DNA of 64,000 bases, taken from NCBI GenBank assembly GCA_016742095.1, contig JACVCJ010000009.1, positions 1 through 64,000 on the forward strand. The letters run 5' to 3'. How positions within the stretch are numbered: the first letter of the stretch is position 1; each line of letters starts with the position of its first letter. The translations under genes were made by a program, and so were the position numbers. The DNA comes from Bacteroidia bacterium. Its GTDB lineage: Bacteria; Bacteroidota; Bacteroidia; CAIKAF01. Below the pieces are notes generated by a model. That model ran no database searches, was not told the DNA's origin, and was given only the letters and a program-made list of their open reading frames with translations. This document shows positions 1-64,000 of the stretch, in pieces.

Positions 1-3000
1 GTATACGGCTGGTATACAGACCGTATGCCGCTCCGTCGAACGTTATTTGCAGTACGGCGCCGTTCCATACGGGTTGCCAGTTAAAGGAGGCCTTTCCGCA
101 ATGTATGCCCAGCGGACCGTACAGGGTCTCCGTACCGTTAAAGTCTACCTGGCGCAGGCGCACGTAATGCATATCTGCCTGCGGCAGTTCAAAACTGTAG
201 CTGTTCAGTTCGTTTGAATTCCCGGCGCCGCTTACCGTACCGGCTTTTTCGAACGCATACGGTGTACGGCCCTCTTCGATCTCGAAATAGGCGTTATTTA
301 CCTCGCTGTAGGTACTCCAAACCAGACGGGCTTTTCCGTCCTGGCCGCAGATCACTTCCATATCGCCCATAGAGACCGGTAGCGGGTTCGGAATACCGCC
401 GCTGAAACCCCAGTTGCTCCATCCGGAGGCACCGGTACGCTGTAACACGGGACGACTTAGCGTGCCCTGCGGCTGCTGATGCGCACCGCTTTCCTGCCAG
501 GGCCCGCCGCCGGTACGTTTCAGTGCCGTAAGTTCGCACAGGGACGTGATACCACTGAAATTTTCGCCCACCAGGGTAATATCATAGCTGCCACCGTTCA
601 GGCCGTCGTTGGCATCCATCTGCCAGTAGCCTTCGGTCTGGGTATTTTCTGCGGAGAATGCCGCGCAGGAGCCGGCCACGGCAATATTCAGCGGCAGACC
701 GCTAAGGCCCATCGGTACCGGTTCAAAATGGCCGGTAAGGGAACCGCCCGTTGTCGGAGCGGCCGTGTACTCTACAGTTACAAAACGGTCGTACCCGCCT
801 ACACCAAAGGGGAACAGGCCGCTGGCAGCACCGCTGTTGGTACCGTTGAACCAGCGTTTCATGGTACCTGCCACATAACCGTCGGTATAATTGAGTGTAC
901 CCGTCTGTGCGCTGGATATGCCCAGTTCCAGCAGGTAACTGCCGGTTACGATATCTCCCTGTATCATCTGCAGGGTACCGCTGATCTGGCGCGACATTTC
1001 CAGGCTGAGTGTCAGCGAGGCATTGTCCAGTTCGGTGATCACCCTGCCGGAAACCGGGCTGGGCATACCGTTGCCGGGTACCTGGGCCGATTTTCCTATA
1101 AAATGATAGATAGCGCCGGCATTGAACGTCCGGGCGTCCGTCTGCACATTCCCGGAAAGGGCAGCTCCGCTGCGCAGGGCGCCTCCGTTGTGGTCCGACG
1201 TTATTTTGATCGTACCGCCGCTCTCCACCGCAAAGGCCGTGGTATTGGCCGCGCTTATCTCGGTTATGTTCAGCGGTGTATTGGCCGCGCTGAAATTAAA
1301 GCTGAAAACACCGCCCGATCTCACGGTCAGATCGCTGTTATTGCCCAGGCGCAGGTCCTGGTTTATCAGTTGTACGCTGGCCCCGCTGAGCACTTCCATC
1401 TTCAGGCCGCTCATGGCTACGGTGTTTTTTACGTCGATATTCTGCAGTACCGTACCCGAAAACTTCAGGCCGGTGGCCGTAAGGTCGGCCATGGTAATGG
1501 TACCGCCGGATAAAATGAGGTCGCCTTCCAGGTTCACCACGCAGCCGTTCGAAGAGCCGCTGGTCGGGTTCAGGTTGATGGTACCCGCATTCATTACGAT
1601 ATTCCCTTTTACGGTATGTGCCACTTCTACCACAGAAACGGCTGCAAAACGGAATTCGCCGGCCTCTACACGCAGCGTTCCGCCTATTTCCACGTCCTGG
1701 TCCGTATTCACCAGCTGTACGGCAGAAGAAGCAGAAGCATTACGGATAATGAGGTCGTTTTTCGTAAGCGGGAGAAAGGTACCGGAGAAAGGAATACTCT
1801 GTACAAAATTGAAGTTCTCGCCGGGATTGGCATTAAAGTAAAAATTACCGAACAGGTACCCGTCACTGTTGGCAGATATCTGGCTGGGATTGCGGATGAG
1901 GCGGTTGGCACTGCTGCCGGCATCCCAGTCCCAGTTACGCAGCTCCACGGTAGAACCGGCCTGGAAATCTTCGGTGCCGTCCCAGAGACCGTCGCCGTTA
2001 TCGAGTGTAGTGGAATTCAATACAACCAGGGCTCCGCTTTCTGCCCGGATCACACCGCTGCTGCTTACCGTAACCCCCGGGTTATTTACCTGCATCGTTC
2101 CACCGGATTTTACGGTGAGCGAAGCGTACGTGCAGTTGTGTGCTCCCGTAAAATTACCATTGTTCTCGATGATCATGGTGGTACCCGGAGCACCCGCCGC
2201 AAAAGCCGCATTGCTGGTTACGGTATGGCGTATGTACAGGTTGCTGGTGGTATTGGCCGCAGGCGCCGCAGAGGCGGTCCACACACCGGCAACAAAACGC
2301 TCCCAGGTGGCCGTACCCGATGAAGGCCAGGTACCATTGGAGGTAGTGCGGTAACTGTTGGCCGGTACTGTATTGATATCAAACGTTGTGCTGGTAGCGG
2401 GAAGCAGTCCGGGAGCCGTGGCCTGCAGGGTAAAACCCGTTCCGGAAACGGTATGCACGATACTGCCGAAGCTGGCCAGTCCCGAAGCGGCCGAAGCGCT
2501 CAGCGGCGTACCCGTCATGGTACCGGTTGAGGTAATGCTTACCGCGGAAACATAATCCAGGTCGCGGTTACCGTTCACATCCGTGGCGCTCAGCGTCACG
2601 GCCGGACTCATAGATACATTTTCCGACGTGGTGGACGGTTGTTGTACAAAAGCCAGGCGATCGGCCGTAACTTCGATGCGGTTCCGGTTGCCGCTTGTAC
2701 TCGAAGCCGCTCCGCCCGCATTGGCCAGAGCGAATGTCGAACCCGAAGCACTGGCCGAAGCCGAACTTACCGTAAACTGTAACTGCTGGTTATCGGTAAC
2801 GGTTGTGAGAAAAGATACACGCAGCGTCAGGTCCTGGCTGCCGTTATCGGGTGCCGTAAAGCTGCTGCCGCTGAGTCCGCTGAAGCTGATGCTACTGCCC
2901 GCGATCACGGGATTGTTCGCCAGCATGGCATTTCCGTCGAAAAGAGCCGCAGAACGCAGGTTGGCGATATTGCTCACGTTAAAAGTAATGGCATTCAGAG

Positions 3001-4453
3001 TAGTTCCGTAGGTATCGGCGTCGGAAGCAGCAGCTCCGCCGTCGCGTATCGTAAAGCGAAACACGCCTACACTACTGGAGGTATTGGTAATGGTGGCCGC
3101 CTGGTATTGCGTATAGTCGATATCGGAATTATAGCTAAACGCGGCATCTGCAATGATGTCCGAGAATGCACTGTTGGCGCCGGTACCCTGTATGGCAAAC
3201 ACGTAGGGATCTTCGTCCGCGTCGTCACTGGCGATGCTCAGGGTGGCTGTACGCAGGCCGGGGGCCGATGGCGCAAAGGTCACCTGGAACGTAGTACTGC
3301 CCGAGGCCGCTATGGGTGTGGAAGGAATGGCCGTAAGGGAAAAATCGGCCGCATTGGCGCCGCTTATTGTTACGTAAGGCGATACACCCGTCAGGTTCAG
3401 TGTTGCCAGTCCCTGGTTCTGAATGGTAAAGGTATGCGTTACACTGCCCGAAAGTACCAGTGCCGGACCGAAATCGGTGTCGTCCAATGTGGAAGGGCTA
3501 AGATCGTTATGGACGATGGAAACCGAGTTGCCCGTAAGGTTGATCTCCGGGGCCGGAACGCTGCCGGTACCCTGTATGGCGAACACATAGGGATCTTCGT
3601 CGGGATCATCACTGGCAATGCTGATGCTGGCCGTGCGTGTACCTGCGGCAGAAGGATCGAAGCTAACCTGGAAAGTGGTACTACCCGAGGCGGCCACAGG
3701 CGTAGAAGGAATGGCCGTGACCGTAAAATCGGCCGCGTTGGCGCCGCTGATGCTCACGTAAGGCGATGCAGCACTAAGCGTGAGCGGCCCGCTGCCTGTA
3801 TTCTGTATGGTGAAAGTGCGTGTTACCGTACCGCCGGCCACGGGTGTGGAACCGAAATCGGTATGGTCTGCCGCAGAAGGGATCAGGTCGTTATTGGCGA
3901 TGGAAGTACCGTTGCCGGTGATATCGATCTCGGGGTTGAGGGCTGCGGTATAGGATGTCCATTGAATATTGTCTACGATCACCTGTGATGAACCGGTGCT
4001 TCTGATCTCAAGCTGAACGCTCCCCGAAATATTCAGAACCGAGGAATACGTAACCACCGTATTTGAAGTAGGACTCACTGTGATAGATGTTCCGATCTGA
4101 CCGCCGTTTACCCATACTTCAAGCGAACGGCCACCCGTTGCGGTAAAGCCGCGTACATAATCGAAAGTAAGAGTTCCCATTCCTCCGCTGTATGTAGGTG
4201 AAGTAACCGTACGTGTCGTACCGGAATTACCGAAACATATAGCTTTTCCCGTAAGCGTCTGGTCTGTACGGGCGCCTTGTGCCGTCCATACAACACCGTC
4301 CGTACCGGTCCATGTCCGTGCCTGGTATGAACCCGAACTTGCAGTAGGCAGATTATTGAAATTTTCCTGTCCCTGTCCCCATGTAAATGTTATTCCGGAT
4401 AATACAAGGGTAATAATGAGCAACAACGCCCGCAGGTGATATCCTGTATGCAT
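1..4453 (-). CDS. Large secreted protein (3' end outside window) with signal peptide, two choice-of-anchor-D/HYDIN-like Ig repeats and beta-helix-like region; probable T9SS substrate/adhesin
   Basis: My translation of the - strand from ATG at 4453 (MHTGYHLRALLLIITLVLSGITFTWGQ...) stays open to the window edge; tandem repeats '...TDFG..TFTIQN.G...SPYV.ISGANAADF..TAIPSTP.AASGSTTFQV.F.PSA.G.RTA..SIASDD.DEDPYVFAIQGTG'. Not in ORF track because no stop in window. Confidence 0.85.
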   Translation of the reverse strand, partial: MHTGYHLRALLLIITLVLSGITFTWGQGQENFNNLPTASSGSYQARTWTGTDGVVWTAQGARTDQTLTGKAICFGNSGTTRTVTSPTYSGGMGTLTFDYVRGFTATGGRSLEVWVNGGQIGTSITVSPTSNTVVTYSSVLNISGSVQLEIRSTGSSQVIVDNIQWTSYTAALNPEIDITGNGTSIANNDLIPSAADHTDFGSTPVAGGTVTRTFTIQNTGSGPLTLSAASPYVSISGANAADFTVTAIPSTPVAASGSTTFQVSFDPSAAGTRTASISIASDDPDEDPYVFAIQGTGSVPAPEINLTGNSVSIVHNDLSPSTLDDTDFGPALVLSGSVTHTFTIQNQGLATLNLTGVSPYVTISGANAADFSLTAIPSTPIAASGSTTFQVTFAPSAPGLRTATLSIASDDADEDPYVFAIQGTGANSAFSDIIADAAFSYNSDIDYTQYQAATITNTSSSVGVFRFTIRDGGAAASDADTYGTTLNAITFNVSNIANLRSAALFDGNAMLANNPVIAGSSISFSGLSGSSFTAPDNGSQDLTLRVSFLTTVTDNQQLQFTVSSASASASGSTFALANAGGAASSTSGNRNRIEVTADRLAFVQQPSTTSENVSMSPAVTLSATDVNGNRDLDYVSAVSITSTGTMTGTPLSASAASGLASFGSIVHTVSGTGFTLQATAPGLLPATSTTFDINTVPANSYRTTSNGTWPSSGTATWERFVAGVWTASAAPAANTTSNLYIRHTVTSNAAFAAGAPGTTMIIENNGNFTGAHNCTYASLTVKSGGTMQVNNPGVTVSSSGVIRAESGALVVLNSTTLDNGDGLWDGTEDFQAGSTVELRNWDWDAGSSANRLIRNPSQISANSDGYLFGNFYFNANPGENFNFVQSIPFSGTFLPLTKNDLIIRNASASSAVQLVNTDQDVEIGGTLRVEAGEFRFAAVSVVEVAHTVKGNIVMNAGTINLNPTSGSSNGCVVNLEGDLILSGGTITMADLTATGLKFSGTVLQNIDVKNTVAMSGLKMEVLSGASVQLINQDLRLGNNSDLTVRSGGVFSFNFSAANTPLNITEISAANTTAFAVESGGTIKITSDHNGGALRSGAALSGNVQTDARTFNAGAIYHFIGKSAQVPGNGMPSPVSGRVITELDNASLTLSLEMSRQISGTLQMIQGDIVTGSYLLELGISSAQTGTLNYTDGYVAGTMKRWFNGTNSGAASGLFPFGVGGYDRFVTVEYTAAPTTGGSLTGHFEPVPMGLSGLPLNIAVAGSCAAFSAENTQTEGYWQMDANDGLNGGSYDITLVGENFSGITSLCELTALKRTGGGPWQESGAHQQPQGTLSRPVLQRTGASGWSNWGFSGGIPNPLPVSMGDMEVICGQDGKARLVWSTYSEVNNAYFEIEEGRTPYAFEKAGTVSGAGNSNELNSYSFELPQADMHYVRLRQVDFNGTETLYGPLGIHCGKASFNWQPVWNGAVLQITFDGAAYGLYTSRI

Positions 4454-4666
4454 GTGGTGATAGAATGATTTAGGTATTTCCGGTTGCAAAGAAACAACCA
4501 ACTTTGTGATTGCAAAAGTTCCCGCGTCGAAAAAGCAACTTTTTTTTCACCGAAATTTAACCTGTTTGTGACGACGTTTTTTATACACGTAATTACATAT
4601 AAAGTTAATTTTCATTCATTTTCCTTTTACGTTAGCCTTTTCTTACTGAATTTGTATCTTTATACC

Positions 4667-5542
4667 ATGTTGGCAAGTCCTCAAATCCGCATCCCGAAAA
4701 TCGATCTGCCTTCCGGCTTTGTGGCTAAAACCCTGCAACAGGAAGAAACGGGCAAGAAAAACCCTGAAGGAACACCGCACCGGCACAACTTTTTTACCGT
4801 GCTGTGGATCACCCGCGGTTCGGGTATTCACCAGATCGACTTTACCGATTTCCCGATCGAGAACCAGTACGTACATTTCGTAAGTCCGCAGCAGGTGCAC
4901 TGGTTCCGCTCCGATCCGGGTGTGGAAGGCTACCTCTTCCTGTTTACCGAAGACTTCCTGCAGGCCTGCGGCATCAACCCGCGTTTTTTGCAGGCCCTGG
5001 GCCTCTTTACGGGCTGCACACAGGCCGAACCGCTCTTTATCCCGGCCGATAAAAGAGCCGCCCTCAAGGAACTCTGCGTCAAGGCCATTGCCGAAACCGA
5101 TCCCTCGCACGATTTTTACCTGGAAGCCGCCGCCTCGTACCTGCGCCTCTTCCTGATCGAATGCAGCCGCATCAAAGGACTTATTCCCAACGAAATAGAG
5201 AACCGGAACGAAAACCGCATCCTGAAATCCTTTCTCGATAACCTGGACAATCATTTTCACCAGAAACACAAAGTGGCCGAATACGCCAGCCTGCAGAACA
5301 TTACGCCCAATTACCTCAACGAAGTGGTAAAGGAAGCCAGCGGGGCCAGCGCCAAGGAACACATTCAGAACCGCCTTTCCCTGGAAGCCATGCGCTACGC
5401 TACCCACAGCGATATGACCACCAAGGAAACGGCTTTTGCCCTGGGCTTTGACGATCCGGCGCATTTCTCTAAGTTCTTCAAGAAGATGAAAGGCATCGAC
5501 TTCACCGGCTTCCGGGAACAGATCCGCAGGCAGCATTTATAG
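4667..5542 (+). CDS. AraC family transcriptional regulator
   Basis: N-terminal cupin-like (HRHNFFTVLWITRGSGIHQIDF) and C-terminal AraC HTH (ETAFALGFDDPAHFSKFFKKMKGI). ORF track starts at 4484; ATG 4667 preferred (-7-like TATCTTTA at 4655-4662). Confidence 0.85.
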   Translation: MLASPQIRIPKIDLPSGFVAKTLQQEETGKKNPEGTPHRHNFFTVLWITRGSGIHQIDFTDFPIENQYVHFVSPQQVHWFRSDPGVEGYLFLFTEDFLQACGINPRFLQALGLFTGCTQAEPLFIPADKRAALKELCVKAIAETDPSHDFYLEAAASYLRLFLIECSRIKGLIPNEIENRNENRILKSFLDNLDNHFHQKHKVAEYASLQNITPNYLNEVVKEASGASAKEHIQNRLSLEAMRYATHSDMTTKETAFALGFDDPAHFSKFFKKMKGIDFTGFREQIRRQHL

Positions 5543-5778
5543 CTTTCCCGGGCAGTAAAAATGTAGAGGACAGCGGCGGATATTACCGCACCGATCTTCA
5601 ACAAATTGCCCCTATACCGCTTTTTTTTCGCATTTTTGTACTGAATTCACGTTCGTTCGTGTAATGGTCTGGCGTTTCCCGGCTCGCAGTCCTCTCCTGC
5701 CCGCATACATCACCGGATGATGCGCCTCCCCTTATTATTACAGCCTGTTGCCGTATTCCGCTGCGGCAATACACATAC

Positions 5779-5810
5779 TAAAAAACCCCCGTTTAAAGCG
5801 GGGGTTTTCC
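5779..5810. terminator. Bidirectional intrinsic terminator
   Basis: AAAAAACCCCCGTTTAAAGCGGGGGTTTT hairpin between convergent genes. Confidence 0.85.
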
Positions 5811-5831
5811 TTTTCATAGTTTCACAGGCTT

Positions 5832-7889
5832 CTATTTCTTTACCAGAAATTTCTTCGCCACTTTACCACCGTCAAAATCCAGTTCGAGGGTATATAAACC
5901 GTCGGCAAACGATTGGATGTTCAGCGTTTCGGTGTGTTCGGCACTGCCGTTCCATACCGCCGTACGCACCACGCGGCCCGATACGTCCAGTATACGCATG
6001 CGGATCTCGCCGGCCTGTACGGCACTTACTTTAATGTTCAGCAGGTCCGAAGCCGGGTTCGGGAATATCTCTGCCTGCAGGGCCTTGTTGTATTCCGTTA
6101 CCGAAGCATAGGGCGAAATAAGGCAGTTGCCTGTAATGTTCTTCAGCGTGGCCTCGTATTTCGAATTTACAATGTCCACAATGGTATCTATGCATATCTG
6201 CTCGGCGGTAATATTGTTAAAGAAGAGGCGCACCAGGGGCTGCAGTACGGCCGAGGTGTCCAGCTTCATTTCCTGGTACGACATACCGATCACTTCCGTG
6301 CCGTTCACCTGGAACTGCGGTGTAATATTGTACTGCAGCGGGTTGGCCAGGTTCTGGGCCGATTGTATCTCGATGCCGCTCACCCGGAACTGGTAGGCCA
6401 GCACACTGTGGGTGGCATTTTTTATGCCGATATCGATGTACTGCTGGTTCCAGTTGTAACCGATGATCGAAAGCTCGCTGGTCTGCTGGTTATTGGTGAT
6501 ACCGAAAGGCCAGTCGCAGGGATTATTGATGGGATGCTCGTTCAGGGAACAGTTATTGATCAGGGCCGCATCGTGTACGGTCCAGGTACCGTCGGCGTCC
6601 ATATCGTTACAGATCACCTGCTGCAGGTTGCCGGAGATCAGGTTCTGGTTGTACAGCGAGGCATCGCTCTGGTCCAGGGCCAGGTCGCTGTTCATATCGC
6701 CGCGTACGGCGGTACCGTTACAAACGCCGTTACAGTCGGTCTGTGCATTACCGAACTGTACACCCATGCAGTCTACCACCGGTGTACAGCCCTGCACCAG
6801 GCTGAAGGACGGAATGCCCTGTGCGTCGCGCGCCAGGCGTATACAAACCGAGGCAAAGTTGTTATCGTAGGTGGTTTCGTACTTGCCGGTATAATCGGGG
6901 CTGTGGTCCCAGTTCACCTTTACCACGAGGTGATAGGTACCGGTGTCCACATCGGTAATATCCACCCACTGGCAGTCAAGACCGGCGCCGTAAATATCGC
7001 CGCAGCCGTGCGAAATGCCCATGTTTCCGCAGCCGTACTGCGAGGAGCCGCCACCGCTGCATTCCAGGTCCATTACACAGAAACCGTTCTTAAAACCGAT
7101 GGGGATCTCATTCCCGTTCAGGTCATACAGCTCGTATTTGGCATAACCCACGTAGTGTGCATGCTGGTGACAGTTCACATAGTCGAACTGGGGGTTCGAG
7201 GGATTTGCCTGCCCGATGTAATAATCGGCATTCCCCACATTTTTGATATGCGTGGTAAAACGAATGATGTCGCGGAGTCCGTACCCGTTCAGACAGCCTT
7301 CTTCCACGGAGCACTGGTCGGCATTGCGGGTGTCCATGCTCAGCGAACTTTCCATGGCGCTCTGCACTACGGTAAGATCGGGCGTGGGGCACAGCGGGCT
7401 GGGCGCATACACGCAGGAACCGTTATCTATCGTAGCTTCGGGGTTATAGTTACAGGCATTCGGGTCTGTACAACCTGATATCTGCCCGATGTACTGGAGG
7501 GTCCAGTTAATGGTCTGCCCGTTGCACTGGTTGTTGTAATCGTCGATACGGATATAATAGGTGGTACCCGGCTGCAGAATCCCCTGTACCTCGCTCTGCA
7601 GGCTGCAGGCATCGTCGTTGTAAAGTACGGTGGCCAGGTTGTTCTCGGTAGGGTTCAGTCCCACACAATAATCGTACACATAAATTTTGGTATCGCAGGA
7701 ACTCTGCTGGCAGGTGTATATCCGGTAAATTCCCGGCTGCGTGGGCACAAAGGTGTACCAGCTGTTGGGTTGCGGGGCGGTGTAGCTGCCCGGCGTTACC
7801 GGCGTGGCGTTACTGCAGGATGTACCCTGCGCCATTGCCCCGTATGCCGCAGAGAACAGCATAAGGAAAAGGAGTACGGTTCTTCTCAT
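5832..7889 (-). CDS. T9SS type A sorting-domain protein with lysyl-oxidase-like domain and dockerin-like repeats
   Basis: CHQHAH, FKNGFC..., GDIYGAGLDCQWVDITDV motifs resemble lysyl oxidase; 'GDMNSDLALDQSDASLYNQ'/'NDMDADGTWTVHDAALI' dockerin-like; C-term 'FPNPASDLLNIKV...GLYTLELDFDGGKVAKKFLVKK' T9SS domain. Start ATG 7889 (MRRTVLLFLMLFSAAYGAMAQ signal peptide); track start 7916 overlaps a TAnnTTTG element. Confidence 0.85.
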   Translation of the reverse strand: MRRTVLLFLMLFSAAYGAMAQGTSCSNATPVTPGSYTAPQPNSWYTFVPTQPGIYRIYTCQQSSCDTKIYVYDYCVGLNPTENNLATVLYNDDACSLQSEVQGILQPGTTYYIRIDDYNNQCNGQTINWTLQYIGQISGCTDPNACNYNPEATIDNGSCVYAPSPLCPTPDLTVVQSAMESSLSMDTRNADQCSVEEGCLNGYGLRDIIRFTTHIKNVGNADYYIGQANPSNPQFDYVNCHQHAHYVGYAKYELYDLNGNEIPIGFKNGFCVMDLECSGGGSSQYGCGNMGISHGCGDIYGAGLDCQWVDITDVDTGTYHLVVKVNWDHSPDYTGKYETTYDNNFASVCIRLARDAQGIPSFSLVQGCTPVVDCMGVQFGNAQTDCNGVCNGTAVRGDMNSDLALDQSDASLYNQNLISGNLQQVICNDMDADGTWTVHDAALINNCSLNEHPINNPCDWPFGITNNQQTSELSIIGYNWNQQYIDIGIKNATHSVLAYQFRVSGIEIQSAQNLANPLQYNITPQFQVNGTEVIGMSYQEMKLDTSAVLQPLVRLFFNNITAEQICIDTIVDIVNSKYEATLKNITGNCLISPYASVTEYNKALQAEIFPNPASDLLNIKVSAVQAGEIRMRILDVSGRVVRTAVWNGSAEHTETLNIQSFADGLYTLELDFDGGKVAKKFLVKK

Positions 7890-7913
7890 AAAAAAGGTAA
7901 GTTTAGCTTCTAT

Positions 7914-7921
7914 CAAACCTA
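7914..7921 (-). promoter_or_regulatory. Bacteroidota -7 element (TAGGTTTG) upstream of lysyl-oxidase-like gene
   Basis: Exact TAnnTTTG on - strand, 24 nt before ATG 7889. Confidence 0.5.
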
Positions 7922-8026
7922 CAAATTTTTATCATTCCTTTTACATTTTCATTACATTTAGTTTAAAGACAGCCATGGAGTTAGATCGTCGCCGGTGCCC
8001 CGGTTTTGCTTCACATTTTAAAATAG

Positions 8027-8034
8027 TACTTTTG
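8027..8034 (+). promoter_or_regulatory. -7 element TACTTTTG
   Basis: TAnnTTTG match 5 nt before ATG 8040. Confidence 0.55.
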
Positions 8035-8039
8035 GTCTG

Positions 8040-8891
8040 ATGAAAAACCGGATAAAAAAATACGCCCAGATCCTGTGGCAGCGGCATAAGCTTTCTTCGG
8101 CCGTGCAGATACAGCAGCGACAACTGTTCTTGTATTACCGCGAAAAGATACAGGCCGGACTGCAGATACCGCTTAAGGACACCGGGTTCCGCAATTTTTC
8201 ACAGTTCGAGGAAGACGGACTGCTGCTCTTCATTTTTGCCGTTATCGGCATGGAACACAAGTCTTTCGTAGAGATCGGCTCCGACGACGGGGTGAACAGC
8301 AACTGCGCCAACCTCTATTTTCACTTCGGGTTCAACGGACTTTTCATCGACGCCAATGCCCGTGCCATCGACCGCGGACGCTATTTCTACGGCCGTTACC
8401 CGCATCCCTGGTTTCCCAGGCCCCGCTTTGAGTGCAGTTTTGTGCTGCGGGAGAACATCAACCAGCTGTTACAGAAGAACAACATGAAAGGTAAAGTAGG
8501 CGTACTTTCCATCGATATCGACGGCAACGACTACTGGATCTGGGACGCCATTACGGAAATAGAACCCCAGGTAGTGGTGATCGAGACCCATGTGGAATTC
8601 GGTTACAACGATATTGTAGTGCCTTACGACGCTCAGAACAAGTTCAACGACGTGCATTCCGTGTATCACGGCGCCTCACCCGTAGCCATGAAAAAACTGG
8701 GTAAAAAGAAGGGCTACAAACTGATCGGTACCAATGAGCTGGGTTTTAATTTTATCTTTATAAAAGAAGGGATCGACAACGGTTATTTCCCGGAGAAAGA
8801 ACTGGAGGAACTGCTCACGCATCCCACACTGGAGGCCGCCTTTGCCCGTTTCGAAAGTGTGAAGCACCTGCCCTATGAAAAACCTTTATAA
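8040..8891 (+). CDS. FkbM-like/SAM-dependent methyltransferase-like protein
   Basis: 'FVEIGSDDGVNSN.A' and 'GVLSIDIDGNDYWIWDAI' motifs typical of FkbM-like proteins. Confidence 0.6.
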   Translation: MKNRIKKYAQILWQRHKLSSAVQIQQRQLFLYYREKIQAGLQIPLKDTGFRNFSQFEEDGLLLFIFAVIGMEHKSFVEIGSDDGVNSNCANLYFHFGFNGLFIDANARAIDRGRYFYGRYPHPWFPRPRFECSFVLRENINQLLQKNNMKGKVGVLSIDIDGNDYWIWDAITEIEPQVVVIETHVEFGYNDIVVPYDAQNKFNDVHSVYHGASPVAMKKLGKKKGYKLIGTNELGFNFIFIKEGIDNGYFPEKELEELLTHPTLEAAFARFESVKHLPYEKPL

Positions 8892-8925
8892 ATATTTTTC
8901 GTATATTTAAACTAAATATCTATTC

Positions 8926-9624
8926 ATGAACACTCCCTATTATTACGAAACCGAAGCCGTTGTAGACGCACAGAAGCAGGCTGCTTTTATGTCGAAAGTA
9001 TACGGCTGGATGTTTCTTGCCCTGATTGTAACCGGGCTGGTGGCGCATTTCACGGCATCTTCCGAACTGGCCCTGCAACTCATTTACGGAAATAAACTGG
9101 CCTTCTGGGTGCTGATACTGGCGCAGCTGGGCCTGGTGGTAGGTATCGGACGCCTGTTGCATAAAATAAGCTATCCCGTGGCCATTGGCCTGTTCATGCT
9201 GTATGCCGGCATTACAGGGCTTACCTTCGGCGGACTTTTTATGGTATACAGCCAGCAGACCATCGGCATTACCTTTCTGTGCACCGCCGGCCTTTTCGGC
9301 AGTATGGCCGCTATCGGGTATTTTACCAAACGAGACCTTACGTCGATCGGTTCCCTGCTTATCGTAGGCCTTATCGGGGTGGTGATCGCCTCGCTGGTAA
9401 ACCTTTTCCTCAATTCGGACACGCTCACCTGGATCATTACCTATGTGGGACTGGCCGTATTCCTGGGCCTCACCGCCTACGACAACCAGAAGCTGAAATA
9501 CATGGCCCTGGCCCTGGACGAAGAAAGCGCACGTAAAGGCTCCATCTTCGGCGCGCTTACCCTGTACCTCGACTTTGTGAATATTTTCCTGTTCCTGCTG
9601 CGCATTCTCGGCGGAAGAAAATAA
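8926..9624 (+). CDS. Bax inhibitor-1/YccA family membrane protein
   Basis: Multiple TM segments, 'MSKVYGWMFLALIVTGLVAHF', 'LTAYDNQKLK', C-term 'GALTLYLDFVNIFLFLLRILGGRK'. Confidence 0.9.
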   Translation: MNTPYYYETEAVVDAQKQAAFMSKVYGWMFLALIVTGLVAHFTASSELALQLIYGNKLAFWVLILAQLGLVVGIGRLLHKISYPVAIGLFMLYAGITGLTFGGLFMVYSQQTIGITFLCTAGLFGSMAAIGYFTKRDLTSIGSLLIVGLIGVVIASLVNLFLNSDTLTWIITYVGLAVFLGLTAYDNQKLKYMALALDEESARKGSIFGALTLYLDFVNIFLFLLRILGGRK

Positions 9625-9645
9625 GACACCAGAATATATAAAATA

Positions 9646-9686
9646 GAAAAAGACCGTCTCGCTTATAGCAAGGCGGTCTTTTTCTG
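9646..9686. terminator. Intrinsic terminator
   Basis: AAAAAGACCG...CGGTCTTTTT stem-loop between convergent genes. Confidence 0.7.
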
Positions 9687-9701
9687 TTCAGTATCAGGCA
9701 A

Positions 9702-10007
9702 CTAAGCGGCAGGCTGTTTGCTGCGCCAGTATCTCTCAAAAATAAAGCAACCGAAAGGCAGGACCGAGGCCAGTCCGGCCAGGAACGCCTGTTTCAGGGG
9801 CCAGCGGTCGCTGATATACACGTCGATCAGCATAAAGAAGTACAGGATGAACAGCAGTCCGTGTGCCCAGCCGGCGTATTTCACAAAGAGGGGCATTCCG
9901 GCGCCGTATTTCAGGGGCATGGCTACAAAGAGCAGGAATAAAAAGGAAAGACTTTCGATAAGGGCTATGGTCCTAAAGCGGCCGTCAGCCGTTTTCAGTG
10001 TGTACAT
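9702..10007 (-). CDS. DUF3817 domain-containing membrane protein
   Basis: 'FRTIALIESLSFLFLLFVAMPLKY...WAHGLLFILYF' pattern. Confidence 0.8.
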   Translation of the reverse strand: MYTLKTADGRFRTIALIESLSFLFLLFVAMPLKYGAGMPLFVKYAGWAHGLLFILYFFMLIDVYISDRWPLKQAFLAGLASVLPFGCFIFERYWRSKQPAA

Positions 10008-10063
10008 AAACTAAAAATTTTGCCCAAAGATCGTCAAAATTCCAACGGCGCCTTCTAACAAAA

Positions 10064-10366
10064 TTAGTGATTTTTCGGGCCGGGTCGTTCCTCGATCGAA
10101 TACCCGTTCCCTTTCTTTACAACAACTTTTTTTCCTTCCAGTATATCGTAAAAATCATTTTTGGAAACCTGCATCGATCTCAGGGCGTTTTTAATAATAA
10201 ATTCAGGCACGGGATCTATATGTGTCTGTACAATTACCGGTCTCAGCAGGTCTGCCCGTGTGTATCTGATATGCCCGCTGTTGATCCCCATACATTTACA
10301 CTGAGCCCGTTTCAGGAACGACTCAAAGGTGGATAAAGAAATATTCCGTAAATGTCTTACTGTCAT
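10064..10366 (-). CDS. HicA-like toxin family protein
   Basis: 'SGHIRYTRADLLRPVIVQTHIDPVPEFIIKNALRSMQVSKNDFYDIL' resembles HicA/YcfA; overlaps upstream HicB-like stop by 1 nt (TGATG). Confidence 0.6.
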   Translation of the reverse strand: MTVRHLRNISLSTFESFLKRAQCKCMGINSGHIRYTRADLLRPVIVQTHIDPVPEFIIKNALRSMQVSKNDFYDILEGKKVVVKKGNGYSIEERPGPKNH

Positions 10367-10746
10367 CAGATAGCAAGCTCCAGAGATTCATCGATGGTTT
10401 TTACATTCGGTTTGGAAGATATAATCCTGAACTCTTCGTTATCTTCCTTCATCTCTTTTATATCCGGCGCTTTTACACGTCTCTTGGTGCGATTGGTCGT
10501 CCATCCCAGACGTTCCAGTTCGTCAAAAAGTGTATCCTTATTCTCCATGTAGGAAACGGTTTCCTGCAGTATATGCGTGAAAGAATCCTTCGCTTCCGTT
10601 TCCGTATTGCCATAACCGGTAAGGTCGAGAGCTGGCGCATACACAAAAAACACCTTGTCTTCAGACCAGATGTATAGTCTGAGACGTATTTTATGCATAA
10701 ACTTCTTGCCCGTAAGAATTCCCCGGTACTGTCCTTTCTTAGACAT
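10366..10746 (-). CDS. HicB-like antitoxin family protein
   Basis: 'VYAPALDLTGYGNTETEAKDSFTHILQETVSY' HicB-like core. Confidence 0.6.
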   Translation of the reverse strand: MSKKGQYRGILTGKKFMHKIRLRLYIWSEDKVFFVYAPALDLTGYGNTETEAKDSFTHILQETVSYMENKDTLFDELERLGWTTNRTKRRVKAPDIKEMKEDNEEFRIISSKPNVKTIDESLELAI

Positions 10747-10796
10747 GGATACTGATTTGTCTATAAAGTTAGGTAATTTTTTGAAAAGACGCGGAA

Positions 10797-10828
10797 CAAA
10801 AAAGGCTCCCTTGCGGAAGCCTTCTTTG
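10797..10828. terminator. Intrinsic terminator
   Basis: AAGGCTCCCTTGCGGAAGCCTT hairpin. Confidence 0.6.
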
Positions 10829-10839
10829 CTATTATTTAT

Positions 10840-11784
10840 TTAAAACCGATGTATTACCTCTATATTGAACTCTTTCAGTTCGGCGCGGGCCTTTTCCAGG
10901 TCCGGGGCAAAGCCCAGCAGGTAACCGCCGCCGCCGCTTCCGCAGAGTTTCAGGTAGTAACTTTCACTTTCCAGACCCTGTTTCCATACTTTACGGAACT
11001 TTTTGGGGATCATCGGGTCCAGGTGGGCGATCAGGAAGTGCGAGAGCTCTTTTACGTTGCTCAGCAGGTCTTTGGCCTCGCCTTTCAGGAACGCTTTAAT
11101 ACAGTTATCGTTGAAAGGGATCATTTCCTTGCGCACCAGGCCCAGGAAACCGTCTTCCTTGCATTTATCGAGGAACAGCTGCACCAGCGGACCGGTTTTT
11201 CCCACCTGTTTGGTATCGATAAGGAATATGCCGCCGTTGCCGGTCTTTACGCTCTCGGGGATCTGTACCGCACCGATGGCCTCCTTGTTCTCGATGAGCA
11301 GGGGGTGCTGCAGGTAACAGATAAGCGGGTCCAGACCACTGCTGGTGCCGTGGAAATAACATTCCATTTTTGCAAACTGGGCTTTCAGTTTCAGTATATC
11401 GTCCGTGCCCGGTTTTTCTTCGTTGTACACTTTATCAAAGGCATAACGCTCGTACAGGGCCGCCACCAGGGCGCCGCTGCTGCCTACACCGTAGCCCTGC
11501 GGAATGGTACTGTCGAAGATCAGGCCCTTTTCAATATCGGCGTTCAGCGCCTCAATATCGAAGGTAAAACCCAGCTCTTTCTTTTCTACCAGCCCCTGCA
11601 GGTATGCCGCGTACTTTTTCAGATCGGCATTGCTCTGTTTTGCCTCTTCCTCAGACAGGTTACGGCTTTTGAACGTAAGCTTGCCCTTGTAGAAATCAAA
11701 GGGAATAGTGAGCCCCATCGAGTTATGAATGATGCTGTACTCACCAAACAACAAAATCTTTGATTTGAAGTTTTTGTTTGCCAT
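10840..11784 (-). CDS. mvk: Mevalonate kinase (GHMP kinase)
   Basis: 'LLFGEYSIIH', 'GYGVGSSGALVAALY', 'FHGTSSGLDPLI', 'KLCGSGGGGYLLGF' GHMP motifs; operon context. Confidence 0.85.
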   Translation of the reverse strand: MANKNFKSKILLFGEYSIIHNSMGLTIPFDFYKGKLTFKSRNLSEEEAKQSNADLKKYAAYLQGLVEKKELGFTFDIEALNADIEKGLIFDSTIPQGYGVGSSGALVAALYERYAFDKVYNEEKPGTDDILKLKAQFAKMECYFHGTSSGLDPLICYLQHPLLIENKEAIGAVQIPESVKTGNGGIFLIDTKQVGKTGPLVQLFLDKCKEDGFLGLVRKEMIPFNDNCIKAFLKGEAKDLLSNVKELSHFLIAHLDPMIPKKFRKVWKQGLESESYYLKLCGSGGGGYLLGFAPDLEKARAELKEFNIEVIHRF

Positions 11785-11790
11785 TTCGGG

Positions 11791-12873
11791 TTATTTCAGT
11801 TTTACCGGGCCATTCCCTTCTTTATCAAAGATAATGGAATTTCCGGGTAAATGTTTAGCTATTTCGTTATTCAGGAATGTGTGCACCTTCTCCTTCTCGC
11901 TTTCGGGGTAGATCAGGTGTATGTTCGGACCGGCGTCCAGCGTAAAACACATGCGTATTCCGTGCTGTTCGCGGTACTGTTTCATGATATCGAGCAGTTC
12001 CAGGGTCTTGGGCTTCATCAGGATGAACCAGGGATAGCTCATCATCATCATGCCGTGCAGGGTAAGGGCCTCGTTCTCTACCAGTTCGGCAAAACGGTTG
12101 AAGTCGCCTTCGCCGATGGCCTGTAACAGGGCGTCCATGTTCTCACGGGCATGCTCAAAACGGCGTGTGGCGTAGGGATTGGTCTTCATCAGTCCGTGGC
12201 CGGCACGTGAACTTACGCTCTTTTCGCCGCGGTCGCAGATAATGATGGAATCCTGCAGGTTCTGAAAGTCGGGATGTACCTGACCTTCGTACTTGCTGGC
12301 AAACAGGTCCGATGTTTCGGGCAGGGCATCGATGGCCCCCCAGCTTACCAGTCCGCCGTATACGGAACGGCTGGCGCTGCCACTGGCCAGGCGCGAAAGA
12401 ACGCTGGCTTCGCGGTAAAAAGAGGCATCGTCGGTATGCAGGCCGAACACGCGGCGCTCCATTTCTACCAGGCACATGCAGAAAGCACTCATGCCGCTTG
12501 CCGAAGAGGCAATACCGGCCGAATGCGGGAACGTATTCTCTGATCCCAGGCGGAAACGCATGCCCGACAGGTAAGGACGCTGGGGCAGCTGACTTTCCAG
12601 GAACTTTTTGATCTTGTTGCCGAACGCTTCATTGGCCTTTCCTTCGAAATAAAATTCTACTTCGGGACCGTTCTCCGCTGCCGACCATTCCATCTCCGTT
12701 TTGGTATGGCATGCCGAAAGCGTAATGCTGATCGATGGATTGGCAGGGATCTGGTTATCGTATTTTCCCCAGTATTTGACCAGGGCAATGTTCGACGGAC
12801 TGGTCCATGCCGTGTGGCCGTTCGCAAATTCAGCCGGAAGGGTTTCCGGGTATGTTTGTGTTTGTGCGTTCAT
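11791..12873 (-). CDS. mvaD: Diphosphomevalonate decarboxylase
   Basis: 'TSPSNIALVKYWGKYD...PANPSISITL', 'FPHSAGIASSASGMSA', 'CFTLDAGPNIHLIYP'. Confidence 0.92.
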   Translation of the reverse strand: MNAQTQTYPETLPAEFANGHTAWTSPSNIALVKYWGKYDNQIPANPSISITLSACHTKTEMEWSAAENGPEVEFYFEGKANEAFGNKIKKFLESQLPQRPYLSGMRFRLGSENTFPHSAGIASSASGMSAFCMCLVEMERRVFGLHTDDASFYREASVLSRLASGSASRSVYGGLVSWGAIDALPETSDLFASKYEGQVHPDFQNLQDSIIICDRGEKSVSSRAGHGLMKTNPYATRRFEHARENMDALLQAIGEGDFNRFAELVENEALTLHGMMMMSYPWFILMKPKTLELLDIMKQYREQHGIRMCFTLDAGPNIHLIYPESEKEKVHTFLNNEIAKHLPGNSIIFDKEGNGPVKLK

Positions 12874-12875
12874 GA

Positions 12876-13787
12876 TTAATCTCGCAATAAGACGTTTGAA
12901 TACCCTAAAATTGTTACAAAACCCTTGTCAAAAAAATACTTCCTGGTCACTTTCTCCTCATTTTCAGACACTACCATTACAAAATCTCCGCCCCAGGCAC
13001 CCATACTTTTTACGGCGCCGGCAAAATCGGGGAAGTATTTCTGCTGTACGGTCTGTGTCTGCAGTATACGGCTCATGATCTGCTCGTGCTCCTTCATAAA
13101 GCCGGCCAGTTCGCGGGGAGTAGCCGCCGTGCAGAAGTCCGCTGCCAGTTCGCTGATGCGCTGTACGTCGGCGTCGCTGATCACGGCCTCTTTAAAGAAT
13201 TTCTTTACTTCGGCCGAACTGTTCTGCTTGTTGCCCAGGTACACAAAAAAGATCTGTTCCTTGAACGGCGGGTCGAAGGGCGCGGGTTCCACGAGGGGCG
13301 TTCCTTCCCGGCGGGTAAAGAACAGCGGCCCCGAAGCAATGGCGCAGGCCAGATCATAACCACTGCCGCCAAAGGTATCGGCCAGCAGCTGATAGGGATC
13401 TACTTCAGCATATTCTGCCAGCAGGGCCAGCAGGGTGCTGCTGGTGCCCAGTCCCCAGTCCCGGTCAAAATCGGTATCGAAACGGAATTCTTTCCCCCTG
13501 AATTTACTTACTACTTCCGGGCGCTGACGCAGTATGGAGGCCATAATTTCGTCGAGGCGGTCGCCGATGGCCGGCAGGTTGGTGGCCGTAACGCATATGC
13601 TGCTGTCCAGTGTAGCCTCGAACCAGGCATTGCCTTTTTCGGCGCTGTACCAGCGGCAGCCTTCATAGGCAATATCGCTTACCTGCATACGCTGCCCGTA
13701 TCTCAGGGGCAGGGCCAGGGCTCTGGCGCCTTTCAGCACCATGTATTCGCCGCTGAGTAAAAATTTGCCGTGGGCGCGGTATTCCAT
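12876..13787 (-). CDS. GHMP kinase, GYDIA-like family (function uncertain; candidate phosphomevalonate kinase)
   Basis: 'GKFLLSGEYMVLKGARALALPL', 'DWGLGTSSTLLALLA', 'GGSGYDLACA'; 2-3 nt spacing in operon. Confidence 0.8.
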   Translation of the reverse strand: MEYRAHGKFLLSGEYMVLKGARALALPLRYGQRMQVSDIAYEGCRWYSAEKGNAWFEATLDSSICVTATNLPAIGDRLDEIMASILRQRPEVVSKFRGKEFRFDTDFDRDWGLGTSSTLLALLAEYAEVDPYQLLADTFGGSGYDLACAIASGPLFFTRREGTPLVEPAPFDPPFKEQIFFVYLGNKQNSSAEVKKFFKEAVISDADVQRISELAADFCTAATPRELAGFMKEHEQIMSRILQTQTVQQKYFPDFAGAVKSMGAWGGDFVMVVSENEEKVTRKYFFDKGFVTILGYSNVLLRD

Positions 13788-13790
13788 CAG

Positions 13791-15146
13791 CTATCCGTGG
13801 TTGAGAATATTTTCGCGGTAGGCGATCAGGAAACTGCGTACCGAATTGAATGACACTTTATTATGCTTAAAATACTCCACGGCGTCCACTTTTTCGGTCT
13901 CGCTGGCCTCAAAATGGTTCAGGATATTCAGCAGGTGCATTTTCATATGTCCTTTCTGAATACCGCTGGTGGTAAGCGAGTGCAGGGCGCCGAAGTTATT
14001 GGCCAGACCGGCGGTGGCCGCAATCATCATCAGCTCGCGGGCATCGGGATTGCCCAGCATTTCGATGGAACGGCGCGCCATCGGGTGCAGGGCCGTCAGT
14101 CCGCCCACCACGCCCAGGGCCATCGGCACTTCCAGCACGTATTTAAACGTATTGTTACTGAGATCGATATAGGTAAGCGACGAGTATTTGCCGCTGCGCG
14201 AAGCATAGGTATGCCCGGCCGCTTCCACCGCACGGAAATCGTTACCGGTGGCCAGCACCAGGGAGTCGATACCGTTGTAGATGCCTTTGTTGTGGGTGGT
14301 GGCACGGTAGGTGTCCACGGTGGCCACTTTCACGGCCATGGCAAACTTGCGGGCAAATTCATCGGCGGTAATTTTACCGTCCTCAAAGCTTCCCAGCTCT
14401 TCAATGGGACATTCCACCCATACGCGCACCAGGCAGTCGGGCGTGTAATTGCTCAGGATGCTCATGATCACGTCCGCCTGTTTTTCGCTGCCGCTGAAAT
14501 CTTCGCGGTCTTCGCAGAAATTACGCAGGATGGAAGCAAACTCTTCCAGGCAGGAGTTGATGAAATTGGCGCCCATGCTGTCGCAGGTCTCAAAAGAGGC
14601 CTTCAGCTGGTAATAACCGGGCTCGTAAGCGGTCATGTCCACCAGTTCCACATCCAGTATGCCACCGCCGCGTTTTTGCATGTTGGCGGTAATGTGCTGC
14701 GTCTGCTCCATGAGTTCGGCCTTCAGGGCCGGGAATGCATCGATCAGCTTTTGTTTATCGCCGTTCCAGATAAAATGTACCTGGCCCAGTTTACGGGTAT
14801 CCACGATCTCGGCATGGAATCCGCCGCGGGTACTCCAGAATTTGGCGCTTTTGGAAGCGGCCGCCACTACGCTGCTCTCCTCGATCACCATGGGCATCAT
14901 GTAACTTTTGCCGTTAATGATCACATTGGGCACTACACCGTAGGGGAAATAATAGTTGGTGATGGTATTCTCGGAGAATTCATCAAAAATTTTCTGCCTG
15001 GCGGCATCGGGATGGTTAAAAGAGTTCATTTCTGCTTCCACCCGGGCTGCATCCGGAAAAATAGAGGCCGTAGCCTTCAGTTTTTCAGCCTTGCTCAACT
15101 TCGAAAACCCGTTGGCAATGCGGCTTATATCATTTGTATCCGTCAT
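13791..15146 (-). CDS. mvaA: Hydroxymethylglutaryl-CoA reductase
   Basis: 'SFETCDSMGANFINSCLEEFA', 'GIQKGHMKMHL' HMG-CoA reductase motifs. Confidence 0.92.
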   Translation of the reverse strand: MTDTNDISRIANGFSKLSKAEKLKATASIFPDAARVEAEMNSFNHPDAARQKIFDEFSENTITNYYFPYGVVPNVIINGKSYMMPMVIEESSVVAAASKSAKFWSTRGGFHAEIVDTRKLGQVHFIWNGDKQKLIDAFPALKAELMEQTQHITANMQKRGGGILDVELVDMTAYEPGYYQLKASFETCDSMGANFINSCLEEFASILRNFCEDREDFSGSEKQADVIMSILSNYTPDCLVRVWVECPIEELGSFEDGKITADEFARKFAMAVKVATVDTYRATTHNKGIYNGIDSLVLATGNDFRAVEAAGHTYASRSGKYSSLTYIDLSNNTFKYVLEVPMALGVVGGLTALHPMARRSIEMLGNPDARELMMIAATAGLANNFGALHSLTTSGIQKGHMKMHLLNILNHFEASETEKVDAVEYFKHNKVSFNSVRSFLIAYRENILNHG

Positions 15147-15167
15147 TAATGTGCGGTTTTAAAAACG

Positions 15168-15175
15168 CAAAGTTA
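15168..15175 (-). promoter_or_regulatory. -7 element TAACTTTG for mevalonate operon
   Basis: TAnnTTTG match on - strand 21 nt before ATG 15146. Confidence 0.5.
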
Positions 15176-15292
15176 GACGTTTTCGGGCAAACAATGTTAC
15201 AAAAGCGATATTCTGATGTGCAGACGGTGCACTTAAACCCATGAAAACAGGCATTTTAACATACATTTCAGAATTTAGTACCTTCGGGGCTG

Positions 15293-16351
15293 ATGACTGC
15301 TTCTGAAATATGTACCCTGCGGCTCCGCAACCAGGCCCTGGATGCTCCTGTTTTTTCACAGCCTGCCGATGTGGTGGCCCATATGGGCGCCATACAGGCT
15401 CAGGATCACGATATGGCGCTCTGGGCGGTGGGCATACGCCTGCCGGGAAGTACCGAAACCCTTGTACGGCAGGCCCTGGACGATGGTCTTATCCTGCGCA
15501 CGCACGTACTGCGCCCCACCTGGCACCTGGTACATGCCGCCGACATCCGCTGGATGCTGCAACTGAGCGCTCCACACATCAACAGCGGTATTGCTTCTGC
15601 CCTGCGCAAACTGGAGCTCGACGAGGCCACCTTTCTGAAAAGCAACGATATCCTGGGCAATGCGCTTGCCGGCGGCCGGCACCTGACCCGTGAGGAACTG
15701 GCCCCGGAGCTGGAACGGAACGGTATTGCCCTAAGCGGCCTGCGCCTGCTGCACCTGTTCTTCCGGGCGGAACTGGACGGACTGATCTGCAGCGGTATTC
15801 CCCGCGGTAAGAACAACACCTATGCCCTGCTGGAAGAACGGGTACCGGCACAAACGCCTCTCAGCCGCGAGGAAGCCCTGGCCCGGCTCTGTCTGCGTTA
15901 CTTTAGCAGTCACGGCCCGGCTACCCTGGCCGATTTCAGCTGGTGGTCCGGACTGCCCCTTACCGAAGCCCGCAAAGGCCTGCGATCGGTACAGAAGCAA
16001 CTGCACGAAATTGTGTTTGAGAACGAAAGCTATTTCTTTGCGGAAAGCGCTTCGTATGCAAAAAACGTACCGGGAAATGCACTGCTGCTGCCGGCTTTTG
16101 ACGAATACCTGATCGCGTATAAGAAGCGCGGACTGTTCCTGCCGGAAGCCCATACCCGCACGGTGATCACGGAGAACGGCCTCTTCCGGCCGCTTATCCT
16201 GCACGAAGGACAGGCCCGCGGCACCTGGAAACGTACGCGTAAAAAGACGCACATCGATATGGAATACCATTTCTTTGCGCCAAAATACAAATTGAAAAAA
16301 AGCCTCCTGAAACCGGCGGAAGAGGCCTATCATACCTTTTTACATTCCTGA
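15293..16351 (+). CDS. Winged-helix DNA-binding domain-containing protein (AlkZ-like/HTH_42)
   Basis: 'LRLRNQALDAP...VVAHMGAIQAQDHDMALWAVGIR', 'ILRTHVLRPTWHLV', 'LADFSWWSGLPLTEAR'. Confidence 0.85.
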   Translation: MTASEICTLRLRNQALDAPVFSQPADVVAHMGAIQAQDHDMALWAVGIRLPGSTETLVRQALDDGLILRTHVLRPTWHLVHAADIRWMLQLSAPHINSGIASALRKLELDEATFLKSNDILGNALAGGRHLTREELAPELERNGIALSGLRLLHLFFRAELDGLICSGIPRGKNNTYALLEERVPAQTPLSREEALARLCLRYFSSHGPATLADFSWWSGLPLTEARKGLRSVQKQLHEIVFENESYFFAESASYAKNVPGNALLLPAFDEYLIAYKKRGLFLPEAHTRTVITENGLFRPLILHEGQARGTWKRTRKKTHIDMEYHFFAPKYKLKKSLLKPAEEAYHTFLHS

Positions 16352-16354
16352 ACA

Positions 16355-16699
16355 ATGCCATACACCTATCTTTTCAGACCTGTTTACGGCGGCGATACGC
16401 TGCTGCTGGAGTTTTATGCCGAAGGCGGCTTTGAGGATTTTATCAATACCCTGTTCGAAGTACTGGGCCCCCTGGAACCGGTAATTGTCAAAAGCGAGCT
16501 GATCCTGCAGGACGAGATGCTTTTTACGGTGCACAGTACCATGGGGGAATTCACCCTTTCGAAAGATCCCTGGGACCTGGTCTTTATCCTGAGCGACGAA
16601 CACCAGGACTGCCTGCACGAAGCCGACCGCCTGCTGCAGCTCGACGGCCGTTTTGTGAAAGAAGAAGCCGACTTTGAGGCTTACCGCCTGCCGGAATAA
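16355..16699 (+). CDS. Hypothetical protein
   Basis: ORF immediately following preceding CDS, followed by terminator. Confidence 0.65.
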   Translation: MPYTYLFRPVYGGDTLLLEFYAEGGFEDFINTLFEVLGPLEPVIVKSELILQDEMLFTVHSTMGEFTLSKDPWDLVFILSDEHQDCLHEADRLLQLDGRFVKEEADFEAYRLPE

Positions 16700-16733
16700 A
16701 AAAAGGCCTTCTCCCGCTGGAAAAGGCCTTTCT
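16700..16733. terminator. Bidirectional intrinsic terminator
   Basis: AAAAAAAGGCCTT...AAGGCCTTT hairpin between convergent genes. Confidence 0.75.
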
Positions 16734-16752
16734 ATCTAATAAACAGTGAGGC

Positions 16753-17928
16753 TTATTTGCGAACCACTACTTTTTCCATGGCCATCAGTTTACCATCGTT
16801 GTGGTACAGCATAATGGCGTAAGAACCGCTGCTCAGGTTCTGCAGCGAAAGTACGTTCGAGTTAACGGTTTTGGCTTCGATCAGCGTGCCTTTCATATCG
16901 AAGATCTTGTATACGGTACCGGCCGGGATCTGCTGTGAGAAACGGATCTCGTCAGCGGTCGGGTTCGGGTATACTTTCAGATCGGGCATGCTTTCGAACT
17001 GTTCCATACCCACCAGCAGCGACTCGTTCGAAATGAACTGTGCATTGGTAGGCTGGTTGCTGGTCTCGTCCACTTCGATGCTGGCGAAACGGTAGTCGTA
17101 GTTATTGGCAAAGAATTCGTAGGTAGTGATGGTATCCATACCGGTGGCATTGCCCAGGGCGCCGGCCAGTTCAGGCGAGAACAGCGCAATGGTCTGTGCA
17201 AACTGCTGGTCGATCAGGTTCCAGCCCTGTGTAATATTGATAAAGCCCGGTACTACGATCGGGTTGCCGAAATAGGCATAGGTAGTGTCTACGTTCTGCT
17301 GTACCACTTTGGCACGCAGGGCGGCCACCACGGCCAGGTCGGTGGTCAGGTTACCCCATGAGTCCACGTTGGCGTCGATGTCTGACTGGCGTTTGATCCA
17401 TACTGAATCCACCTTCACCTGGATATTACCCATGAGCGGAACGGTTACCGTAGTATCGATACCGATAAATACTTTCTGCTCAAACTGGTAGTTACCGCCG
17501 AAGTTATCGAGGTAACTGGTCGGGAAAGGCAGTACGGTATAGCCCGGGTTAAAGTTCACGGCGATGGGGAAACCACTGAATATCAGTTCGGTTCCCACGG
17601 CGCTTACCGAGTTGCTCTGTTTGTTCAGGTAGATGATGGTGCTGCCCTGTACCTGTGCGATATTGGAAGCAGGGAACTGCGCTCCGTTAGGCAGTGTGGC
17701 CGGGTTTACGAAAGAGATCGTATCCAGGGAACGTGTTTCCAGCGTGGTAAAGTCCCATGATTTGTTGGTGCCGGGAGTACCGAGCGGGAGATTGGTCGGG
17801 GGAAGATCGTCCGTACCCATGTAGACCTCATCTCCGGGAGATGCAAAGTCGTTTACTCCGATGGTGATCTGGGCGTTGAGAAGTGTACCTGTGCCAAAGG
17901 CTAAAATGAAAGGTAATAGTCTTTTCAT
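16753..17928 (-). CDS. T9SS type A sorting domain-containing secreted protein
   Basis: C-term 'VYPNPTADEIRFSQQIPAGTVYKIFDMKGTLIEAKTVNSNVLSLQNLSSGSYAIMLYHNDGKLMAMEKVVVRK'; signal peptide at ATG 17928. Confidence 0.85.
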   Translation of the reverse strand: MKRLLPFILAFGTGTLLNAQITIGVNDFASPGDEVYMGTDDLPPTNLPLGTPGTNKSWDFTTLETRSLDTISFVNPATLPNGAQFPASNIAQVQGSTIIYLNKQSNSVSAVGTELIFSGFPIAVNFNPGYTVLPFPTSYLDNFGGNYQFEQKVFIGIDTTVTVPLMGNIQVKVDSVWIKRQSDIDANVDSWGNLTTDLAVVAALRAKVVQQNVDTTYAYFGNPIVVPGFINITQGWNLIDQQFAQTIALFSPELAGALGNATGMDTITTYEFFANNYDYRFASIEVDETSNQPTNAQFISNESLLVGMEQFESMPDLKVYPNPTADEIRFSQQIPAGTVYKIFDMKGTLIEAKTVNSNVLSLQNLSSGSYAIMLYHNDGKLMAMEKVVVRK

Positions 17929-18006
17929 GATATTTTTTAAAAACTTATAACTCCAAAGATATAACTTTATTTCCAAGCCTAACCATCAAAATATGTAGAA
18001 GTTGAA

Positions 18007-18405
18007 TTGCAGATGTCTAATAATTTCGTACATTCGTCGAATAAAACAACCCCCTCTGTGCCATATAAAGAAGTAAACGAAGATCACCTGAAAGTCTATT
18101 ACCCTATAGGAGAAGTTGCAGAAATGCTCGGCGTAAACGTCTCACTCATACGCTACTGGGAAAATGAGTTCGACGCCCTGAAACCCGTTCGCAACAAAAA
18201 AGGCAATCGTTTTTTTACCCGGAACGACCTGGAATATCTTCGCCGTATCCATCAGCTGGTAAAAGTGCAGGGATATACCCTGGACGGAGCCAAAAAATTC
18301 CTGGAAGAATCCGAGCAGGAATGGAAACGTAAACAACAGCTGGTCCAGCGCCTCGAGAACATCCGGGCCGAGCTGCAGAACCTGAAAAGATCCCTTCAGC
18401 TCTGA
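18007..18405 (+). CDS. MerR family transcriptional regulator
   Basis: 'YYPIGEVAEMLGVNVSLIRYWENEFDALKPVRNKKGNRFFTRNDLEYLRRIHQLVK'. Confidence 0.9.
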   Translation: MQMSNNFVHSSNKTTPSVPYKEVNEDHLKVYYPIGEVAEMLGVNVSLIRYWENEFDALKPVRNKKGNRFFTRNDLEYLRRIHQLVKVQGYTLDGAKKFLEESEQEWKRKQQLVQRLENIRAELQNLKRSLQL

Positions 18406-18453
18406 GCATTTTCCCTTTTTTGTACCTTGTGACACTTTTATCTTTCATGTTTG

Positions 18454-19218
18454 ATGAAAAAAATAATTATGACCATAGCTTTAGCAGGCGTACTGGCCGA
18501 TGCCGACGCCCAGAAAAACAAGACCCAGATCGTGGAGATCTCTACTTCGTACGGCAACATGTATGTGTACCTGTATGATGAAACGCCCAAACATAAGGCC
18601 AATTTCCTGAAACTGGCCGGCGAGGGTTTTTATGACAGCACCACGTTCCACCGGGTGATCAGCGCCTTTATGATCCAGGGCGGTGACCCGAATACCAAAA
18701 CCGCCGACAAGGCACACCTGGCAGGCCAGGGCGGCCCCGGCTACACCATCGATGCCGAGATACAGCCCGGCCTGTACCACCGCAAAGGCGTACTGGCGGC
18801 CGCACGTATGGGCGATGCCGTGAACCCCGCAAAAGCGTCCAGCGGATCGCAGTTCTACATTGTACAGGGTAAAAAACTGAACGACCAGGAACTGATGATG
18901 GCCGAAAAACAGCGCCAGGCACGCAACCCCTCCTATAAAATGCCCGAAGAGATGAAGGAAGCCTACCGTACCATCGGCGGTACTCCCTGGCTCGACGGCG
19001 AATACACCATCTTCGGCGAAGTGATCAAGGGCCTGGACGTGGTGGATAAGATCGCCACCGTAAAGACCCGCCCCGGCGATAAACCCGAGGAAGATATCCG
19101 CATCACGGCCAAAGTGATCCGGGTAAGTAAAAAAGAACTCGAAAAAGAGTACGGCTATAAACCTGCTGCCGCAGCCGACGACAAAGGCGGCAAAAAAGAC
19201 AAAGAGAAGAAAAAATAA
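18454..19218 (+). CDS. Peptidylprolyl isomerase (cyclophilin type)
   Basis: 'YLYDETPKHKANFLKLAGEGFYDSTTFHRVISAFMIQGGDPNTK', 'SSGSQFYIVQG'. Confidence 0.9.
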   Translation: MKKIIMTIALAGVLADADAQKNKTQIVEISTSYGNMYVYLYDETPKHKANFLKLAGEGFYDSTTFHRVISAFMIQGGDPNTKTADKAHLAGQGGPGYTIDAEIQPGLYHRKGVLAAARMGDAVNPAKASSGSQFYIVQGKKLNDQELMMAEKQRQARNPSYKMPEEMKEAYRTIGGTPWLDGEYTIFGEVIKGLDVVDKIATVKTRPGDKPEEDIRITAKVIRVSKKELEKEYGYKPAAAADDKGGKKDKEKKK

Positions 19219-19239
19219 CAGCTGTTAGCTGTACGAAAT

Positions 19240-19277
19240 TAAAAGGCTGCCTTGCTATGAGCAAGACAGCCTTTTTC
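19240..19277 (+). terminator. Intrinsic terminator
   Basis: AAAAGGCTGCCTTGCTATGAGCAAGACAGCCTTTTT. Confidence 0.85.
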
Positions 19278-19321
19278 TATTTGTGAAATAAAAAACCAAA
19301 CCTCCGAGATCTTTCCAAAAA

Positions 19322-19373
19322 ACCGTAAAAACCCCGCTTTATCAGGCGCCTATACCCTCGCGGGGTTTTACGG
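19322..19373 (-). terminator. Stem-loop, probable terminator
   Basis: ACCGTAAAAACCCCGC...GCGGGGTTTTACGGT inverted repeat. Confidence 0.6.
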
Positions 19374-19405
19374 TCTTCTGTTTATGAATCGTTACTTTTT
19401 CATAC

Positions 19406-19825
19406 TCAGTCGGGGGTGGTCTGCAGCTGCAGCTCACCTTTATCAAAATTGGTCACGTTCACCGAAACGGTATATTTTCCTTTATCCAGCGGGATGGCGC
19501 CTACATAGTCGATCACCTGCAGGATAAATTTCTTTTCGTTTATGAACAGCGTAATACTGGGCAGGGCATAGGCCTCGGAAAACGGCTGGTAACAGGTGAT
19601 GTCGTTCTTCTTTATCGGGCCGTAATACGCGGTGTAGGAGCCCGGATTCATCATTACGTTACAGAAATTATAATCGCTTACGTTGCGTATACGAATATTG
19701 GTCATGGCCGGGTCTTCCTTACAGGGTACCACCATGGCCGGCTCTATGCAGGCCTTGTCTTTGTTGCGGCAGGAAAAAAGTCCGGCCAGTACAAACACAA
19801 TGATATATGCGGCTGCTTTGTTCAT
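19406..19825 (-). CDS. Hypothetical lipoprotein
   Basis: Lipobox-like 'VLAGLFSC' near N-terminus. Confidence 0.75.
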   Translation of the reverse strand: MNKAAAYIIVFVLAGLFSCRNKDKACIEPAMVVPCKEDPAMTNIRIRNVSDYNFCNVMMNPGSYTAYYGPIKKNDITCYQPFSEAYALPSITLFINEKKFILQVIDYVGAIPLDKGKYTVSVNVTNFDKGELQLQTTPD

Positions 19826-19841
19826 GTTGCTGTTCTTATGT

Positions 19842-21125
19842 TTATCCTACAATGGCAATGACCCCGGCCGCCTGGAAATTACCCGACTGGTTGTAGGTAT
19901 ACAGGTAAATTCCGTTATCGCCGATGAACATGGCCACGCCGTTATACAGGATCACATCTTTTACATTCAGTCCGGTCAGTTCCTGGACATACAGCAGGTT
20001 GGCCGGATCGGCCGCATTGAACACCTTTACGCCGTGCGTACCTTCGCAAATGGCCAGTATATTACCCTCGATGCCCAGTCCGTGCGGGTTTACCATCGGG
20101 TAGGTACGGATCAGCGTGGGGTTCTGTACCTGGTTCACGTTCAGCACGTCCAGCTGGTTGCTTCCGTTCTGGCAGGGCGTACCGTCGCGCAGGGTCACGT
20201 AGGCAATGTCTTCGCTTACCACTACCGGGTCGCAGGCCGTGGCATGGGTGAACTGGCTCACGTATACCGGGGTGGAAGCATTCTGCAGGCTGTAGATGAA
20301 TACGCCGTTCTGGCTGCCGATGAACAGGAAGCGCTCATAGGCCACGATGGTCTCGATGCTCATGCCCACCTGTTGTTCCGACACTTTGGAAGGATTGGAA
20401 GGATCGGCCAGGGAATAGGCGCTGAGGCTGCTGGGGCTCACGCTGTACAGGAAATCGCCGCGTACTGCAAAAGCTGCCAGGGAACCACCACCCGAATAGG
20501 TGGCCGGGCCTCCGCCGGCACCCGAAGCCAGGGACACACCGCCGAAATTGGTCATATCGCCCATTTCGTAAAAAACCGTATTACCACCGGGTGTACAGGC
20601 CTGTTCGTCCTTCACTTTTTCAATATTCCAGCCGATCACCACACCTTTGGCCTTATCGGGGGCCACTACGGGATAGCCCGTTTTAGCCTCTACTTTAAAG
20701 GGATTGTATTCAAATACGTCGGTCAGTCGTTTTACTTCCGAAGGCGAAGACGGGTTCGATACGTCGATCACCAGCAGGTCGGTATAACTGTCGGCCAGCA
20801 GGTAATTGCCCTTCACCGCTACGTCCACCACACCGGGCACATTTACAAAAACCAGTTCCTGAGGGGCAGCCGGGTTGCTGATGTTGTAGATGTGTATGCC
20901 CTTGTTCAGGTCGCTTACAAAAAGGTAGTTATCGGTACGCCAGAACTTAGAAGGTTTTTCCAGCACCTGCGAAGAAGAGAGCGTAAGGGGTTTGCGCAGT
21001 TCCTCGTAAGAGAGGTATACAGGCACGTTGGCGTCGTAGATCGTTTCCACACTGCACTTATCGCGGCAGCCGGCAAATACCAGCACCAGCATGGAAACAA
21101 CGGTCGAGAATCGGATATACTTCAT
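19842..21125 (-). CDS. LVIVD repeat-containing lipoprotein
   Basis: 'LVLVFAGC' lipobox; repeats 'YLFVSDLNKGIHIYNISNPAAPQEL', 'LLVIDVSNPSSPSEV', 'GVKVFNAADPANLLYV'. Confidence 0.85.
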   Translation of the reverse strand: MKYIRFSTVVSMLVLVFAGCRDKCSVETIYDANVPVYLSYEELRKPLTLSSSQVLEKPSKFWRTDNYLFVSDLNKGIHIYNISNPAAPQELVFVNVPGVVDVAVKGNYLLADSYTDLLVIDVSNPSSPSEVKRLTDVFEYNPFKVEAKTGYPVVAPDKAKGVVIGWNIEKVKDEQACTPGGNTVFYEMGDMTNFGGVSLASGAGGGPATYSGGGSLAAFAVRGDFLYSVSPSSLSAYSLADPSNPSKVSEQQVGMSIETIVAYERFLFIGSQNGVFIYSLQNASTPVYVSQFTHATACDPVVVSEDIAYVTLRDGTPCQNGSNQLDVLNVNQVQNPTLIRTYPMVNPHGLGIEGNILAICEGTHGVKVFNAADPANLLYVQELTGLNVKDVILYNGVAMFIGDNGIYLYTYNQSGNFQAAGVIAIVG

Positions 21126-21266
21126 AAAAGTTTGTTGAGTTTAAAGCCAAGATGCAGGCCGGAGGAAAAAGGTTGCACGGAACAGAAAAAAAATAAAATT
21201 TCAGGCGGCATGCAACCCTGCGGAAACGTTTTGCATCTATAAGGAACAAAAAAGACACTCCCCGCT

Positions 21267-21938
21267 ATGAAAAAAATTTTCAGCATACTGTTTCCCGGCC
21301 TGCTGGCCATCCCTGCCCTTTCGGCACAGAAAGAGGCCGTAACACTGCTCCTGCCGCGCAAAAGCCTGCTGGGCGTTTACAATACCTCTACCATCAGTAT
21401 CATGCCCCGTATGTCGCCCAACAATTATTATCCTTACCCTTATTACGACATATACGGCCTGCCCTACGCTTACAATGGTAATACCGAAAACCGCGTGGCT
21501 TTCAGCTTCCGGAACACTACGGGCTATCGCTTCTTCGATTTCCTGAACGTAGGCGCCGGCGTAGGTATAGAACGTTATGAAAGCCTGGCCCTGAACCTGC
21601 CGTTCTTTGGCGAGGTTTCCGGTAATATCCTCAACAAGCGTTTTACCCCGGTGTATTTTATACAGGCGGGTTACGGACTGGGCATAAAAACGGCTCCCAA
21701 AGGCGATGATTACTACCGCGTGACCCATACGAAAGGCGGACTGATGCTGGCCGGCGGGATCGGTTTTGCCGGACGGATAGACCGGAATACGATCTTACGC
21801 CTTAACTTTGGCTACCGTTTGCAACAGGCTGCCTACACCGCTGAAGTTCAGCCCTACAACAGCCCGATGCAGGTACAGACGCGCAGCATGAGCTATCACC
21901 GCCTGGAAATGGGAATAAGTTTTACCTTTCAGCAGTAA
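21267..21938 (+). CDS. Hypothetical outer membrane beta-barrel-like protein
   Basis: Signal peptide; Gly/aromatic alternation; terminal 'LEMGISFTFQQ'. Confidence 0.65.
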   Translation: MKKIFSILFPGLLAIPALSAQKEAVTLLLPRKSLLGVYNTSTISIMPRMSPNNYYPYPYYDIYGLPYAYNGNTENRVAFSFRNTTGYRFFDFLNVGAGVGIERYESLALNLPFFGEVSGNILNKRFTPVYFIQAGYGLGIKTAPKGDDYYRVTHTKGGLMLAGGIGFAGRIDRNTILRLNFGYRLQQAAYTAEVQPYNSPMQVQTRSMSYHRLEMGISFTFQQ

Positions 21939-21950
21939 AGGAGCTTTTAT

Positions 21951-22508
21951 TTGGAGATATCTGCCGACATACTCAAGGGATGCCGTTCGGGCAAAAGAGC
22001 CTCACAGGAGCAGCTTTACAGGCTGCTTACGCCCCGGCTGTTCCCGGTATGCCTGCGTTTTGCCTCCTCGCGCAGCGAAGCGGAAGATTACATGCAGGAA
22101 AGCTGGATCCGGATCTTTCAGAAGATACCGGATTTCCGCAGTGAAGGCTCTTTCGAAGGCTGGGCGCGGCGCATTACCGTTACCACCTGCCTGGAAGACC
22201 TGCGGCGACGCAACGTGCTGACAGATACCACGGCCGATCTGCCCGCCCTTACGCTTAGCGAAGATTCCACCGCCATTTCGGGGATCTCCGCGGCCGAACT
22301 CATCGCCCTGATACAGACCCTGCCCGCGGGGTACCGCACTATTTTTAACCTGTACGTCATGGAAGAATTCACCCACGAAGAAATTGCCCTGCGGCTGGGG
22401 ATCAGCGAAGGCACCTCCAAGTCGCAGCTGGCACGGGCCAGGCAACTTCTCCGGGATAAAATAACACACCTGCACCGTGAAGCCAAACCACAACACACAC
22501 CGAAATGA
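21951..22508 (+). CDS. RNA polymerase sigma-70 factor, ECF subfamily (TTG start)
   Basis: 'YMQESWIRIFQKIPDFRSEGSFEGWARRI' region 2 and 'EFTHEEIALRLGISEGTSKSQLARARQLLRDKI' region 4. Confidence 0.9.
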   Translation: MEISADILKGCRSGKRASQEQLYRLLTPRLFPVCLRFASSRSEAEDYMQESWIRIFQKIPDFRSEGSFEGWARRITVTTCLEDLRRRNVLTDTTADLPALTLSEDSTAISGISAAELIALIQTLPAGYRTIFNLYVMEEFTHEEIALRLGISEGTSKSQLARARQLLRDKITHLHREAKPQHTPK

Positions 22509-24034
22509 ACGATTCAACAAAATATAACGACGAGCAACTGCGCCGGCAGCTGGAAAACTATGCCGAAATGCCTTCGGACAAGGTCTGGAGCGGCGTAGCC
22601 AATGCGCTGGACCAGAAGAAGAAAAAACGGCGCCTGCTGTTCTGGTTCCTGCTGCTGGGCGGCATCGCCTGTGGCAGTACCGTATGGTTCCTCGGCGGCA
22701 ACAGACCTTCCGGGGCCGGACAAACGGCAGCGCAAAACGATGTACGTACGGCCGGCGTAAACGAAAAACCGGCACGGGAAACGGAAGCCAGCGCCGCTTC
22801 TTCCCAGGATAACGATGCGGCACATACCGCCGAAACGGCTGCATCGGCAACAGGTACAACGGCCGCCGGCAACACCTCGCGGAACTCCCGGGCAAGCACC
22901 TACCCGCAGTCTGAAGCAACGGCAAACACCGCGGCCACAACACCTGGGCATGCCCACACAGGTACCTCCGCTACGGAAGCGGCTGTCCATACCCATCACG
23001 GCGCCACTACTTCACAGTCCTCCACACACGCAGGCACAAGCGAAAGCGGGCAGATACAGACACACAGCGGCTTCCATCCGCTCACTCCGGGTGGAGAAAA
23101 TCCGGCAATTACCGCAACGCCCCGCCGGAATTCCGGCATTCCACAACGAAGCACAACTTCAGCCATACAGTCTCAGAATCGCATACATCCCCTCAGCCTG
23201 GCCGGCAACGGAGCTTTTATACTACCCGGAAATGCTCTGAAACCCGTACTGAAAGAAAACAATCTGCGCGAAGGCGCGTTTTTCCGGCCGGCCATACGTC
23301 CGGTATACCCGAAGATCGCTCCCTTCCTCAGCCTGGAGGCTTCAGCCGGTTCGGTGTGGTATAACCGCCGTGCCGCTTCCGGTCCGCAGAACGGTCTGGC
23401 CGAAAAAAATATGCAGAGCCGTACTTCAGGCCTGTATGCCGCAGGTATATTCAAGGGTGGCTTTTTCTTCGGCCGCCACGGAATTTTTTCTGCCGGTATG
23501 GGCTATGAATACTATGGTTTTTCCAATCCCTACGCGCTTACCTATTCCGGTTCGCCCAATGTAGGCACGGGATCTGCACCCGAGACCATCGACGCCGGCT
23601 CCTACGAATCCTTCGGCGATATAAATATTCCCCTGCCCGTGATCGACTACAACGGGATACAGAAGACCCTCAACGGCCGCCTGCACATGCAGACGCATAA
23701 TCTCTTCTTCCCGCTGGACCTGGGCGCGCGTTACAATTTCCGTAATTTTTCGCTGGGCATTACCGCCGGACCGGCCTTTCACGTGTTGCTGCGCCAGAAC
23801 GTATATTTCCGGAACGAAGACGGCACACAGCTGCCTGTAGACATCAGTCAGCCCGCTTCCTTCAATATTTCCCTGGGCATGGAACCCGTGCTTGCCTACC
23901 GCATCCGCAGCTGGTCGCTGTTTGCCTCGGGCGGTTTCCGTTATCACCTGCTCAGCGCCGTAAAAGACCCTTCGGTACGCAGTTATCCCTACCGTGCCAA
24001 CGGACAGCTGGGCCTGCGCTACCACTTACGTTAG
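22505..24034 (+). CDS. Putative trans-envelope regulator: short cytosolic N-terminus, one TM helix, Ser/Thr/Ala/His-rich linker, C-terminal OM beta-barrel-like domain
   Basis: ATGA overlap with ECF sigma; 'KKKKRRLLFWFLLLGGIACGSTVWFLG' TM; low-complexity 22700-23260; C-term 'GQLGLRYHLR'. Confidence 0.75.
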   Translation: MNDSTKYNDEQLRRQLENYAEMPSDKVWSGVANALDQKKKKRRLLFWFLLLGGIACGSTVWFLGGNRPSGAGQTAAQNDVRTAGVNEKPARETEASAASSQDNDAAHTAETAASATGTTAAGNTSRNSRASTYPQSEATANTAATTPGHAHTGTSATEAAVHTHHGATTSQSSTHAGTSESGQIQTHSGFHPLTPGGENPAITATPRRNSGIPQRSTTSAIQSQNRIHPLSLAGNGAFILPGNALKPVLKENNLREGAFFRPAIRPVYPKIAPFLSLEASAGSVWYNRRAASGPQNGLAEKNMQSRTSGLYAAGIFKGGFFFGRHGIFSAGMGYEYYGFSNPYALTYSGSPNVGTGSAPETIDAGSYESFGDINIPLPVIDYNGIQKTLNGRLHMQTHNLFFPLDLGARYNFRNFSLGITAGPAFHVLLRQNVYFRNEDGTQLPVDISQPASFNISLGMEPVLAYRIRSWSLFASGGFRYHLLSAVKDPSVRSYPYRANGQLGLRYHLR

Positions 24035-24063
24035 TCTGCTACTTTCGTGCTCATCCACAAATA

Positions 24064-24102
24064 AAAAAGCCTTCCGCGCAACCGGAAGGCTTTACTTTTT
24101 TA
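24064..24102. terminator. Bidirectional intrinsic terminator
   Basis: AAAAAAGCCTTCCGCGCAACCGGAAGGCTTTACTTTTT. Confidence 0.8.
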
Positions 24103-24118
24103 TGAATATGTCTGCGAC

Positions 24119-25159
24119 TTAGCGGCGGTTACCGATGTAATTGGTGAGTTCGGTCACGCTGCTTTCAAAGTCGAACGTAGGATAGATCACAAAGTAGTTC
24201 TGACGGTCGATGCAGTAATCGTAGCAGTATTTGGCCACGTCCAGCTTACCGCTTTCAAAGCTGAGCAGGTCGCACAGTTCCTTGATCTGTGCAGAGGAGA
24301 ACCAGTTGGTGCGGGTCTGCTGCTTAATAGTGTTCACACGGCTGTCGTCGAAGCTCTGACGGGTAACGGTGCTCTTGAACTGAGAGAACGTGCCGGGGTC
24401 CATGGCCATCATCTGGTTATTGGGCCAGTTGGGATTATTGTTATTCCAGTTCGGATTGTTCGGGTTGTTGGGATTGTTGTTCCAGTTCGGATTCTGGTTA
24501 TTCCAGTTGGGGTTCTGGTTGTTCCAGTTGGGATTGTTGTTGTTCCAGTTCGGGTTCGTATTATTCCAGTTCGGATTGGTGTTCCAGTTGTTGTTTCCGA
24601 AGCTGTAATCCAGTCCGAAGAAAGGGTTCCAGTTCTGTCCGAAGTTATACATACTTCCGTTCCCGGCGGGGTTGTACATCCCGTTCCACATCTGGTTCCA
24701 CAGGTCGCTGTAGTTCCCGCTGCCCATCGGCATGTTCAGGGGAACGGTATTCAGCAGGTACATTCCCTGCATAGAGAAATAATCCACGATGTAGCGCATG
24801 TTGTTCTGCAGGTTCAGCGTGGTGCGGTAGGTAAGCACGCCGTTGCGCATAATGGTTACAAAATTGCTGGCGCCGGGCTGCAGGTCAAAAAAGCGGAAAC
24901 GACCGCTGTTGGTGGTAATGCTCTGGTTGTTCACGGTAACGGTGAACACGCCGGGTTCGGGGATACGGATAAAAACTTCGGCATAACCGGGCATGTAGTT
25001 GTAGTTCCACACATAGTTCATGGCACCGCCGGTAGCGCTGCGGTTATTCTTGGTCACGGGGGCGGAGTTCGGGAGCAGGGTCCCGATCTGTCCGGGATTC
25101 TGGGCAAACACGGGGCTGGCGGCGGCCAGAATGATAAGTAGTGTAAAGAAACGTTTCAT
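24119..25159 (-). CDS. DUF4476 domain-containing protein with NPNWNN repeats
   Basis: C-term 'SFDDSRVNTIKQQTRTNWFSSAQIKELCDLLSFESGKLDVAKYCYDYCID' is DUF4476-like; signal peptide. Confidence 0.85.
   Translation of the reverse strand: MKRFFTLLIILAAASPVFAQNPGQIGTLLPNSAPVTKNNRSATGGAMNYVWNYNYMPGYAEVFIRIPEPGVFTVTVNNQSITTNSGRFRFFDLQPGASNFVTIMRNGVLTYRTTLNLQNNMRYIVDYFSMQGMYLLNTVPLNMPMGSGNYSDLWNQMWNGMYNPAGNGSMYNFGQNWNPFFGLDYSFGNNNWNTNPNWNNTNPNWNNNNPNWNNQNPNWNNQNPNWNNNPNNPNNPNWNNNNPNWPNNQMMAMDPGTFSQFKSTVTRQSFDDSRVNTIKQQTRTNWFSSAQIKELCDLLSFESGKLDVAKYCYDYCIDRQNYFVIYPTFDFESSVTELTNYIGNRR
24416..24595 (-). repeat. In-frame tandem repeat encoding (N/T/Q)NPNWNN
   Basis: Seven NPNW units in about 60 aa. Confidence 0.85.
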
Positions 25160-25417
25160 ATGCTATAATTTATAAGGTTTCAAATGTAAGAGCAATTTGT
25201 CTAAACCTGTACAAAGGCAATGCCTGTTTTTTCCACAACCCGGTCACAAAGTGGTATTTGGCTAAAAATTAACAAGTAAGGGCCTTCAAACGTCAACACT
25301 AAAATAACATAAATTGCTGACAGACAAAATAATACACAACCAAATACTCAGCTTGCATACTAAAAAGATTCCTTGTACCTTCGTTACAGAAACACATTAC
25401 AAATCAAGATACGCACT

Positions 25418-26308
25418 ATGAATATGTACACACAACCGATGTTACCCGAAGGTTCTTTCCGCAATAAAACGGCCATTGTTACCGGGGGCGGTACCGGACT
25501 GGGCAAATCGATGACCCGTTATTTCCTGCAGCTGGGCGCCAATGTGGTGATCACCTCACGTAAGATCGACGTGCTGAAGGAGACCGCCGCCGAACTGGAA
25601 GCCGAAACGGGAGGCAAAGTACTGCCGGTAGCCTGTGACGTACGTAACTACGAAGAGGTGGAAGCCATGCTGAAGACCACCATCGATACATTCGGCGGGG
25701 TAGACATACTGGTGAACAATGCCGCCGGTAACTTTATTTCACCTACCGAACGCCTCAGCAACCGCGCATTCGATACCATTATCGACATTGTGCTGAAAGG
25801 TACCTACAACTGCACGCTGGCCGTGGGTAAATACTGGATATCCGGGAAAAAACAGGGCAATATGCTCAATATAACCACTACCTACGCCTTTACCGGTTCG
25901 GGCTACGTGGTACCCAGCGCCGCGGCCAAAGGCGGTGTGCTGGCCATTACGCGTTCACTGGGCGTGGAATGGGCCAAGTACGGCATCCGGGTAAACGCCA
26001 TCGCACCGGGGCCCTTCCCTACCAAAGGTGCCTGGGACCGCCTGTTTCCTAAACAGTTTGCCGAAATGATCAAACCCGATATGCGTGTGCCGCTCAAACG
26101 CGTGGGCGAACACCAGGAACTGGCCAACCTGGCCGCGTACCTCGTAAGTGATTACAGCGCCTATGTAACGGGCGAAGTGGTGACCATCGACGGTGGCGAA
26201 TGGCTCAACGGCGCCGGGGAATTCAACTGGCTCGATATGATGACCACACCCGAGATGTGGGACCAGATCGAAGCCGCCATCCGCTCCAATTCAAAACCGA
26301 AGGAATAA
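25418..26308 (+). CDS. SDR family oxidoreductase (2,4-dienoyl-CoA reductase-like)
   Basis: 'KTAIVTGGGTGLGKSMTRYFLQLGANVVITSRK', 'VNNAAGNFISPTERLS'; start ATG 25418 rather than track start 25373. Confidence 0.85.
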   Translation: MNMYTQPMLPEGSFRNKTAIVTGGGTGLGKSMTRYFLQLGANVVITSRKIDVLKETAAELEAETGGKVLPVACDVRNYEEVEAMLKTTIDTFGGVDILVNNAAGNFISPTERLSNRAFDTIIDIVLKGTYNCTLAVGKYWISGKKQGNMLNITTTYAFTGSGYVVPSAAAKGGVLAITRSLGVEWAKYGIRVNAIAPGPFPTKGAWDRLFPKQFAEMIKPDMRVPLKRVGEHQELANLAAYLVSDYSAYVTGEVVTIDGGEWLNGAGEFNWLDMMTTPEMWDQIEAAIRSNSKPKE

Positions 26309-26347
26309 GGCGTCTGCCGCAGCATACGGTGCTTTGCCGGATTTAAT

Positions 26348-26355
26348 TACCTTTG
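26348..26355 (+). promoter_or_regulatory. -7 element TACCTTTG
   Basis: TAnnTTTG ends 4 nt before GTG 26360. Confidence 0.55.
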
Positions 26356-26359
26356 CGCC

Positions 26360-27922
26360 GTGCCGAAGATCGTACAGATACAGCTGGAACCCGAAAAAGC
26401 CTTTGATCCTGTGGCCCAGGCCCAGGCCCTGCGCAGTTCGGGCATTGCGTTCCGCCATTTCGAAGTGACGAAGCGCAGCATCGACGCGCGCGGCGGAAAA
26501 GTACGCTACCAGCTGGCCATTACCTGTTATACCGAAGGCGAGAACCCGGGAACGGAAACGTACGAACCCATTCAGAACGCGGTGGGCAATGCCCCGGAAG
26601 TGCTTATTGTGGGCGCCGGACCCGCCGGGTATTTTGCGGCCATGGAATGCATTGCGCTCGGCCTCAAACCCATTGTACTGGAACGCGGCAAACCCGTCCG
26701 CGAACGCCGCCGCGACCTGGCACAGCTTACGCGCAGCCACATCGTAAACCCCGAAAGTAACTACTGCTTCGGCGAAGGCGGTGCGGGCACCTACAGCGAC
26801 GGCAAACTGTATACCCGTTCCGACAAACGCGGCGACATCCGCAAGGTGCTCGATACCTTTTGTTTTTTCGGCGCTGATGCCGATATACGCGTCAATGCAC
26901 GTCCGCACATCGGTACCAATAAACTGCCGGGCATCATGGAAGCGATGCGGGCCTTTATACTGGCCAGCGGCGGCGAGATCCGCTTCGATACCCGGGTCAC
27001 GGACCTTATCCTCAGCGATAACGTACTGCTGGGCGTGAAAACCGAAAAGAACGAAAGCCTGCGCGGCATCGGGGTGATCCTGGCCACGGGGCATTCAGCC
27101 GACGATATTTACCGCCTGCTGCGTTCCCGCAATATTTACACCGAACCCAAGGCCTTTGCGCTGGGCGTGCGCGCCGAACATCCGCAGGGCCTCATCGACA
27201 GCATACAGTACAAACGTGCCGAACGCGGCGAATTCCTGCCCCCGGCCTATTACAGCCTGGTTACACAGGTGCAGGGCAAGGGCGTGTATTCCTTCTGCAT
27301 GTGCCCGGGCGGTATCATTGCGCCCTGTACCACACAGGAAGGCATGATCGTTACCAATGGCTGGAGCCCCAGCAAGCGTAACAATCCCTTTGCCAATTCG
27401 GGCATCGTTACCGAAATTACACCGGAGGACGCCCGCGACTGGGAGGAATATCCCGGCGATCCGCTGGCACTGCTGCATTACCGTGCACAGGTAGAAAGCG
27501 CTGCCTGTGCCGTTGCCGGCCATACACAGGCCGCTCCCGCACAGACCATTCCCGACTTTATCAAAGGCAAACTGTCCGCGGTTCTGCCTGAATGTTCCTA
27601 CACACCGGGCATCGTATCCGCCGACCTGCGCACTGTGCTTCCACAGGCTGTGGCGCAACGCCTGCAGAAAGGCTTCAGCGATTTCGGCAAAAAAATGCAC
27701 GGTTACGTAACGTCCGAAGCCGTACTGGTAGCGCCGGAAAGCCGTACCAGTTCGCCCGTGCGCATCCCGCGTGACCCGCATACGCTGATGCACGTACAAA
27801 CGGCCGGACTCTTCCCCTGTGCCGAAGGAGCGGGTTATGCCGGCGGCATCGTGTCCGCGGCCATCGACGGGTACCGCTGTGCACGCGCCGTAGCGGTATA
27901 TGCCGGTATACTTAAAGATTAA
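26360..27922 (+). CDS. FAD-dependent dehydrogenase/oxidoreductase
   Basis: 'EVLIVGAGPAGYFAAMECIALGLKPIVLERGKPVRERRRDLA', 'GEGGAGTYSDGKLYTRS', 'PCAEGAGYAGGIVSAAIDG'. Confidence 0.88.
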   Translation: MPKIVQIQLEPEKAFDPVAQAQALRSSGIAFRHFEVTKRSIDARGGKVRYQLAITCYTEGENPGTETYEPIQNAVGNAPEVLIVGAGPAGYFAAMECIALGLKPIVLERGKPVRERRRDLAQLTRSHIVNPESNYCFGEGGAGTYSDGKLYTRSDKRGDIRKVLDTFCFFGADADIRVNARPHIGTNKLPGIMEAMRAFILASGGEIRFDTRVTDLILSDNVLLGVKTEKNESLRGIGVILATGHSADDIYRLLRSRNIYTEPKAFALGVRAEHPQGLIDSIQYKRAERGEFLPPAYYSLVTQVQGKGVYSFCMCPGGIIAPCTTQEGMIVTNGWSPSKRNNPFANSGIVTEITPEDARDWEEYPGDPLALLHYRAQVESAACAVAGHTQAAPAQTIPDFIKGKLSAVLPECSYTPGIVSADLRTVLPQAVAQRLQKGFSDFGKKMHGYVTSEAVLVAPESRTSSPVRIPRDPHTLMHVQTAGLFPCAEGAGYAGGIVSAAIDGYRCARAVAVYAGILKD

Positions 27923-29100
27923 TTTGCGCTCAGTAACTGCTGCAGTACGCGGGTATGCGTATGCCAGCTGAAATGCTCCTCCACAAAGAGACGGGCCCGC
28001 TGTCCCATTTCGCGGGTGCGGGCGGGATCGTTGAGTAAAGACAGGATGTGTGCTGCCAGTTCTTCTGCCGTATCTCCCACGCATACGCAGCTTTCCGGGG
28101 CACGGATGCCATCGTTCGCATTGGAAGTGGTTATTACCGGCAGTCCGCAGGCCATGGCTTCCAGTACTTTGTTCTGCTGACCCGTATTGATGCGCATGGG
28201 AGCCACCATGATGCGGGCCGATTGGTAATAGGGCACCGTATCGGGCACACTGGCATGTAGCTCTACATTTTTAACAGCGCTCAGTTCCTGTACACGGGTA
28301 TCGGGATTGCTGCCCACCAGCCGCAGGGACGGATATACGTTCTTTTGATGCAGCAGGGGCAATATCTCACGCACAAGCCATACACAGGCTTCTATATTGG
28401 GCTTGTAGCCCAGGTTTCCGACAAAAAGCAGGTCACATTCCGGGGCTTTTCCCGAAGGACAAAAACGTTCCAGGTCGATCCCGTTCGAAACGATCTGTAC
28501 CTGTTCTTTCTCCGCAAAAGGCAGTGTATCGCGGTCCCGCCCCGAAATAATGCAGCTGCGGGTAAACTCCTTCTGCACGGCGGCTTCATACCGCAGCAGA
28601 CGTTTATATTCCGAACGCCAGAAGATACGGTCGGGGAAACCTTCCGTCTGCAGGCGCAGGTACACGTTGTGGCTCATACAGTCCATAAAGTCGAGCACCG
28701 TAGTACGATTGCCCGCGGCTTTGCGGTAAGGGGCCATCCGTACCAGCTGAAAAAATACGGCATCGGGATCAGTGCGCTGCACGAAGGCCTCTAATTTCGT
28801 ATATGCTTCAGAGTTCCGGTAATACGCCACCTGGAAAGGCAGTCCGGAGAAAAGGGCGCGACAGGCCGACCATAAAACGGACAGCGATGAAAGCTGCACC
28901 ACCTGTACTTCGCGCACCAGGGCCGAAAGTGTGGCAAATTCCGTCTGCGGAACGGGTTCATCGCTCACACAGAACACATATACGTCGTTCTCTTCTGCCA
29001 GTACGCGTATCTGTTCCCAGGCCCTGAGTTTATCGCCTTTATCGGCAGGCAAAGGAAACCGGGGTAATACCAGCAGTATTTTTTGCGACGTTTTTACCAC
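27919..29100 (-). CDS. Glycosyltransferase (GT4-like)
   Basis: 'LLFVGNLGYKPNIEACVWLVREILP', 'GQQNKVLEAMACGLPVITT'. Confidence 0.85.
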   Translation of the reverse strand: MVKTSQKILLVLPRFPLPADKGDKLRAWEQIRVLAEENDVYVFCVSDEPVPQTEFATLSALVREVQVVQLSSLSVLWSACRALFSGLPFQVAYYRNSEAYTKLEAFVQRTDPDAVFFQLVRMAPYRKAAGNRTTVLDFMDCMSHNVYLRLQTEGFPDRIFWRSEYKRLLRYEAAVQKEFTRSCIISGRDRDTLPFAEKEQVQIVSNGIDLERFCPSGKAPECDLLFVGNLGYKPNIEACVWLVREILPLLHQKNVYPSLRLVGSNPDTRVQELSAVKNVELHASVPDTVPYYQSARIMVAPMRINTGQQNKVLEAMACGLPVITTSNANDGIRAPESCVCVGDTAEELAAHILSLLNDPARTREMGQRARLFVEEHFSWHTHTRVLQQLLSAN

Positions 29101-29112
29101 TTCGCAAACCTA

Positions 29113-30348
29113 CTACTTTTTATCGAGGCGCACGATATCCGCTATGTATTCGCCCACACTTTTTGCCAGGGCTTCATGGGAGAACAATTCCTCCACCTGG
29201 CGGCGGCCGTTCTGCGAGAGTTTTTTCCAGTATTCCGGCGATTCAAGCCAGGCCCGGCACAAGGCCAGCAGTTCGGCCGTATTGCTGAACATCCCGAAAT
29301 GCACATCGGGTTCGGCAGGAATGCCCCGGATGGCTGCAGGTGTTGCCAGCACCGGGATCCCGGCGGCCCAGGCCTCGGGTATTTTCATGCGTATGCCGCT
29401 GCCCGAAAGCAGGGGCACCACCAGGGCATGTTTATCGGCCGTAAAGGCTCGGTAGTCCTCAATTTCGCCATAGTAAAACACGCCTTCCGTTTCAGGGAAC
29501 GCGTCCACATCAAAATGACGGCCCCCGGCATGGAATTCCACCAGGGGAAACTGCCGGCGCAGCTGCGGGAAGATATCTTTTACAAAAAAGGCCACGGCCT
29601 CGGTATTCGGCTGCCAGTCCATGGAACCTACATGAAACATGCGGAAGGGGCCATGGCCGGTATACTGTTCGTGCGGGGCTTCGTGCGATTGCAGGCGAAA
29701 CGATGGGTACACCACACGGGCCGGCACTTTAAGCGCGGCAAAGAACTGTGCGGTAGGTTCGGATACAGCCCATACATCGCGGAGCAGGTGCGCGGTCTTT
29801 TTCTCGAATTTCTGCAGACGCTTTGCCAGTATATGCAGGTAGCGTTTCTTAGGGCTGAAGCGGCTGTGACCCGCCAGCCGGAACCAGATCTCCGATTCAA
29901 TGTTGTGCGCACGGTACACCAGCGGCGCACGCGTCACCGATTTCAGGAAAGGTGCCTGGGCCAGGGCAAACAGTCCGTCGAGTATAATAATATCCGGAAC
30001 GAACTTTTCCGTAATGGCCTGCAGTTGTTTCTGCACAATACTTTTCTGCACCCGGATGATGTGATAGCTTTTGGTGCTGAAAAACAGGTTCAGCAGGGCA
30101 TCGCGCAGGTTCACACGGGTATCCACACGTATTTTCTCCAGGCTGAACGCCGGATCGTGCCATTCGGGGAACAGTGCCTCGGAACGTACGGGATGTTTCT
30201 CCGTATCGAAAAATACGGCCTGTACGGTACAACCGGCATCCAGTATGTTCTGGATCATTGCCCGGGAAGCTGCCGTACCTCCGTCCAGGTCCGGGAAAGG
30301 GACCTTATTGCCTATGAACAGTACCTTTATTTTCTCCATCTCCGCCAT
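29113..30348 (-). CDS. Glycosyltransferase (GT4-like)
   Basis: 'FHVGSMDWQPNTEAVAFFVKDIFP', 'GSGIRMKIPEAWAAGIPVLATPAAIRGIP'. Confidence 0.85.
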   Translation of the reverse strand: MAEMEKIKVLFIGNKVPFPDLDGGTAASRAMIQNILDAGCTVQAVFFDTEKHPVRSEALFPEWHDPAFSLEKIRVDTRVNLRDALLNLFFSTKSYHIIRVQKSIVQKQLQAITEKFVPDIIILDGLFALAQAPFLKSVTRAPLVYRAHNIESEIWFRLAGHSRFSPKKRYLHILAKRLQKFEKKTAHLLRDVWAVSEPTAQFFAALKVPARVVYPSFRLQSHEAPHEQYTGHGPFRMFHVGSMDWQPNTEAVAFFVKDIFPQLRRQFPLVEFHAGGRHFDVDAFPETEGVFYYGEIEDYRAFTADKHALVVPLLSGSGIRMKIPEAWAAGIPVLATPAAIRGIPAEPDVHFGMFSNTAELLALCRAWLESPEYWKKLSQNGRRQVEELFSHEALAKSVGEYIADIVRLDKK

Positions 30349-31910
30349 AATAAAAATTTCTTACCCAGATCTTTATAGGTTTCGCGTTCGAATATTTTAC
30401 TATCGTTCGCGGCCATGTACGTCAGAAGCACGCCGAAGGGCAGCAACACCAGGGTACTGATCCACATGCCCCAGAAAGGCGTAAGCGTAAGCGATTTTGC
30501 CGCTTTTTCGCCGATGGTGCTGAGAAGGTAATAGGCAATAAAGATCAGGGTGGCGGAAACCAGCGGAAGGCCCAGACCGCCCCGTTTGATGATGGCGCCG
30601 AGCGGGGCCCCGATAAAAAAGAGCAGCACGCAGGCCACCGAGAGGGTGAATTTGCGGTGCCATTCGGTCTTATGGCGGGCCAGGTTTTCGTTACGGTATT
30701 TTATTTCGTTGGTATAGTCTTCGGCACGGGCGCGGTTACTGCGGGCCACGTTCAGGGCCAGGTCGTACATCTGTATCTGCATCTCGGGCTTCAGTTCTTC
30801 CATCCAGTCGTTTTTGCCGAATTCCCCGAAACTGATCAGCGGACGGGTACTGTCACTCTGTACCACCGGTACCTGGTAACGCGATTCCATCATGTTCTTC
30901 ATGTTGTTGTTCGGCAGGCCGGGCGTAAGCATGTTCAGGCTGCGGATATTGGCGCTGTCCTGCGCGGCAAAAGGATTTGACTGGGCCGAAGACGAACTTT
31001 TACGTCCGAAGAAATAGGTCTTGCGCATACTCACCGTATAGGCTTCGGAGCGCTGGCGGCCTTCATTACGGATATCGAACATGGCTTTGTCCAGCTGCGA
31101 AATGGTCATCATCTGGTAATGGTCCTTGTACAGGTTCTCGGACTCGCGGGAGAGCTTGAATTCCGACAGGTCGATCAGGATCACCTGGTCTTTGAAATAC
31201 TGCACGGCTTCGGGCAGGTTGGGATCGCGCTTGCCGAAAAAGCCCAGCTCGTCGTAGCTAACCCCGTTGTGCAGGGCCAGCAGCAGGTAACGGTCGTCGG
31301 AAGTGACCTCGATACGGCCCGATTCGGCCAGGGTCACGCGGCCGTTGCCTTTGCTGTAGTCCGAATGGTCGTAAATAATTACATCACCGAGCGACTTTTT
31401 ATCTTTCCCCACACGGTCCACCCGCACCACCAGGTCGGGAATGCCGTTGTAAAAAACGCCGGGCTGTATGTCCAGCGCAGGCCGCTGCTTCTGGATGTCC
31501 ATAATGAGAGAACGCGTTTTCAGGTTGGCCACGGGCAGTATATTGTTCGAAAAATAGAACGCCGCCAGGGCCGTGAAAAGCGAGAAGATAATGAGCGGCC
31601 GCATGAGACGGTACAGCGATACGCCGGCCGATTTTATGGCCACCAGTTCCAGGCTTTCGGCCATACTGCCCAGGGTCATGATGCTGCTGAGCAGGATAGC
31701 GATGGGCAGGGCCATAGGCACCAGGCTGGCCGAAGTGTACCACATCAGTTCCAGGATCACCGAAGTTTCGAGACCTTTACCCACCAGGTCGTCCACGTAT
31801 TTCCACACAAACTGCATCAGCAGCACGAACTCGGCGATGAAAAATGTGAGGATGAACGGCCCCAGGTACGACTTCAGCGTATAGCGGTGTATGCGTTTTA
31901 CTACACTCAT
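30327..31910 (-). CDS. LptF/LptG family permease
   Basis: 'IHRYTLKSYLGPFILTFFIAEFVLLMQFVWKYVDDLVGKG', 'RPLIIFSLFTALAAFYFSNNILPVAN', C-terminal TM bundle. Confidence 0.9.
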   Translation of the reverse strand: MSVVKRIHRYTLKSYLGPFILTFFIAEFVLLMQFVWKYVDDLVGKGLETSVILELMWYTSASLVPMALPIAILLSSIMTLGSMAESLELVAIKSAGVSLYRLMRPLIIFSLFTALAAFYFSNNILPVANLKTRSLIMDIQKQRPALDIQPGVFYNGIPDLVVRVDRVGKDKKSLGDVIIYDHSDYSKGNGRVTLAESGRIEVTSDDRYLLLALHNGVSYDELGFFGKRDPNLPEAVQYFKDQVILIDLSEFKLSRESENLYKDHYQMMTISQLDKAMFDIRNEGRQRSEAYTVSMRKTYFFGRKSSSSAQSNPFAAQDSANIRSLNMLTPGLPNNNMKNMMESRYQVPVVQSDSTRPLISFGEFGKNDWMEELKPEMQIQMYDLALNVARSNRARAEDYTNEIKYRNENLARHKTEWHRKFTLSVACVLLFFIGAPLGAIIKRGGLGLPLVSATLIFIAYYLLSTIGEKAAKSLTLTPFWGMWISTLVLLPFGVLLTYMAANDSKIFERETYKDLGKKFLLWRRWRK

Positions 31911-32055
31911 AATCCGACCTCAAACCTACGCAAAAAACGGGGTTTTATTGCAGCCGGCCGCGTTTATAATTTCGGGCAGGGGCTATCCCGTTAAAAAACA
32001 CAAAAAAACGTACAAACTGAAAATAAATCCGTTACAATAAGAAACACCTATACCT

Positions 32056-32889
32056 ATGCTCCTTCTTTTTTATCTGCTCCAGTGGTTCCAGGGTACGCCC
32101 GTGGAACTGGGTACTGCGCTTACCCAGAAAAAAGTTCAGGCCGAAGTGATGTCCAACAGCAGATCGGCCCATTACCAGAATCCCGTGCTGCTTACCCTGC
32201 GCAATACCAGCGGCGGCAGCCTGGAAGTGAATATCCCCGCCGGCACCCTTTTTACGCCGGAAGACACCACGCACCAGGGCTATATGAGCACCCGCAATAT
32301 GGTGGTACAGCTGGCCCCGGGCGAAAGTAAGTCCGTAGCCGTTTCGGCCATGTGCATCAACGCCCACCGCGGTTCCCCCTTTAATGAAGCCCGGTACAAA
32401 TATGCCGGCAAGGCCACGGGCAAACTGCTGCAGGTAGCCGAACTGGTGCGCGATATGGAGCTGTACGAGAGCGTGACCGGGCAACAGGCCGTATGGACCG
32501 TTTCGGACAATGAACCGCTGGAAGACGTTACGTCCTTTAATGAAGCCACGCGCAGCGGACTGGTAAACAAACTGGCGGCCATTACCGGCCGGCCCGTTCC
32601 TCCCCCGCCCGCCCCGGATGATTACGAACGGAACCTGCAGGTGAACCCGCGCATAAAGATCGGCGGCAATTACGATTTCCGCCTGTCGAGCACCAAAGCC
32701 ATCCATATTGCCATGTTCAACAGCCAGAACGTGGTGGTACGCGAACTGTACAATAACCCGGCGGAACCGCCCGGACAGAAGCACATCGATTTTTTCTTTG
32801 ATGCCGATATTTACCAGGACGAAGTGTATTATTTCCGCCTGCTGGCCGACGGTGTAATAAAATTAGAGACGGAAATGAGCAGAGATTAA
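32056..32889 (+). CDS. Hypothetical protein
   Basis: Long ORF, codon usage as neighbours. Confidence 0.65.
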   Translation: MLLLFYLLQWFQGTPVELGTALTQKKVQAEVMSNSRSAHYQNPVLLTLRNTSGGSLEVNIPAGTLFTPEDTTHQGYMSTRNMVVQLAPGESKSVAVSAMCINAHRGSPFNEARYKYAGKATGKLLQVAELVRDMELYESVTGQQAVWTVSDNEPLEDVTSFNEATRSGLVNKLAAITGRPVPPPPAPDDYERNLQVNPRIKIGGNYDFRLSSTKAIHIAMFNSQNVVVRELYNNPAEPPGQKHIDFFFDADIYQDEVYYFRLLADGVIKLETEMSRD

Positions 32890-32898
32890 AAAAATTCG

Positions 32899-32906
32899 TA
32901 TCTTTG
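32899..32906 (+). promoter_or_regulatory. -7 element TATCTTTG upstream of rpsP
   Basis: Exact TAnnTTTG 30 nt before ATG 32937. Confidence 0.65.
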
Positions 32907-32936
32907 CGGTCCTAAATTTTTTATAAATACATAATT

Positions 32937-33497
32937 ATGCCGGTAAAATTAAGACTACAAAGACACGGAAGAAAGGCGCGTCCTTTTTACCACATCGTAG
33001 CGGCTGACAGCAGAGCTCCGCGGGACGGACGCTTTATCGAAAAAATCGGGTCATTCAACCCCATCGGAACCCAGCAACTGGTACTGGATTCGGAGCGTGC
33101 ACTGTACTGGTTACAGAATGGTGCCCAGCCTACCGATAAAGTACGTGCCATGCTGTCATCCGAAGGTGTTATGTTCCGTAACCACCTCCTGGCAGGTGTA
33201 CGTAAAGGTGCCCTGACACAGGAACAGGCCGATGCAAAATTCGAAGCCTGGATGAAAGAAAAAGAAGGACGTACCGGTAAAAAACTGGACGGGATCCGTA
33301 AGAAACTGGAAGACGCCAAAGCGAAAGCCCTGAGCAATGAAAAAGAAATTGCTGAGAAACGTGCTGCTGCCATCGCCACTGCACAGGCTGAAGCGGAAGC
33401 TGCCGCCAATGCTGCCAACGCCGAAGCGGAACCCGCTGCGGAAGAAGCAGAAGCTGCTCCTGCCTCTGAAGAATCTTCAGAAGCTGCTGCAGAATAA
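32937..33497 (+). CDS. rpsP: 30S ribosomal protein S16 with long Ala/Glu-rich C-terminal extension
   Basis: '[42 protein letters not shown]'. Confidence 0.97.
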
Positions 33498-33534
33498 CAT
33501 CGGTTCTTGAAGTATCAATAACCTCAAATACATT

Positions 33535-33576
33535 AAACCCGGATATGCAAACGAGTGATTGTTTCAGTCCGGGTTT
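33535..33576 (+). promoter_or_regulatory. Perfect 9-bp inverted repeat enclosing rimM start codon
   Basis: AAACCCGGA (33535-33543) / TCCGGGTTT (33568-33576); ATG at 33545. Confidence 0.55.
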
Positions 33577-34105
33577 CGTTTTAAGACCACACGGCATCAA
33601 AGGCAGTGTCCTGATCGGGCTCAAAGTAGAAGATCCGTCGGCTTATGCGGAACTCGGCGCATTATTTATTGAACAGCATCATAGCCTGGTGCCTTACCTG
33701 ATCGAAGAAATTTCGGTAAAGGGCAACAAAGCCTATGTGAAACTGGAAGGGATCTCCACGCCCGAACAGGCCGAAGCCCTCAAGAACAAACAGGTGTACA
33801 TTCCCCTGGACCAGATGCCCGAAGCCGATGCGTACAGCCCCGAACGTATGATCGGGTTCGAAGTGCAGGACAGCGCACACGGAAGCATCGGGCAGCTGGC
33901 CGAGATCGGCGGCAGTAAGATGCAGAAGGTGCTTTCGGTAACACATACTTCCGGCAGGGAGATCCTGATACCCTATACGCCCGAATTCATCAGCGGGGTA
34001 GACCACGAAGCACGCATTATTTTCACAGAAACGCCCGAAGGCCTGCTGGACCTCTACCTGAACGACGCCGGCGACGAAGACCGGGACGACGATGAAGAAG
34101 AGTAA
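33545..34105 (+). CDS. rimM: Ribosome maturation factor RimM
   Basis: 'GFVLRPHGIKGSVLIGLKVEDP', position after rpsP. Confidence 0.92.
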   Translation: MQTSDCFSPGFVLRPHGIKGSVLIGLKVEDPSAYAELGALFIEQHHSLVPYLIEEISVKGNKAYVKLEGISTPEQAEALKNKQVYIPLDQMPEADAYSPERMIGFEVQDSAHGSIGQLAEIGGSKMQKVLSVTHTSGREILIPYTPEFISGVDHEARIIFTETPEGLLDLYLNDAGDEDRDDDEEE

Positions 34106-34793
34106 GCCCTTCCGGTTCCGGGAATTTACCATTCTGCAGGAACTGGCCGCCTTCAAGGTAACGGGCGACAGTGTATTCCTGGGCGCCTGGGCCGATTTCA
34201 GCGGGAACAAACAGATCCTCGACCTGGGTACCGGCACCGGGCTCTTAGCGCTTATGGCCGCACAACGCAACCCGGAAGCACAGATCACCGCCCTGGAAAT
34301 AGACCCCGATTCCGCCGCGGAGGCCCGCCACAATGCGGCCCATTCCCCCTGGAAAGAACGTATACACATTACAGAGGGCGATTTCAGCGATTTTACGGCC
34401 CCTGTCCTCTTCGACCATATTATCTGCAACCCGCCGTATTTCAGTAATCAGCTTCAGAACCCGGACGAACGCCTGCGCACCGCACGGCATGCCGCCCCGG
34501 ATTTCTTTCGTATACTTTTCCGCAAAGGGTATGAAATAAGTACGGCGGAGGCCCGGCTTTCGATGGTGCTGCCCGAACAGACCTTTGAGCAGCTTCCCGT
34601 TCATCTGTGGCAGCTGGCACGCAAGACAATACTAAAAACGGGAACGGACAGCAGTAAAAAACTGGTATGTGCAGAATTCCGTAAAAAAGCGGCAGACGAA
34701 CCGCGCATCAGCGAACTGTATATACGAAATCGTGATGGATATACGAAAGAATACCTGGAGCAGACCCGGGACTTTTATCTTTTCGCCCCTTAG
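34092..34793 (+). CDS. trmN6: tRNA1(Val) (adenine(37)-N6)-methyltransferase-like
   Basis: 'FRFREFTILQELAAFKVTGDSVFLGAWAD', 'ILDLGTGTGLLALMAAQRN', 'IICNPPYFSN'. Confidence 0.9.
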   Translation: MKKSKPFRFREFTILQELAAFKVTGDSVFLGAWADFSGNKQILDLGTGTGLLALMAAQRNPEAQITALEIDPDSAAEARHNAAHSPWKERIHITEGDFSDFTAPVLFDHIICNPPYFSNQLQNPDERLRTARHAAPDFFRILFRKGYEISTAEARLSMVLPEQTFEQLPVHLWQLARKTILKTGTDSSKKLVCAEFRKKAADEPRISELYIRNRDGYTKEYLEQTRDFYLFAP

Positions 34794-34805
34794 TTCTGAG
34801 GAGCA

Positions 34806-35354
34806 TCAGTAATCCCCCTTCGAAAAACGTATATAGATGTATTCGTTGTAGATCACGTCGCCGCGTTCTTCATAATCGTATATACGTACCGAATCGTTCC
34901 AGGCACAGTAGAACTTGCCTTCCAGCAGATCGCAGCCCCCTTTGCCGAAGCGGTTTTCGGCCTGCTGGATCAGTTTGAATTTGGTCTCATTGCTCTTGGG
35001 GATAAAGAGGAGTATCTGTACTACTTTATCGTTCACATCGAAGATCACTTCGGTCTTGCTCACCTTTACGCCAAAGATCTCGGAATAGGCGGCCAGTCCC
35101 GGTTTAATGTAATAGGCATTGGGTGTATCGTCGAAATCGTCTTCCTTCAGGCCTTCCTTCTGCATATAGTATTCGTTCTCTTTCTGCGTATAGTAATCCA
35201 CATGCGCCTCTTCGTCATCCAGGATGCTTTTAACGCTTTTATACGAATAACCGAGGGCTATATTACCATAACCGCTGAACGAAACGTGTTCATTGATCTG
35301 CGCGCAGGCAGACGCCACAAACAGCAGGGCAAAAAACGTAGTATAGAGTTTCAT
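34806..35354 (-). CDS. Hypothetical secreted protein
   Basis: Signal peptide 'MKLYTTFFALLFVASACAQ'. Confidence 0.7.
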   Translation of the reverse strand: MKLYTTFFALLFVASACAQINEHVSFSGYGNIALGYSYKSVKSILDDEEAHVDYYTQKENEYYMQKEGLKEDDFDDTPNAYYIKPGLAAYSEIFGVKVSKTEVIFDVNDKVVQILLFIPKSNETKFKLIQQAENRFGKGGCDLLEGKFYCAWNDSVRIYDYEERGDVIYNEYIYIRFSKGDY

Positions 35355-35390
35355 ACCCGTAATTTATTGAAAAAAAGCGAGAATACAAAA

Positions 35391-36212
35391 TCAGGGTTCC
35401 CAGAGATCGGCCTCCCAGGTACGGATATGCTCCTTTATGGCTTCCGCTTCCAGCAGGGCTTCCATACCGCCTGTCGTGTAATCGGTAATACGGCGGTCGT
35501 ACACGTTGTCTTCCTTGTATACAAAGCCCGAGAACAGGCGTTGCCGGAACGCATCGTCATATGTGAGGATACCGGCCATATTAAAGCGGTTATAGATGTT
35601 CACGTTGGCCAGCAGACGGCGTAATTCGGGGAAATAGATCCAGTACATGTCCTGTTCGGCGCGGAATTCGCCCGTCTTCGGGTCGTACACCTCGCGCACG
35701 GGACAGATGCCGATGATACGCACTTCCAGTACGGAGCGCGCCTTATCGAATACCCAGTCCTCCTTCAGGCGGAATTTTTTGACGGAAGCCGGGTCCAGTG
35801 TTTCCACACGCTTTTTCTCCACGGCTTCGTAGGGCGGTTCGGGCATGTAATCCTGGTAGTATACCGTATCGGTGCCGATCGACAGCGCGTCTGCGTTCTG
35901 CATGCGTACCGTAAGATCGTCATAGGCCGGATCGTAGGCCTGCAGTTGCCCCGCCTGCAATCCGCCCTGTATAATGCTGAACAGGCTGCGGCGGCCGTTC
36001 GTGATCTCGAAGGGATAATACAGGTACTGGTTCATCTTCTCGCGCAGGTCGATCACCCGCCAGATACGGCGCTGCCACATTACGTCGGCTTCGCGCAGGG
36101 AGGCATAAGGGACCGGTTCACGCAAAATGACAACAGGCTCTCCTCCGGGTTCTCCGGGCTGGGCAGCCAGCAGCAGCGGAAAAAATACGCTGAAGAAACA
36201 GATACTTTTCAT
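35391..36212 (-). CDS. GldN-family T9SS protein (second copy)
   Basis: 'READVMWQRRIWRVIDLREKMNQYLYYPFEITNGRRSLF' nearly identical to the adjacent GldN. Confidence 0.9.
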   Translation of the reverse strand: MKSICFFSVFFPLLLAAQPGEPGGEPVVILREPVPYASLREADVMWQRRIWRVIDLREKMNQYLYYPFEITNGRRSLFSIIQGGLQAGQLQAYDPAYDDLTVRMQNADALSIGTDTVYYQDYMPEPPYEAVEKKRVETLDPASVKKFRLKEDWVFDKARSVLEVRIIGICPVREVYDPKTGEFRAEQDMYWIYFPELRRLLANVNIYNRFNMAGILTYDDAFRQRLFSGFVYKEDNVYDRRITDYTTGGMEALLEAEAIKEHIRTWEADLWEP

Positions 36213-36268
36213 GGCACAGAAGATTTACGTATACAGATAATTCCGTACCAGGATATAACGCAAAAAAA

Positions 36269-36298
36269 AGAGCCGCATTTTCAGCGGCTCTCTTAAAA
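36269..36298. terminator. Intrinsic terminator between the two gldN copies
   Basis: AAAAAAAAGAGCCGCATTTTCAGCGGCTCTCTT. Confidence 0.75.
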
Positions 36299-36309
36299 AA
36301 TCTTATTGA

Positions 36310-37173
36310 TTACTGTTCCCAGAGATCGTGTTCGTAATTACGGATCTTGTCTTTGATGTCCTCGTTTTCCAGGAGGGCCTCCATTCCGTTCTTCATGTAA
36401 TCTTTGATCTTACGGTCGTACACGTTATCTTCCTTGTAGATATAGCTGGAGAACAGGCGTTTCATGAATGCATCGTCGTACGTGATCTGCTGGGCAATGT
36501 TATTGAAGCGGTTGTACACTTCTTCATTGGCCATTTTACGACGCAGTTCGGGGAAATAGATCCAGTACATCGGCTGTTCGCCACGGTACTCACCGGTTTG
36601 CGGATCGCGTACTTCGCGTACGGGGCAGATACCGATGATACGGGTTTCCATTACCGAGCGGGATTTTTCGAACACCCAGTCTTCCTTCACCTGGAACTTC
36701 TTGATGGAAGAATAATCCAGGGGCTGGTAACGGAATGTATCGAATTCCTCGTAAGGTTCATACGGACGATAGTCTGTATAAAAGATGGTATCCGAACCGA
36801 TGGACAACGCCTGTTGCTGTGTCAGAGGCACGGTAAAGTCGTCATATACCGGATCGTAGGGACGCAATTCTCCTTTTTCGATACCTTCTTTGATAATGGT
36901 GATCAGGTTTTTACGTCCGTTGGTAATTTCGAACGGATAGTACATGTACTGATTCATCTTCTCGCGAAGGTCGATCACGCGCCATATTCTGCGTTGCCAC
37001 ATTACGTCGGCTTCCCTGATTCCCGGATAAGGAACTACACGGCGCGAAGGAGTAGTTACTTTATCATACACTCCGTCTCGAGGTTCCATAACCTGTGCGG
37101 ACGCTGACTGGCCAAGTGCCAGGAACAGGAATCCGAGGGCGAAAACTGAGAGAAATCTGAATTTAGAAATCAT
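36310..37173 (-). CDS. gldN: Gliding motility/T9SS protein GldN
   Basis: Signature 'VMWQRRIWRVIDLREKMNQYMYYPFEITNGRKNL'; gldKLMN order. Confidence 0.95.
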   Translation of the reverse strand: MISKFRFLSVFALGFLFLALGQSASAQVMEPRDGVYDKVTTPSRRVVPYPGIREADVMWQRRIWRVIDLREKMNQYMYYPFEITNGRKNLITIIKEGIEKGELRPYDPVYDDFTVPLTQQQALSIGSDTIFYTDYRPYEPYEEFDTFRYQPLDYSSIKKFQVKEDWVFEKSRSVMETRIIGICPVREVRDPQTGEYRGEQPMYWIYFPELRRKMANEEVYNRFNNIAQQITYDDAFMKRLFSSYIYKEDNVYDRKIKDYMKNGMEALLENEDIKDKIRNYEHDLWEQ

Positions 37174-37194
37174 ACTTTATTGTTTTTAATTTTT

Positions 37195-38796
37195 TTAGCG
37201 AACCGGGAATGCAGCGTTCAGTGTAACGGTCCTTCCGTCGGGTTGTTGTACGCGGATCTGCTCAAAGTAGATGGATTTACCTTTCGGGGTTTTGGCCATT
37301 TTGCTTTTTACAGCTTCCGGCAGTACGTTACCGGTAACCGAACTTTCATCGAAGTTACCACCCGGGAAAGAAACTACTTTGAAGCTCAGGATCTTTGAAT
37401 ACAGCGGGAAGTCAAAGTCTTCCATGATCGGCACGATCGCGCTCACGGACTTCACGTGGTTCGAGTTCACGGCATCGCCGGATTTCACGTTACCCCAGCG
37501 AATGGTCGGATCGGGAACACGTTTTACACGGAAAGGCGCTTTACCCATGCTTTGTACGGTACCGTCAGACAGTTTTACGCTTACGCTGATGTCTACGGTG
37601 CTACCTGTACCCGGCTTCAGGATAAATTTACCGTTGGAACCTGTGAAGGAAGCACAACCGGAACAGTTGGCCGTGATCTGGTTGGGAGCAACGCCCGGTA
37701 CCGATACGGTGATCGGGTTTTCCAGACCGCGGTAAACCACGTTCATTTTATCCGGTGATACCGACATCATCGGTTTAGACACCTGGTATTTGGTTTCGAA
37801 GGCCTCTTCGCGAACACCGCCGCTGATGGGGTCTTTGATCTTGATCACACCACTTACCGTTTTCTCACCTTCGCCGGAAGCCTGGATCTTGTAGATACCG
37901 CGGCCGTCAATGAATTCGCTCACCTGCGTGCCGTTGGCGATGATCTCCGGTTTTTCAGTAGAGTTATAGGCGGCCAGGAAGATCTCCGCTTCGAAGGCAT
38001 TACCGGCAAACACCACATTCGATTTCGGGATGATGGCGGCCTTAATGGCATCGAATTTATAGGAGCTGGCCGAGATACGGTTGTAGAGATATTCTACCAT
38101 ATCACCTTCCGCAGCGCGGATATTGTTCTGCCATTTGGTAAGCTCGGTAAGAGCCGCAGGCATAGGCAGGTGATAGAAATAGTAGATCTCCCAGGGAAGT
38201 ATCTCGTCGGATTTGAAACTTTTCTGATCGCTTGTATTCAGGTTTAACTTCAGGTCCGAAGTATCCTTAATGTTATCCAGGAATTCTTTGGACAGCAGTT
38301 TATCGCGGTACTCGGCGATCTTCTTTTTCAGTTCCGATACACGGGCCGAACCGTTCTGTACTTTGCTCGGGTCGTCGGTACCGAAATAATACGTAGGGAT
38401 ATCGTAGTTATCCAGCGCTTTCAGGTTCTTCGCCGTGATGTTTTTGCTGATCACCTCGTCTTTGGTCACACCCTCTGCTTCGGCGATCAGTTCTACTTTC
38501 ATATCCTCGATGTATTTCACCAGTTCGTCTGACATTCCTTTTACTTTAAAGGCTTTGTCATAGTACGGTTTAATACGCTGGAAATTGTCTTTGTAAAGGA
38601 TCTTCTGCTGTTCGAACGAACCATAGATCAGTCCGTTCTTACTTTCGAGGTTTCCTTTCTGCATAACGAGGCCCTCACCTACGATCACGAAGGCATCGAG
38701 GATTTCTTTTGATACGTTCAACGCGAGCATCGCTGTTAACACGAGGTACATCATGTTAATCATCTTCTGCCGCGGGCTCTGACTACCACTTGCCAT
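37195..38796 (-). CDS. gldM: Gliding motility/T9SS protein GldM
   Basis: 'MASGSQSPRQKMINMMYLVLTAMLALNVSKEILDAFVIV'. Confidence 0.97.
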   Translation of the reverse strand: MASGSQSPRQKMINMMYLVLTAMLALNVSKEILDAFVIVGEGLVMQKGNLESKNGLIYGSFEQQKILYKDNFQRIKPYYDKAFKVKGMSDELVKYIEDMKVELIAEAEGVTKDEVISKNITAKNLKALDNYDIPTYYFGTDDPSKVQNGSARVSELKKKIAEYRDKLLSKEFLDNIKDTSDLKLNLNTSDQKSFKSDEILPWEIYYFYHLPMPAALTELTKWQNNIRAAEGDMVEYLYNRISASSYKFDAIKAAIIPKSNVVFAGNAFEAEIFLAAYNSTEKPEIIANGTQVSEFIDGRGIYKIQASGEGEKTVSGVIKIKDPISGGVREEAFETKYQVSKPMMSVSPDKMNVVYRGLENPITVSVPGVAPNQITANCSGCASFTGSNGKFILKPGTGSTVDISVSVKLSDGTVQSMGKAPFRVKRVPDPTIRWGNVKSGDAVNSNHVKSVSAIVPIMEDFDFPLYSKILSFKVVSFPGGNFDESSVTGNVLPEAVKSKMAKTPKGKSIYFEQIRVQQPDGRTVTLNAAFPVR

Positions 38797-38837
38797 TTTT
38801 TCTACCTTTCATTTAAATTGTAAAACAATGGAAGTTC

Positions 38838-39665
38838 TTAGTTACCTGCAGGACGGATGTTCATCGCAGACAACATGTTACCGTATACGGTATTCAGTGC
38901 AGACAGATTATTTCCTAATTTGTGAATTTCTTCTTTGTAACGTTGCGTATCGGCTACAGAGTCGTTCAGGTTGTTCAGCAGCTGGGCAATGTTTCCGTAA
39001 ACTTTACCGGTAGCTTCCAGGTAATCCTGTGAACCCTGCAGTTGCAATTCGTATACGTTATTCAGGGCAGACAGGTTTTTGCTTACGCGCTGTAACTGCT
39101 CGCCATAGCTTTTGCCTTCGGCTTCTGTAGAGCTGAGGCCGGTGAGGCTTTCGGCAGCTTTCACGTATGTGTCCGATAATTTGGCAACTGTCTGGCTGGC
39201 GTTACGCACGCTGCTTACGTACTCGTCGGTAGCGCTGGCAGCCGTAGCCACTTCATTCAGCTGTGATGTATTTTCGCTCAGGCGGGAAATGCTGTCGCGC
39301 AGGCTGGTCAACAGTTCCGGACCGATCTTGGCTTCGGCCAGCATTTTATCCAGTTCCTGGGTAACAGAATCTTTTAATACGAGATTTGCGGTACCTACAC
39401 CGCCACCGCCGCGGGCAGCACGTTCTTCGGCAGGTAAGCCTGCCAGTTCAGGGTAAACAAGGGTCCAGTCCACTTCTTCTTTCGGTGTTTCAAACGCCGA
39501 GATCGCGAATATAACGGCCTCTGTAAGCAGACCTACGGAGATAGCGTAGTTGGCGCCGGGTAAGTGAAGGATCTTCATCCACGCACCTACGATTACCACC
39601 GCAGCTCCCAATCCATAGATCAGGTTCATTACAATCTTTCCTCTTTTTGAATGCAAGAATTTCAT
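38838..39665 (-). CDS. gldL: Gliding motility/T9SS motor protein GldL
   Basis: 'NLIYGLGAAVVIVGAWMKILHLPGANYAISVGLLTEAVIFAISAFE'. Confidence 0.97.
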   Translation of the reverse strand: MKFLHSKRGKIVMNLIYGLGAAVVIVGAWMKILHLPGANYAISVGLLTEAVIFAISAFETPKEEVDWTLVYPELAGLPAEERAARGGGGVGTANLVLKDSVTQELDKMLAEAKIGPELLTSLRDSISRLSENTSQLNEVATAASATDEYVSSVRNASQTVAKLSDTYVKAAESLTGLSSTEAEGKSYGEQLQRVSKNLSALNNVYELQLQGSQDYLEATGKVYGNIAQLLNNLNDSVADTQRYKEEIHKLGNNLSALNTVYGNMLSAMNIRPAGN

Positions 39666-39749
39666 AACGCTTTTCTTTTGTTTTTTTATTGTTCGTTTTG
39701 GTTTTACCTATGCTAATATACCTCCATTACATATACCGTTCACACAGGG

Positions 39750-39757
39750 CAAACATA
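39750..39757 (-). promoter_or_regulatory. -7 element TATGTTTG upstream of gldL
   Basis: TAnnTTTG on - strand in AT-rich gldK-gldL gap. Confidence 0.4.
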
Positions 39758-39822
39758 ATTTAGGCATTTTTAAAAGTTGATAAAAGAAATGGAATTTATG
39801 TTGTTGTCAGGAAAGAAGTAAC

Positions 39823-41151
39823 TTACTTATAATCCTCTTTAGCTCTACCCATAAATGTTTGCACATTACGGAACCCGATGAACGATTTGCAGGAATCCTG
39901 GTATTCGTAGGTACGTGAAGATGTCTGCAGGAAGAATCCCACATCTTTCCATGAACCACCGCGGATCACCTTACGGCGCAGGGCGATCGGACCGTCCAGC
40001 GCACCGTCTTTGGCTTCATAGTAGAAATCCGGGTTCAGGTCATGCGCAAAGCTGTAGCCTGACTCTTCGAAGGCATCACGGCACCATTCGGCTACGTTAC
40101 CTGCCATACAGTAGAGACCGTATCCGTTCGGGTTGTAGGATTCAACCTGTACGGTTTTGGCGCCACCGTCATCGATATAGTTACCGCGCAGCGGTTTGAA
40201 GTTACCAAGGAAACAACCTTTGGAGTTACGGATATACGGACCGCCCCATGGGTACGGTGATAATTCCAGGCCTCCGCGCGCAGCGTATTCCCATTCCGCT
40301 TCGGTAGGAAGACGGAAATCGTGTACCGGGAACTCACCGCGGCTCTGCAGGTAGTTGTTCATGAAATTCGTTCTCCAGTTCGAGAAACCGTTGGCCTGTT
40401 TCCAGGTAACGCCCACTACCGGATAATCGTCATACGCCGGGTGCCAGAAATACATTTTGGTATGCGGCTCGTTGTATGAATAGGTATAATCGGCTACCCA
40501 CACCAGTGTATCGGGATATACCTTTACACGTTCTTTACGCAGGAACGGACTTCTGTCGTCCTGACCGCGCTCGGGATCCGCAGCGGCCATTTTATAGTCG
40601 ATGAAGTAATATTCGTATACATACTTACGAACGTCGAGTTCGCGTTTTTTGTAGTAACGTTCTTTCTGCGGATAGTACATCTCTTCCAGGGCGTCTGCCT
40701 GATCGGGATCTTCCCATTCGATACGGGTCCTCCAGTTCAGCAGCGGAGGATCCGGCAGGTTCAGGTTCTGAACGTACTCTTCGTATTCTTCGTCCGGGAT
40801 ATAGAATCCTTCTATGCCGGCTTCGCCCAGGAGACGACGCGCCATAGAGTCACGGACCCATTCCACGTACTGGCGGTACTCGTTATTGGATATTTCAGTC
40901 TGATCCATGTAGAAGGCCTCTACGGTAACTGTCTTCGACTGCGAAGTAAAGTTACTCGGCACATCCTGGTCGGAAGGACCCATATTATAGCTACCCATGG
41001 GAACGTATACCATACCGAACGGATCGGGCTGGTACCACTTGGGTCTGTTTTGAGCGCCTACCAGCTGACCTCCGTAGGGGTCGCCGCAGCTATACACGGT
41101 AGCGGCTACTGCTCCGGCCAAAACAACTTTTCTGAGATTTTGCTTTTTCAT
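39823..41151 (-). CDS. gldK: T9SS lipoprotein GldK (formylglycine-generating-enzyme-like/SUMF fold)
   Basis: 'MVYVPMGSYNMGPSDQD', 'QTEISNNEYRQYV', 'RLPTEAEWEYAARGG', lipobox 'ATVYSC'; start ATG 41151 preferred over 41190. Confidence 0.95.
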   Translation of the reverse strand: MKKQNLRKVVLAGAVAATVYSCGDPYGGQLVGAQNRPKWYQPDPFGMVYVPMGSYNMGPSDQDVPSNFTSQSKTVTVEAFYMDQTEISNNEYRQYVEWVRDSMARRLLGEAGIEGFYIPDEEYEEYVQNLNLPDPPLLNWRTRIEWEDPDQADALEEMYYPQKERYYKKRELDVRKYVYEYYFIDYKMAAADPERGQDDRSPFLRKERVKVYPDTLVWVADYTYSYNEPHTKMYFWHPAYDDYPVVGVTWKQANGFSNWRTNFMNNYLQSRGEFPVHDFRLPTEAEWEYAARGGLELSPYPWGGPYIRNSKGCFLGNFKPLRGNYIDDGGAKTVQVESYNPNGYGLYCMAGNVAEWCRDAFEESGYSFAHDLNPDFYYEAKDGALDGPIALRRKVIRGGSWKDVGFFLQTSSRTYEYQDSCKSFIGFRNVQTFMGRAKEDYK

Positions 41152-41263
41152 TTTCAACACAGATTTCTTGAAAACTTTTAAGAGATGCAATTTTATGGTA
41201 TTAAACGGTAGCTTCCTAAATTAATGATACTTTTCGTTAATTATTTTGTAAAATTTAACGAAA

Positions 41264-42241
41264 CTACGGCGCGTATCGGCGCGTTCTTGAACCCAGGTCA
41301 CGTACGATGAAACCTCCGCCCGACGGCTGATTGATCTCGATCACGAAGCAGTATTTCAGCAGGAGCTCGTGGCTGCCTGAACTGAAACGCAGGATACGTG
41401 ATGTGGTGAGATCGTACGTATAGCTCGCGGTCAGGTTGTGTTGCGAGGTCTGCCAGATCACGGCCCCGCCGCCGATCGAGATCATATCCTGGAAACGGTA
41501 GGTAAGACCACCCCAGTAACGCTTATCCCAGATAATGTTACAGTTGATGTCGAACGAAGGAATGTATTTGAAATCGGTTTTAATGATCGCGTTCGGATTG
41601 ATGTCCAGGCGCGGGTTACCTACACCCTGGAAGGTATAACCGCCCATGATGTACATGTGACGGGCCTGTGTAATGTTCACGTTCTTGGCGCGCAGACCCG
41701 GGATGTTCGATGCGGAGATACCTGCGTACCAGTTATTGGCCTGGTAGTATACACCGGCACCGGCATTGAAGGTAAGGCCCGAACCGGAAGCCGGGATCAG
41801 CGGGTCGCCCAGTACGGTCTGGGGAGCCTGCCATTTGGAACCGTCCACGATCGTGTTCATAAAGCCCAGGTCGATACCCACACGCAGACGGCCTGTGCCG
41901 CCCACCTGGAAACCGTACGCGCCCGCAAGGCGCAGACCCGTATGATTGAAGAAACCGAGACGGTCGTTATACACGCTCAGTCCCACACCTACGTCGTGAC
42001 CTATAATGTTTTTAAGCCCCGCATCCACCGTAAGCTGGTTGGTAAGCGGAGAACCCTCGAAACCCGCCCACTGATAGCGGTTCATAAGGTTCACACAAAT
42101 GTTATTATGAATCCCTGCCGCGGCCGGATTAATAAAAGTTTTGTTAAAATAGAATTGGGTAAACTGAGGGTCTTGTTGAGAAAACAAGCTGGTATTGAGG
42201 GCGAAAAAAGCCCCAAGAGCAAACAAGGATTTGAATTTCAT
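41264..42241 (-). CDS. Type IX secretion system membrane protein PorP/SprF family
   Basis: 'QQDPQFTQFYFNKTFINPAAAGIHNNICVNLMNRYQWAGFEGSP'. Confidence 0.95.
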   Translation of the reverse strand: MKFKSLFALGAFFALNTSLFSQQDPQFTQFYFNKTFINPAAAGIHNNICVNLMNRYQWAGFEGSPLTNQLTVDAGLKNIIGHDVGVGLSVYNDRLGFFNHTGLRLAGAYGFQVGGTGRLRVGIDLGFMNTIVDGSKWQAPQTVLGDPLIPASGSGLTFNAGAGVYYQANNWYAGISASNIPGLRAKNVNITQARHMYIMGGYTFQGVGNPRLDINPNAIIKTDFKYIPSFDINCNIIWDKRYWGGLTYRFQDMISIGGGAVIWQTSQHNLTASYTYDLTTSRILRFSSGSHELLLKYCFVIEINQPSGGGFIVRDLGSRTRRYAP

Positions 42242-42383
42242 ACAGTTGCGGTATATGTTTCTCAAATAATATGATTTTGAAACGTAAACATACGAATAAT
42301 TTTTCTTAACAAGTGCAAATGATTAACAAAAAAATGTTCATTTCTGCTTAAGAAAGCGAATCAATTATCTGATGGTTAATAGG

Positions 42384-43559
42384 TTACAAATTTAACTTTT
42401 TTAAAGAGTTCATCCAGCGTTCGGGCACCTCGTTCATGGTCGCCGCCAGGTAGTCCTTTTCGGAACAGGGCACCACGAATTCGGGTACATTATACTGTAT
42501 CTGCAGATCGATCGGTAAGGGTATACGCAGCCACCAGCGGCCCGAAATACGGTTCTGGTAAAAGCGCAGGCTGCTGCTTTCGGTATCGCCGGCCACTTCG
42601 TACGACAGATATTCCGAAGAGGAAAAATCGGGATTATCCACCGTGCGTGCATAAAAGCCGTCGATGATATGCCATACCACCTGGGCCATGGCCGAAGCTC
42701 CCAGGCTGAACTGCGGCGAATCCGTGTCCAGGTTGAACACGCCCGCACAGGTCAGTTTGGGACTCATACCCAGGTAACGGGCCATACGGCACAGCTCTTC
42801 GCCGCGCAGGCCGTTGGGCCATTGTTCCCGGGCCGCCGGACAGGACGAATACTGCATCGACGAGGCGTCTATACTCACCACATCCGCATCGCGCAGGTAC
42901 GGTTCGGCCTCTTCCATCTGTGCACGCAGATCGCCCAGGCGCACCACATCAAAATGCAGGTCGCGGAAGGTCTGCACCAGGCGGGGCGGCACCAGGTAGT
43001 TCTGGTAGCCCATCAGGCTTACATTAAAGAGTTTGTTCAGGCGGTTGAACAGTATTTTGCCCAGCCAGTTGGAAGCGTCCAGCTCTTCGGCCTCATCGCC
43101 CATATCGAGCGAGGCGTCGATCACGCACAGGTTAAAGTACATGTTGCGGCGGCGGTAGGCCTCGTGTATATGCCAGGTATAGTCCTGGCTGTGCCCGAGC
43201 AGGATCACCAGTCCGGCCGAGTTCATGGCCCAGCTCAGGGCTTCCACGATACGGTCGTCTTCGGTCCCGGCCTCGCCCAGGCCTTCGAAACGGATATTTC
43301 CCGCATCGGCCAGGTCGGGTTTATACAGTCCTTTATATAAGGTATAAAGATGTTTACGGATCTCGTCGGGGTAACGGTTGTCCACCGTACCGTCCTTACG
43401 TTCGCCCAGGCCCAGCAGCAGCAGGTCCGGCCGGTTGCTGAGGTCGGGAAAGGCGCCCACATTACCGAAATAGCGGATCGAATCGCCCAGGCGATCGCCG
43501 TTAGGCCGGTCGGGAAGCAAAAAACCCGGTACCGGTGAAAAGAATTCCATAAAATTCAT
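42384..43559 (-). CDS. Ureohydrolase (arginase/formimidoylglutamase)-like protein with degenerate metal-binding motifs
   Basis: 'LVILLGHSQDYTW', 'CVIDASLDMG', 'DVVSIDASSMQ' at positions of GGDHS / DAHxD / SxDxD; synteny with topA and gld genes. Confidence 0.7.
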   Translation of the reverse strand: MNFMEFFSPVPGFLLPDRPNGDRLGDSIRYFGNVGAFPDLSNRPDLLLLGLGERKDGTVDNRYPDEIRKHLYTLYKGLYKPDLADAGNIRFEGLGEAGTEDDRIVEALSWAMNSAGLVILLGHSQDYTWHIHEAYRRRNMYFNLCVIDASLDMGDEAEELDASNWLGKILFNRLNKLFNVSLMGYQNYLVPPRLVQTFRDLHFDVVRLGDLRAQMEEAEPYLRDADVVSIDASSMQYSSCPAAREQWPNGLRGEELCRMARYLGMSPKLTCAGVFNLDTDSPQFSLGASAMAQVVWHIIDGFYARTVDNPDFSSSEYLSYEVAGDTESSSLRFYQNRISGRWWLRIPLPIDLQIQYNVPEFVVPCSEKDYLAATMNEVPERWMNSLKKLNL

Positions 43560-43636
43560 GGCCTAAAGGTAAAAAACAAGGCGGCGCCCGCACAGGAACT
43601 TATCGGAAACTATTCAACAATACATTGTAAAGACAA

Positions 43637-43675
43637 AGGTCCCCTTCCGCAACAGCGAAAGAAGACCTTCTGATA
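43637..43675 (-). terminator. Weak stem-loop downstream of topA
   Basis: AAGGTC...GACCTT with imperfect inner stem. Confidence 0.35.
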
Positions 43676-43693
43676 TCGTTTACAAGCCGCGGT

Positions 43694-45997
43694 TTACTTA
43701 GCTTTTTTCTTTGGTTTTTTGGCGGGCGCTTCGGCAATGATCTTCTGCACCTCTTCCAGCGTAAGCGCTGCGGGCTCGGTACCTTTCGGTATCTTGTAGT
43801 TTTCCTTGCCCTGTTTTATATACGGACCAAAACGGCCGTTGAGCACCTGTATATCGGTACCTTCGAATTCCTTGATGGTCTTGTTGCTGTCGGCGATGCG
43901 TTTCTCTTCGATCAGCTTAATGGCCTCTCCCATCTGGAAATCGAGCGGATCGGCGCCTTTGGGCAGGGAATAGAACTTGCCGGCATGGCGTACGTACGGA
44001 CCGAAACGGCCTACGCCCACCACCATTTCTTCGTCCTCGAAAATGCCGATCGGTTTCGGCAGTTTAAAGAGCGAAAGCGCTTCTTCCAGCGTAATGGTCT
44101 CGATGCTCTGGTTCTTCTGCAGGCTGGCGAAGCGCGGTTTTTCCTCGTCTTCGGCCTCCCCGATCTGGGCCATGGGACCGTAACGGCCGATGAGGGCATA
44201 TACGTTTTTGCCGGAAGCCGGGTCTACGCCCAGTTCGCGTTTACCTTTGGCGCGTTCGCTGTGCTTTTCGGTATGCTCCACCGTTTCGTGGAACGGACCG
44301 TAAAAATCTTTCAGCATATCCTGCCATTCCATCAGGCCTTCGGCTATTTCGTCGAACTCCTTCTCTACCCGTGCGGTAAAGTTGTAGTCGAGTATCTGCT
44401 TAAAATGTTCGGTGAGGAAGTCGGTAACAATAGTGCCGATGTCCGTCGGGAACAGCTTATTGCGGTCCGCACCGGTCATTTCGGTCTTTACTTCCTTGTC
44501 CACCTTGCTTTTTTCCAGGGTCAGGATGCTGTAGTTGCGCGGTGTACCTTCCAGGTCCTTGCGTTCTACGTAGCCTCTTTTCTGGATAGTAGTGATCGTA
44601 GGCGCATAGGTACTCGGGCGGCCGATACCCAGCTCTTCGAGTTTCTTTACCAGGCTGGCCTCCGTATAGCGGGCCGGAGGGATCGAGAATTTCTCCACCG
44701 CCGTAATGATCTGGCGCTGCAGGGCGTCGCCCTTTTTCACGGCCGGCAGGATCTGGTCATCGTTCTCTTCTTCCTCTTCTTCGTCGGTACTTTCCATGTA
44801 TACTTTCAGGAAACCGTCGAATTTGATCACTTCGCCGCGGGCCACGAATTTTTCCGTGAGGCCGGAACCCTGTATCTCCACCGTGGTCTTTTCCAGCACG
44901 GCATCGGCCATCTGCGAGGCTACGGTACGTTTCCAGATCAGTTCGTACAGTTTCTGGGCGCCGGAGTCCGTGCTTGCCTTCAGTTCCTCGAAATGCGTGG
45001 GGCGGATGGCCTCGTGCGCTTCCTGGGCACCTTTGCTTTTGGTGGTGAACTTACGGGTCTGTATGTATTTTTCGCCGTACTGCGTGCCGATCTGTGCCGA
45101 AGCGCCTTCCAGCGCTGTTTCCGACAGGTTTACGGAGTCGGTACGCATATAGGTGATCTTTCCTTCTTCGTAGAGTTTCTGGGCCAGGGTCATGGTGCGC
45201 GTTACGCTGTAACCCAGTTTACGGCCGGCTTCCTGCTGCAGGGTAGATGTGGTAAAAGGCGCTGCCGGCGTACGTTTGCCGGGTTTGGTCTCCACCGAAC
45301 CGATGCTGAAATCGGCCGAAGTGCATTTTTCCAGGAAATCGAGGGCCTCTTTTTCCGTGGCGAAGCGTTTGTTCAGTTCCGCACGTATCTTAGACGAACC
45401 CACTTTGAACACGCCCGTTACGCGGAAGGCCGACACCGATCTAAAGGCCGAACGTTCGCGCTCGCGTTCCACGATAAGGCGCACGGCCACCGATTGTACA
45501 CGGCCTGCCGAAAGCGAGGGTTTTACCTTTTTCCAGAGTACGGGCGATATTTCGTAACCCACAAGGCGGTCCAGCACGCGGCGGGCCTGCTGGGCATTCA
45601 CCAGGTTCAGGTCGATCTGCCGCGGTTTCTCGATCGCTTTCAGGATCGCATTTTTGGTAATTTCATTGAACACAATGCGGCGGGTCTTGCCGTCTTCGAG
45701 ATTCAGCGTTTCCTTCAGGTGCCAGGCGATCGCTTCTCCTTCGCGGTCCTCATCGGACGCGAGCCATACGGTTTCGCTTTTCTTTACCAGGTCCTTCAGT
45801 TCGCTGATCACTTTTTTCTTGTCGGCGCTGATCTCGTATTTAGGTTCAAAATTGTTCTTTACGTCCACCGAGATGCCTTTTTCGGAAAGGTCGCGTACGT
45901 GTCCGTAGCTCGATTTCACGGTAAAGTCCTTTCCCAGGAACCCCTCTATGGTTTTGGCCTTGGCCGGTGACTCAACAATAACCAGATTTTTTGCCAT
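43694..45997 (-). CDS. topA: DNA topoisomerase I
   Basis: 'MAKNLVIVESPAKAKTIEGFLGKDFTVKSSYGHVRDL', 'YMRTDSVNLSETA'. Confidence 0.97.
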   Translation of the reverse strand: MAKNLVIVESPAKAKTIEGFLGKDFTVKSSYGHVRDLSEKGISVDVKNNFEPKYEISADKKKVISELKDLVKKSETVWLASDEDREGEAIAWHLKETLNLEDGKTRRIVFNEITKNAILKAIEKPRQIDLNLVNAQQARRVLDRLVGYEISPVLWKKVKPSLSAGRVQSVAVRLIVERERERSAFRSVSAFRVTGVFKVGSSKIRAELNKRFATEKEALDFLEKCTSADFSIGSVETKPGKRTPAAPFTTSTLQQEAGRKLGYSVTRTMTLAQKLYEEGKITYMRTDSVNLSETALEGASAQIGTQYGEKYIQTRKFTTKSKGAQEAHEAIRPTHFEELKASTDSGAQKLYELIWKRTVASQMADAVLEKTTVEIQGSGLTEKFVARGEVIKFDGFLKVYMESTDEEEEEENDDQILPAVKKGDALQRQIITAVEKFSIPPARYTEASLVKKLEELGIGRPSTYAPTITTIQKRGYVERKDLEGTPRNYSILTLEKSKVDKEVKTEMTGADRNKLFPTDIGTIVTDFLTEHFKQILDYNFTARVEKEFDEIAEGLMEWQDMLKDFYGPFHETVEHTEKHSERAKGKRELGVDPASGKNVYALIGRYGPMAQIGEAEDEEKPRFASLQKNQSIETITLEEALSLFKLPKPIGIFEDEEMVVGVGRFGPYVRHAGKFYSLPKGADPLDFQMGEAIKLIEEKRIADSNKTIKEFEGTDIQVLNGRFGPYIKQGKENYKIPKGTEPAALTLEEVQKIIAEAPAKKPKKKAK

Positions 45998-46018
45998 AAT
46001 GTTTTGTAGTCGCTATAA

Positions 46019-46468
46019 TTAATTGCCCAGGACGCGTTTTACGGTTTCGGCCAGCAGTTTGCCATCGGCGCGGCCGGCGGTCTTCGGCTGCAGGGCTCCC
46101 ATTACCCTGCCCATGTCCTTAGGTCCGGATGCTCCCAGTTCGCTGATCGTTGCACGCACCAGCGTTTCGATCTCTTCGGGGCTCATCTGTGCCGGCAGGA
46201 ATTTTTCGATCACGGCCAGCTGTGCCTTTTCTTCGGCGGCCAGGTCGGCCCGGCCCTGCTGTTCATACACCGAAATGCTGTCTTTGCGCTGTTTCACCAT
46301 ACGGTTCAGCAGCGCCAGTTCCCCGGCTTCGTCCAGTTCTTTCCCGCTGCCGTCGGTCTGCGCCAGCAGTATGGCCGATTTAATTGCCCGTAATGCGGCC
46401 AGTGCCACGGCATCTTTTGCCAGCATAGCCTTCTTGATATCGTCGTTGATCGTATTGACAAGTGCCAT
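46019..46468 (-). CDS. GatB/YqeY domain-containing protein
   Basis: 'INDDIKKAMLAKDAVALAALRAIKSAI', 'GPKDMGRVMGALQPKTAGRADGKLL'. Confidence 0.92.
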   Translation of the reverse strand: MALVNTINDDIKKAMLAKDAVALAALRAIKSAILLAQTDGSGKELDEAGELALLNRMVKQRKDSISVYEQQGRADLAAEEKAQLAVIEKFLPAQMSPEEIETLVRATISELGASGPKDMGRVMGALQPKTAGRADGKLLAETVKRVLGN

Positions 46469-46702
46469 AATAAGCGGAATAGAAATTTCAACAAAACAAT
46501 GAAAAAAAACGGAAAGGATTTGTTTAATTTCTGCAAATTAAAAAGGAATGTAGTTACGGGCTTGTCCAAAAATATTATAAAAATTTGATTATAAACCTAT
46601 TGTAAAAATGAATTAAAGTTCTGATAATTTTGCTGCGAAAAGACATTCAAAAAACATATATTTGTACTTTGCATGTTTAGCGGCAAACAGAGCTGATTTT
46701 CA

Positions 46703-47002
46703 ATGGAAAACTCTTCGACACTGGCAGAGAAGCTGGCCGAAAAAGTGGAACGGCTGGTCAATGCCCATCAGGCACTGATGGAGGAAAACCTCGCGTTACA
46801 GCAGGCTGTAGCGGAACTGAGGGCCGAAAGGGACGAGTATATCCGGAGAGTGGCAGACGCGCGGCAGGCAGAAGACAACAGGCTACAGGAACCCGGTCTT
46901 ATATCGGAAAGCAACCTGAAGGCCGAAGCGATCAAACAGAAACTGGATGTGCTGATAGAGGAGACAGAACTGTGCATTCGTGAATTGAAAGGATATGTAT
47001 GA
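46703..47002 (+). CDS. Small coiled-coil protein
   Basis: 'LAEKVERLVNAHQALMEENLALQQAVAELRAERDEYIRRV'; overlaps the following gene by 4 nt. Confidence 0.75.
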   Translation: MENSSTLAEKLAEKVERLVNAHQALMEENLALQQAVAELRAERDEYIRRVADARQAEDNRLQEPGLISESNLKAEAIKQKLDVLIEETELCIRELKGYV

Positions 47003-47295
47003 GCTCAGGAACAACCTTATCCATCAAGTTACAGATAGCCGGGCGCACCTATCCGCTCACCATACATGCCTCCGAAGAGGAAAATATCCGGAAGGCAGCC
47101 TCCGTTCTGAACGAGAGGATAAAAAAATACGAGGAGACCTTTGCCGTAAAGGATAAACAGGACCTGCTGGCCATGTGCGCCCTGGAACAGGGAGTACAGC
47201 TGTTGCAACGCAGCAGTCAGCTTGCCGAAACGGAAAAAGACCTTACCGAAAAGCTGTCGAAGATCGACCGCCTCTTATCGGATACCAACGTTTGA
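46999..47295 (+). CDS. zapA: Cell division protein ZapA-like
   Basis: 'SIKLQIAGRTYPLTIHASEEENIRKAASVLNERIKKYE'. Confidence 0.88.
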   Translation: MSSGTTLSIKLQIAGRTYPLTIHASEEENIRKAASVLNERIKKYEETFAVKDKQDLLAMCALEQGVQLLQRSSQLAETEKDLTEKLSKIDRLLSDTNV

Positions 47296-47372
47296 TAGCC
47301 CGGATTTCATTGCCCGTACCTTTAGCCTGAAAACTCAGGTAATAGTTACATAAATATATAATATACAGCGCA

Positions 47373-48926
47373 ATGGATCTCATAACCATAATCGTTACAG
47401 CCGTAGCCGGCCTGCTGGCAGGAGCCGCAGGAGGGTACTTCCTGGCTTCGGCAGCTCTGCTGAAAAATACACGAAAGAAAAGTGAAGAAACCCTGAAACT
47501 GGCCGAACAGGAAGGGGAAGTGATCAAACAAAAGAAAATAACCCAGGCCAAAGAAAAATTTCTCGAACTGAAATCCGCCCACGAGAAAGAAGTAAATGAC
47601 CGTAACCGCAACCTGGCCGAACTCGAGAAAAAAGCCCTGCAAAAAGAAAACCAGCTTTCCCAGAAACTGGAGAACAATACCCGCAAGGAAAAAGACCTCG
47701 ACAATAAGAACAACGCCCTGAGCCAGCAGATGGAAGTGCTGGAGAAAAAGAAGGACGAACTGGACAAAATGATCAAGCGCCAGGTGCTTCAGCTCGAGAC
47801 CATCGCCGGCCTTACCGCCGCCGAAGCCAAAGAGCAGCTGGTAGAGACCCTGAAGGCCGAAGCCCAGACCGACGCCCTCAGCTATATGCAGAGCCTTATC
47901 GAGGAAACCAAGCTCAATGCCAACCGCGAGGCCAAACGCATCATCCTGCAGTCGATACAGCGCCTCGGTACCGAAACGGCCATCGAGAACGCCATTACCG
48001 TGTTCAACCTGGACAGCGACGACGTAAAAGGACGCATCATCGGCCGCGAAGGACGTAACATACGCGCCCTGGAAAGTGCCACCGGTGTGGAGATCATCAT
48101 CGACGATACCCCCGAGGCCATCGTACTCTCCTGCTTCGATCCCATCCGCCGCGAAATTGCCCGCCTGGCCCTGCACCAGCTGGTGACCGACGGACGTATC
48201 CACCCGGCCCGCATCGAGGAGATCGTGGAAAAAGTGAAAAAACAGGTGGAAGACGAGATCATCGAGATCGGTAAACGTACCTGCATCGACCTGGGTATCC
48301 ACGGTCTGCACCCCGAACTGATCCGCTACGTAGGCCGCATGCGCTACCGCAGCTCGTACGGACAGAACCTGCTGCAGCACTCCCGCGAAGTAGCCAACCT
48401 GTGCGGGATCATGGCCGCCGAACTCGGACTCAACGTAAAACTGGCCAAACGTGCCGGTCTGCTCCACGATATCGGTAAAGTGCCCGACGGCGAAACGGAA
48501 CTGCCGCACGCCCTGTTCGGAGCCAAACTGGCCGAGAAATACAAAGAAAATGCCGAAGTAGTGAACGCCATCGGCGCCCACCACGACGAAATAGAAATGA
48601 CCTCCATGCTGAGCCCCATCGTGCAGGTGTGCGACGCCATTTCCGGCGCCCGCCCGGGTGCCCGCCGCGAGATCGCCGAAAGTTACATCAAACGTATCAA
48701 GGAACTGGAAGGACTGGCCCTCGCCTACCCCGGCGTACTGAAAAGCTATGCCATCCAGGCCGGCCGCGAACTGCGCGTGATCGTGGAAAGCGACAAGGTG
48801 ACCGACGACGAAAGCGATGCACTGGCCTTCAATATCTCGCAGCGTATACAGAACGAAATGACCTATCCCGGACAGGTAAAAGTGACCGTGATCCGCGAAA
48901 AACGTTCCGTAGCCGTAGCCAAATAA
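47373..48926 (+). CDS. rny: Ribonuclease Y
   Basis: N-terminal TM, coiled coil, KH '[34 protein letters not shown]', HD '[11 protein letters not shown]'. Confidence 0.97.
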
Positions 48927-48950
48927 GTTTTTTCAATAACCTTGCAGATA

Positions 48951-48980
48951 AGAAAAGGCGGCTCCGGTCGCCTTTTTTCG
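48951..48980 (+). terminator. Intrinsic terminator after rny
   Basis: AAAAGGCGGCTCCGGTCGCCTTTTTT. Confidence 0.85.
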
Positions 48981-48990
48981 TTTAAAAATG

Positions 48991-48998
48991 TAGCTTTG
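48991..48998 (+). promoter_or_regulatory. -7 element TAGCTTTG
   Basis: TAnnTTTG ends 5 nt before ATG 49004. Confidence 0.55.
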
Positions 48999-49003
48999 AA
49001 AAT

Positions 49004-49828
49004 ATGTTTTTCGAATTCGGACAGTATACGCTGCATTACCGCCGGTGGGGACACGGCCCCCGGGTATTGCTGGCTTTTCACGGGTTCGGACAGGATGCCG
49101 GCATATGGGAACAACTGGAGCCCTCGCTCCTGCCCCACTTTACCGTATATGCATTCGATCATTTTCACCACGGACAAAGCAAATACCCGGCCGGATCAAA
49201 GAAAGACACGCCCCTGCAGCCGGAATTCTACACGGCCCTTTTCAACGCATTCCTGCAAAATAACCATATTGATCATTACTGGCTGGCCGGTTACAGCCTG
49301 GGCGGCAAAACGGCGCTGTTCCTGCTGCGCACGCTGTCGCTGAAACCGGAGGGAATACTCCTTTTTGCACCCGACGGCATTATCGAGAGCGGCTGGTACC
49401 GTTTTGTAAGCCGCACCAAAACGGGCGAATGGCTGTACCGCCATACCATGAAACATTCGGGCCTCTTTTTCCCGGCGCTCAAAAGCATGCAGAAAGCGGG
49501 ACTGCTGGCTCCGGCCCTGTATAAGTTCGTATCCGGAAATCTTTCCACGGTAAAAAAACGACAGCTGGTACTGGATACCTGGCGCAGCTACGCCCTCCTC
49601 CGCGGCGCCACGCCCGAAACCTACCGCATCATCCGCGAAGGACATATACAAGCGCATATTTTTACCGGCATCCATGACCGGGTACTGCATAAGAACATCG
49701 GGCCGCGATTTGCACAGCAGAGCGGAGGTACACACCATTCCCTGAAAGCCGGGCACGACCTCATACGCCACAAAACCAATGCAGCGCTGAAAACCGTACT
49801 GGATAAACTGTTCCCTACTGAAGCGTAA
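49004..49828 (+). CDS. Alpha/beta hydrolase
   Basis: 'RVLLAFHGFGQDAGIWEQL', 'WLAGYSLGGKTALFLL'. Confidence 0.88.
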   Translation: MFFEFGQYTLHYRRWGHGPRVLLAFHGFGQDAGIWEQLEPSLLPHFTVYAFDHFHHGQSKYPAGSKKDTPLQPEFYTALFNAFLQNNHIDHYWLAGYSLGGKTALFLLRTLSLKPEGILLFAPDGIIESGWYRFVSRTKTGEWLYRHTMKHSGLFFPALKSMQKAGLLAPALYKFVSGNLSTVKKRQLVLDTWRSYALLRGATPETYRIIREGHIQAHIFTGIHDRVLHKNIGPRFAQQSGGTHHSLKAGHDLIRHKTNAALKTVLDKLFPTEA

Positions 49829-50366
49829 GGGTGCAGTCTACATTAATGGTAATGGTCCTGGAAATATTGTTCACGTAGTTCGAGGGGATCGTTACGTTGT
49901 AATCGGCCAGGTTGATGGTGAACGTACTTTGGGTACTTACCGTGTTGCCTTTTACGGTTACCGTGCCTTTTTCCTTAATTTCCTTCGTAACGCCGTGTAT
50001 GGTAAGCTTACCGCTGGCCTCCACACTGTAGCTGCCGTCCTTATCGTAGCTTACGGCCGAAGGATTGGTAAATTTACCGTCGAAGGTGGCGTTGGGATAC
50101 TTATCGGTATGCAGGTACTGCGTGTTGAAGTGGTCCTGCATGGCCGCCTTTTTGAACTCAAAACTTTTCATCACCACTTTATAGGCGATGCTGCCCGTAC
50201 TTTTATCGAGCAGGGCGATCACCTGGCGGTTGTGCGCCTCGATGGTCTCCAGCGGAGATACCGACGTGAACCAGATATGACCGGTGGTAGTCTTGTACTT
50301 TGTTGACTGGGCAAAGGTCTGCAGCGAGACCGTCAGTATGGCAAAAAGAAAAAGAATACGTTTCAT
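49815..50366 (-). CDS. YceI family protein
   Basis: 'TGHIWFTSVSPLETIEAHN', 'GKLTIHGVTKEIKEKGTVTVKG'. Confidence 0.88.
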   Translation of the reverse strand: MKRILFLFAILTVSLQTFAQSTKYKTTTGHIWFTSVSPLETIEAHNRQVIALLDKSTGSIAYKVVMKSFEFKKAAMQDHFNTQYLHTDKYPNATFDGKFTNPSAVSYDKDGSYSVEASGKLTIHGVTKEIKEKGTVTVKGNTVSTQSTFTINLADYNVTIPSNYVNNISRTITINVDCTLTLQ

Positions 50367-50425
50367 GATCAATAGGTATTACTATAAGGTATACAAAGGC
50401 TATGCCTTCATTTGCAAGTATTTTG

Positions 50426-50824
50426 TTAATTATCGGGGTAACCGTTGGCGATCCATTTTTCCAGTTTCAGGATCTCGCAGGTGCTGATGCGCGGTTCAGC
50501 CTTAGGCATGGACGAAGCGGTAATGCCGTTTACTTCTTCCTGGCGTATGGCTGAAATGAACACGTCTTTGGAACCGTCGAGGAATTCCTTGATGGCCGAA
50601 TAGGTCTGAAAATCGAGCCCGGCGCCCAGCGTATTGGCATTGGCCACACTGTGGCAGGCATAACAGCGCTGTTCCAGGATGGGCCGTATGGTTGCGGACA
50701 GAGTAACATTTGCCGTATCGCAGCCCACGCCGTACTCATCTTCTTCATTTTTGAAGGTACAGGCGCTTTGCGTTAAAATACCAGCTACGGCCAGTGCAGA
50801 AAGAGTAAAAAAGAGTTTTTTCAT
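50426..50824 (-). CDS. Cytochrome c-like lipoprotein (single CxxCH)
   Basis: 'IRPILEQRCYACHSVANA', 'SSMPKAEPRISTCEILKLEKWIANGYPDN'. Confidence 0.85.
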   Translation of the reverse strand: MKKLFFTLSALAVAGILTQSACTFKNEEDEYGVGCDTANVTLSATIRPILEQRCYACHSVANANTLGAGLDFQTYSAIKEFLDGSKDVFISAIRQEEVNGITASSMPKAEPRISTCEILKLEKWIANGYPDN

Positions 50825-50827
50825 ACT

Positions 50828-51268
50828 TTATTTTTCGGTGATGGCACAACGGTTCATCTGTATAACGCCGGGGAAGGGATCTTCGGCAGGTTCAATGCCC
50901 GTGCAGATACATTTGAGCCGGACCGCGTCGCCCGCTTTCATACTTCCGGCCGATCTCATGCTGGTTTCGTCCAGTGTGCCTGAAATATCGTAGTTCTCTG
51001 TGGAAAAGACCAGGGTAGACTGCACCGAATCGCGGGTGATACTGCCCAGCTTGCCGGAAAGTTCCACGATCTTTCCTATGTACTTGTTTGTATACGCAGT
51101 ATCCTTTCCCGTTACATCCGCTGCAAATCCGTCCGTCGTAAATACAAAATCCGCTTTGGCATCACGGGTATCCTTATGCGGTTTAAAATACACCGCAAGG
51201 GCGGCCATAAAGCCCGAAAGCACACAAACCACCACAAAGGCCGACAAATATTTTACCCAGCTCACCAT
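50828..51268 (-). CDS. OB-fold (tRNA_anti-like) membrane-anchored protein
   Basis: N-terminal TM; 'YTNKYIGKIVELSGKLGSI...GDAVRLKCICTGI'. Confidence 0.7.
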   Translation of the reverse strand: MVSWVKYLSAFVVVCVLSGFMAALAVYFKPHKDTRDAKADFVFTTDGFAADVTGKDTAYTNKYIGKIVELSGKLGSITRDSVQSTLVFSTENYDISGTLDETSMRSAGSMKAGDAVRLKCICTGIEPAEDPFPGVIQMNRCAITEK

Positions 51269-51388
51269 ACTGTTTATCGTAATTTTTCTGAGATAAACTT
51301 AGTAAATATCCGCGTATCCTCTCCCTGCGGACCAAAAATATTCGTTCCCCGGCCGGAGATCGTCCACCGGAATTCCTGAAATCCTTTG

Positions 51389-51396
51389 TATTTTTG
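51389..51396 (+). promoter_or_regulatory. -7 element TATTTTTG upstream of dnaG
   Basis: TAnnTTTG ends 6 nt before ATG 51403. Confidence 0.5.
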
Positions 51397-51402
51397 CAGA
51401 GA

Positions 51403-53382
51403 ATGATCCTGCCCCAGACCATAGCACAGATTAAGGACGCCGCCCGTATCGAAGAGGTGGTGGGCGATTACGTGCGCCTGAAGCGTTCCGGCTCTAACCT
51501 GAAGGGGCTTTGTCCGTTCCACGACGAACGTACGCCTTCCTTTATGGTGGCGCCGGCCAAAGGGATCTACAAATGTTTCGGCTGCGGAAAGGCGGGCGAC
51601 AGCGTGCGTTTTGTGATGGACCACGACAAGCTTTCCTACGTCGATGCGCTGCGCGTACTGGCTGCCAAATACGGCATTACCGTGGAGGAACGCGAGCTTA
51701 CCCGCGAAGAACAGGAACAGCAGACCGAACGGGAGGCCCTGTTCGTGGCCAATGAATTTGCCCGCAACTGGTTCAGCGATCAGCTCTGGAACAGCGAGAA
51801 CGGGAAGGTGATCGGGCTCAGCTATTTCAAGGAACGCGGGTTCAGCGAAGAGACCATCCGCCGTTTTCAGCTGGGTTATGCCCCGGAACAGCGCAAAGCG
51901 TTCGGAACAACCGCGCGCGAAAAAGGATACAACCCCGTATACCTGCAGAAGCTGGGGCTCGAAAAAGTGAACGATTCCGGCGATACCTACGATTATTTCC
52001 GCGACCGTGTAATGTTCCCGATACACAATGTATCCGGAAAGGTACTGGGGTTTGGCGGCCGTGTACTTAAAAAGAACGAGAACACTGCCAAGTACCTCAA
52101 CTCGCCCGAAAGCGAGATCTACAACAAGAGCAAGACCCTGTACGGCATTTATTTTGCCAAGCAGGATATTATAAAACAGGACATGGTGTACCTGGTGGAA
52201 GGCTATACCGACGTGATATCGCTGTACCAGAACGGCGTGCAGAACGTGGTGGCCAGCTCGGGCACTTCGCTTACCAGCGACCAGATAAAGGCGCTGCGGC
52301 GTTTTACCTTTAACGTGACCATCCTGTACGACGGCGACTGGGCCGGTATCAAAGCCTCTTTCCGCGGGATAAACATGTTCCTGGAGGCCGGCATGAACGT
52401 AAAGGTGCTGTTGTTCCCCGACGGTGACGACCCGGACAGCTTTGCCCGCAAAACGCCCTACGAAGACCTGATCGCCTACCTGAAAGACAAACCGGAGGAT
52501 TTCATTTCCTTCAAAACCCGTGTATTGTTAAAGGATACAGGCAATGATCCCATCAAAAAGGCCGCCCTCATCCGCGACCTGGTGCAGAGCATCGCCCTGA
52601 TCCCCGATTCCATTACGCGTTCGGTGTACATCAAGGAATGTGCCCGCCTGATGGACATCGATGAAAATACCCTGGTGCTGGAAATGAACCGCATCCGCAA
52701 GGGACAGATCAGTCGTGAGGCCGAAACCCCGCCGGTCAACGAGACCCAGACCGGCGAGGTACAGAAGACCGATTCGCCCGACCCGGAGCACGAAGTGCCC
52801 GTTATCACACCGAACAAAGCCAGCGGACTGCTGCCCCAGGAGCGCGATATTATCCGTTACATACTGCAGTTCGGTTCCCGCATGGCCCATTACGTAGGTT
52901 ACGACGCCGAAGGCAACGAAGAACAGGCCAGTTACAAGGTGGGCGAACTGATCGTGAACGAGATCGAACTGGACGGTTTCAGCTTCGAAAACGAGATCTT
53001 TGCCCGTATTTACACCGAATACAAGCAGATCCTGCATGACCCGTTCTATACCAATATCGAAAGCTATTTCCTGAGCCATCCCGACCCGGAAATATGCGAA
53101 ATGGTGATCAACCTGACCGAAAGTCCCTATACGCTCAGCGAGAACTGGAGCAAGTTCGAGGTATACCCGCTGAAAGAAGAAGACCGCATGTTCAAAAGCG
53201 TAATGAAGACCATTTATTCGCTGAAACTGCAGCGCGTGGACCAGTTGCTGGAAAACACCCGTAAACAGTTGCAGCCCGAAATGGAAGAAGAATCGGAAAT
53301 GGGACTCATGGAAGAAATTATGATCTGGAACCAGACCCGGCGCGAGCTGTCCGAGGTACTGAACCGCACTTTTATAAAGTAG
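51403..53382 (+). CDS. dnaG: DNA primase
   Basis: 'GLCPFHDERTPSFMVAPAKGIYKCFGCGKAGDSVRFVM' zinc-binding domain, 'VYLVEGYTDVISLYQNGVQNVVASSGTSLT'. Track start (TTG 51394) lies inside the -7 element. Confidence 0.96.
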   Translation: MILPQTIAQIKDAARIEEVVGDYVRLKRSGSNLKGLCPFHDERTPSFMVAPAKGIYKCFGCGKAGDSVRFVMDHDKLSYVDALRVLAAKYGITVEERELTREEQEQQTEREALFVANEFARNWFSDQLWNSENGKVIGLSYFKERGFSEETIRRFQLGYAPEQRKAFGTTAREKGYNPVYLQKLGLEKVNDSGDTYDYFRDRVMFPIHNVSGKVLGFGGRVLKKNENTAKYLNSPESEIYNKSKTLYGIYFAKQDIIKQDMVYLVEGYTDVISLYQNGVQNVVASSGTSLTSDQIKALRRFTFNVTILYDGDWAGIKASFRGINMFLEAGMNVKVLLFPDGDDPDSFARKTPYEDLIAYLKDKPEDFISFKTRVLLKDTGNDPIKKAALIRDLVQSIALIPDSITRSVYIKECARLMDIDENTLVLEMNRIRKGQISREAETPPVNETQTGEVQKTDSPDPEHEVPVITPNKASGLLPQERDIIRYILQFGSRMAHYVGYDAEGNEEQASYKVGELIVNEIELDGFSFENEIFARIYTEYKQILHDPFYTNIESYFLSHPDPEICEMVINLTESPYTLSENWSKFEVYPLKEEDRMFKSVMKTIYSLKLQRVDQLLENTRKQLQPEMEEESEMGLMEEIMIWNQTRRELSEVLNRTFIK

Positions 53383-54145
53383 CGATCTGCCGTGTGATAT
53401 TTACGAATTCGGGCCAGGGCAGCTGCTCGGCGCGTTTATTCAGTATATCTTCGGGTACCCGGCTCAGATCTACGTTGGGAATCGCTTTCAGCGCATTCCG
53501 CAGGGTTTTGCGGCGCTGGTTGAAGGCCGCTTTCACCACTTTGATGAATTCTTTTTCGTCGCAGCCCAGTTCAAAATCTGTTTTACGGATCATATGCATT
53601 ACGCCGCTTTTTACTTTGGGTGGCGGATTGAATACGTTCTCGTTTACCGTGAACAGGTATTCCGTATCGAAAAAAGCCTGTGCGATCACGCTGGTAATGC
53701 CGTACACTTTAGAACCGTGCAGGGCACAGAGCCGTTCGGCCACTTCTTTCTGGAACATGCCGCAGAGCGCCGTTACCTTGTCTCGGTTCTCAATGGCCTT
53801 AAATACGATCTGGGTAGAAATATTGTAGGGAAAATTGCCACAGATCACGATGGGCGCATCTGTGAGCGTGTGCAGGTCCAGCCTCAGGAAATCGGCTTCC
53901 CGTACAGTAAGATCAGGTTGGGTAAAGTGTTTCTGCAGGTAGGGAATACATTCCTTGTCCAGCTCCACGGCAATGGTACGGTGGTTTTCGCGGCCCAGCA
54001 GGAATTGTGTGAGCACGCCTTTACCGGGCCCTACCTCCACCAGGTCGGCGCCGTCGGCCACTTTCAGGATGGCGCGGGCAATGCGTTCGGCCGTGCCGAT
54101 GTCTGTCAGGAAATGCTGACCCAGGTGTTTTTTAGGAGCGATCAA
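53372..54145 (-). CDS. rsmA: 16S rRNA (adenine1518-N6/adenine1519-N6)-dimethyltransferase
   Basis: 'KKHLGQHFLTDIGTAERIARAI', 'LVEVGPGKGVLTQFLL', 'VICGNFPYNISTQIVFK'. Confidence 0.96.
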   Translation of the reverse strand: MIAPKKHLGQHFLTDIGTAERIARAILKVADGADLVEVGPGKGVLTQFLLGRENHRTIAVELDKECIPYLQKHFTQPDLTVREADFLRLDLHTLTDAPIVICGNFPYNISTQIVFKAIENRDKVTALCGMFQKEVAERLCALHGSKVYGITSVIAQAFFDTEYLFTVNENVFNPPPKVKSGVMHMIRKTDFELGCDEKEFIKVVKAAFNQRRKTLRNALKAIPNVDLSRVPEDILNKRAEQLPWPEFVNITRQIATL

Positions 54146-54148
54146 GGC

Positions 54149-54451
54149 TTAATCTATTATTTCGAGTACGGTACGGAAGCCTACGGCCTTGTGTCCGTAA
54201 CGTTCGTTGTGTTCTTTCTGCAGGGCCGGCGCATGGTTTGCCATATAGTCGTTCAGCGTGGAATGGTCGGCACAGGTGTACTGTATGGCATAGGTCAGTC
54301 CCGAATCGGCCTGCCCGGTCATGCGCAGCATGCGGTATTCGGTGAATTTGCCCGTGGCCATCACATCGGGGATATGTACGCTTTTCATCCATTGCAGCCA
54401 GTCGGCCACAATTTCATGATCTACGTTCATGGTTACATTGTATATCAGCAT
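54149..54451 (-). CDS. DUF4286 family protein
   Basis: 'MLIYNVTMNVDHEIVADWLQWMKSVHIPDVMATGKFTEYRMLRM'. Confidence 0.85.
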   Translation of the reverse strand: MLIYNVTMNVDHEIVADWLQWMKSVHIPDVMATGKFTEYRMLRMTGQADSGLTYAIQYTCADHSTLNDYMANHAPALQKEHNERYGHKAVGFRTVLEIID

Positions 54452-55356
54452 TATGCGTTATTTTTTAAGGAGAGCAGCAGCAGGAGCCAGGCTTCTTCCA
54501 CCCGTTCGCTGTTGAGCAGCTGCTGGGCCAGGGGATGTGCCTGTACCATCATTTCGCCCTGCGTAAGACCGAATTCTGCGGCCAGTTCGGCGAAGCGTCC
54601 GGATGCTTCAAAATCGTTCAGTTCGGCGGCATCGGGCAGTTTTTCCACGTTGCCGAGGCGGCCCAGGCTGTTGCCCGTGAGTACAGGGCTGTTCCGGATC
54701 GGTTCCGGCAGGGCGTCCACTCCGATGCCCAGTGTAGTAAGCGGTTTGGTCACCTCGAACAGGGCATCGCCGGAAGCGCGCACGTACCAGTTGGCACCGA
54801 GGCGGCCCACCAGGTCTATTTTATGCTGATCGATCATACCCGCTTCGTTCAGGATGTCTTCGCTGACGTGTATTTTCTGTACCTCGCAGATCACCAGGTT
54901 GCCGGCACCACCGCCGTCGCCCGTCTCCACGATCTGTTTCACCTTGCATTCCAGCTGTACCGGACTTTCCTTTACGCGCGGCGGTTTTATGGTATCCGAA
55001 GCGATCTTGGTAAAGCCCGACTTCACAAATTCGTCCACACCGCGGGCATATTCCGTGCTCGACAGCGAGGTTTGCTGCACCATGGCAAAGTTCACCACAT
55101 TGATCACCACTTCGTCTACCTCGCGCACGTTTTCCAGCGTATGCTTGATGGTATTGTCGCGCACGCGGCGGGCGGGCGAAAAAATGAGCGTTACCGGGTT
55201 GGTACCGAAAATATTGAAAAAGCTGAAGGGCGACAGGTTCACTTCGCCCCGGGCATTGATGGTAGAGGCAAAGCAAATGGGCCGGGGGCCGATGGCAGCC
55301 TGCAGGTAGGCCTGCACGGCCAGCGGGGTTTTATCCTGGGGAGAAAAAGAGATCAT
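54451..55356 (-). CDS. Flavin reductase family protein
   Basis: 'AAIGPRPICFASTINARGEVNLSPFSFFNIFGTNPVTLIFSPARR'; start ATG 55356 preferred. Confidence 0.88.
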   Translation of the reverse strand: MISFSPQDKTPLAVQAYLQAAIGPRPICFASTINARGEVNLSPFSFFNIFGTNPVTLIFSPARRVRDNTIKHTLENVREVDEVVINVVNFAMVQQTSLSSTEYARGVDEFVKSGFTKIASDTIKPPRVKESPVQLECKVKQIVETGDGGGAGNLVICEVQKIHVSEDILNEAGMIDQHKIDLVGRLGANWYVRASGDALFEVTKPLTTLGIGVDALPEPIRNSPVLTGNSLGRLGNVEKLPDAAELNDFEASGRFAELAAEFGLTQGEMMVQAHPLAQQLLNSERVEEAWLLLLLSLKNNA

Positions 55357-55366
55357 GTATACGTTG

Positions 55367-56320
55367 TTAATCGTTGAACACACCCATTTTCTCGAATTTC
55401 CCGATCCGGAGCGCAATGCGTTTTTCCGGTTTCAGTTTTTCGAGTTCGGCGAGCGCTTTCAGTACGGCGTCTTTTACATTGGCATAGGACTCTTCATGGT
55501 TGGTATGGGCGCCTCCTTCGGGTTCGCGGATCACCCCGTCGATCAGCTTGTTATTCAGCATATCGTCCGAAGTAAGTTTGAGGGCCTCGGCGGCGCGCTC
55601 TTTCTCGTCCCAGGTGCGGAACAGGATGGATGAGCAGCTTTCCGGCGAAATTACCGAATACCAGGTGTACTCGAGCATAAACACGCGGTCGCCCACGCCT
55701 ATGCCCAGGGCTCCGCCCGAAGCGCCTTCGCCGATGATCACCACGATGATGGGCACTTTAATGCGGAACATTTCGTAGATATTGCGGGCAATGGCCTCGC
55801 CCTGTCCGCGCTCTTCCGCCTCCAGGCCGGGATAGGCACCGGGGGTATCTACAAAACATACGATGGGAATATTGAATTTATCGGCTGTCTGCATCAGGCG
55901 CAGGGCCTTGCGGTATCCTTCGGGATTGGCCATACCGAAATTGCGGTACAGGCGCATTTTGGCATTGATGCCTTTCTGCTGGCCGATGAACATCACCGGT
56001 TTGCCGTCCATCTTGGCCAGACCGCCTACCATGGCCTTGTCGTCCTTTACGTTACGGTCGCCGTGCAGCTCCACGAAGGTATTGTCCGAAAGCGCATTCA
56101 TGTACGCCAGTACATAGGGGCGGTCGGGATGACGGGATACCTGCACCTTCTGCCAGGCGCTCAGCTTACTATATATGTCCTTACGGGTCTTGGCAATGGT
56201 CTTTTCCAGTTCTTTTACGCTTTTTGAAGTATCTACCCCGGATGTTTCCGTGATCTCGCGGGTTTTTTCCAGTTGCTCCTCCAAAAGTTTAATGGGCTCT
56301 TCAAAGTCGAGATATACCAT
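55367..56320 (-). CDS. accA: Acetyl-CoA carboxylase carboxyltransferase subunit alpha
   Basis: '[20 protein letters not shown]', '[28 protein letters not shown]'; start ATG 56320 (track start 56470 is too long; -7 TACGTTTG at 56340-56347). Confidence 0.96.
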
Positions 56321-56339
56321 ACGTAGATTTTTAAGAGAA

Positions 56340-56347
56340 CAAACGTA
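56340..56347 (-). promoter_or_regulatory. -7 element TACGTTTG upstream of accA
   Basis: TAnnTTTG on - strand, 19 nt before ATG 56320. Confidence 0.5.
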
Positions 56348-56485
56348 CGAATTTTGCCGGAACTCTCCGGAAATTGAACTGAAATCGAACGTAAAACACA
56401 GGCCGACAAGGTAAAAGCGCCGGGCTCCCCACGCGATCTTCGCCCCGCACCTCCCCTTTCCCGAATGCATAGCCGCAGCCCCATT

Positions 56486-56590
56486 AAAATTATAAGTCGC
56501 TAAATATACACATATTTTACAAGATTTAGCGAGTTATAAAATTATAAGTCGCTGAATATAGTATTTTTTATATCTTTATAGCGACTTACA
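56486..56590. promoter_or_regulatory. Operator-like array: two 52-bp units, each an inverted repeat of TAAGTCGCTA-like half-sites
   Basis: Forward copies 56486-56508 and 56538-56560 (1 mismatch in 23 nt); inverted copies 56524-56539 and 56578-56590. Confidence 0.75.
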
Positions 56591-56599
56591 GGAACGGAT

Positions 56600-58030
56600 A
56601 TGGCAGCAGCTGATATTATAGGACGCAGGGCTGAACTCAGGGAGATCAGGGAGTTCATGGATTCCGGCCGGCCCGAATTCGTGGTCGTGTACGGACGCCG
56701 GCGGGTGGGTAAGACCTACCTGGTACGCGAGGCTTTTGAACACCGGTTCGCCTTTCAGCTTACCGGGCTGGCCAATGCCAGTCTGCCCCAGCAGCTGCTC
56801 AATTTTCACACGGCCCTGCAGAAGGCCTTCCCGCATAGGGAATACCCGGTGCCGGAAAGCTGGTTTGAAGCGTTTCAGCAGCTGATGGCCTGTATGGAGA
56901 AAAAGAAAAAAAAGCGGCAGGTCATTTTCCTGGACGAGCTGCCCTGGCTGGACACACCCAGATCGTCCTTCATCAGTGCCCTGGAACATTTCTGGAACAG
57001 CTGGGCCTCTGCCCGTAAAGATATTGTGCTGATCGTATGCGGGTCGGCGGCCTCCTGGATGCTGAACAAACTGATCAATAACCGGGGCGGACTGCACAAC
57101 CGGGTTACGCGCCGCATGAAGATACTGCCCTTTACCCTGCACGAATGCGAGGCTTTCCTGCGATCGCGGCACATACACTGGACCCGCTACCAGCTGATCG
57201 AGATCTACATGGCCCTGGGCGGTATCCCCTATTACCTGAATGCGCTGCAGCCCGGCATGAGCCCGGCACAGAACATAGACCGCCTCTGTTTTTCCGAAAC
57301 GGGGCTCCTGCGCCAGGAGTTCGACAACCTGTACGCTTCCCTGTTCCGTTTCCCCGAGAACCACACGGCCGTAAGCGAGGCCCTGAGCCGGAAAGCGCGA
57401 GGATTAAGCCGCGAGGAACTGATCGCGGCCTCGGGACTGCCCAATGGCGGCGGGGCTACCAAAGTACTGGAAGAACTGGAGGCCAGCGGCTTTATACGGC
57501 GCTACCTGCCCTTTGATAAAAAGGTGAAGGACAGCCTGTACCAGCTGAGTGATTTCTATACGCTTTTTTATTACCGCTTCATTCATAAACGCCGGCAGTT
57601 TGCCGCCGGTCACTGGCTGCAGCAGACCGACAGTCCGGGGCACCGTGCCTGGAGCGGTTATGCCTTTGAACAGGTATGCCTGGCCCATGTACCACAGATC
57701 AAAAAAGAACTCGGTATCAGCGGGGTGCATTCCGAAGAGGCTTCCTGGCGGAGCAGCGGCAAAGACAACGGCGCGCAGGTAGACCTGCTGATCGACCGCC
57801 GCGACCAGGTGATCAACCTCTGTGAAATGAAGTTTTCGATAAACCCGTTTACGATCGATAAACGATACGCGGCCGAACTGCGTAACAAGATCGGTGTATT
57901 CCGTAACGAAACACAGACCCGCAAGGCCGTATTCCTGACCATGATCAGCACCTACGGCGTAAAAGCCAACGAACATTCGGCCGGACTGGTGCAGAACAAC
58001 CTGGACATGGATTGCCTGTTTGCACCCTGA
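56600..58030 (+). CDS. Archaeal-type AAA ATPase with C-terminal DUF234-like nuclease-fold domain
   Basis: 'FVVVYGRRRVGKTYLVREAF' Walker A, 'QVIFLDELPWLD' Walker B, 'GAQVDLLIDRRDQVINLCEMKFS'. Confidence 0.9.
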   Translation: MAAADIIGRRAELREIREFMDSGRPEFVVVYGRRRVGKTYLVREAFEHRFAFQLTGLANASLPQQLLNFHTALQKAFPHREYPVPESWFEAFQQLMACMEKKKKKRQVIFLDELPWLDTPRSSFISALEHFWNSWASARKDIVLIVCGSAASWMLNKLINNRGGLHNRVTRRMKILPFTLHECEAFLRSRHIHWTRYQLIEIYMALGGIPYYLNALQPGMSPAQNIDRLCFSETGLLRQEFDNLYASLFRFPENHTAVSEALSRKARGLSREELIAASGLPNGGGATKVLEELEASGFIRRYLPFDKKVKDSLYQLSDFYTLFYYRFIHKRRQFAAGHWLQQTDSPGHRAWSGYAFEQVCLAHVPQIKKELGISGVHSEEASWRSSGKDNGAQVDLLIDRRDQVINLCEMKFSINPFTIDKRYAAELRNKIGVFRNETQTRKAVFLTMISTYGVKANEHSAGLVQNNLDMDCLFAP

Positions 58031-58036
58031 TACCAT

Positions 58037-58070
58037 GAAAAAAGGCTGCTCCAAAAGGAACAGCCCTACT
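58037..58070 (+). terminator. Intrinsic terminator/stem-loop
   Basis: AAAAAAGGCTGCTCCAAAAGGAACAGCC. Confidence 0.55.
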
Positions 58071-58089
58071 AAAAATATATGTTTCCGGA

Positions 58090-59316
58090 TCAGGCGAGGG
58101 CGGCTTTAAGGCCCTTGTCGATGGCGTCCAGGAATTCTTCGGTATACAGGTAATGTTCGCCGTGGCTTACATTGTTACCATGGATACAAACGGCAAGGTC
58201 TTTGGTCATTTTGCCGCTTTCTACGGTTTCGATACAAACGCGCTCCAGGGTCTCCGAGAAACGGATCAGGTCGGTATTGCCGTCCAGTTTGCCGCGGAAA
58301 GCCAGACCACGCGTCCAGGCGAAGATCGAAGCGATCGGGTTCGTAGACGTGGGTTTACCTTTCTGGTGATCGCGGTAGTGACGGGTAACGGTACCGTGTG
58401 CAGCCTCTGCTTCCATGGTTTTGCCGTCGGGCGTAACCAGTACGGAGGTCATCAGGCCCAGTGAACCGAAGCCCTGGGCAACGGAGTCAGACTGTACGTC
58501 GCCGTCGTAGTTCTTACAGGCCCATACAAATTTACCGTTCCATTTCATGGCGCTGGCCACCATATCGTCGATGAGGCGGTGTTCGTAGGTAATACCCGCT
58601 TTTTCGAACTCGGCTTTGAATTCGTTCTGGTAAACGTCTTCAAAAATATCTTTGAAACGTCCGTCGTATTTTTTCAGGATGGTGTTCTTGGTAGACAGGT
58701 ATACCGGCCAGCCTTTCTGCAGACCCATGTTCATACAGGCACGGGCAAAACCGCGGATAGAATCGTCTACGTTATACATGCTGAGCGATACGCCGGGGCC
58801 CTGGAACTGGTATACTTCGTGCTCGATCACGGTTCCGTCCTCGCCTTCGAATTTCACGGTGAGTTTACCTTTACCGGGCACTACGAAATCGGTAGCGCGG
58901 TACTGGTCGCCGAAAGCGTGACGGCCAACGATGATGGGAGAATCCCAGGTAGTAACCAGGCGCGGTACGTTGGAGCAAACGATGGGCTCACGGAACACGG
59001 TGCCGTCCAGGATGTTACGGATGGTGCCGTTGGGTGATTTCCACATCTGCTTCAGGTTGAACTCCTGTACACGGGCCTCATCGGGTGTAATGGTGGCACA
59101 TTTGATACCTACGCCGTATTGTTTGATGGCATTGGCCGCATCGATGGTCACCTGGTCATTGGTCTCATCGCGGTATTCCACACCCAGGTCGTAGTACTTA
59201 ATGTCCAGGTCCAGGTAAGGCAGGATGAGTTTTTCCTTGATAAATTTCCAGATGATGCGGGTCATTTCGTCGCCATCAAGCTCCACCACCGGATTGGCTA
59301 CTTTAATCTTATTCAT
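58090..59316 (-). CDS. icd: NADP-dependent isocitrate dehydrogenase (eukaryotic-type)
   Basis: '[49 protein letters not shown]'. Confidence 0.95.
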
Positions 59317-59356
59317 AATTGTATTGCTGAATTTTAATAGAATTTCGTTGAAGTGG

Positions 59357-59364
59357 CAAAACTA
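59357..59364 (-). promoter_or_regulatory. -7 element TAGTTTTG upstream of icd
   Basis: TAnnTTTG on - strand, about 40 nt before ATG 59316. Confidence 0.4.
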
Positions 59365-59433
59365 ACAATTTTAGTGGCAGCACAAAGCGAAAATCCCGAT
59401 AAAAAACAGCATATTTGCTTAATAAATATACTT

Positions 59434-59631
59434 ATGCGAAAAAGAATTCTGATCATCCCGGCTTTCCTTTGCCTGCTGCTGAGTTCGGCCTGCAGCGGCG
59501 AATGCGTACGCTGCCAGAAACAGGGCGAGACCACGCTGAATTACTGTGAGACGGATTTCCCGGATAAGAACGCTTACAACGAGCAGGTAGCGGCCCTGAA
59601 AGCGCTGGGCTATACCTGTGGCCAGAAATAG
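59434..59631 (+). CDS. Small Cys-rich lipoprotein
   Basis: 'MRKRILIIPAFLCLLLSSACSGECVRCQKQ...NYCETDFPDKNAYNEQVAALKALGYTCGQK'; start 59434 fits lipoprotein signal. Confidence 0.7.
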   Translation: MRKRILIIPAFLCLLLSSACSGECVRCQKQGETTLNYCETDFPDKNAYNEQVAALKALGYTCGQK

Positions 59632-59661
59632 GTACCGCGGCCGTAAAAGCCTGATCGAAAA

Positions 59662-59765
59662 AAGGCCTGCGTGCACGCACCCGCTGTACGGAGCGCAGCG
59701 CAGCTCGCAGGGATGCCGAAGCCCGTACACAGGGCCCCGGACGATCTTACAGGGCCCGGGGGCTC
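59662..59765. other. GC-rich palindromic intergenic element
   Basis: TGCGTGCACGCA perfect palindrome (59668-59679); CCTGCG...CGCAGG; two GGGCCC sites; unlike surrounding AT-rich intergenic DNA. Confidence 0.4.
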
Positions 59766-60991
59766 ACTGCGCCTGCATAAGGTCCATACCTGCCGAAACG
59801 GAAAACCGGCATAAGCGGGTGTTTCTTTTTACGTAACATAGCGGATATCATTTCCATGGCACACAGCGAAAAGGTGATGCCATTTCCTCCGAAACCCAGT
59901 ACGAAGTACGTGTGCGGGTAACCCGGATGGGTGCCTACATAGGGCAGGCTGTCGGGCGTACCGCCGAAAGTACCGGCCCATACAAAATCTGTACGGAAAG
60001 GAATATCAGGCAGTATGCGGTGCAGGTATTTTTCCAGCTGAGCGGCTTTTTTGGCCAGCAGGGCATCGCGCAGTTCGGCGCTTACAAAATCTTCGTCGGC
60101 TCCGCCAATGAGCAGGCGGTTATCGTCTGTGGCGCGCAGGTAGGTATAGGGGCTGGTCGTATTCCAGAACAGCGTATGCTGCAAATACTTCAGGCTTTGC
60201 GGGCAACGCTCGCCGGCAATGGCCCAGGTAGAAAATAAGCGCACGGGTTCTTCGGGGATGAGGCGTACACTTTCGTAGCCGCCGCACCAGACGAGCCGGC
60301 GGGCCCGGATGCGGTCACCGTGTTCCGTAATGGCCTCGATGCCCTGCCGGGTATGCCGTACGCGACGGATATCCGTTTTATCAAAGATCTCCAGGCCTTG
60401 TTTGTGATGGAAGGCCAGCAGGTCGTGCGTAAAATGAAAAGCGTCGATCGCAGCGGCGCCGGCCGAAAGAATACCGCCCTGTGTATGCTGCAGACCATAG
60501 CGCTCTTCTGCCTCCCCGGCACTGAGCCAGCGCACCGGGAACCCGTAGGTACGGCGGGCATCCAGCTCCTGCCGCAGCCAGGGAACATCTTTTTTGCGGG
60601 CGGCAAAATAAAAGGAGTCCTTTTCTTCGAAACCCGCATCCGAAGCGATCTCGCGCACTATACCCGACAACATGCCGATGGCATTGAAGCAGGAACGGTA
60701 TACGTTTACGGCCGCTTTTTCGCCATGCAGCTGCAACAGGCGGTACAGGGGCATATCCGTTTCGTACTGCAGCATGGAAGTAGTGGCCGAAGTGCTGCCG
60801 TGGGCCACTTCCCGGCGGTCGGCCAGCACCGTACGGTAACCGTCTTTCATGCACTGGTGGGCCATCAGCGCACCGGTGATACCGCCCCCGATGATGAGTA
60901 CATCCGTTTCTGTATCCTTTGCCAGTGAGGGATAGGAATGCAGCAGGCCGTTCCTGACCAGCCAGAAGGGTTCGCTCGATTTCAGTTTCAT
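59747..60991 (-). CDS. FAD-dependent oxidoreductase (DAO family)
   Basis: 'DVLIIGGGITGALMAHQCMKDGYRTVLADRREVAHGSTSATTSMLQYE'. Confidence 0.9.
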   Translation of the reverse strand: MKLKSSEPFWLVRNGLLHSYPSLAKDTETDVLIIGGGITGALMAHQCMKDGYRTVLADRREVAHGSTSATTSMLQYETDMPLYRLLQLHGEKAAVNVYRSCFNAIGMLSGIVREIASDAGFEEKDSFYFAARKKDVPWLRQELDARRTYGFPVRWLSAGEAEERYGLQHTQGGILSAGAAAIDAFHFTHDLLAFHHKQGLEIFDKTDIRRVRHTRQGIEAITEHGDRIRARRLVWCGGYESVRLIPEEPVRLFSTWAIAGERCPQSLKYLQHTLFWNTTSPYTYLRATDDNRLLIGGADEDFVSAELRDALLAKKAAQLEKYLHRILPDIPFRTDFVWAGTFGGTPDSLPYVGTHPGYPHTYFVLGFGGNGITFSLCAMEMISAMLRKKKHPLMPVFRFGRYGPYAGAVSPRAL

Positions 60992-61038
60992 ACACCTGTA
61001 TTTTTTGTGTGGGAAACAGGCGCCGGAACAAGGTATTA

Positions 61039-62262
61039 TTACAGCCGGGCGCGCCGGGCAGAGGATGTGCGCAGTCCGTTCAGCAGCAGGGCCAGTCCGA
61101 AGGAAACGCTGAGGAAAAGCGAACCTATGAGCATGATCACAAACCAGTCGCGGTATTGTGTGTAGTACAGCGCATTGAGCATCAGTACCACACAGATAAG
61201 GCGAACGGCCTCTGAGAAAACGGCGGCACGGCGACCTTCGAGCAGTCCGGCACAGATGTGCGTGGTAAGTACGATCAGTGCAAAGCCTGCCAGGCGGTAA
61301 AAGTTGCTGAGTTCTTCGAAATGAATGAGGTATTTGACAAGCGCCGCCGTAAGAATGACGAACTGGATGAACACATAGGTCTTCATGAAGAGCGGAGCCT
61401 GTGCCGGGTTTCGTTTCTCAGCAGGCGCTTCCGGCGGCAGCAGGGTACCCAGGTAGGCGGGTCCGCGGAAGGGCAGCAGCAGTTTGCGCAACAGGCCTTT
61501 TTCGCGGCGGATGCCTTTCCAGAGTTCCGGGTAAAAATGCAGGTTGGCCCACACGGGATTCAGCGAATGCAGGGGCTTGGTGATGCCGTACACAGGTTCT
61601 TCCTTTTCCTCGCAGAAGGTGCCGTGCAGGCGGTCCCAGAGGATAAAGGTGGCGGCGTAGTTCTTATCGAGGTATTGCGGATTGGTGGCATGGTGCACCC
61701 GGTGATGTGAAGGTGTGTTGAACACAAACTCGAACCAGCGCGGCATACGGCGTATGGCCCGGGTATGTATCCAGTACTGGAACAGCGTGGTAAAGGCGCC
61801 GATCAGCACCAGCATGTACAGAGGCACGCCCAGCAGGGCCAGGGGCAGGAACATGAAAAAGGAAAGCAGGTTGTGTATCCAACTCTGGCGCAGGGCTACC
61901 GAAAGGTTGAACTGTTCGCTCTGGTGGTGCACGATGTGCGCTCCCCACATATAGTTCCACTCGTGGCCCAGGCGGTGCGCCCAGTAATAGATGTAATCGA
62001 AAAGTATAAAAGCGGCGATCCATACCCACCAGCTGCCGGGCAGACTGAAAAACCGGAACTGCGTATACACCGCATCGTAGGCGCCCAGCACCAGTAGTTT
62101 GGTAAGAATACCGGTGGCCTGGCTGCCGATACCGAGGTTCAGGTTGGTGATGGTATCTTCGAAATTATACCAGCCGGCGCCCTTACGGCGGCCATACCAG
62201 AATTCCACGGCCATGGAAAGAAAAAAGACCGGGATCGCAAATAGTATATAGTTGGGACTCAT
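61039..62262 (-). CDS. Sterol desaturase/fatty acid hydroxylase family protein
   Basis: Histidine clusters 'WAHRLGHEWNYMWGAHIVHHQSE' and 'SHHRVHHATNPQYLDKN'. Confidence 0.9.
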   Translation of the reverse strand: MSPNYILFAIPVFFLSMAVEFWYGRRKGAGWYNFEDTITNLNLGIGSQATGILTKLLVLGAYDAVYTQFRFFSLPGSWWVWIAAFILFDYIYYWAHRLGHEWNYMWGAHIVHHQSEQFNLSVALRQSWIHNLLSFFMFLPLALLGVPLYMLVLIGAFTTLFQYWIHTRAIRRMPRWFEFVFNTPSHHRVHHATNPQYLDKNYAATFILWDRLHGTFCEEKEEPVYGITKPLHSLNPVWANLHFYPELWKGIRREKGLLRKLLLPFRGPAYLGTLLPPEAPAEKRNPAQAPLFMKTYVFIQFVILTAALVKYLIHFEELSNFYRLAGFALIVLTTHICAGLLEGRRAAVFSEAVRLICVVLMLNALYYTQYRDWFVIMLIGSLFLSVSFGLALLLNGLRTSSARRARL

Positions 62263-62279
62263 GGGATATTAATGAATCC

Positions 62280-62720
62280 CTAAGGTAGTAAATTCTCCGG
62301 TTTTTCGGGCGTGATCATTAAAATAAAAAAGCGGGCCAGCATAGCCAGTTCCAGCAGGAAATACAGGAAAAACCAGGACAGGTTGGCGGCCGTAAGCGGA
62401 AAATTGCGCACCTGGCGCGCCACTTCCCAGGTAATACGTATAAGCATGGACGTATACAGCACAATGGATACGATGAACAGCACTTTGGAGCTGCTGATGA
62501 CCCAGGGCCAGGTGGCTACGGTAAGTATACGAAAATTGAGCCCCATGGCGGCCTGCCAGAGTACCACACCGGCGCCGGCGGCAATGTACAGCACCATAAA
62601 AATGTGGCTGATGTACCAGCCCATACTGAATTTCAGTCTGGCTTCGGGTGTCCAGGTCTTTCGCCCGGTATCGCCCCAGTCGTCCTGGGCGGCTCTGCGT
62701 AAGCGTTCTTCCTTATCCAT
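62280..62720 (-). CDS. Hypothetical membrane protein
   Basis: Four hydrophobic segments. Confidence 0.7.
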   Translation of the reverse strand: MDKEERLRRAAQDDWGDTGRKTWTPEARLKFSMGWYISHIFMVLYIAAGAGVVLWQAAMGLNFRILTVATWPWVISSSKVLFIVSIVLYTSMLIRITWEVARQVRNFPLTAANLSWFFLYFLLELAMLARFFILMITPEKPENLLP

Positions 62721-62722
62721 GT

Positions 62723-64000
62723 TTAGTATGCGCGGATGTTTTTGCCTTCTACGTAGTTCATAAGGGCGCGGTTGCTTACCCCGGTACCACCCGGCGTAGG
62801 GAAATTACCGGTAAAATACCAGTCGCCTTTATTTTTGGGACAGGCCCGGTGCAGGTTTTCCACGCTCTGGTATACCACCTGTACGTTGCATTCTATGTCT
62901 TTATCGGTAACCAGTTCGGCAATTTTAGCAGAAATTTCGTCGTAGCTGAAGGGCTCGTATATTTTCTGCAGGCAGTTGCGCGACCGGAAGGTGCCCTGTT
63001 TTTCCATTTCGAGGGCCTCGGCGTAGGCTTCGTTCACCACGTGCCAGAGCCCGCGCTCGTGCAGCAGTTCGGTAGCGGCTTTAAAGGCCACGAAGTCGCC
63101 GATCTTGGCCATATCGATGCCGTAACAGTCCGGGTAGCGGATCTGCGGGGCCGAAGATACGATCACGATCGATTTGGGCTGCAGCCTGCTCAGCATCTTG
63201 ATGATGCTCTTTTTGAGCGTGGTGCCGCGCACGATACTGTCGTCGATGATCACGATGTTGTCGATACCCGCGCGTACAGTGCCGTAGGTAATATCGTACA
63301 CGTGCGTTACCATATCGTCGCGGTGTTCATCGTCGGTGATGAAGGTACGCAGTTTTACGTCCTTGATGGCCAGTTTTTCCACCCGCGGACGACGGTTAAT
63401 AAGCTCTGCTACCCGTTCCGGGTCCGGGTTCGGGCCCATTTCGGTGATCTTACGGATCTTATGGTCGTTCAGGTAATCCTCCACTCCTTTGATCATGCCG
63501 TAGAACGAAGATTCCGCGGTATTCGGGATAAAGGAGAACACGGTATTTTCCACATCGTAGTCGATGGCCTTCAGGATATCGGGTACCACCAGGCGGCCCA
63601 GTTCCTTGCGTTCGGCGTAGATCTCGGCATCGCTGCCACGGGAAAAGTATATACGTTCAAAGGAACAGGCGGAGTATTCGGCCGGTTCGTTGATCATTTC
63701 AATTTTAGAGTTGCCGTCCTTTTTCGAGATAAAGGCATGGCCCGGGGGCAGTTCGATAATGCTTTCGAAGGGTACGTTGAACACGGTCTGGATCACGGCA
63801 CGTTCAGAACACACTACGGAAACTTCTTCGTCTTCGTAATAGTAGGCCGGGCGAATTCCGTTCGGATCGCGCAGCACAAAACCATCGCCGTGCCCCATCA
63901 GTCCACATATTACATAGCCACCGTCGAAACGGGCACTGGCCAGGCGCAGGATCTTGGCCACATCCAGTTCGGCGGCCAGGCGTTCCACGGCTTCCATGCG
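62723..64000 (-). CDS. Amidophosphoribosyltransferase (PurF)-like protein, N-terminus outside window
   Basis: 'GMIKGVEDY', 'IVIIDDSIVRGTTLKKSIIKML' PRPP motif; N-terminal Cys nucleophile not visible. Confidence 0.8.
   Translation of the reverse strand, partial: RMEAVERLAAELDVAKILRLASARFDGGYVICGLMGHGDGFVLRDPNGIRPAYYYEDEEVSVVCSERAVIQTVFNVPFESIIELPPGHAFISKKDGNSKIEMINEPAEYSACSFERIYFSRGSDAEIYAERKELGRLVVPDILKAIDYDVENTVFSFIPNTAESSFYGMIKGVEDYLNDHKIRKITEMGPNPDPERVAELINRRPRVEKLAIKDVKLRTFITDDEHRDDMVTHVYDITYGTVRAGIDNIVIIDDSIVRGTTLKKSIIKMLSRLQPKSIVIVSSAPQIRYPDCYGIDMAKIGDFVAFKAATELLHERGLWHVVNEAYAEALEMEKQGTFRSRNCLQKIYEPFSYDEISAKIAELVTDKDIECNVQVVYQSVENLHRACPKNKGDWYFTGNFPTPGGTGVSNRALMNYVEGKNIRAY

Follow-up and report, generated by a model that had tools for sequence, protein, structure and literature searches.

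In animals, the copper enzyme lysyl oxidase (LOX) cross-links collagen and elastin, and LOX chemistry is known above all as a distinctive trait of the animal extracellular matrix. LOX homologues are also known outside animals, as the first-pass annotation of the DNA considered here had noted, and both bacterial and archaeal LOX have been reported (PMC4448552, PMC6452851). Prokaryotic LOX have been described as mostly single-domain proteins, and those of Bacteroidetes conserve the three His, the Lys and the Tyr and lack the equivalent of human H289 (Grau-Bove et al. 2015, PMC4448552). HTU-LOX, from the archaeon Haloterrigena turkmenica, is an active Cu-dependent, BAPN-sensitive amine oxidase with a broad range of substrates, which include taurine, glycine, aminoglycosides and polymyxin (PMC6452851). 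A plasmid of Gemmatirosa kalamazoonensis encodes a further bacterial LOX domain (L113), in which a CHQHFH motif and the Lys and Tyr motifs can be recognized.

The LOX reported here is encoded by a Flavobacteriales-type genome, in a stretch of 64,000 nucleotides that we call the window. It shares with HTU-LOX the condition of a prokaryotic LOX, whereas the archaeal enzyme starts with a hydrophobic signal peptide and lacks a T9SS, and its host function has been called cryptic (PMC6452851). The Gemmatirosa LOX also presents the His, Lys and Tyr motifs, but it is 28% identical to the window's domain, and a T9SS tail was not seen in its ORF. Different from the mostly single-domain prokaryotic LOX of Grau-Bove et al. 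(2015), the window's LOX is a conserved multidomain protein and a predicted T9SS cargo. We found no description of a T9SS-exported LOX in the open-access papers searched, which do not stand for the whole literature; among them, lysyl oxidase and T9SS were mentioned together only in a review on Porphyromonas and oral cancer, and lysyl oxidase and dockerin only in two works that are unrelated to judge by their titles. Bacterial LOX as such is already known; the form with predicted T9SS export to the surface is widespread in one bacterial group.

The gene is an uninterrupted ORF on the minus strand (5832-7889) with an ATG start, coding for 685 residues that begin with MRRTVLLFLMLFSAAYGAMAQ. The order of the domains is signal peptide, beta-sandwich, GCTDPxACNYNP Cys motif, LOX, Cys-rich linker, dockerin-like module, second beta-sandwich and T9SS type A tail. 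The AlphaFold model of the full protein, built with 75 relatives, has a mean pLDDT of 88.7 and a pTM of 0.69. The features are as follows.

5832..7889, minus strand: lysyl-oxidase-domain protein P0001 with predicted T9SS export, 685 aa (uninterrupted ORF; ATG then signal peptide; PF01186; T9SS tail; mean pLDDT of the model as given above)
7827..7889, minus strand: Sec signal peptide, aa 1-21, MRRTVLLFLMLFSAAYGAMAQ (sequence; helix 2-13 in the model)
7482..7826, minus strand: beta-sandwich domain at the N terminus, aa 22-136 (modeled as all-beta, with pLDDT mostly 82-96)
7386..7481, minus strand: GCTDPNACNYNPEATIDNGSC cysteine/acidic motif, aa 137-168, immediately N-terminal of the LOX domain (sequence and conservation)
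6834..7385, minus strand: lysyl oxidase catalytic domain, aa 169-352 (PF01186; LOXL2 5ZE3 by sequence and fold)
7155..7172, minus strand: copper site C240-H241-Q-H243-A-H245, matching LOXL2 His626/628/630 (three His identical in 102/102 domains)
7089..7091, minus strand: LTQ lysine Lys267, matching human LOX K320 and LOXL2 K653 (conserved in 102/102; aligns with LOXL2 Lys653)
6990..6992, minus strand: LTQ tyrosine Tyr300, matching human LOX Y355 and LOXL2 Y689 (conserved in 102/102; aligns with LOXL2 Tyr689)
6540..6701, minus strand: dockerin-like module with two Ca-binding loops, aa 397-450 (loop residues, family profile, conservation)
6114..6503, minus strand: beta-sandwich between the dockerin-like module and the tail, aa 463-592 (model pLDDT ~95)
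5835..6077, minus strand: T9SS type A C-terminal sorting domain, aa 605-685 (TIGR04183, PF18962)

If the signal peptide is cut just ahead of Gln21, the site would agree with the Bacteroidetes Q-rule, which is the subject of PMC5837995. The region from residue 22 to residue 136 gave no match above cut-off in the Pfam scan; its pattern suggests a pre-peptidase-C-like domain. In the Cys motif that follows, G139, C140, C146, N147, P150, A152, C159 and C167 are invariant among 76 aligned sequences. The second beta-sandwich was matched by Foldseek to the cohesin-FN3 construct 2w1n with an rmsd of 16 A, at which the match is no more than suggestive; this modeled domain could possibly be cohesin-like.

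The assignment of the catalytic domain relies on both sequence and fold. The first-pass annotation had placed a LOX-type domain at 6825-7388, and we could confirm the peptide exactly on the minus strand, with the domain spanning aa ~170-352 (window 7382-6834). The Pfam family Lysyl_oxidase (PF01186) matches residues 176 to 350 with E=2.7e-33 and 115.8 bits (cut-off, 20.4), far beyond chance, and human LOXL2 (5ZE3) is the only LOX match among solved structures (E=1.9e-23 by sequence). Modeled alone, the domain reaches a pLDDT of 86.2 and a pTM of 0.83. Foldseek ranked 5ZE3 at the top both for the full protein (E=5.5e-14) and for the domain alone (E=7.2e-16), and the domain model shows the LOX fold, superposing on the human structure with a TM of 0.71, an rmsd of 3.3 and 31% identity over 213 columns. 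It is nearly certain that the protein belongs to the lysyl oxidase family.

The window's protein and the human enzymes LOXL2 and LOX thus have in common the fold, the Cu triad, the LTQ Lys and Tyr and eight Cys of the core disulfides, at ~31-34% identity. Different from them, it presents neither SRCR nor propeptide regions, carries a T9SS tail and a dockerin-like module, and lacks equivalents of LOXL2 His623, His637 and His652. The spacing between the LTQ Lys and Tyr also differs, since it is 33 residues here (K267/Y300), 35 in human LOX (K320/Y355; PMC4448552) and 36 in LOXL2 (K653/Y689; PMC9694262); the values of 33 and 35 had both been given correctly in the first reading of the sequence.

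For the analysis of the active site, relatives were taken from whole genomes and GTDB contigs, and 101 domains, ~50-70% identical to that of the window, were aligned with its own sequence. His241, His243, His245, Lys267, Tyr300 and nine Cys are identical in 102/102 aligned rows, a few of which are the same gene fetched twice, the window's own included, which makes the number of independent sequences somewhat lower. Of the nine invariant Cys, eight align with the LOXL2 core disulfides 573-625, 579-695, 657-673 and 663-685 (PMC9180022), and the fifth LOXL2 pair (732-746) has no certain match in the window's domain. The motifs pointed out earlier could all be read, namely, C240-H241-Q-H243-A-H245, K267 in GFKNGFC, Y300 in GDIYGAGLDC, and CQWVDITDV.

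The domain had been called apparently intact in its catalytic residues on the basis of these motifs. This holds for the Cu-binding His and for the LTQ Lys and Tyr, but not for the auxiliary His, as in our alignment LOXL2 His623, His637 and His652 correspond to V238, K251 and F266, so that the accessory His set of the animal LOX/LOXL type is not found here. These three residues are conserved in the human paralogues, and in LOXL2 the mutation of His623 or His652 leaves <50% of LTQ, while that of His637 has no significant effect (PMC9694262). Bacterial, fungal and amoebozoan LOX do not have the first accessory His (His289 in human LOX), which is dispensable according to mutational work cited by Grau-Bove et al. 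(PMC4448552). The loss of its equivalent (LOXL2 His623, Val238 here) is the normal and already described condition of bacterial LOX; the loss of His652 (Phe266 here) is not discussed in PMC4448552. As regards geometry, Lys653 and Tyr689 lie 16.6 A apart in the crystal structure of the LOXL2 precursor (PMC9694262); since this is the distance in a real precursor, a model in which His, Lys and Tyr do not converge, proposed with the first reading as a refutation, would not be decisive against LOX activity.

With two His replaced that in LOXL2 favor the formation of LTQ, the domain could also be an inactive LOX fold that now serves for binding. Loss of active-site residues does occur in related proteins. 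A second Bacteroidota LOX-like group (L020-L027, L031, L032) resembles the window's protein in its PF01186 match, its T9SS tail and, mostly, HxHxH, Lys and Tyr, and differs from it in being ~24-28% identical in the domain and in featuring Ig_7 domains where the window has the dockerin-like module. At least one member of that group (L024:340-2421, minus strand) has lost the His triad (YHGGGSLYNDEW), with the Lys and Tyr positions kept, and is a possible pseudoenzyme. However, identity of the Cu ligands, the LTQ Lys and Tyr and the core Cys throughout the alignment, at the level of divergence given above, is what would be expected under selection for catalysis, and we regard a pseudoenzyme in the window as quite improbable. 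We consider it likely that the window's LOX is an active amine oxidase.

The protein also carries signals for export. The T9SS C-terminal domain noticed in the first reading is matched over residues 608 to 684 by TIGR04183 (E=1e-11) and PF18962 (E=6.8e-15). The host genome contains 150 matches to the T9SS sorting domain, 149 of them above the curated cut-off, together with a full-length SprA (TIGR04189, 2376.9 bits), and thus the export route exists. The dockerin-like Ca-binding repeats, which had likewise been proposed, consist of the loops D398-N400-D402-D406-D409 and D429-D431-D433-T437-D440. On the single sequence, Dockerin_1 gave E=0.069, below the Pfam cut-off; the repeats are nevertheless suggested by the profile of the family, which matches the dockerin structures 1daq/2mte with E~0.006, and by the loop aspartates, as D409 and D440 are invariant and D398, D429 and D433 are at least 90% conserved in the 76 aligned sequences.

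The PF01186 match, the LOXL2 fold, the conserved Cu, LTQ and Cys residues, the T9SS tail with SprA and the existence of an active archaeal LOX (PMC6452851) lead us to read the protein as a genuine LOX-family extracellular copper/LTQ amine oxidase. We consider this reading likely, although Val238 and Phe266 in the places of His623 and His652, the negative search for a collagen-like protein in the host genome and the lack of a conserved partner beside the gene there count against it. It agrees with the earlier suggestion of a secreted amine oxidase, which homology, active-site residues and the export signal make probable. According to this reading, the signal peptide would take the protein through Sec, and in the oxidizing periplasm the four core disulfides would form and copper would bind to His241/243/245, as in the homologues. 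The T9SS tail would then direct the protein through the outer membrane, either onto the cell surface or into the medium. Lys267 and Tyr300 would self-process with copper and oxygen to give lysine tyrosylquinone, and the enzyme could oxidize primary amines, whether small amines, peptidyl lysine or both, with aldehydes, H2O2 and ammonia as products. Its dockerin-like and beta-sandwich modules probably serve to place it on a partner at the surface.

This architecture is not peculiar to the window. The host genome has one PF01186 gene. The family is present in 4 out of 396 genomes evenly sampled from the phylum and in 25 out of 100 related genomes, 17 of which carry the LOX group studied here; some of the 100 have two or three PF01186 matches. 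A scan of GTDB contigs retrieved 194 relatives of the domain, largely from Flavobacteriales metagenome-assembled genomes (MAGs). Among the 53 full-length members scanned, PF01186 was found in all and the T9SS tail in 45-46, so that the multidomain T9SS architecture is the rule in the group. The combination of domains had been supposed to be unusual; it is common in Flavobacteriales MAGs, and what stands of the supposition is that a T9SS-exported LOX was not found described. Several relatives (L051, L059, L060, L074, L047, L048, L046, L091 and L111) have no T9SS tail and end with a conserved dockerin-like C terminus, DGxVNVxDVLLVLSAFGTxC, perhaps another anchoring signal. One contig carries two LOX genes in tandem (L107:3038-5752 and L107:5802-8231). 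A near-identical domain occurs in a contig labeled Sphingomonadales (L103) and another in a contig labeled Euryarchaeota (L057), both of which look mis-binned or mislabeled. As for mobile carriage, viral contigs and phage records gave no match to the domain, and the sole plasmid match was the distant Gemmatirosa LOX.

In the window, the LOX gene has a gene for an AraC-type regulator on one side and a Pfam-less ORF on the other, after which comes a gene for a Bax1-I protein, and no conserved partner gene was found adjoining it in the host genome. Adjoining a Bax1-I gene lies a mevalonate pathway cluster (10840-15146, minus strand), with GHMP-kinase, diphosphomevalonate decarboxylase and HMG-CoA reductase domain genes and a Pfam-less ORF between the last two. 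At the other side, a large secreted repeat protein (2-4501, minus strand), with DTDFGSxPVxGGTVTRTFTIQNTG repeats, runs off the contig end and is likely a surface protein.

A different arrangement was noticed in a separate marine Flavobacteriales clade, outside of which the window's LOX falls in the tree. Here, an S46 (dipeptidyl) peptidase gene precedes the LOX gene on the same strand at 30 loci. The LOX gene is followed by a gene for a T9SS-exported LTD-CHB_HEX-CotH kinase protein (24 ORFs, all downstream and on the same strand), with gaps of -19 to +34 bp at eight loci; the pairing concerns 22 of the 69 loci with enough downstream sequence. Examples are L041 (L041:3137-5536, then L041:5562-8528), L049, L052, L053, L061 and L097, among others. 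We discarded the S46/CotH neighborhood as context for the window's locus, given that it belongs to the separate clade, and the LOX-CotH pairing is a lead, not evidence for that locus.

What the enzyme acts upon can be approached from two sides. On the one hand, it could be an active oxidase serving catabolism or chemistry other than cross-linking, which deaminates small amines, polyamines or Lys-rich peptides outside the cell; the ammonia, aldehydes and H2O2 so produced would serve in nutrition or antagonism. The relaxed specificity of the characterized prokaryotic LOX (PMC6452851) and the position of the LOX gene downstream of the S46 dipeptidyl peptidase gene in the marine clade are in favor of this hypothesis. 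So is the result of a PF01391 search, which found no collagen-like protein in the host genome, so that the animal-type substrate appears to be absent. However, a protein of this size and number of domains, dockerin-like and other binding modules among them, better suits a fixed protein partner, and the secreted CotH-kinase protein encoded by the next gene in the marine clade hints at protein modification. We regard the catabolic role as plausible, short of probable.

On the other hand, the LOX could cross-link the bacterial extracellular matrix or surface layer, by forming allysine in co-exported proteins that would then condense. The surface export signals (its own tail, the tails of the host and SprA) and the scarcity of Lys in the enzyme (17 of 685 residues) are consistent with such a role, as is the operon-like pairing with the T9SS-exported LTD-CotH protein in the marine clade, of which the host genome holds an unlinked relative (43% identity over 1000 aa). 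The CotH partner of the marine clade is, however, itself Lys poor (~1.5%), and in 100 genomes LOX and CotH show only a weak positive association (13/17 versus 32/83; p=0.006 in a Fisher test that ignores kinship). Cross-linking by the window's enzyme, which the first reading had offered beside amine oxidation, is a hypothesis that we put forward tentatively and hold to be about as plausible as the catabolic role. As regards the role in general, we lean weakly toward the modification of extracellular proteins.

A more extended proposal would be that Flavobacteriales make allysine cross-links in their own extracellular proteins through a T9SS-exported LOX, as a counterpart of animal matrix maturation, that in one marine clade this LOX is made with a secreted CotH-type kinase, and that this LOX group may count among the closest relatives that animal LOX has in bacteria. 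We consider this proposal as a whole unlikely, though worth stating. With regard to its last part, a BLAST of the window's domain gave 34% identity and 106 bits for LOXL2, 28% and 74 bits for the Gemmatimonadota LOX and 25-28% and 38-45 bits for the second Bacteroidota group, scores that support no claim on descent, the animal comparison being LOXL2 alone and the phyla few. In the tree, where LOXL2 was the only outgroup, its branch is too long for a trusted placement of animal LOX.

The group described here offers a conserved family of LOX with predicted export to the surface. As it provides a defined location, a natural set of sequences whose active sites are intact and a candidate partner in an operon, the role of a bacterial LOX becomes testable in a cultivable relative. 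Furthermore, its diverse natural domains without His623 and His652 would be useful for understanding how LTQ forms, and the group is worth including in any new study of where animal LOX came from.
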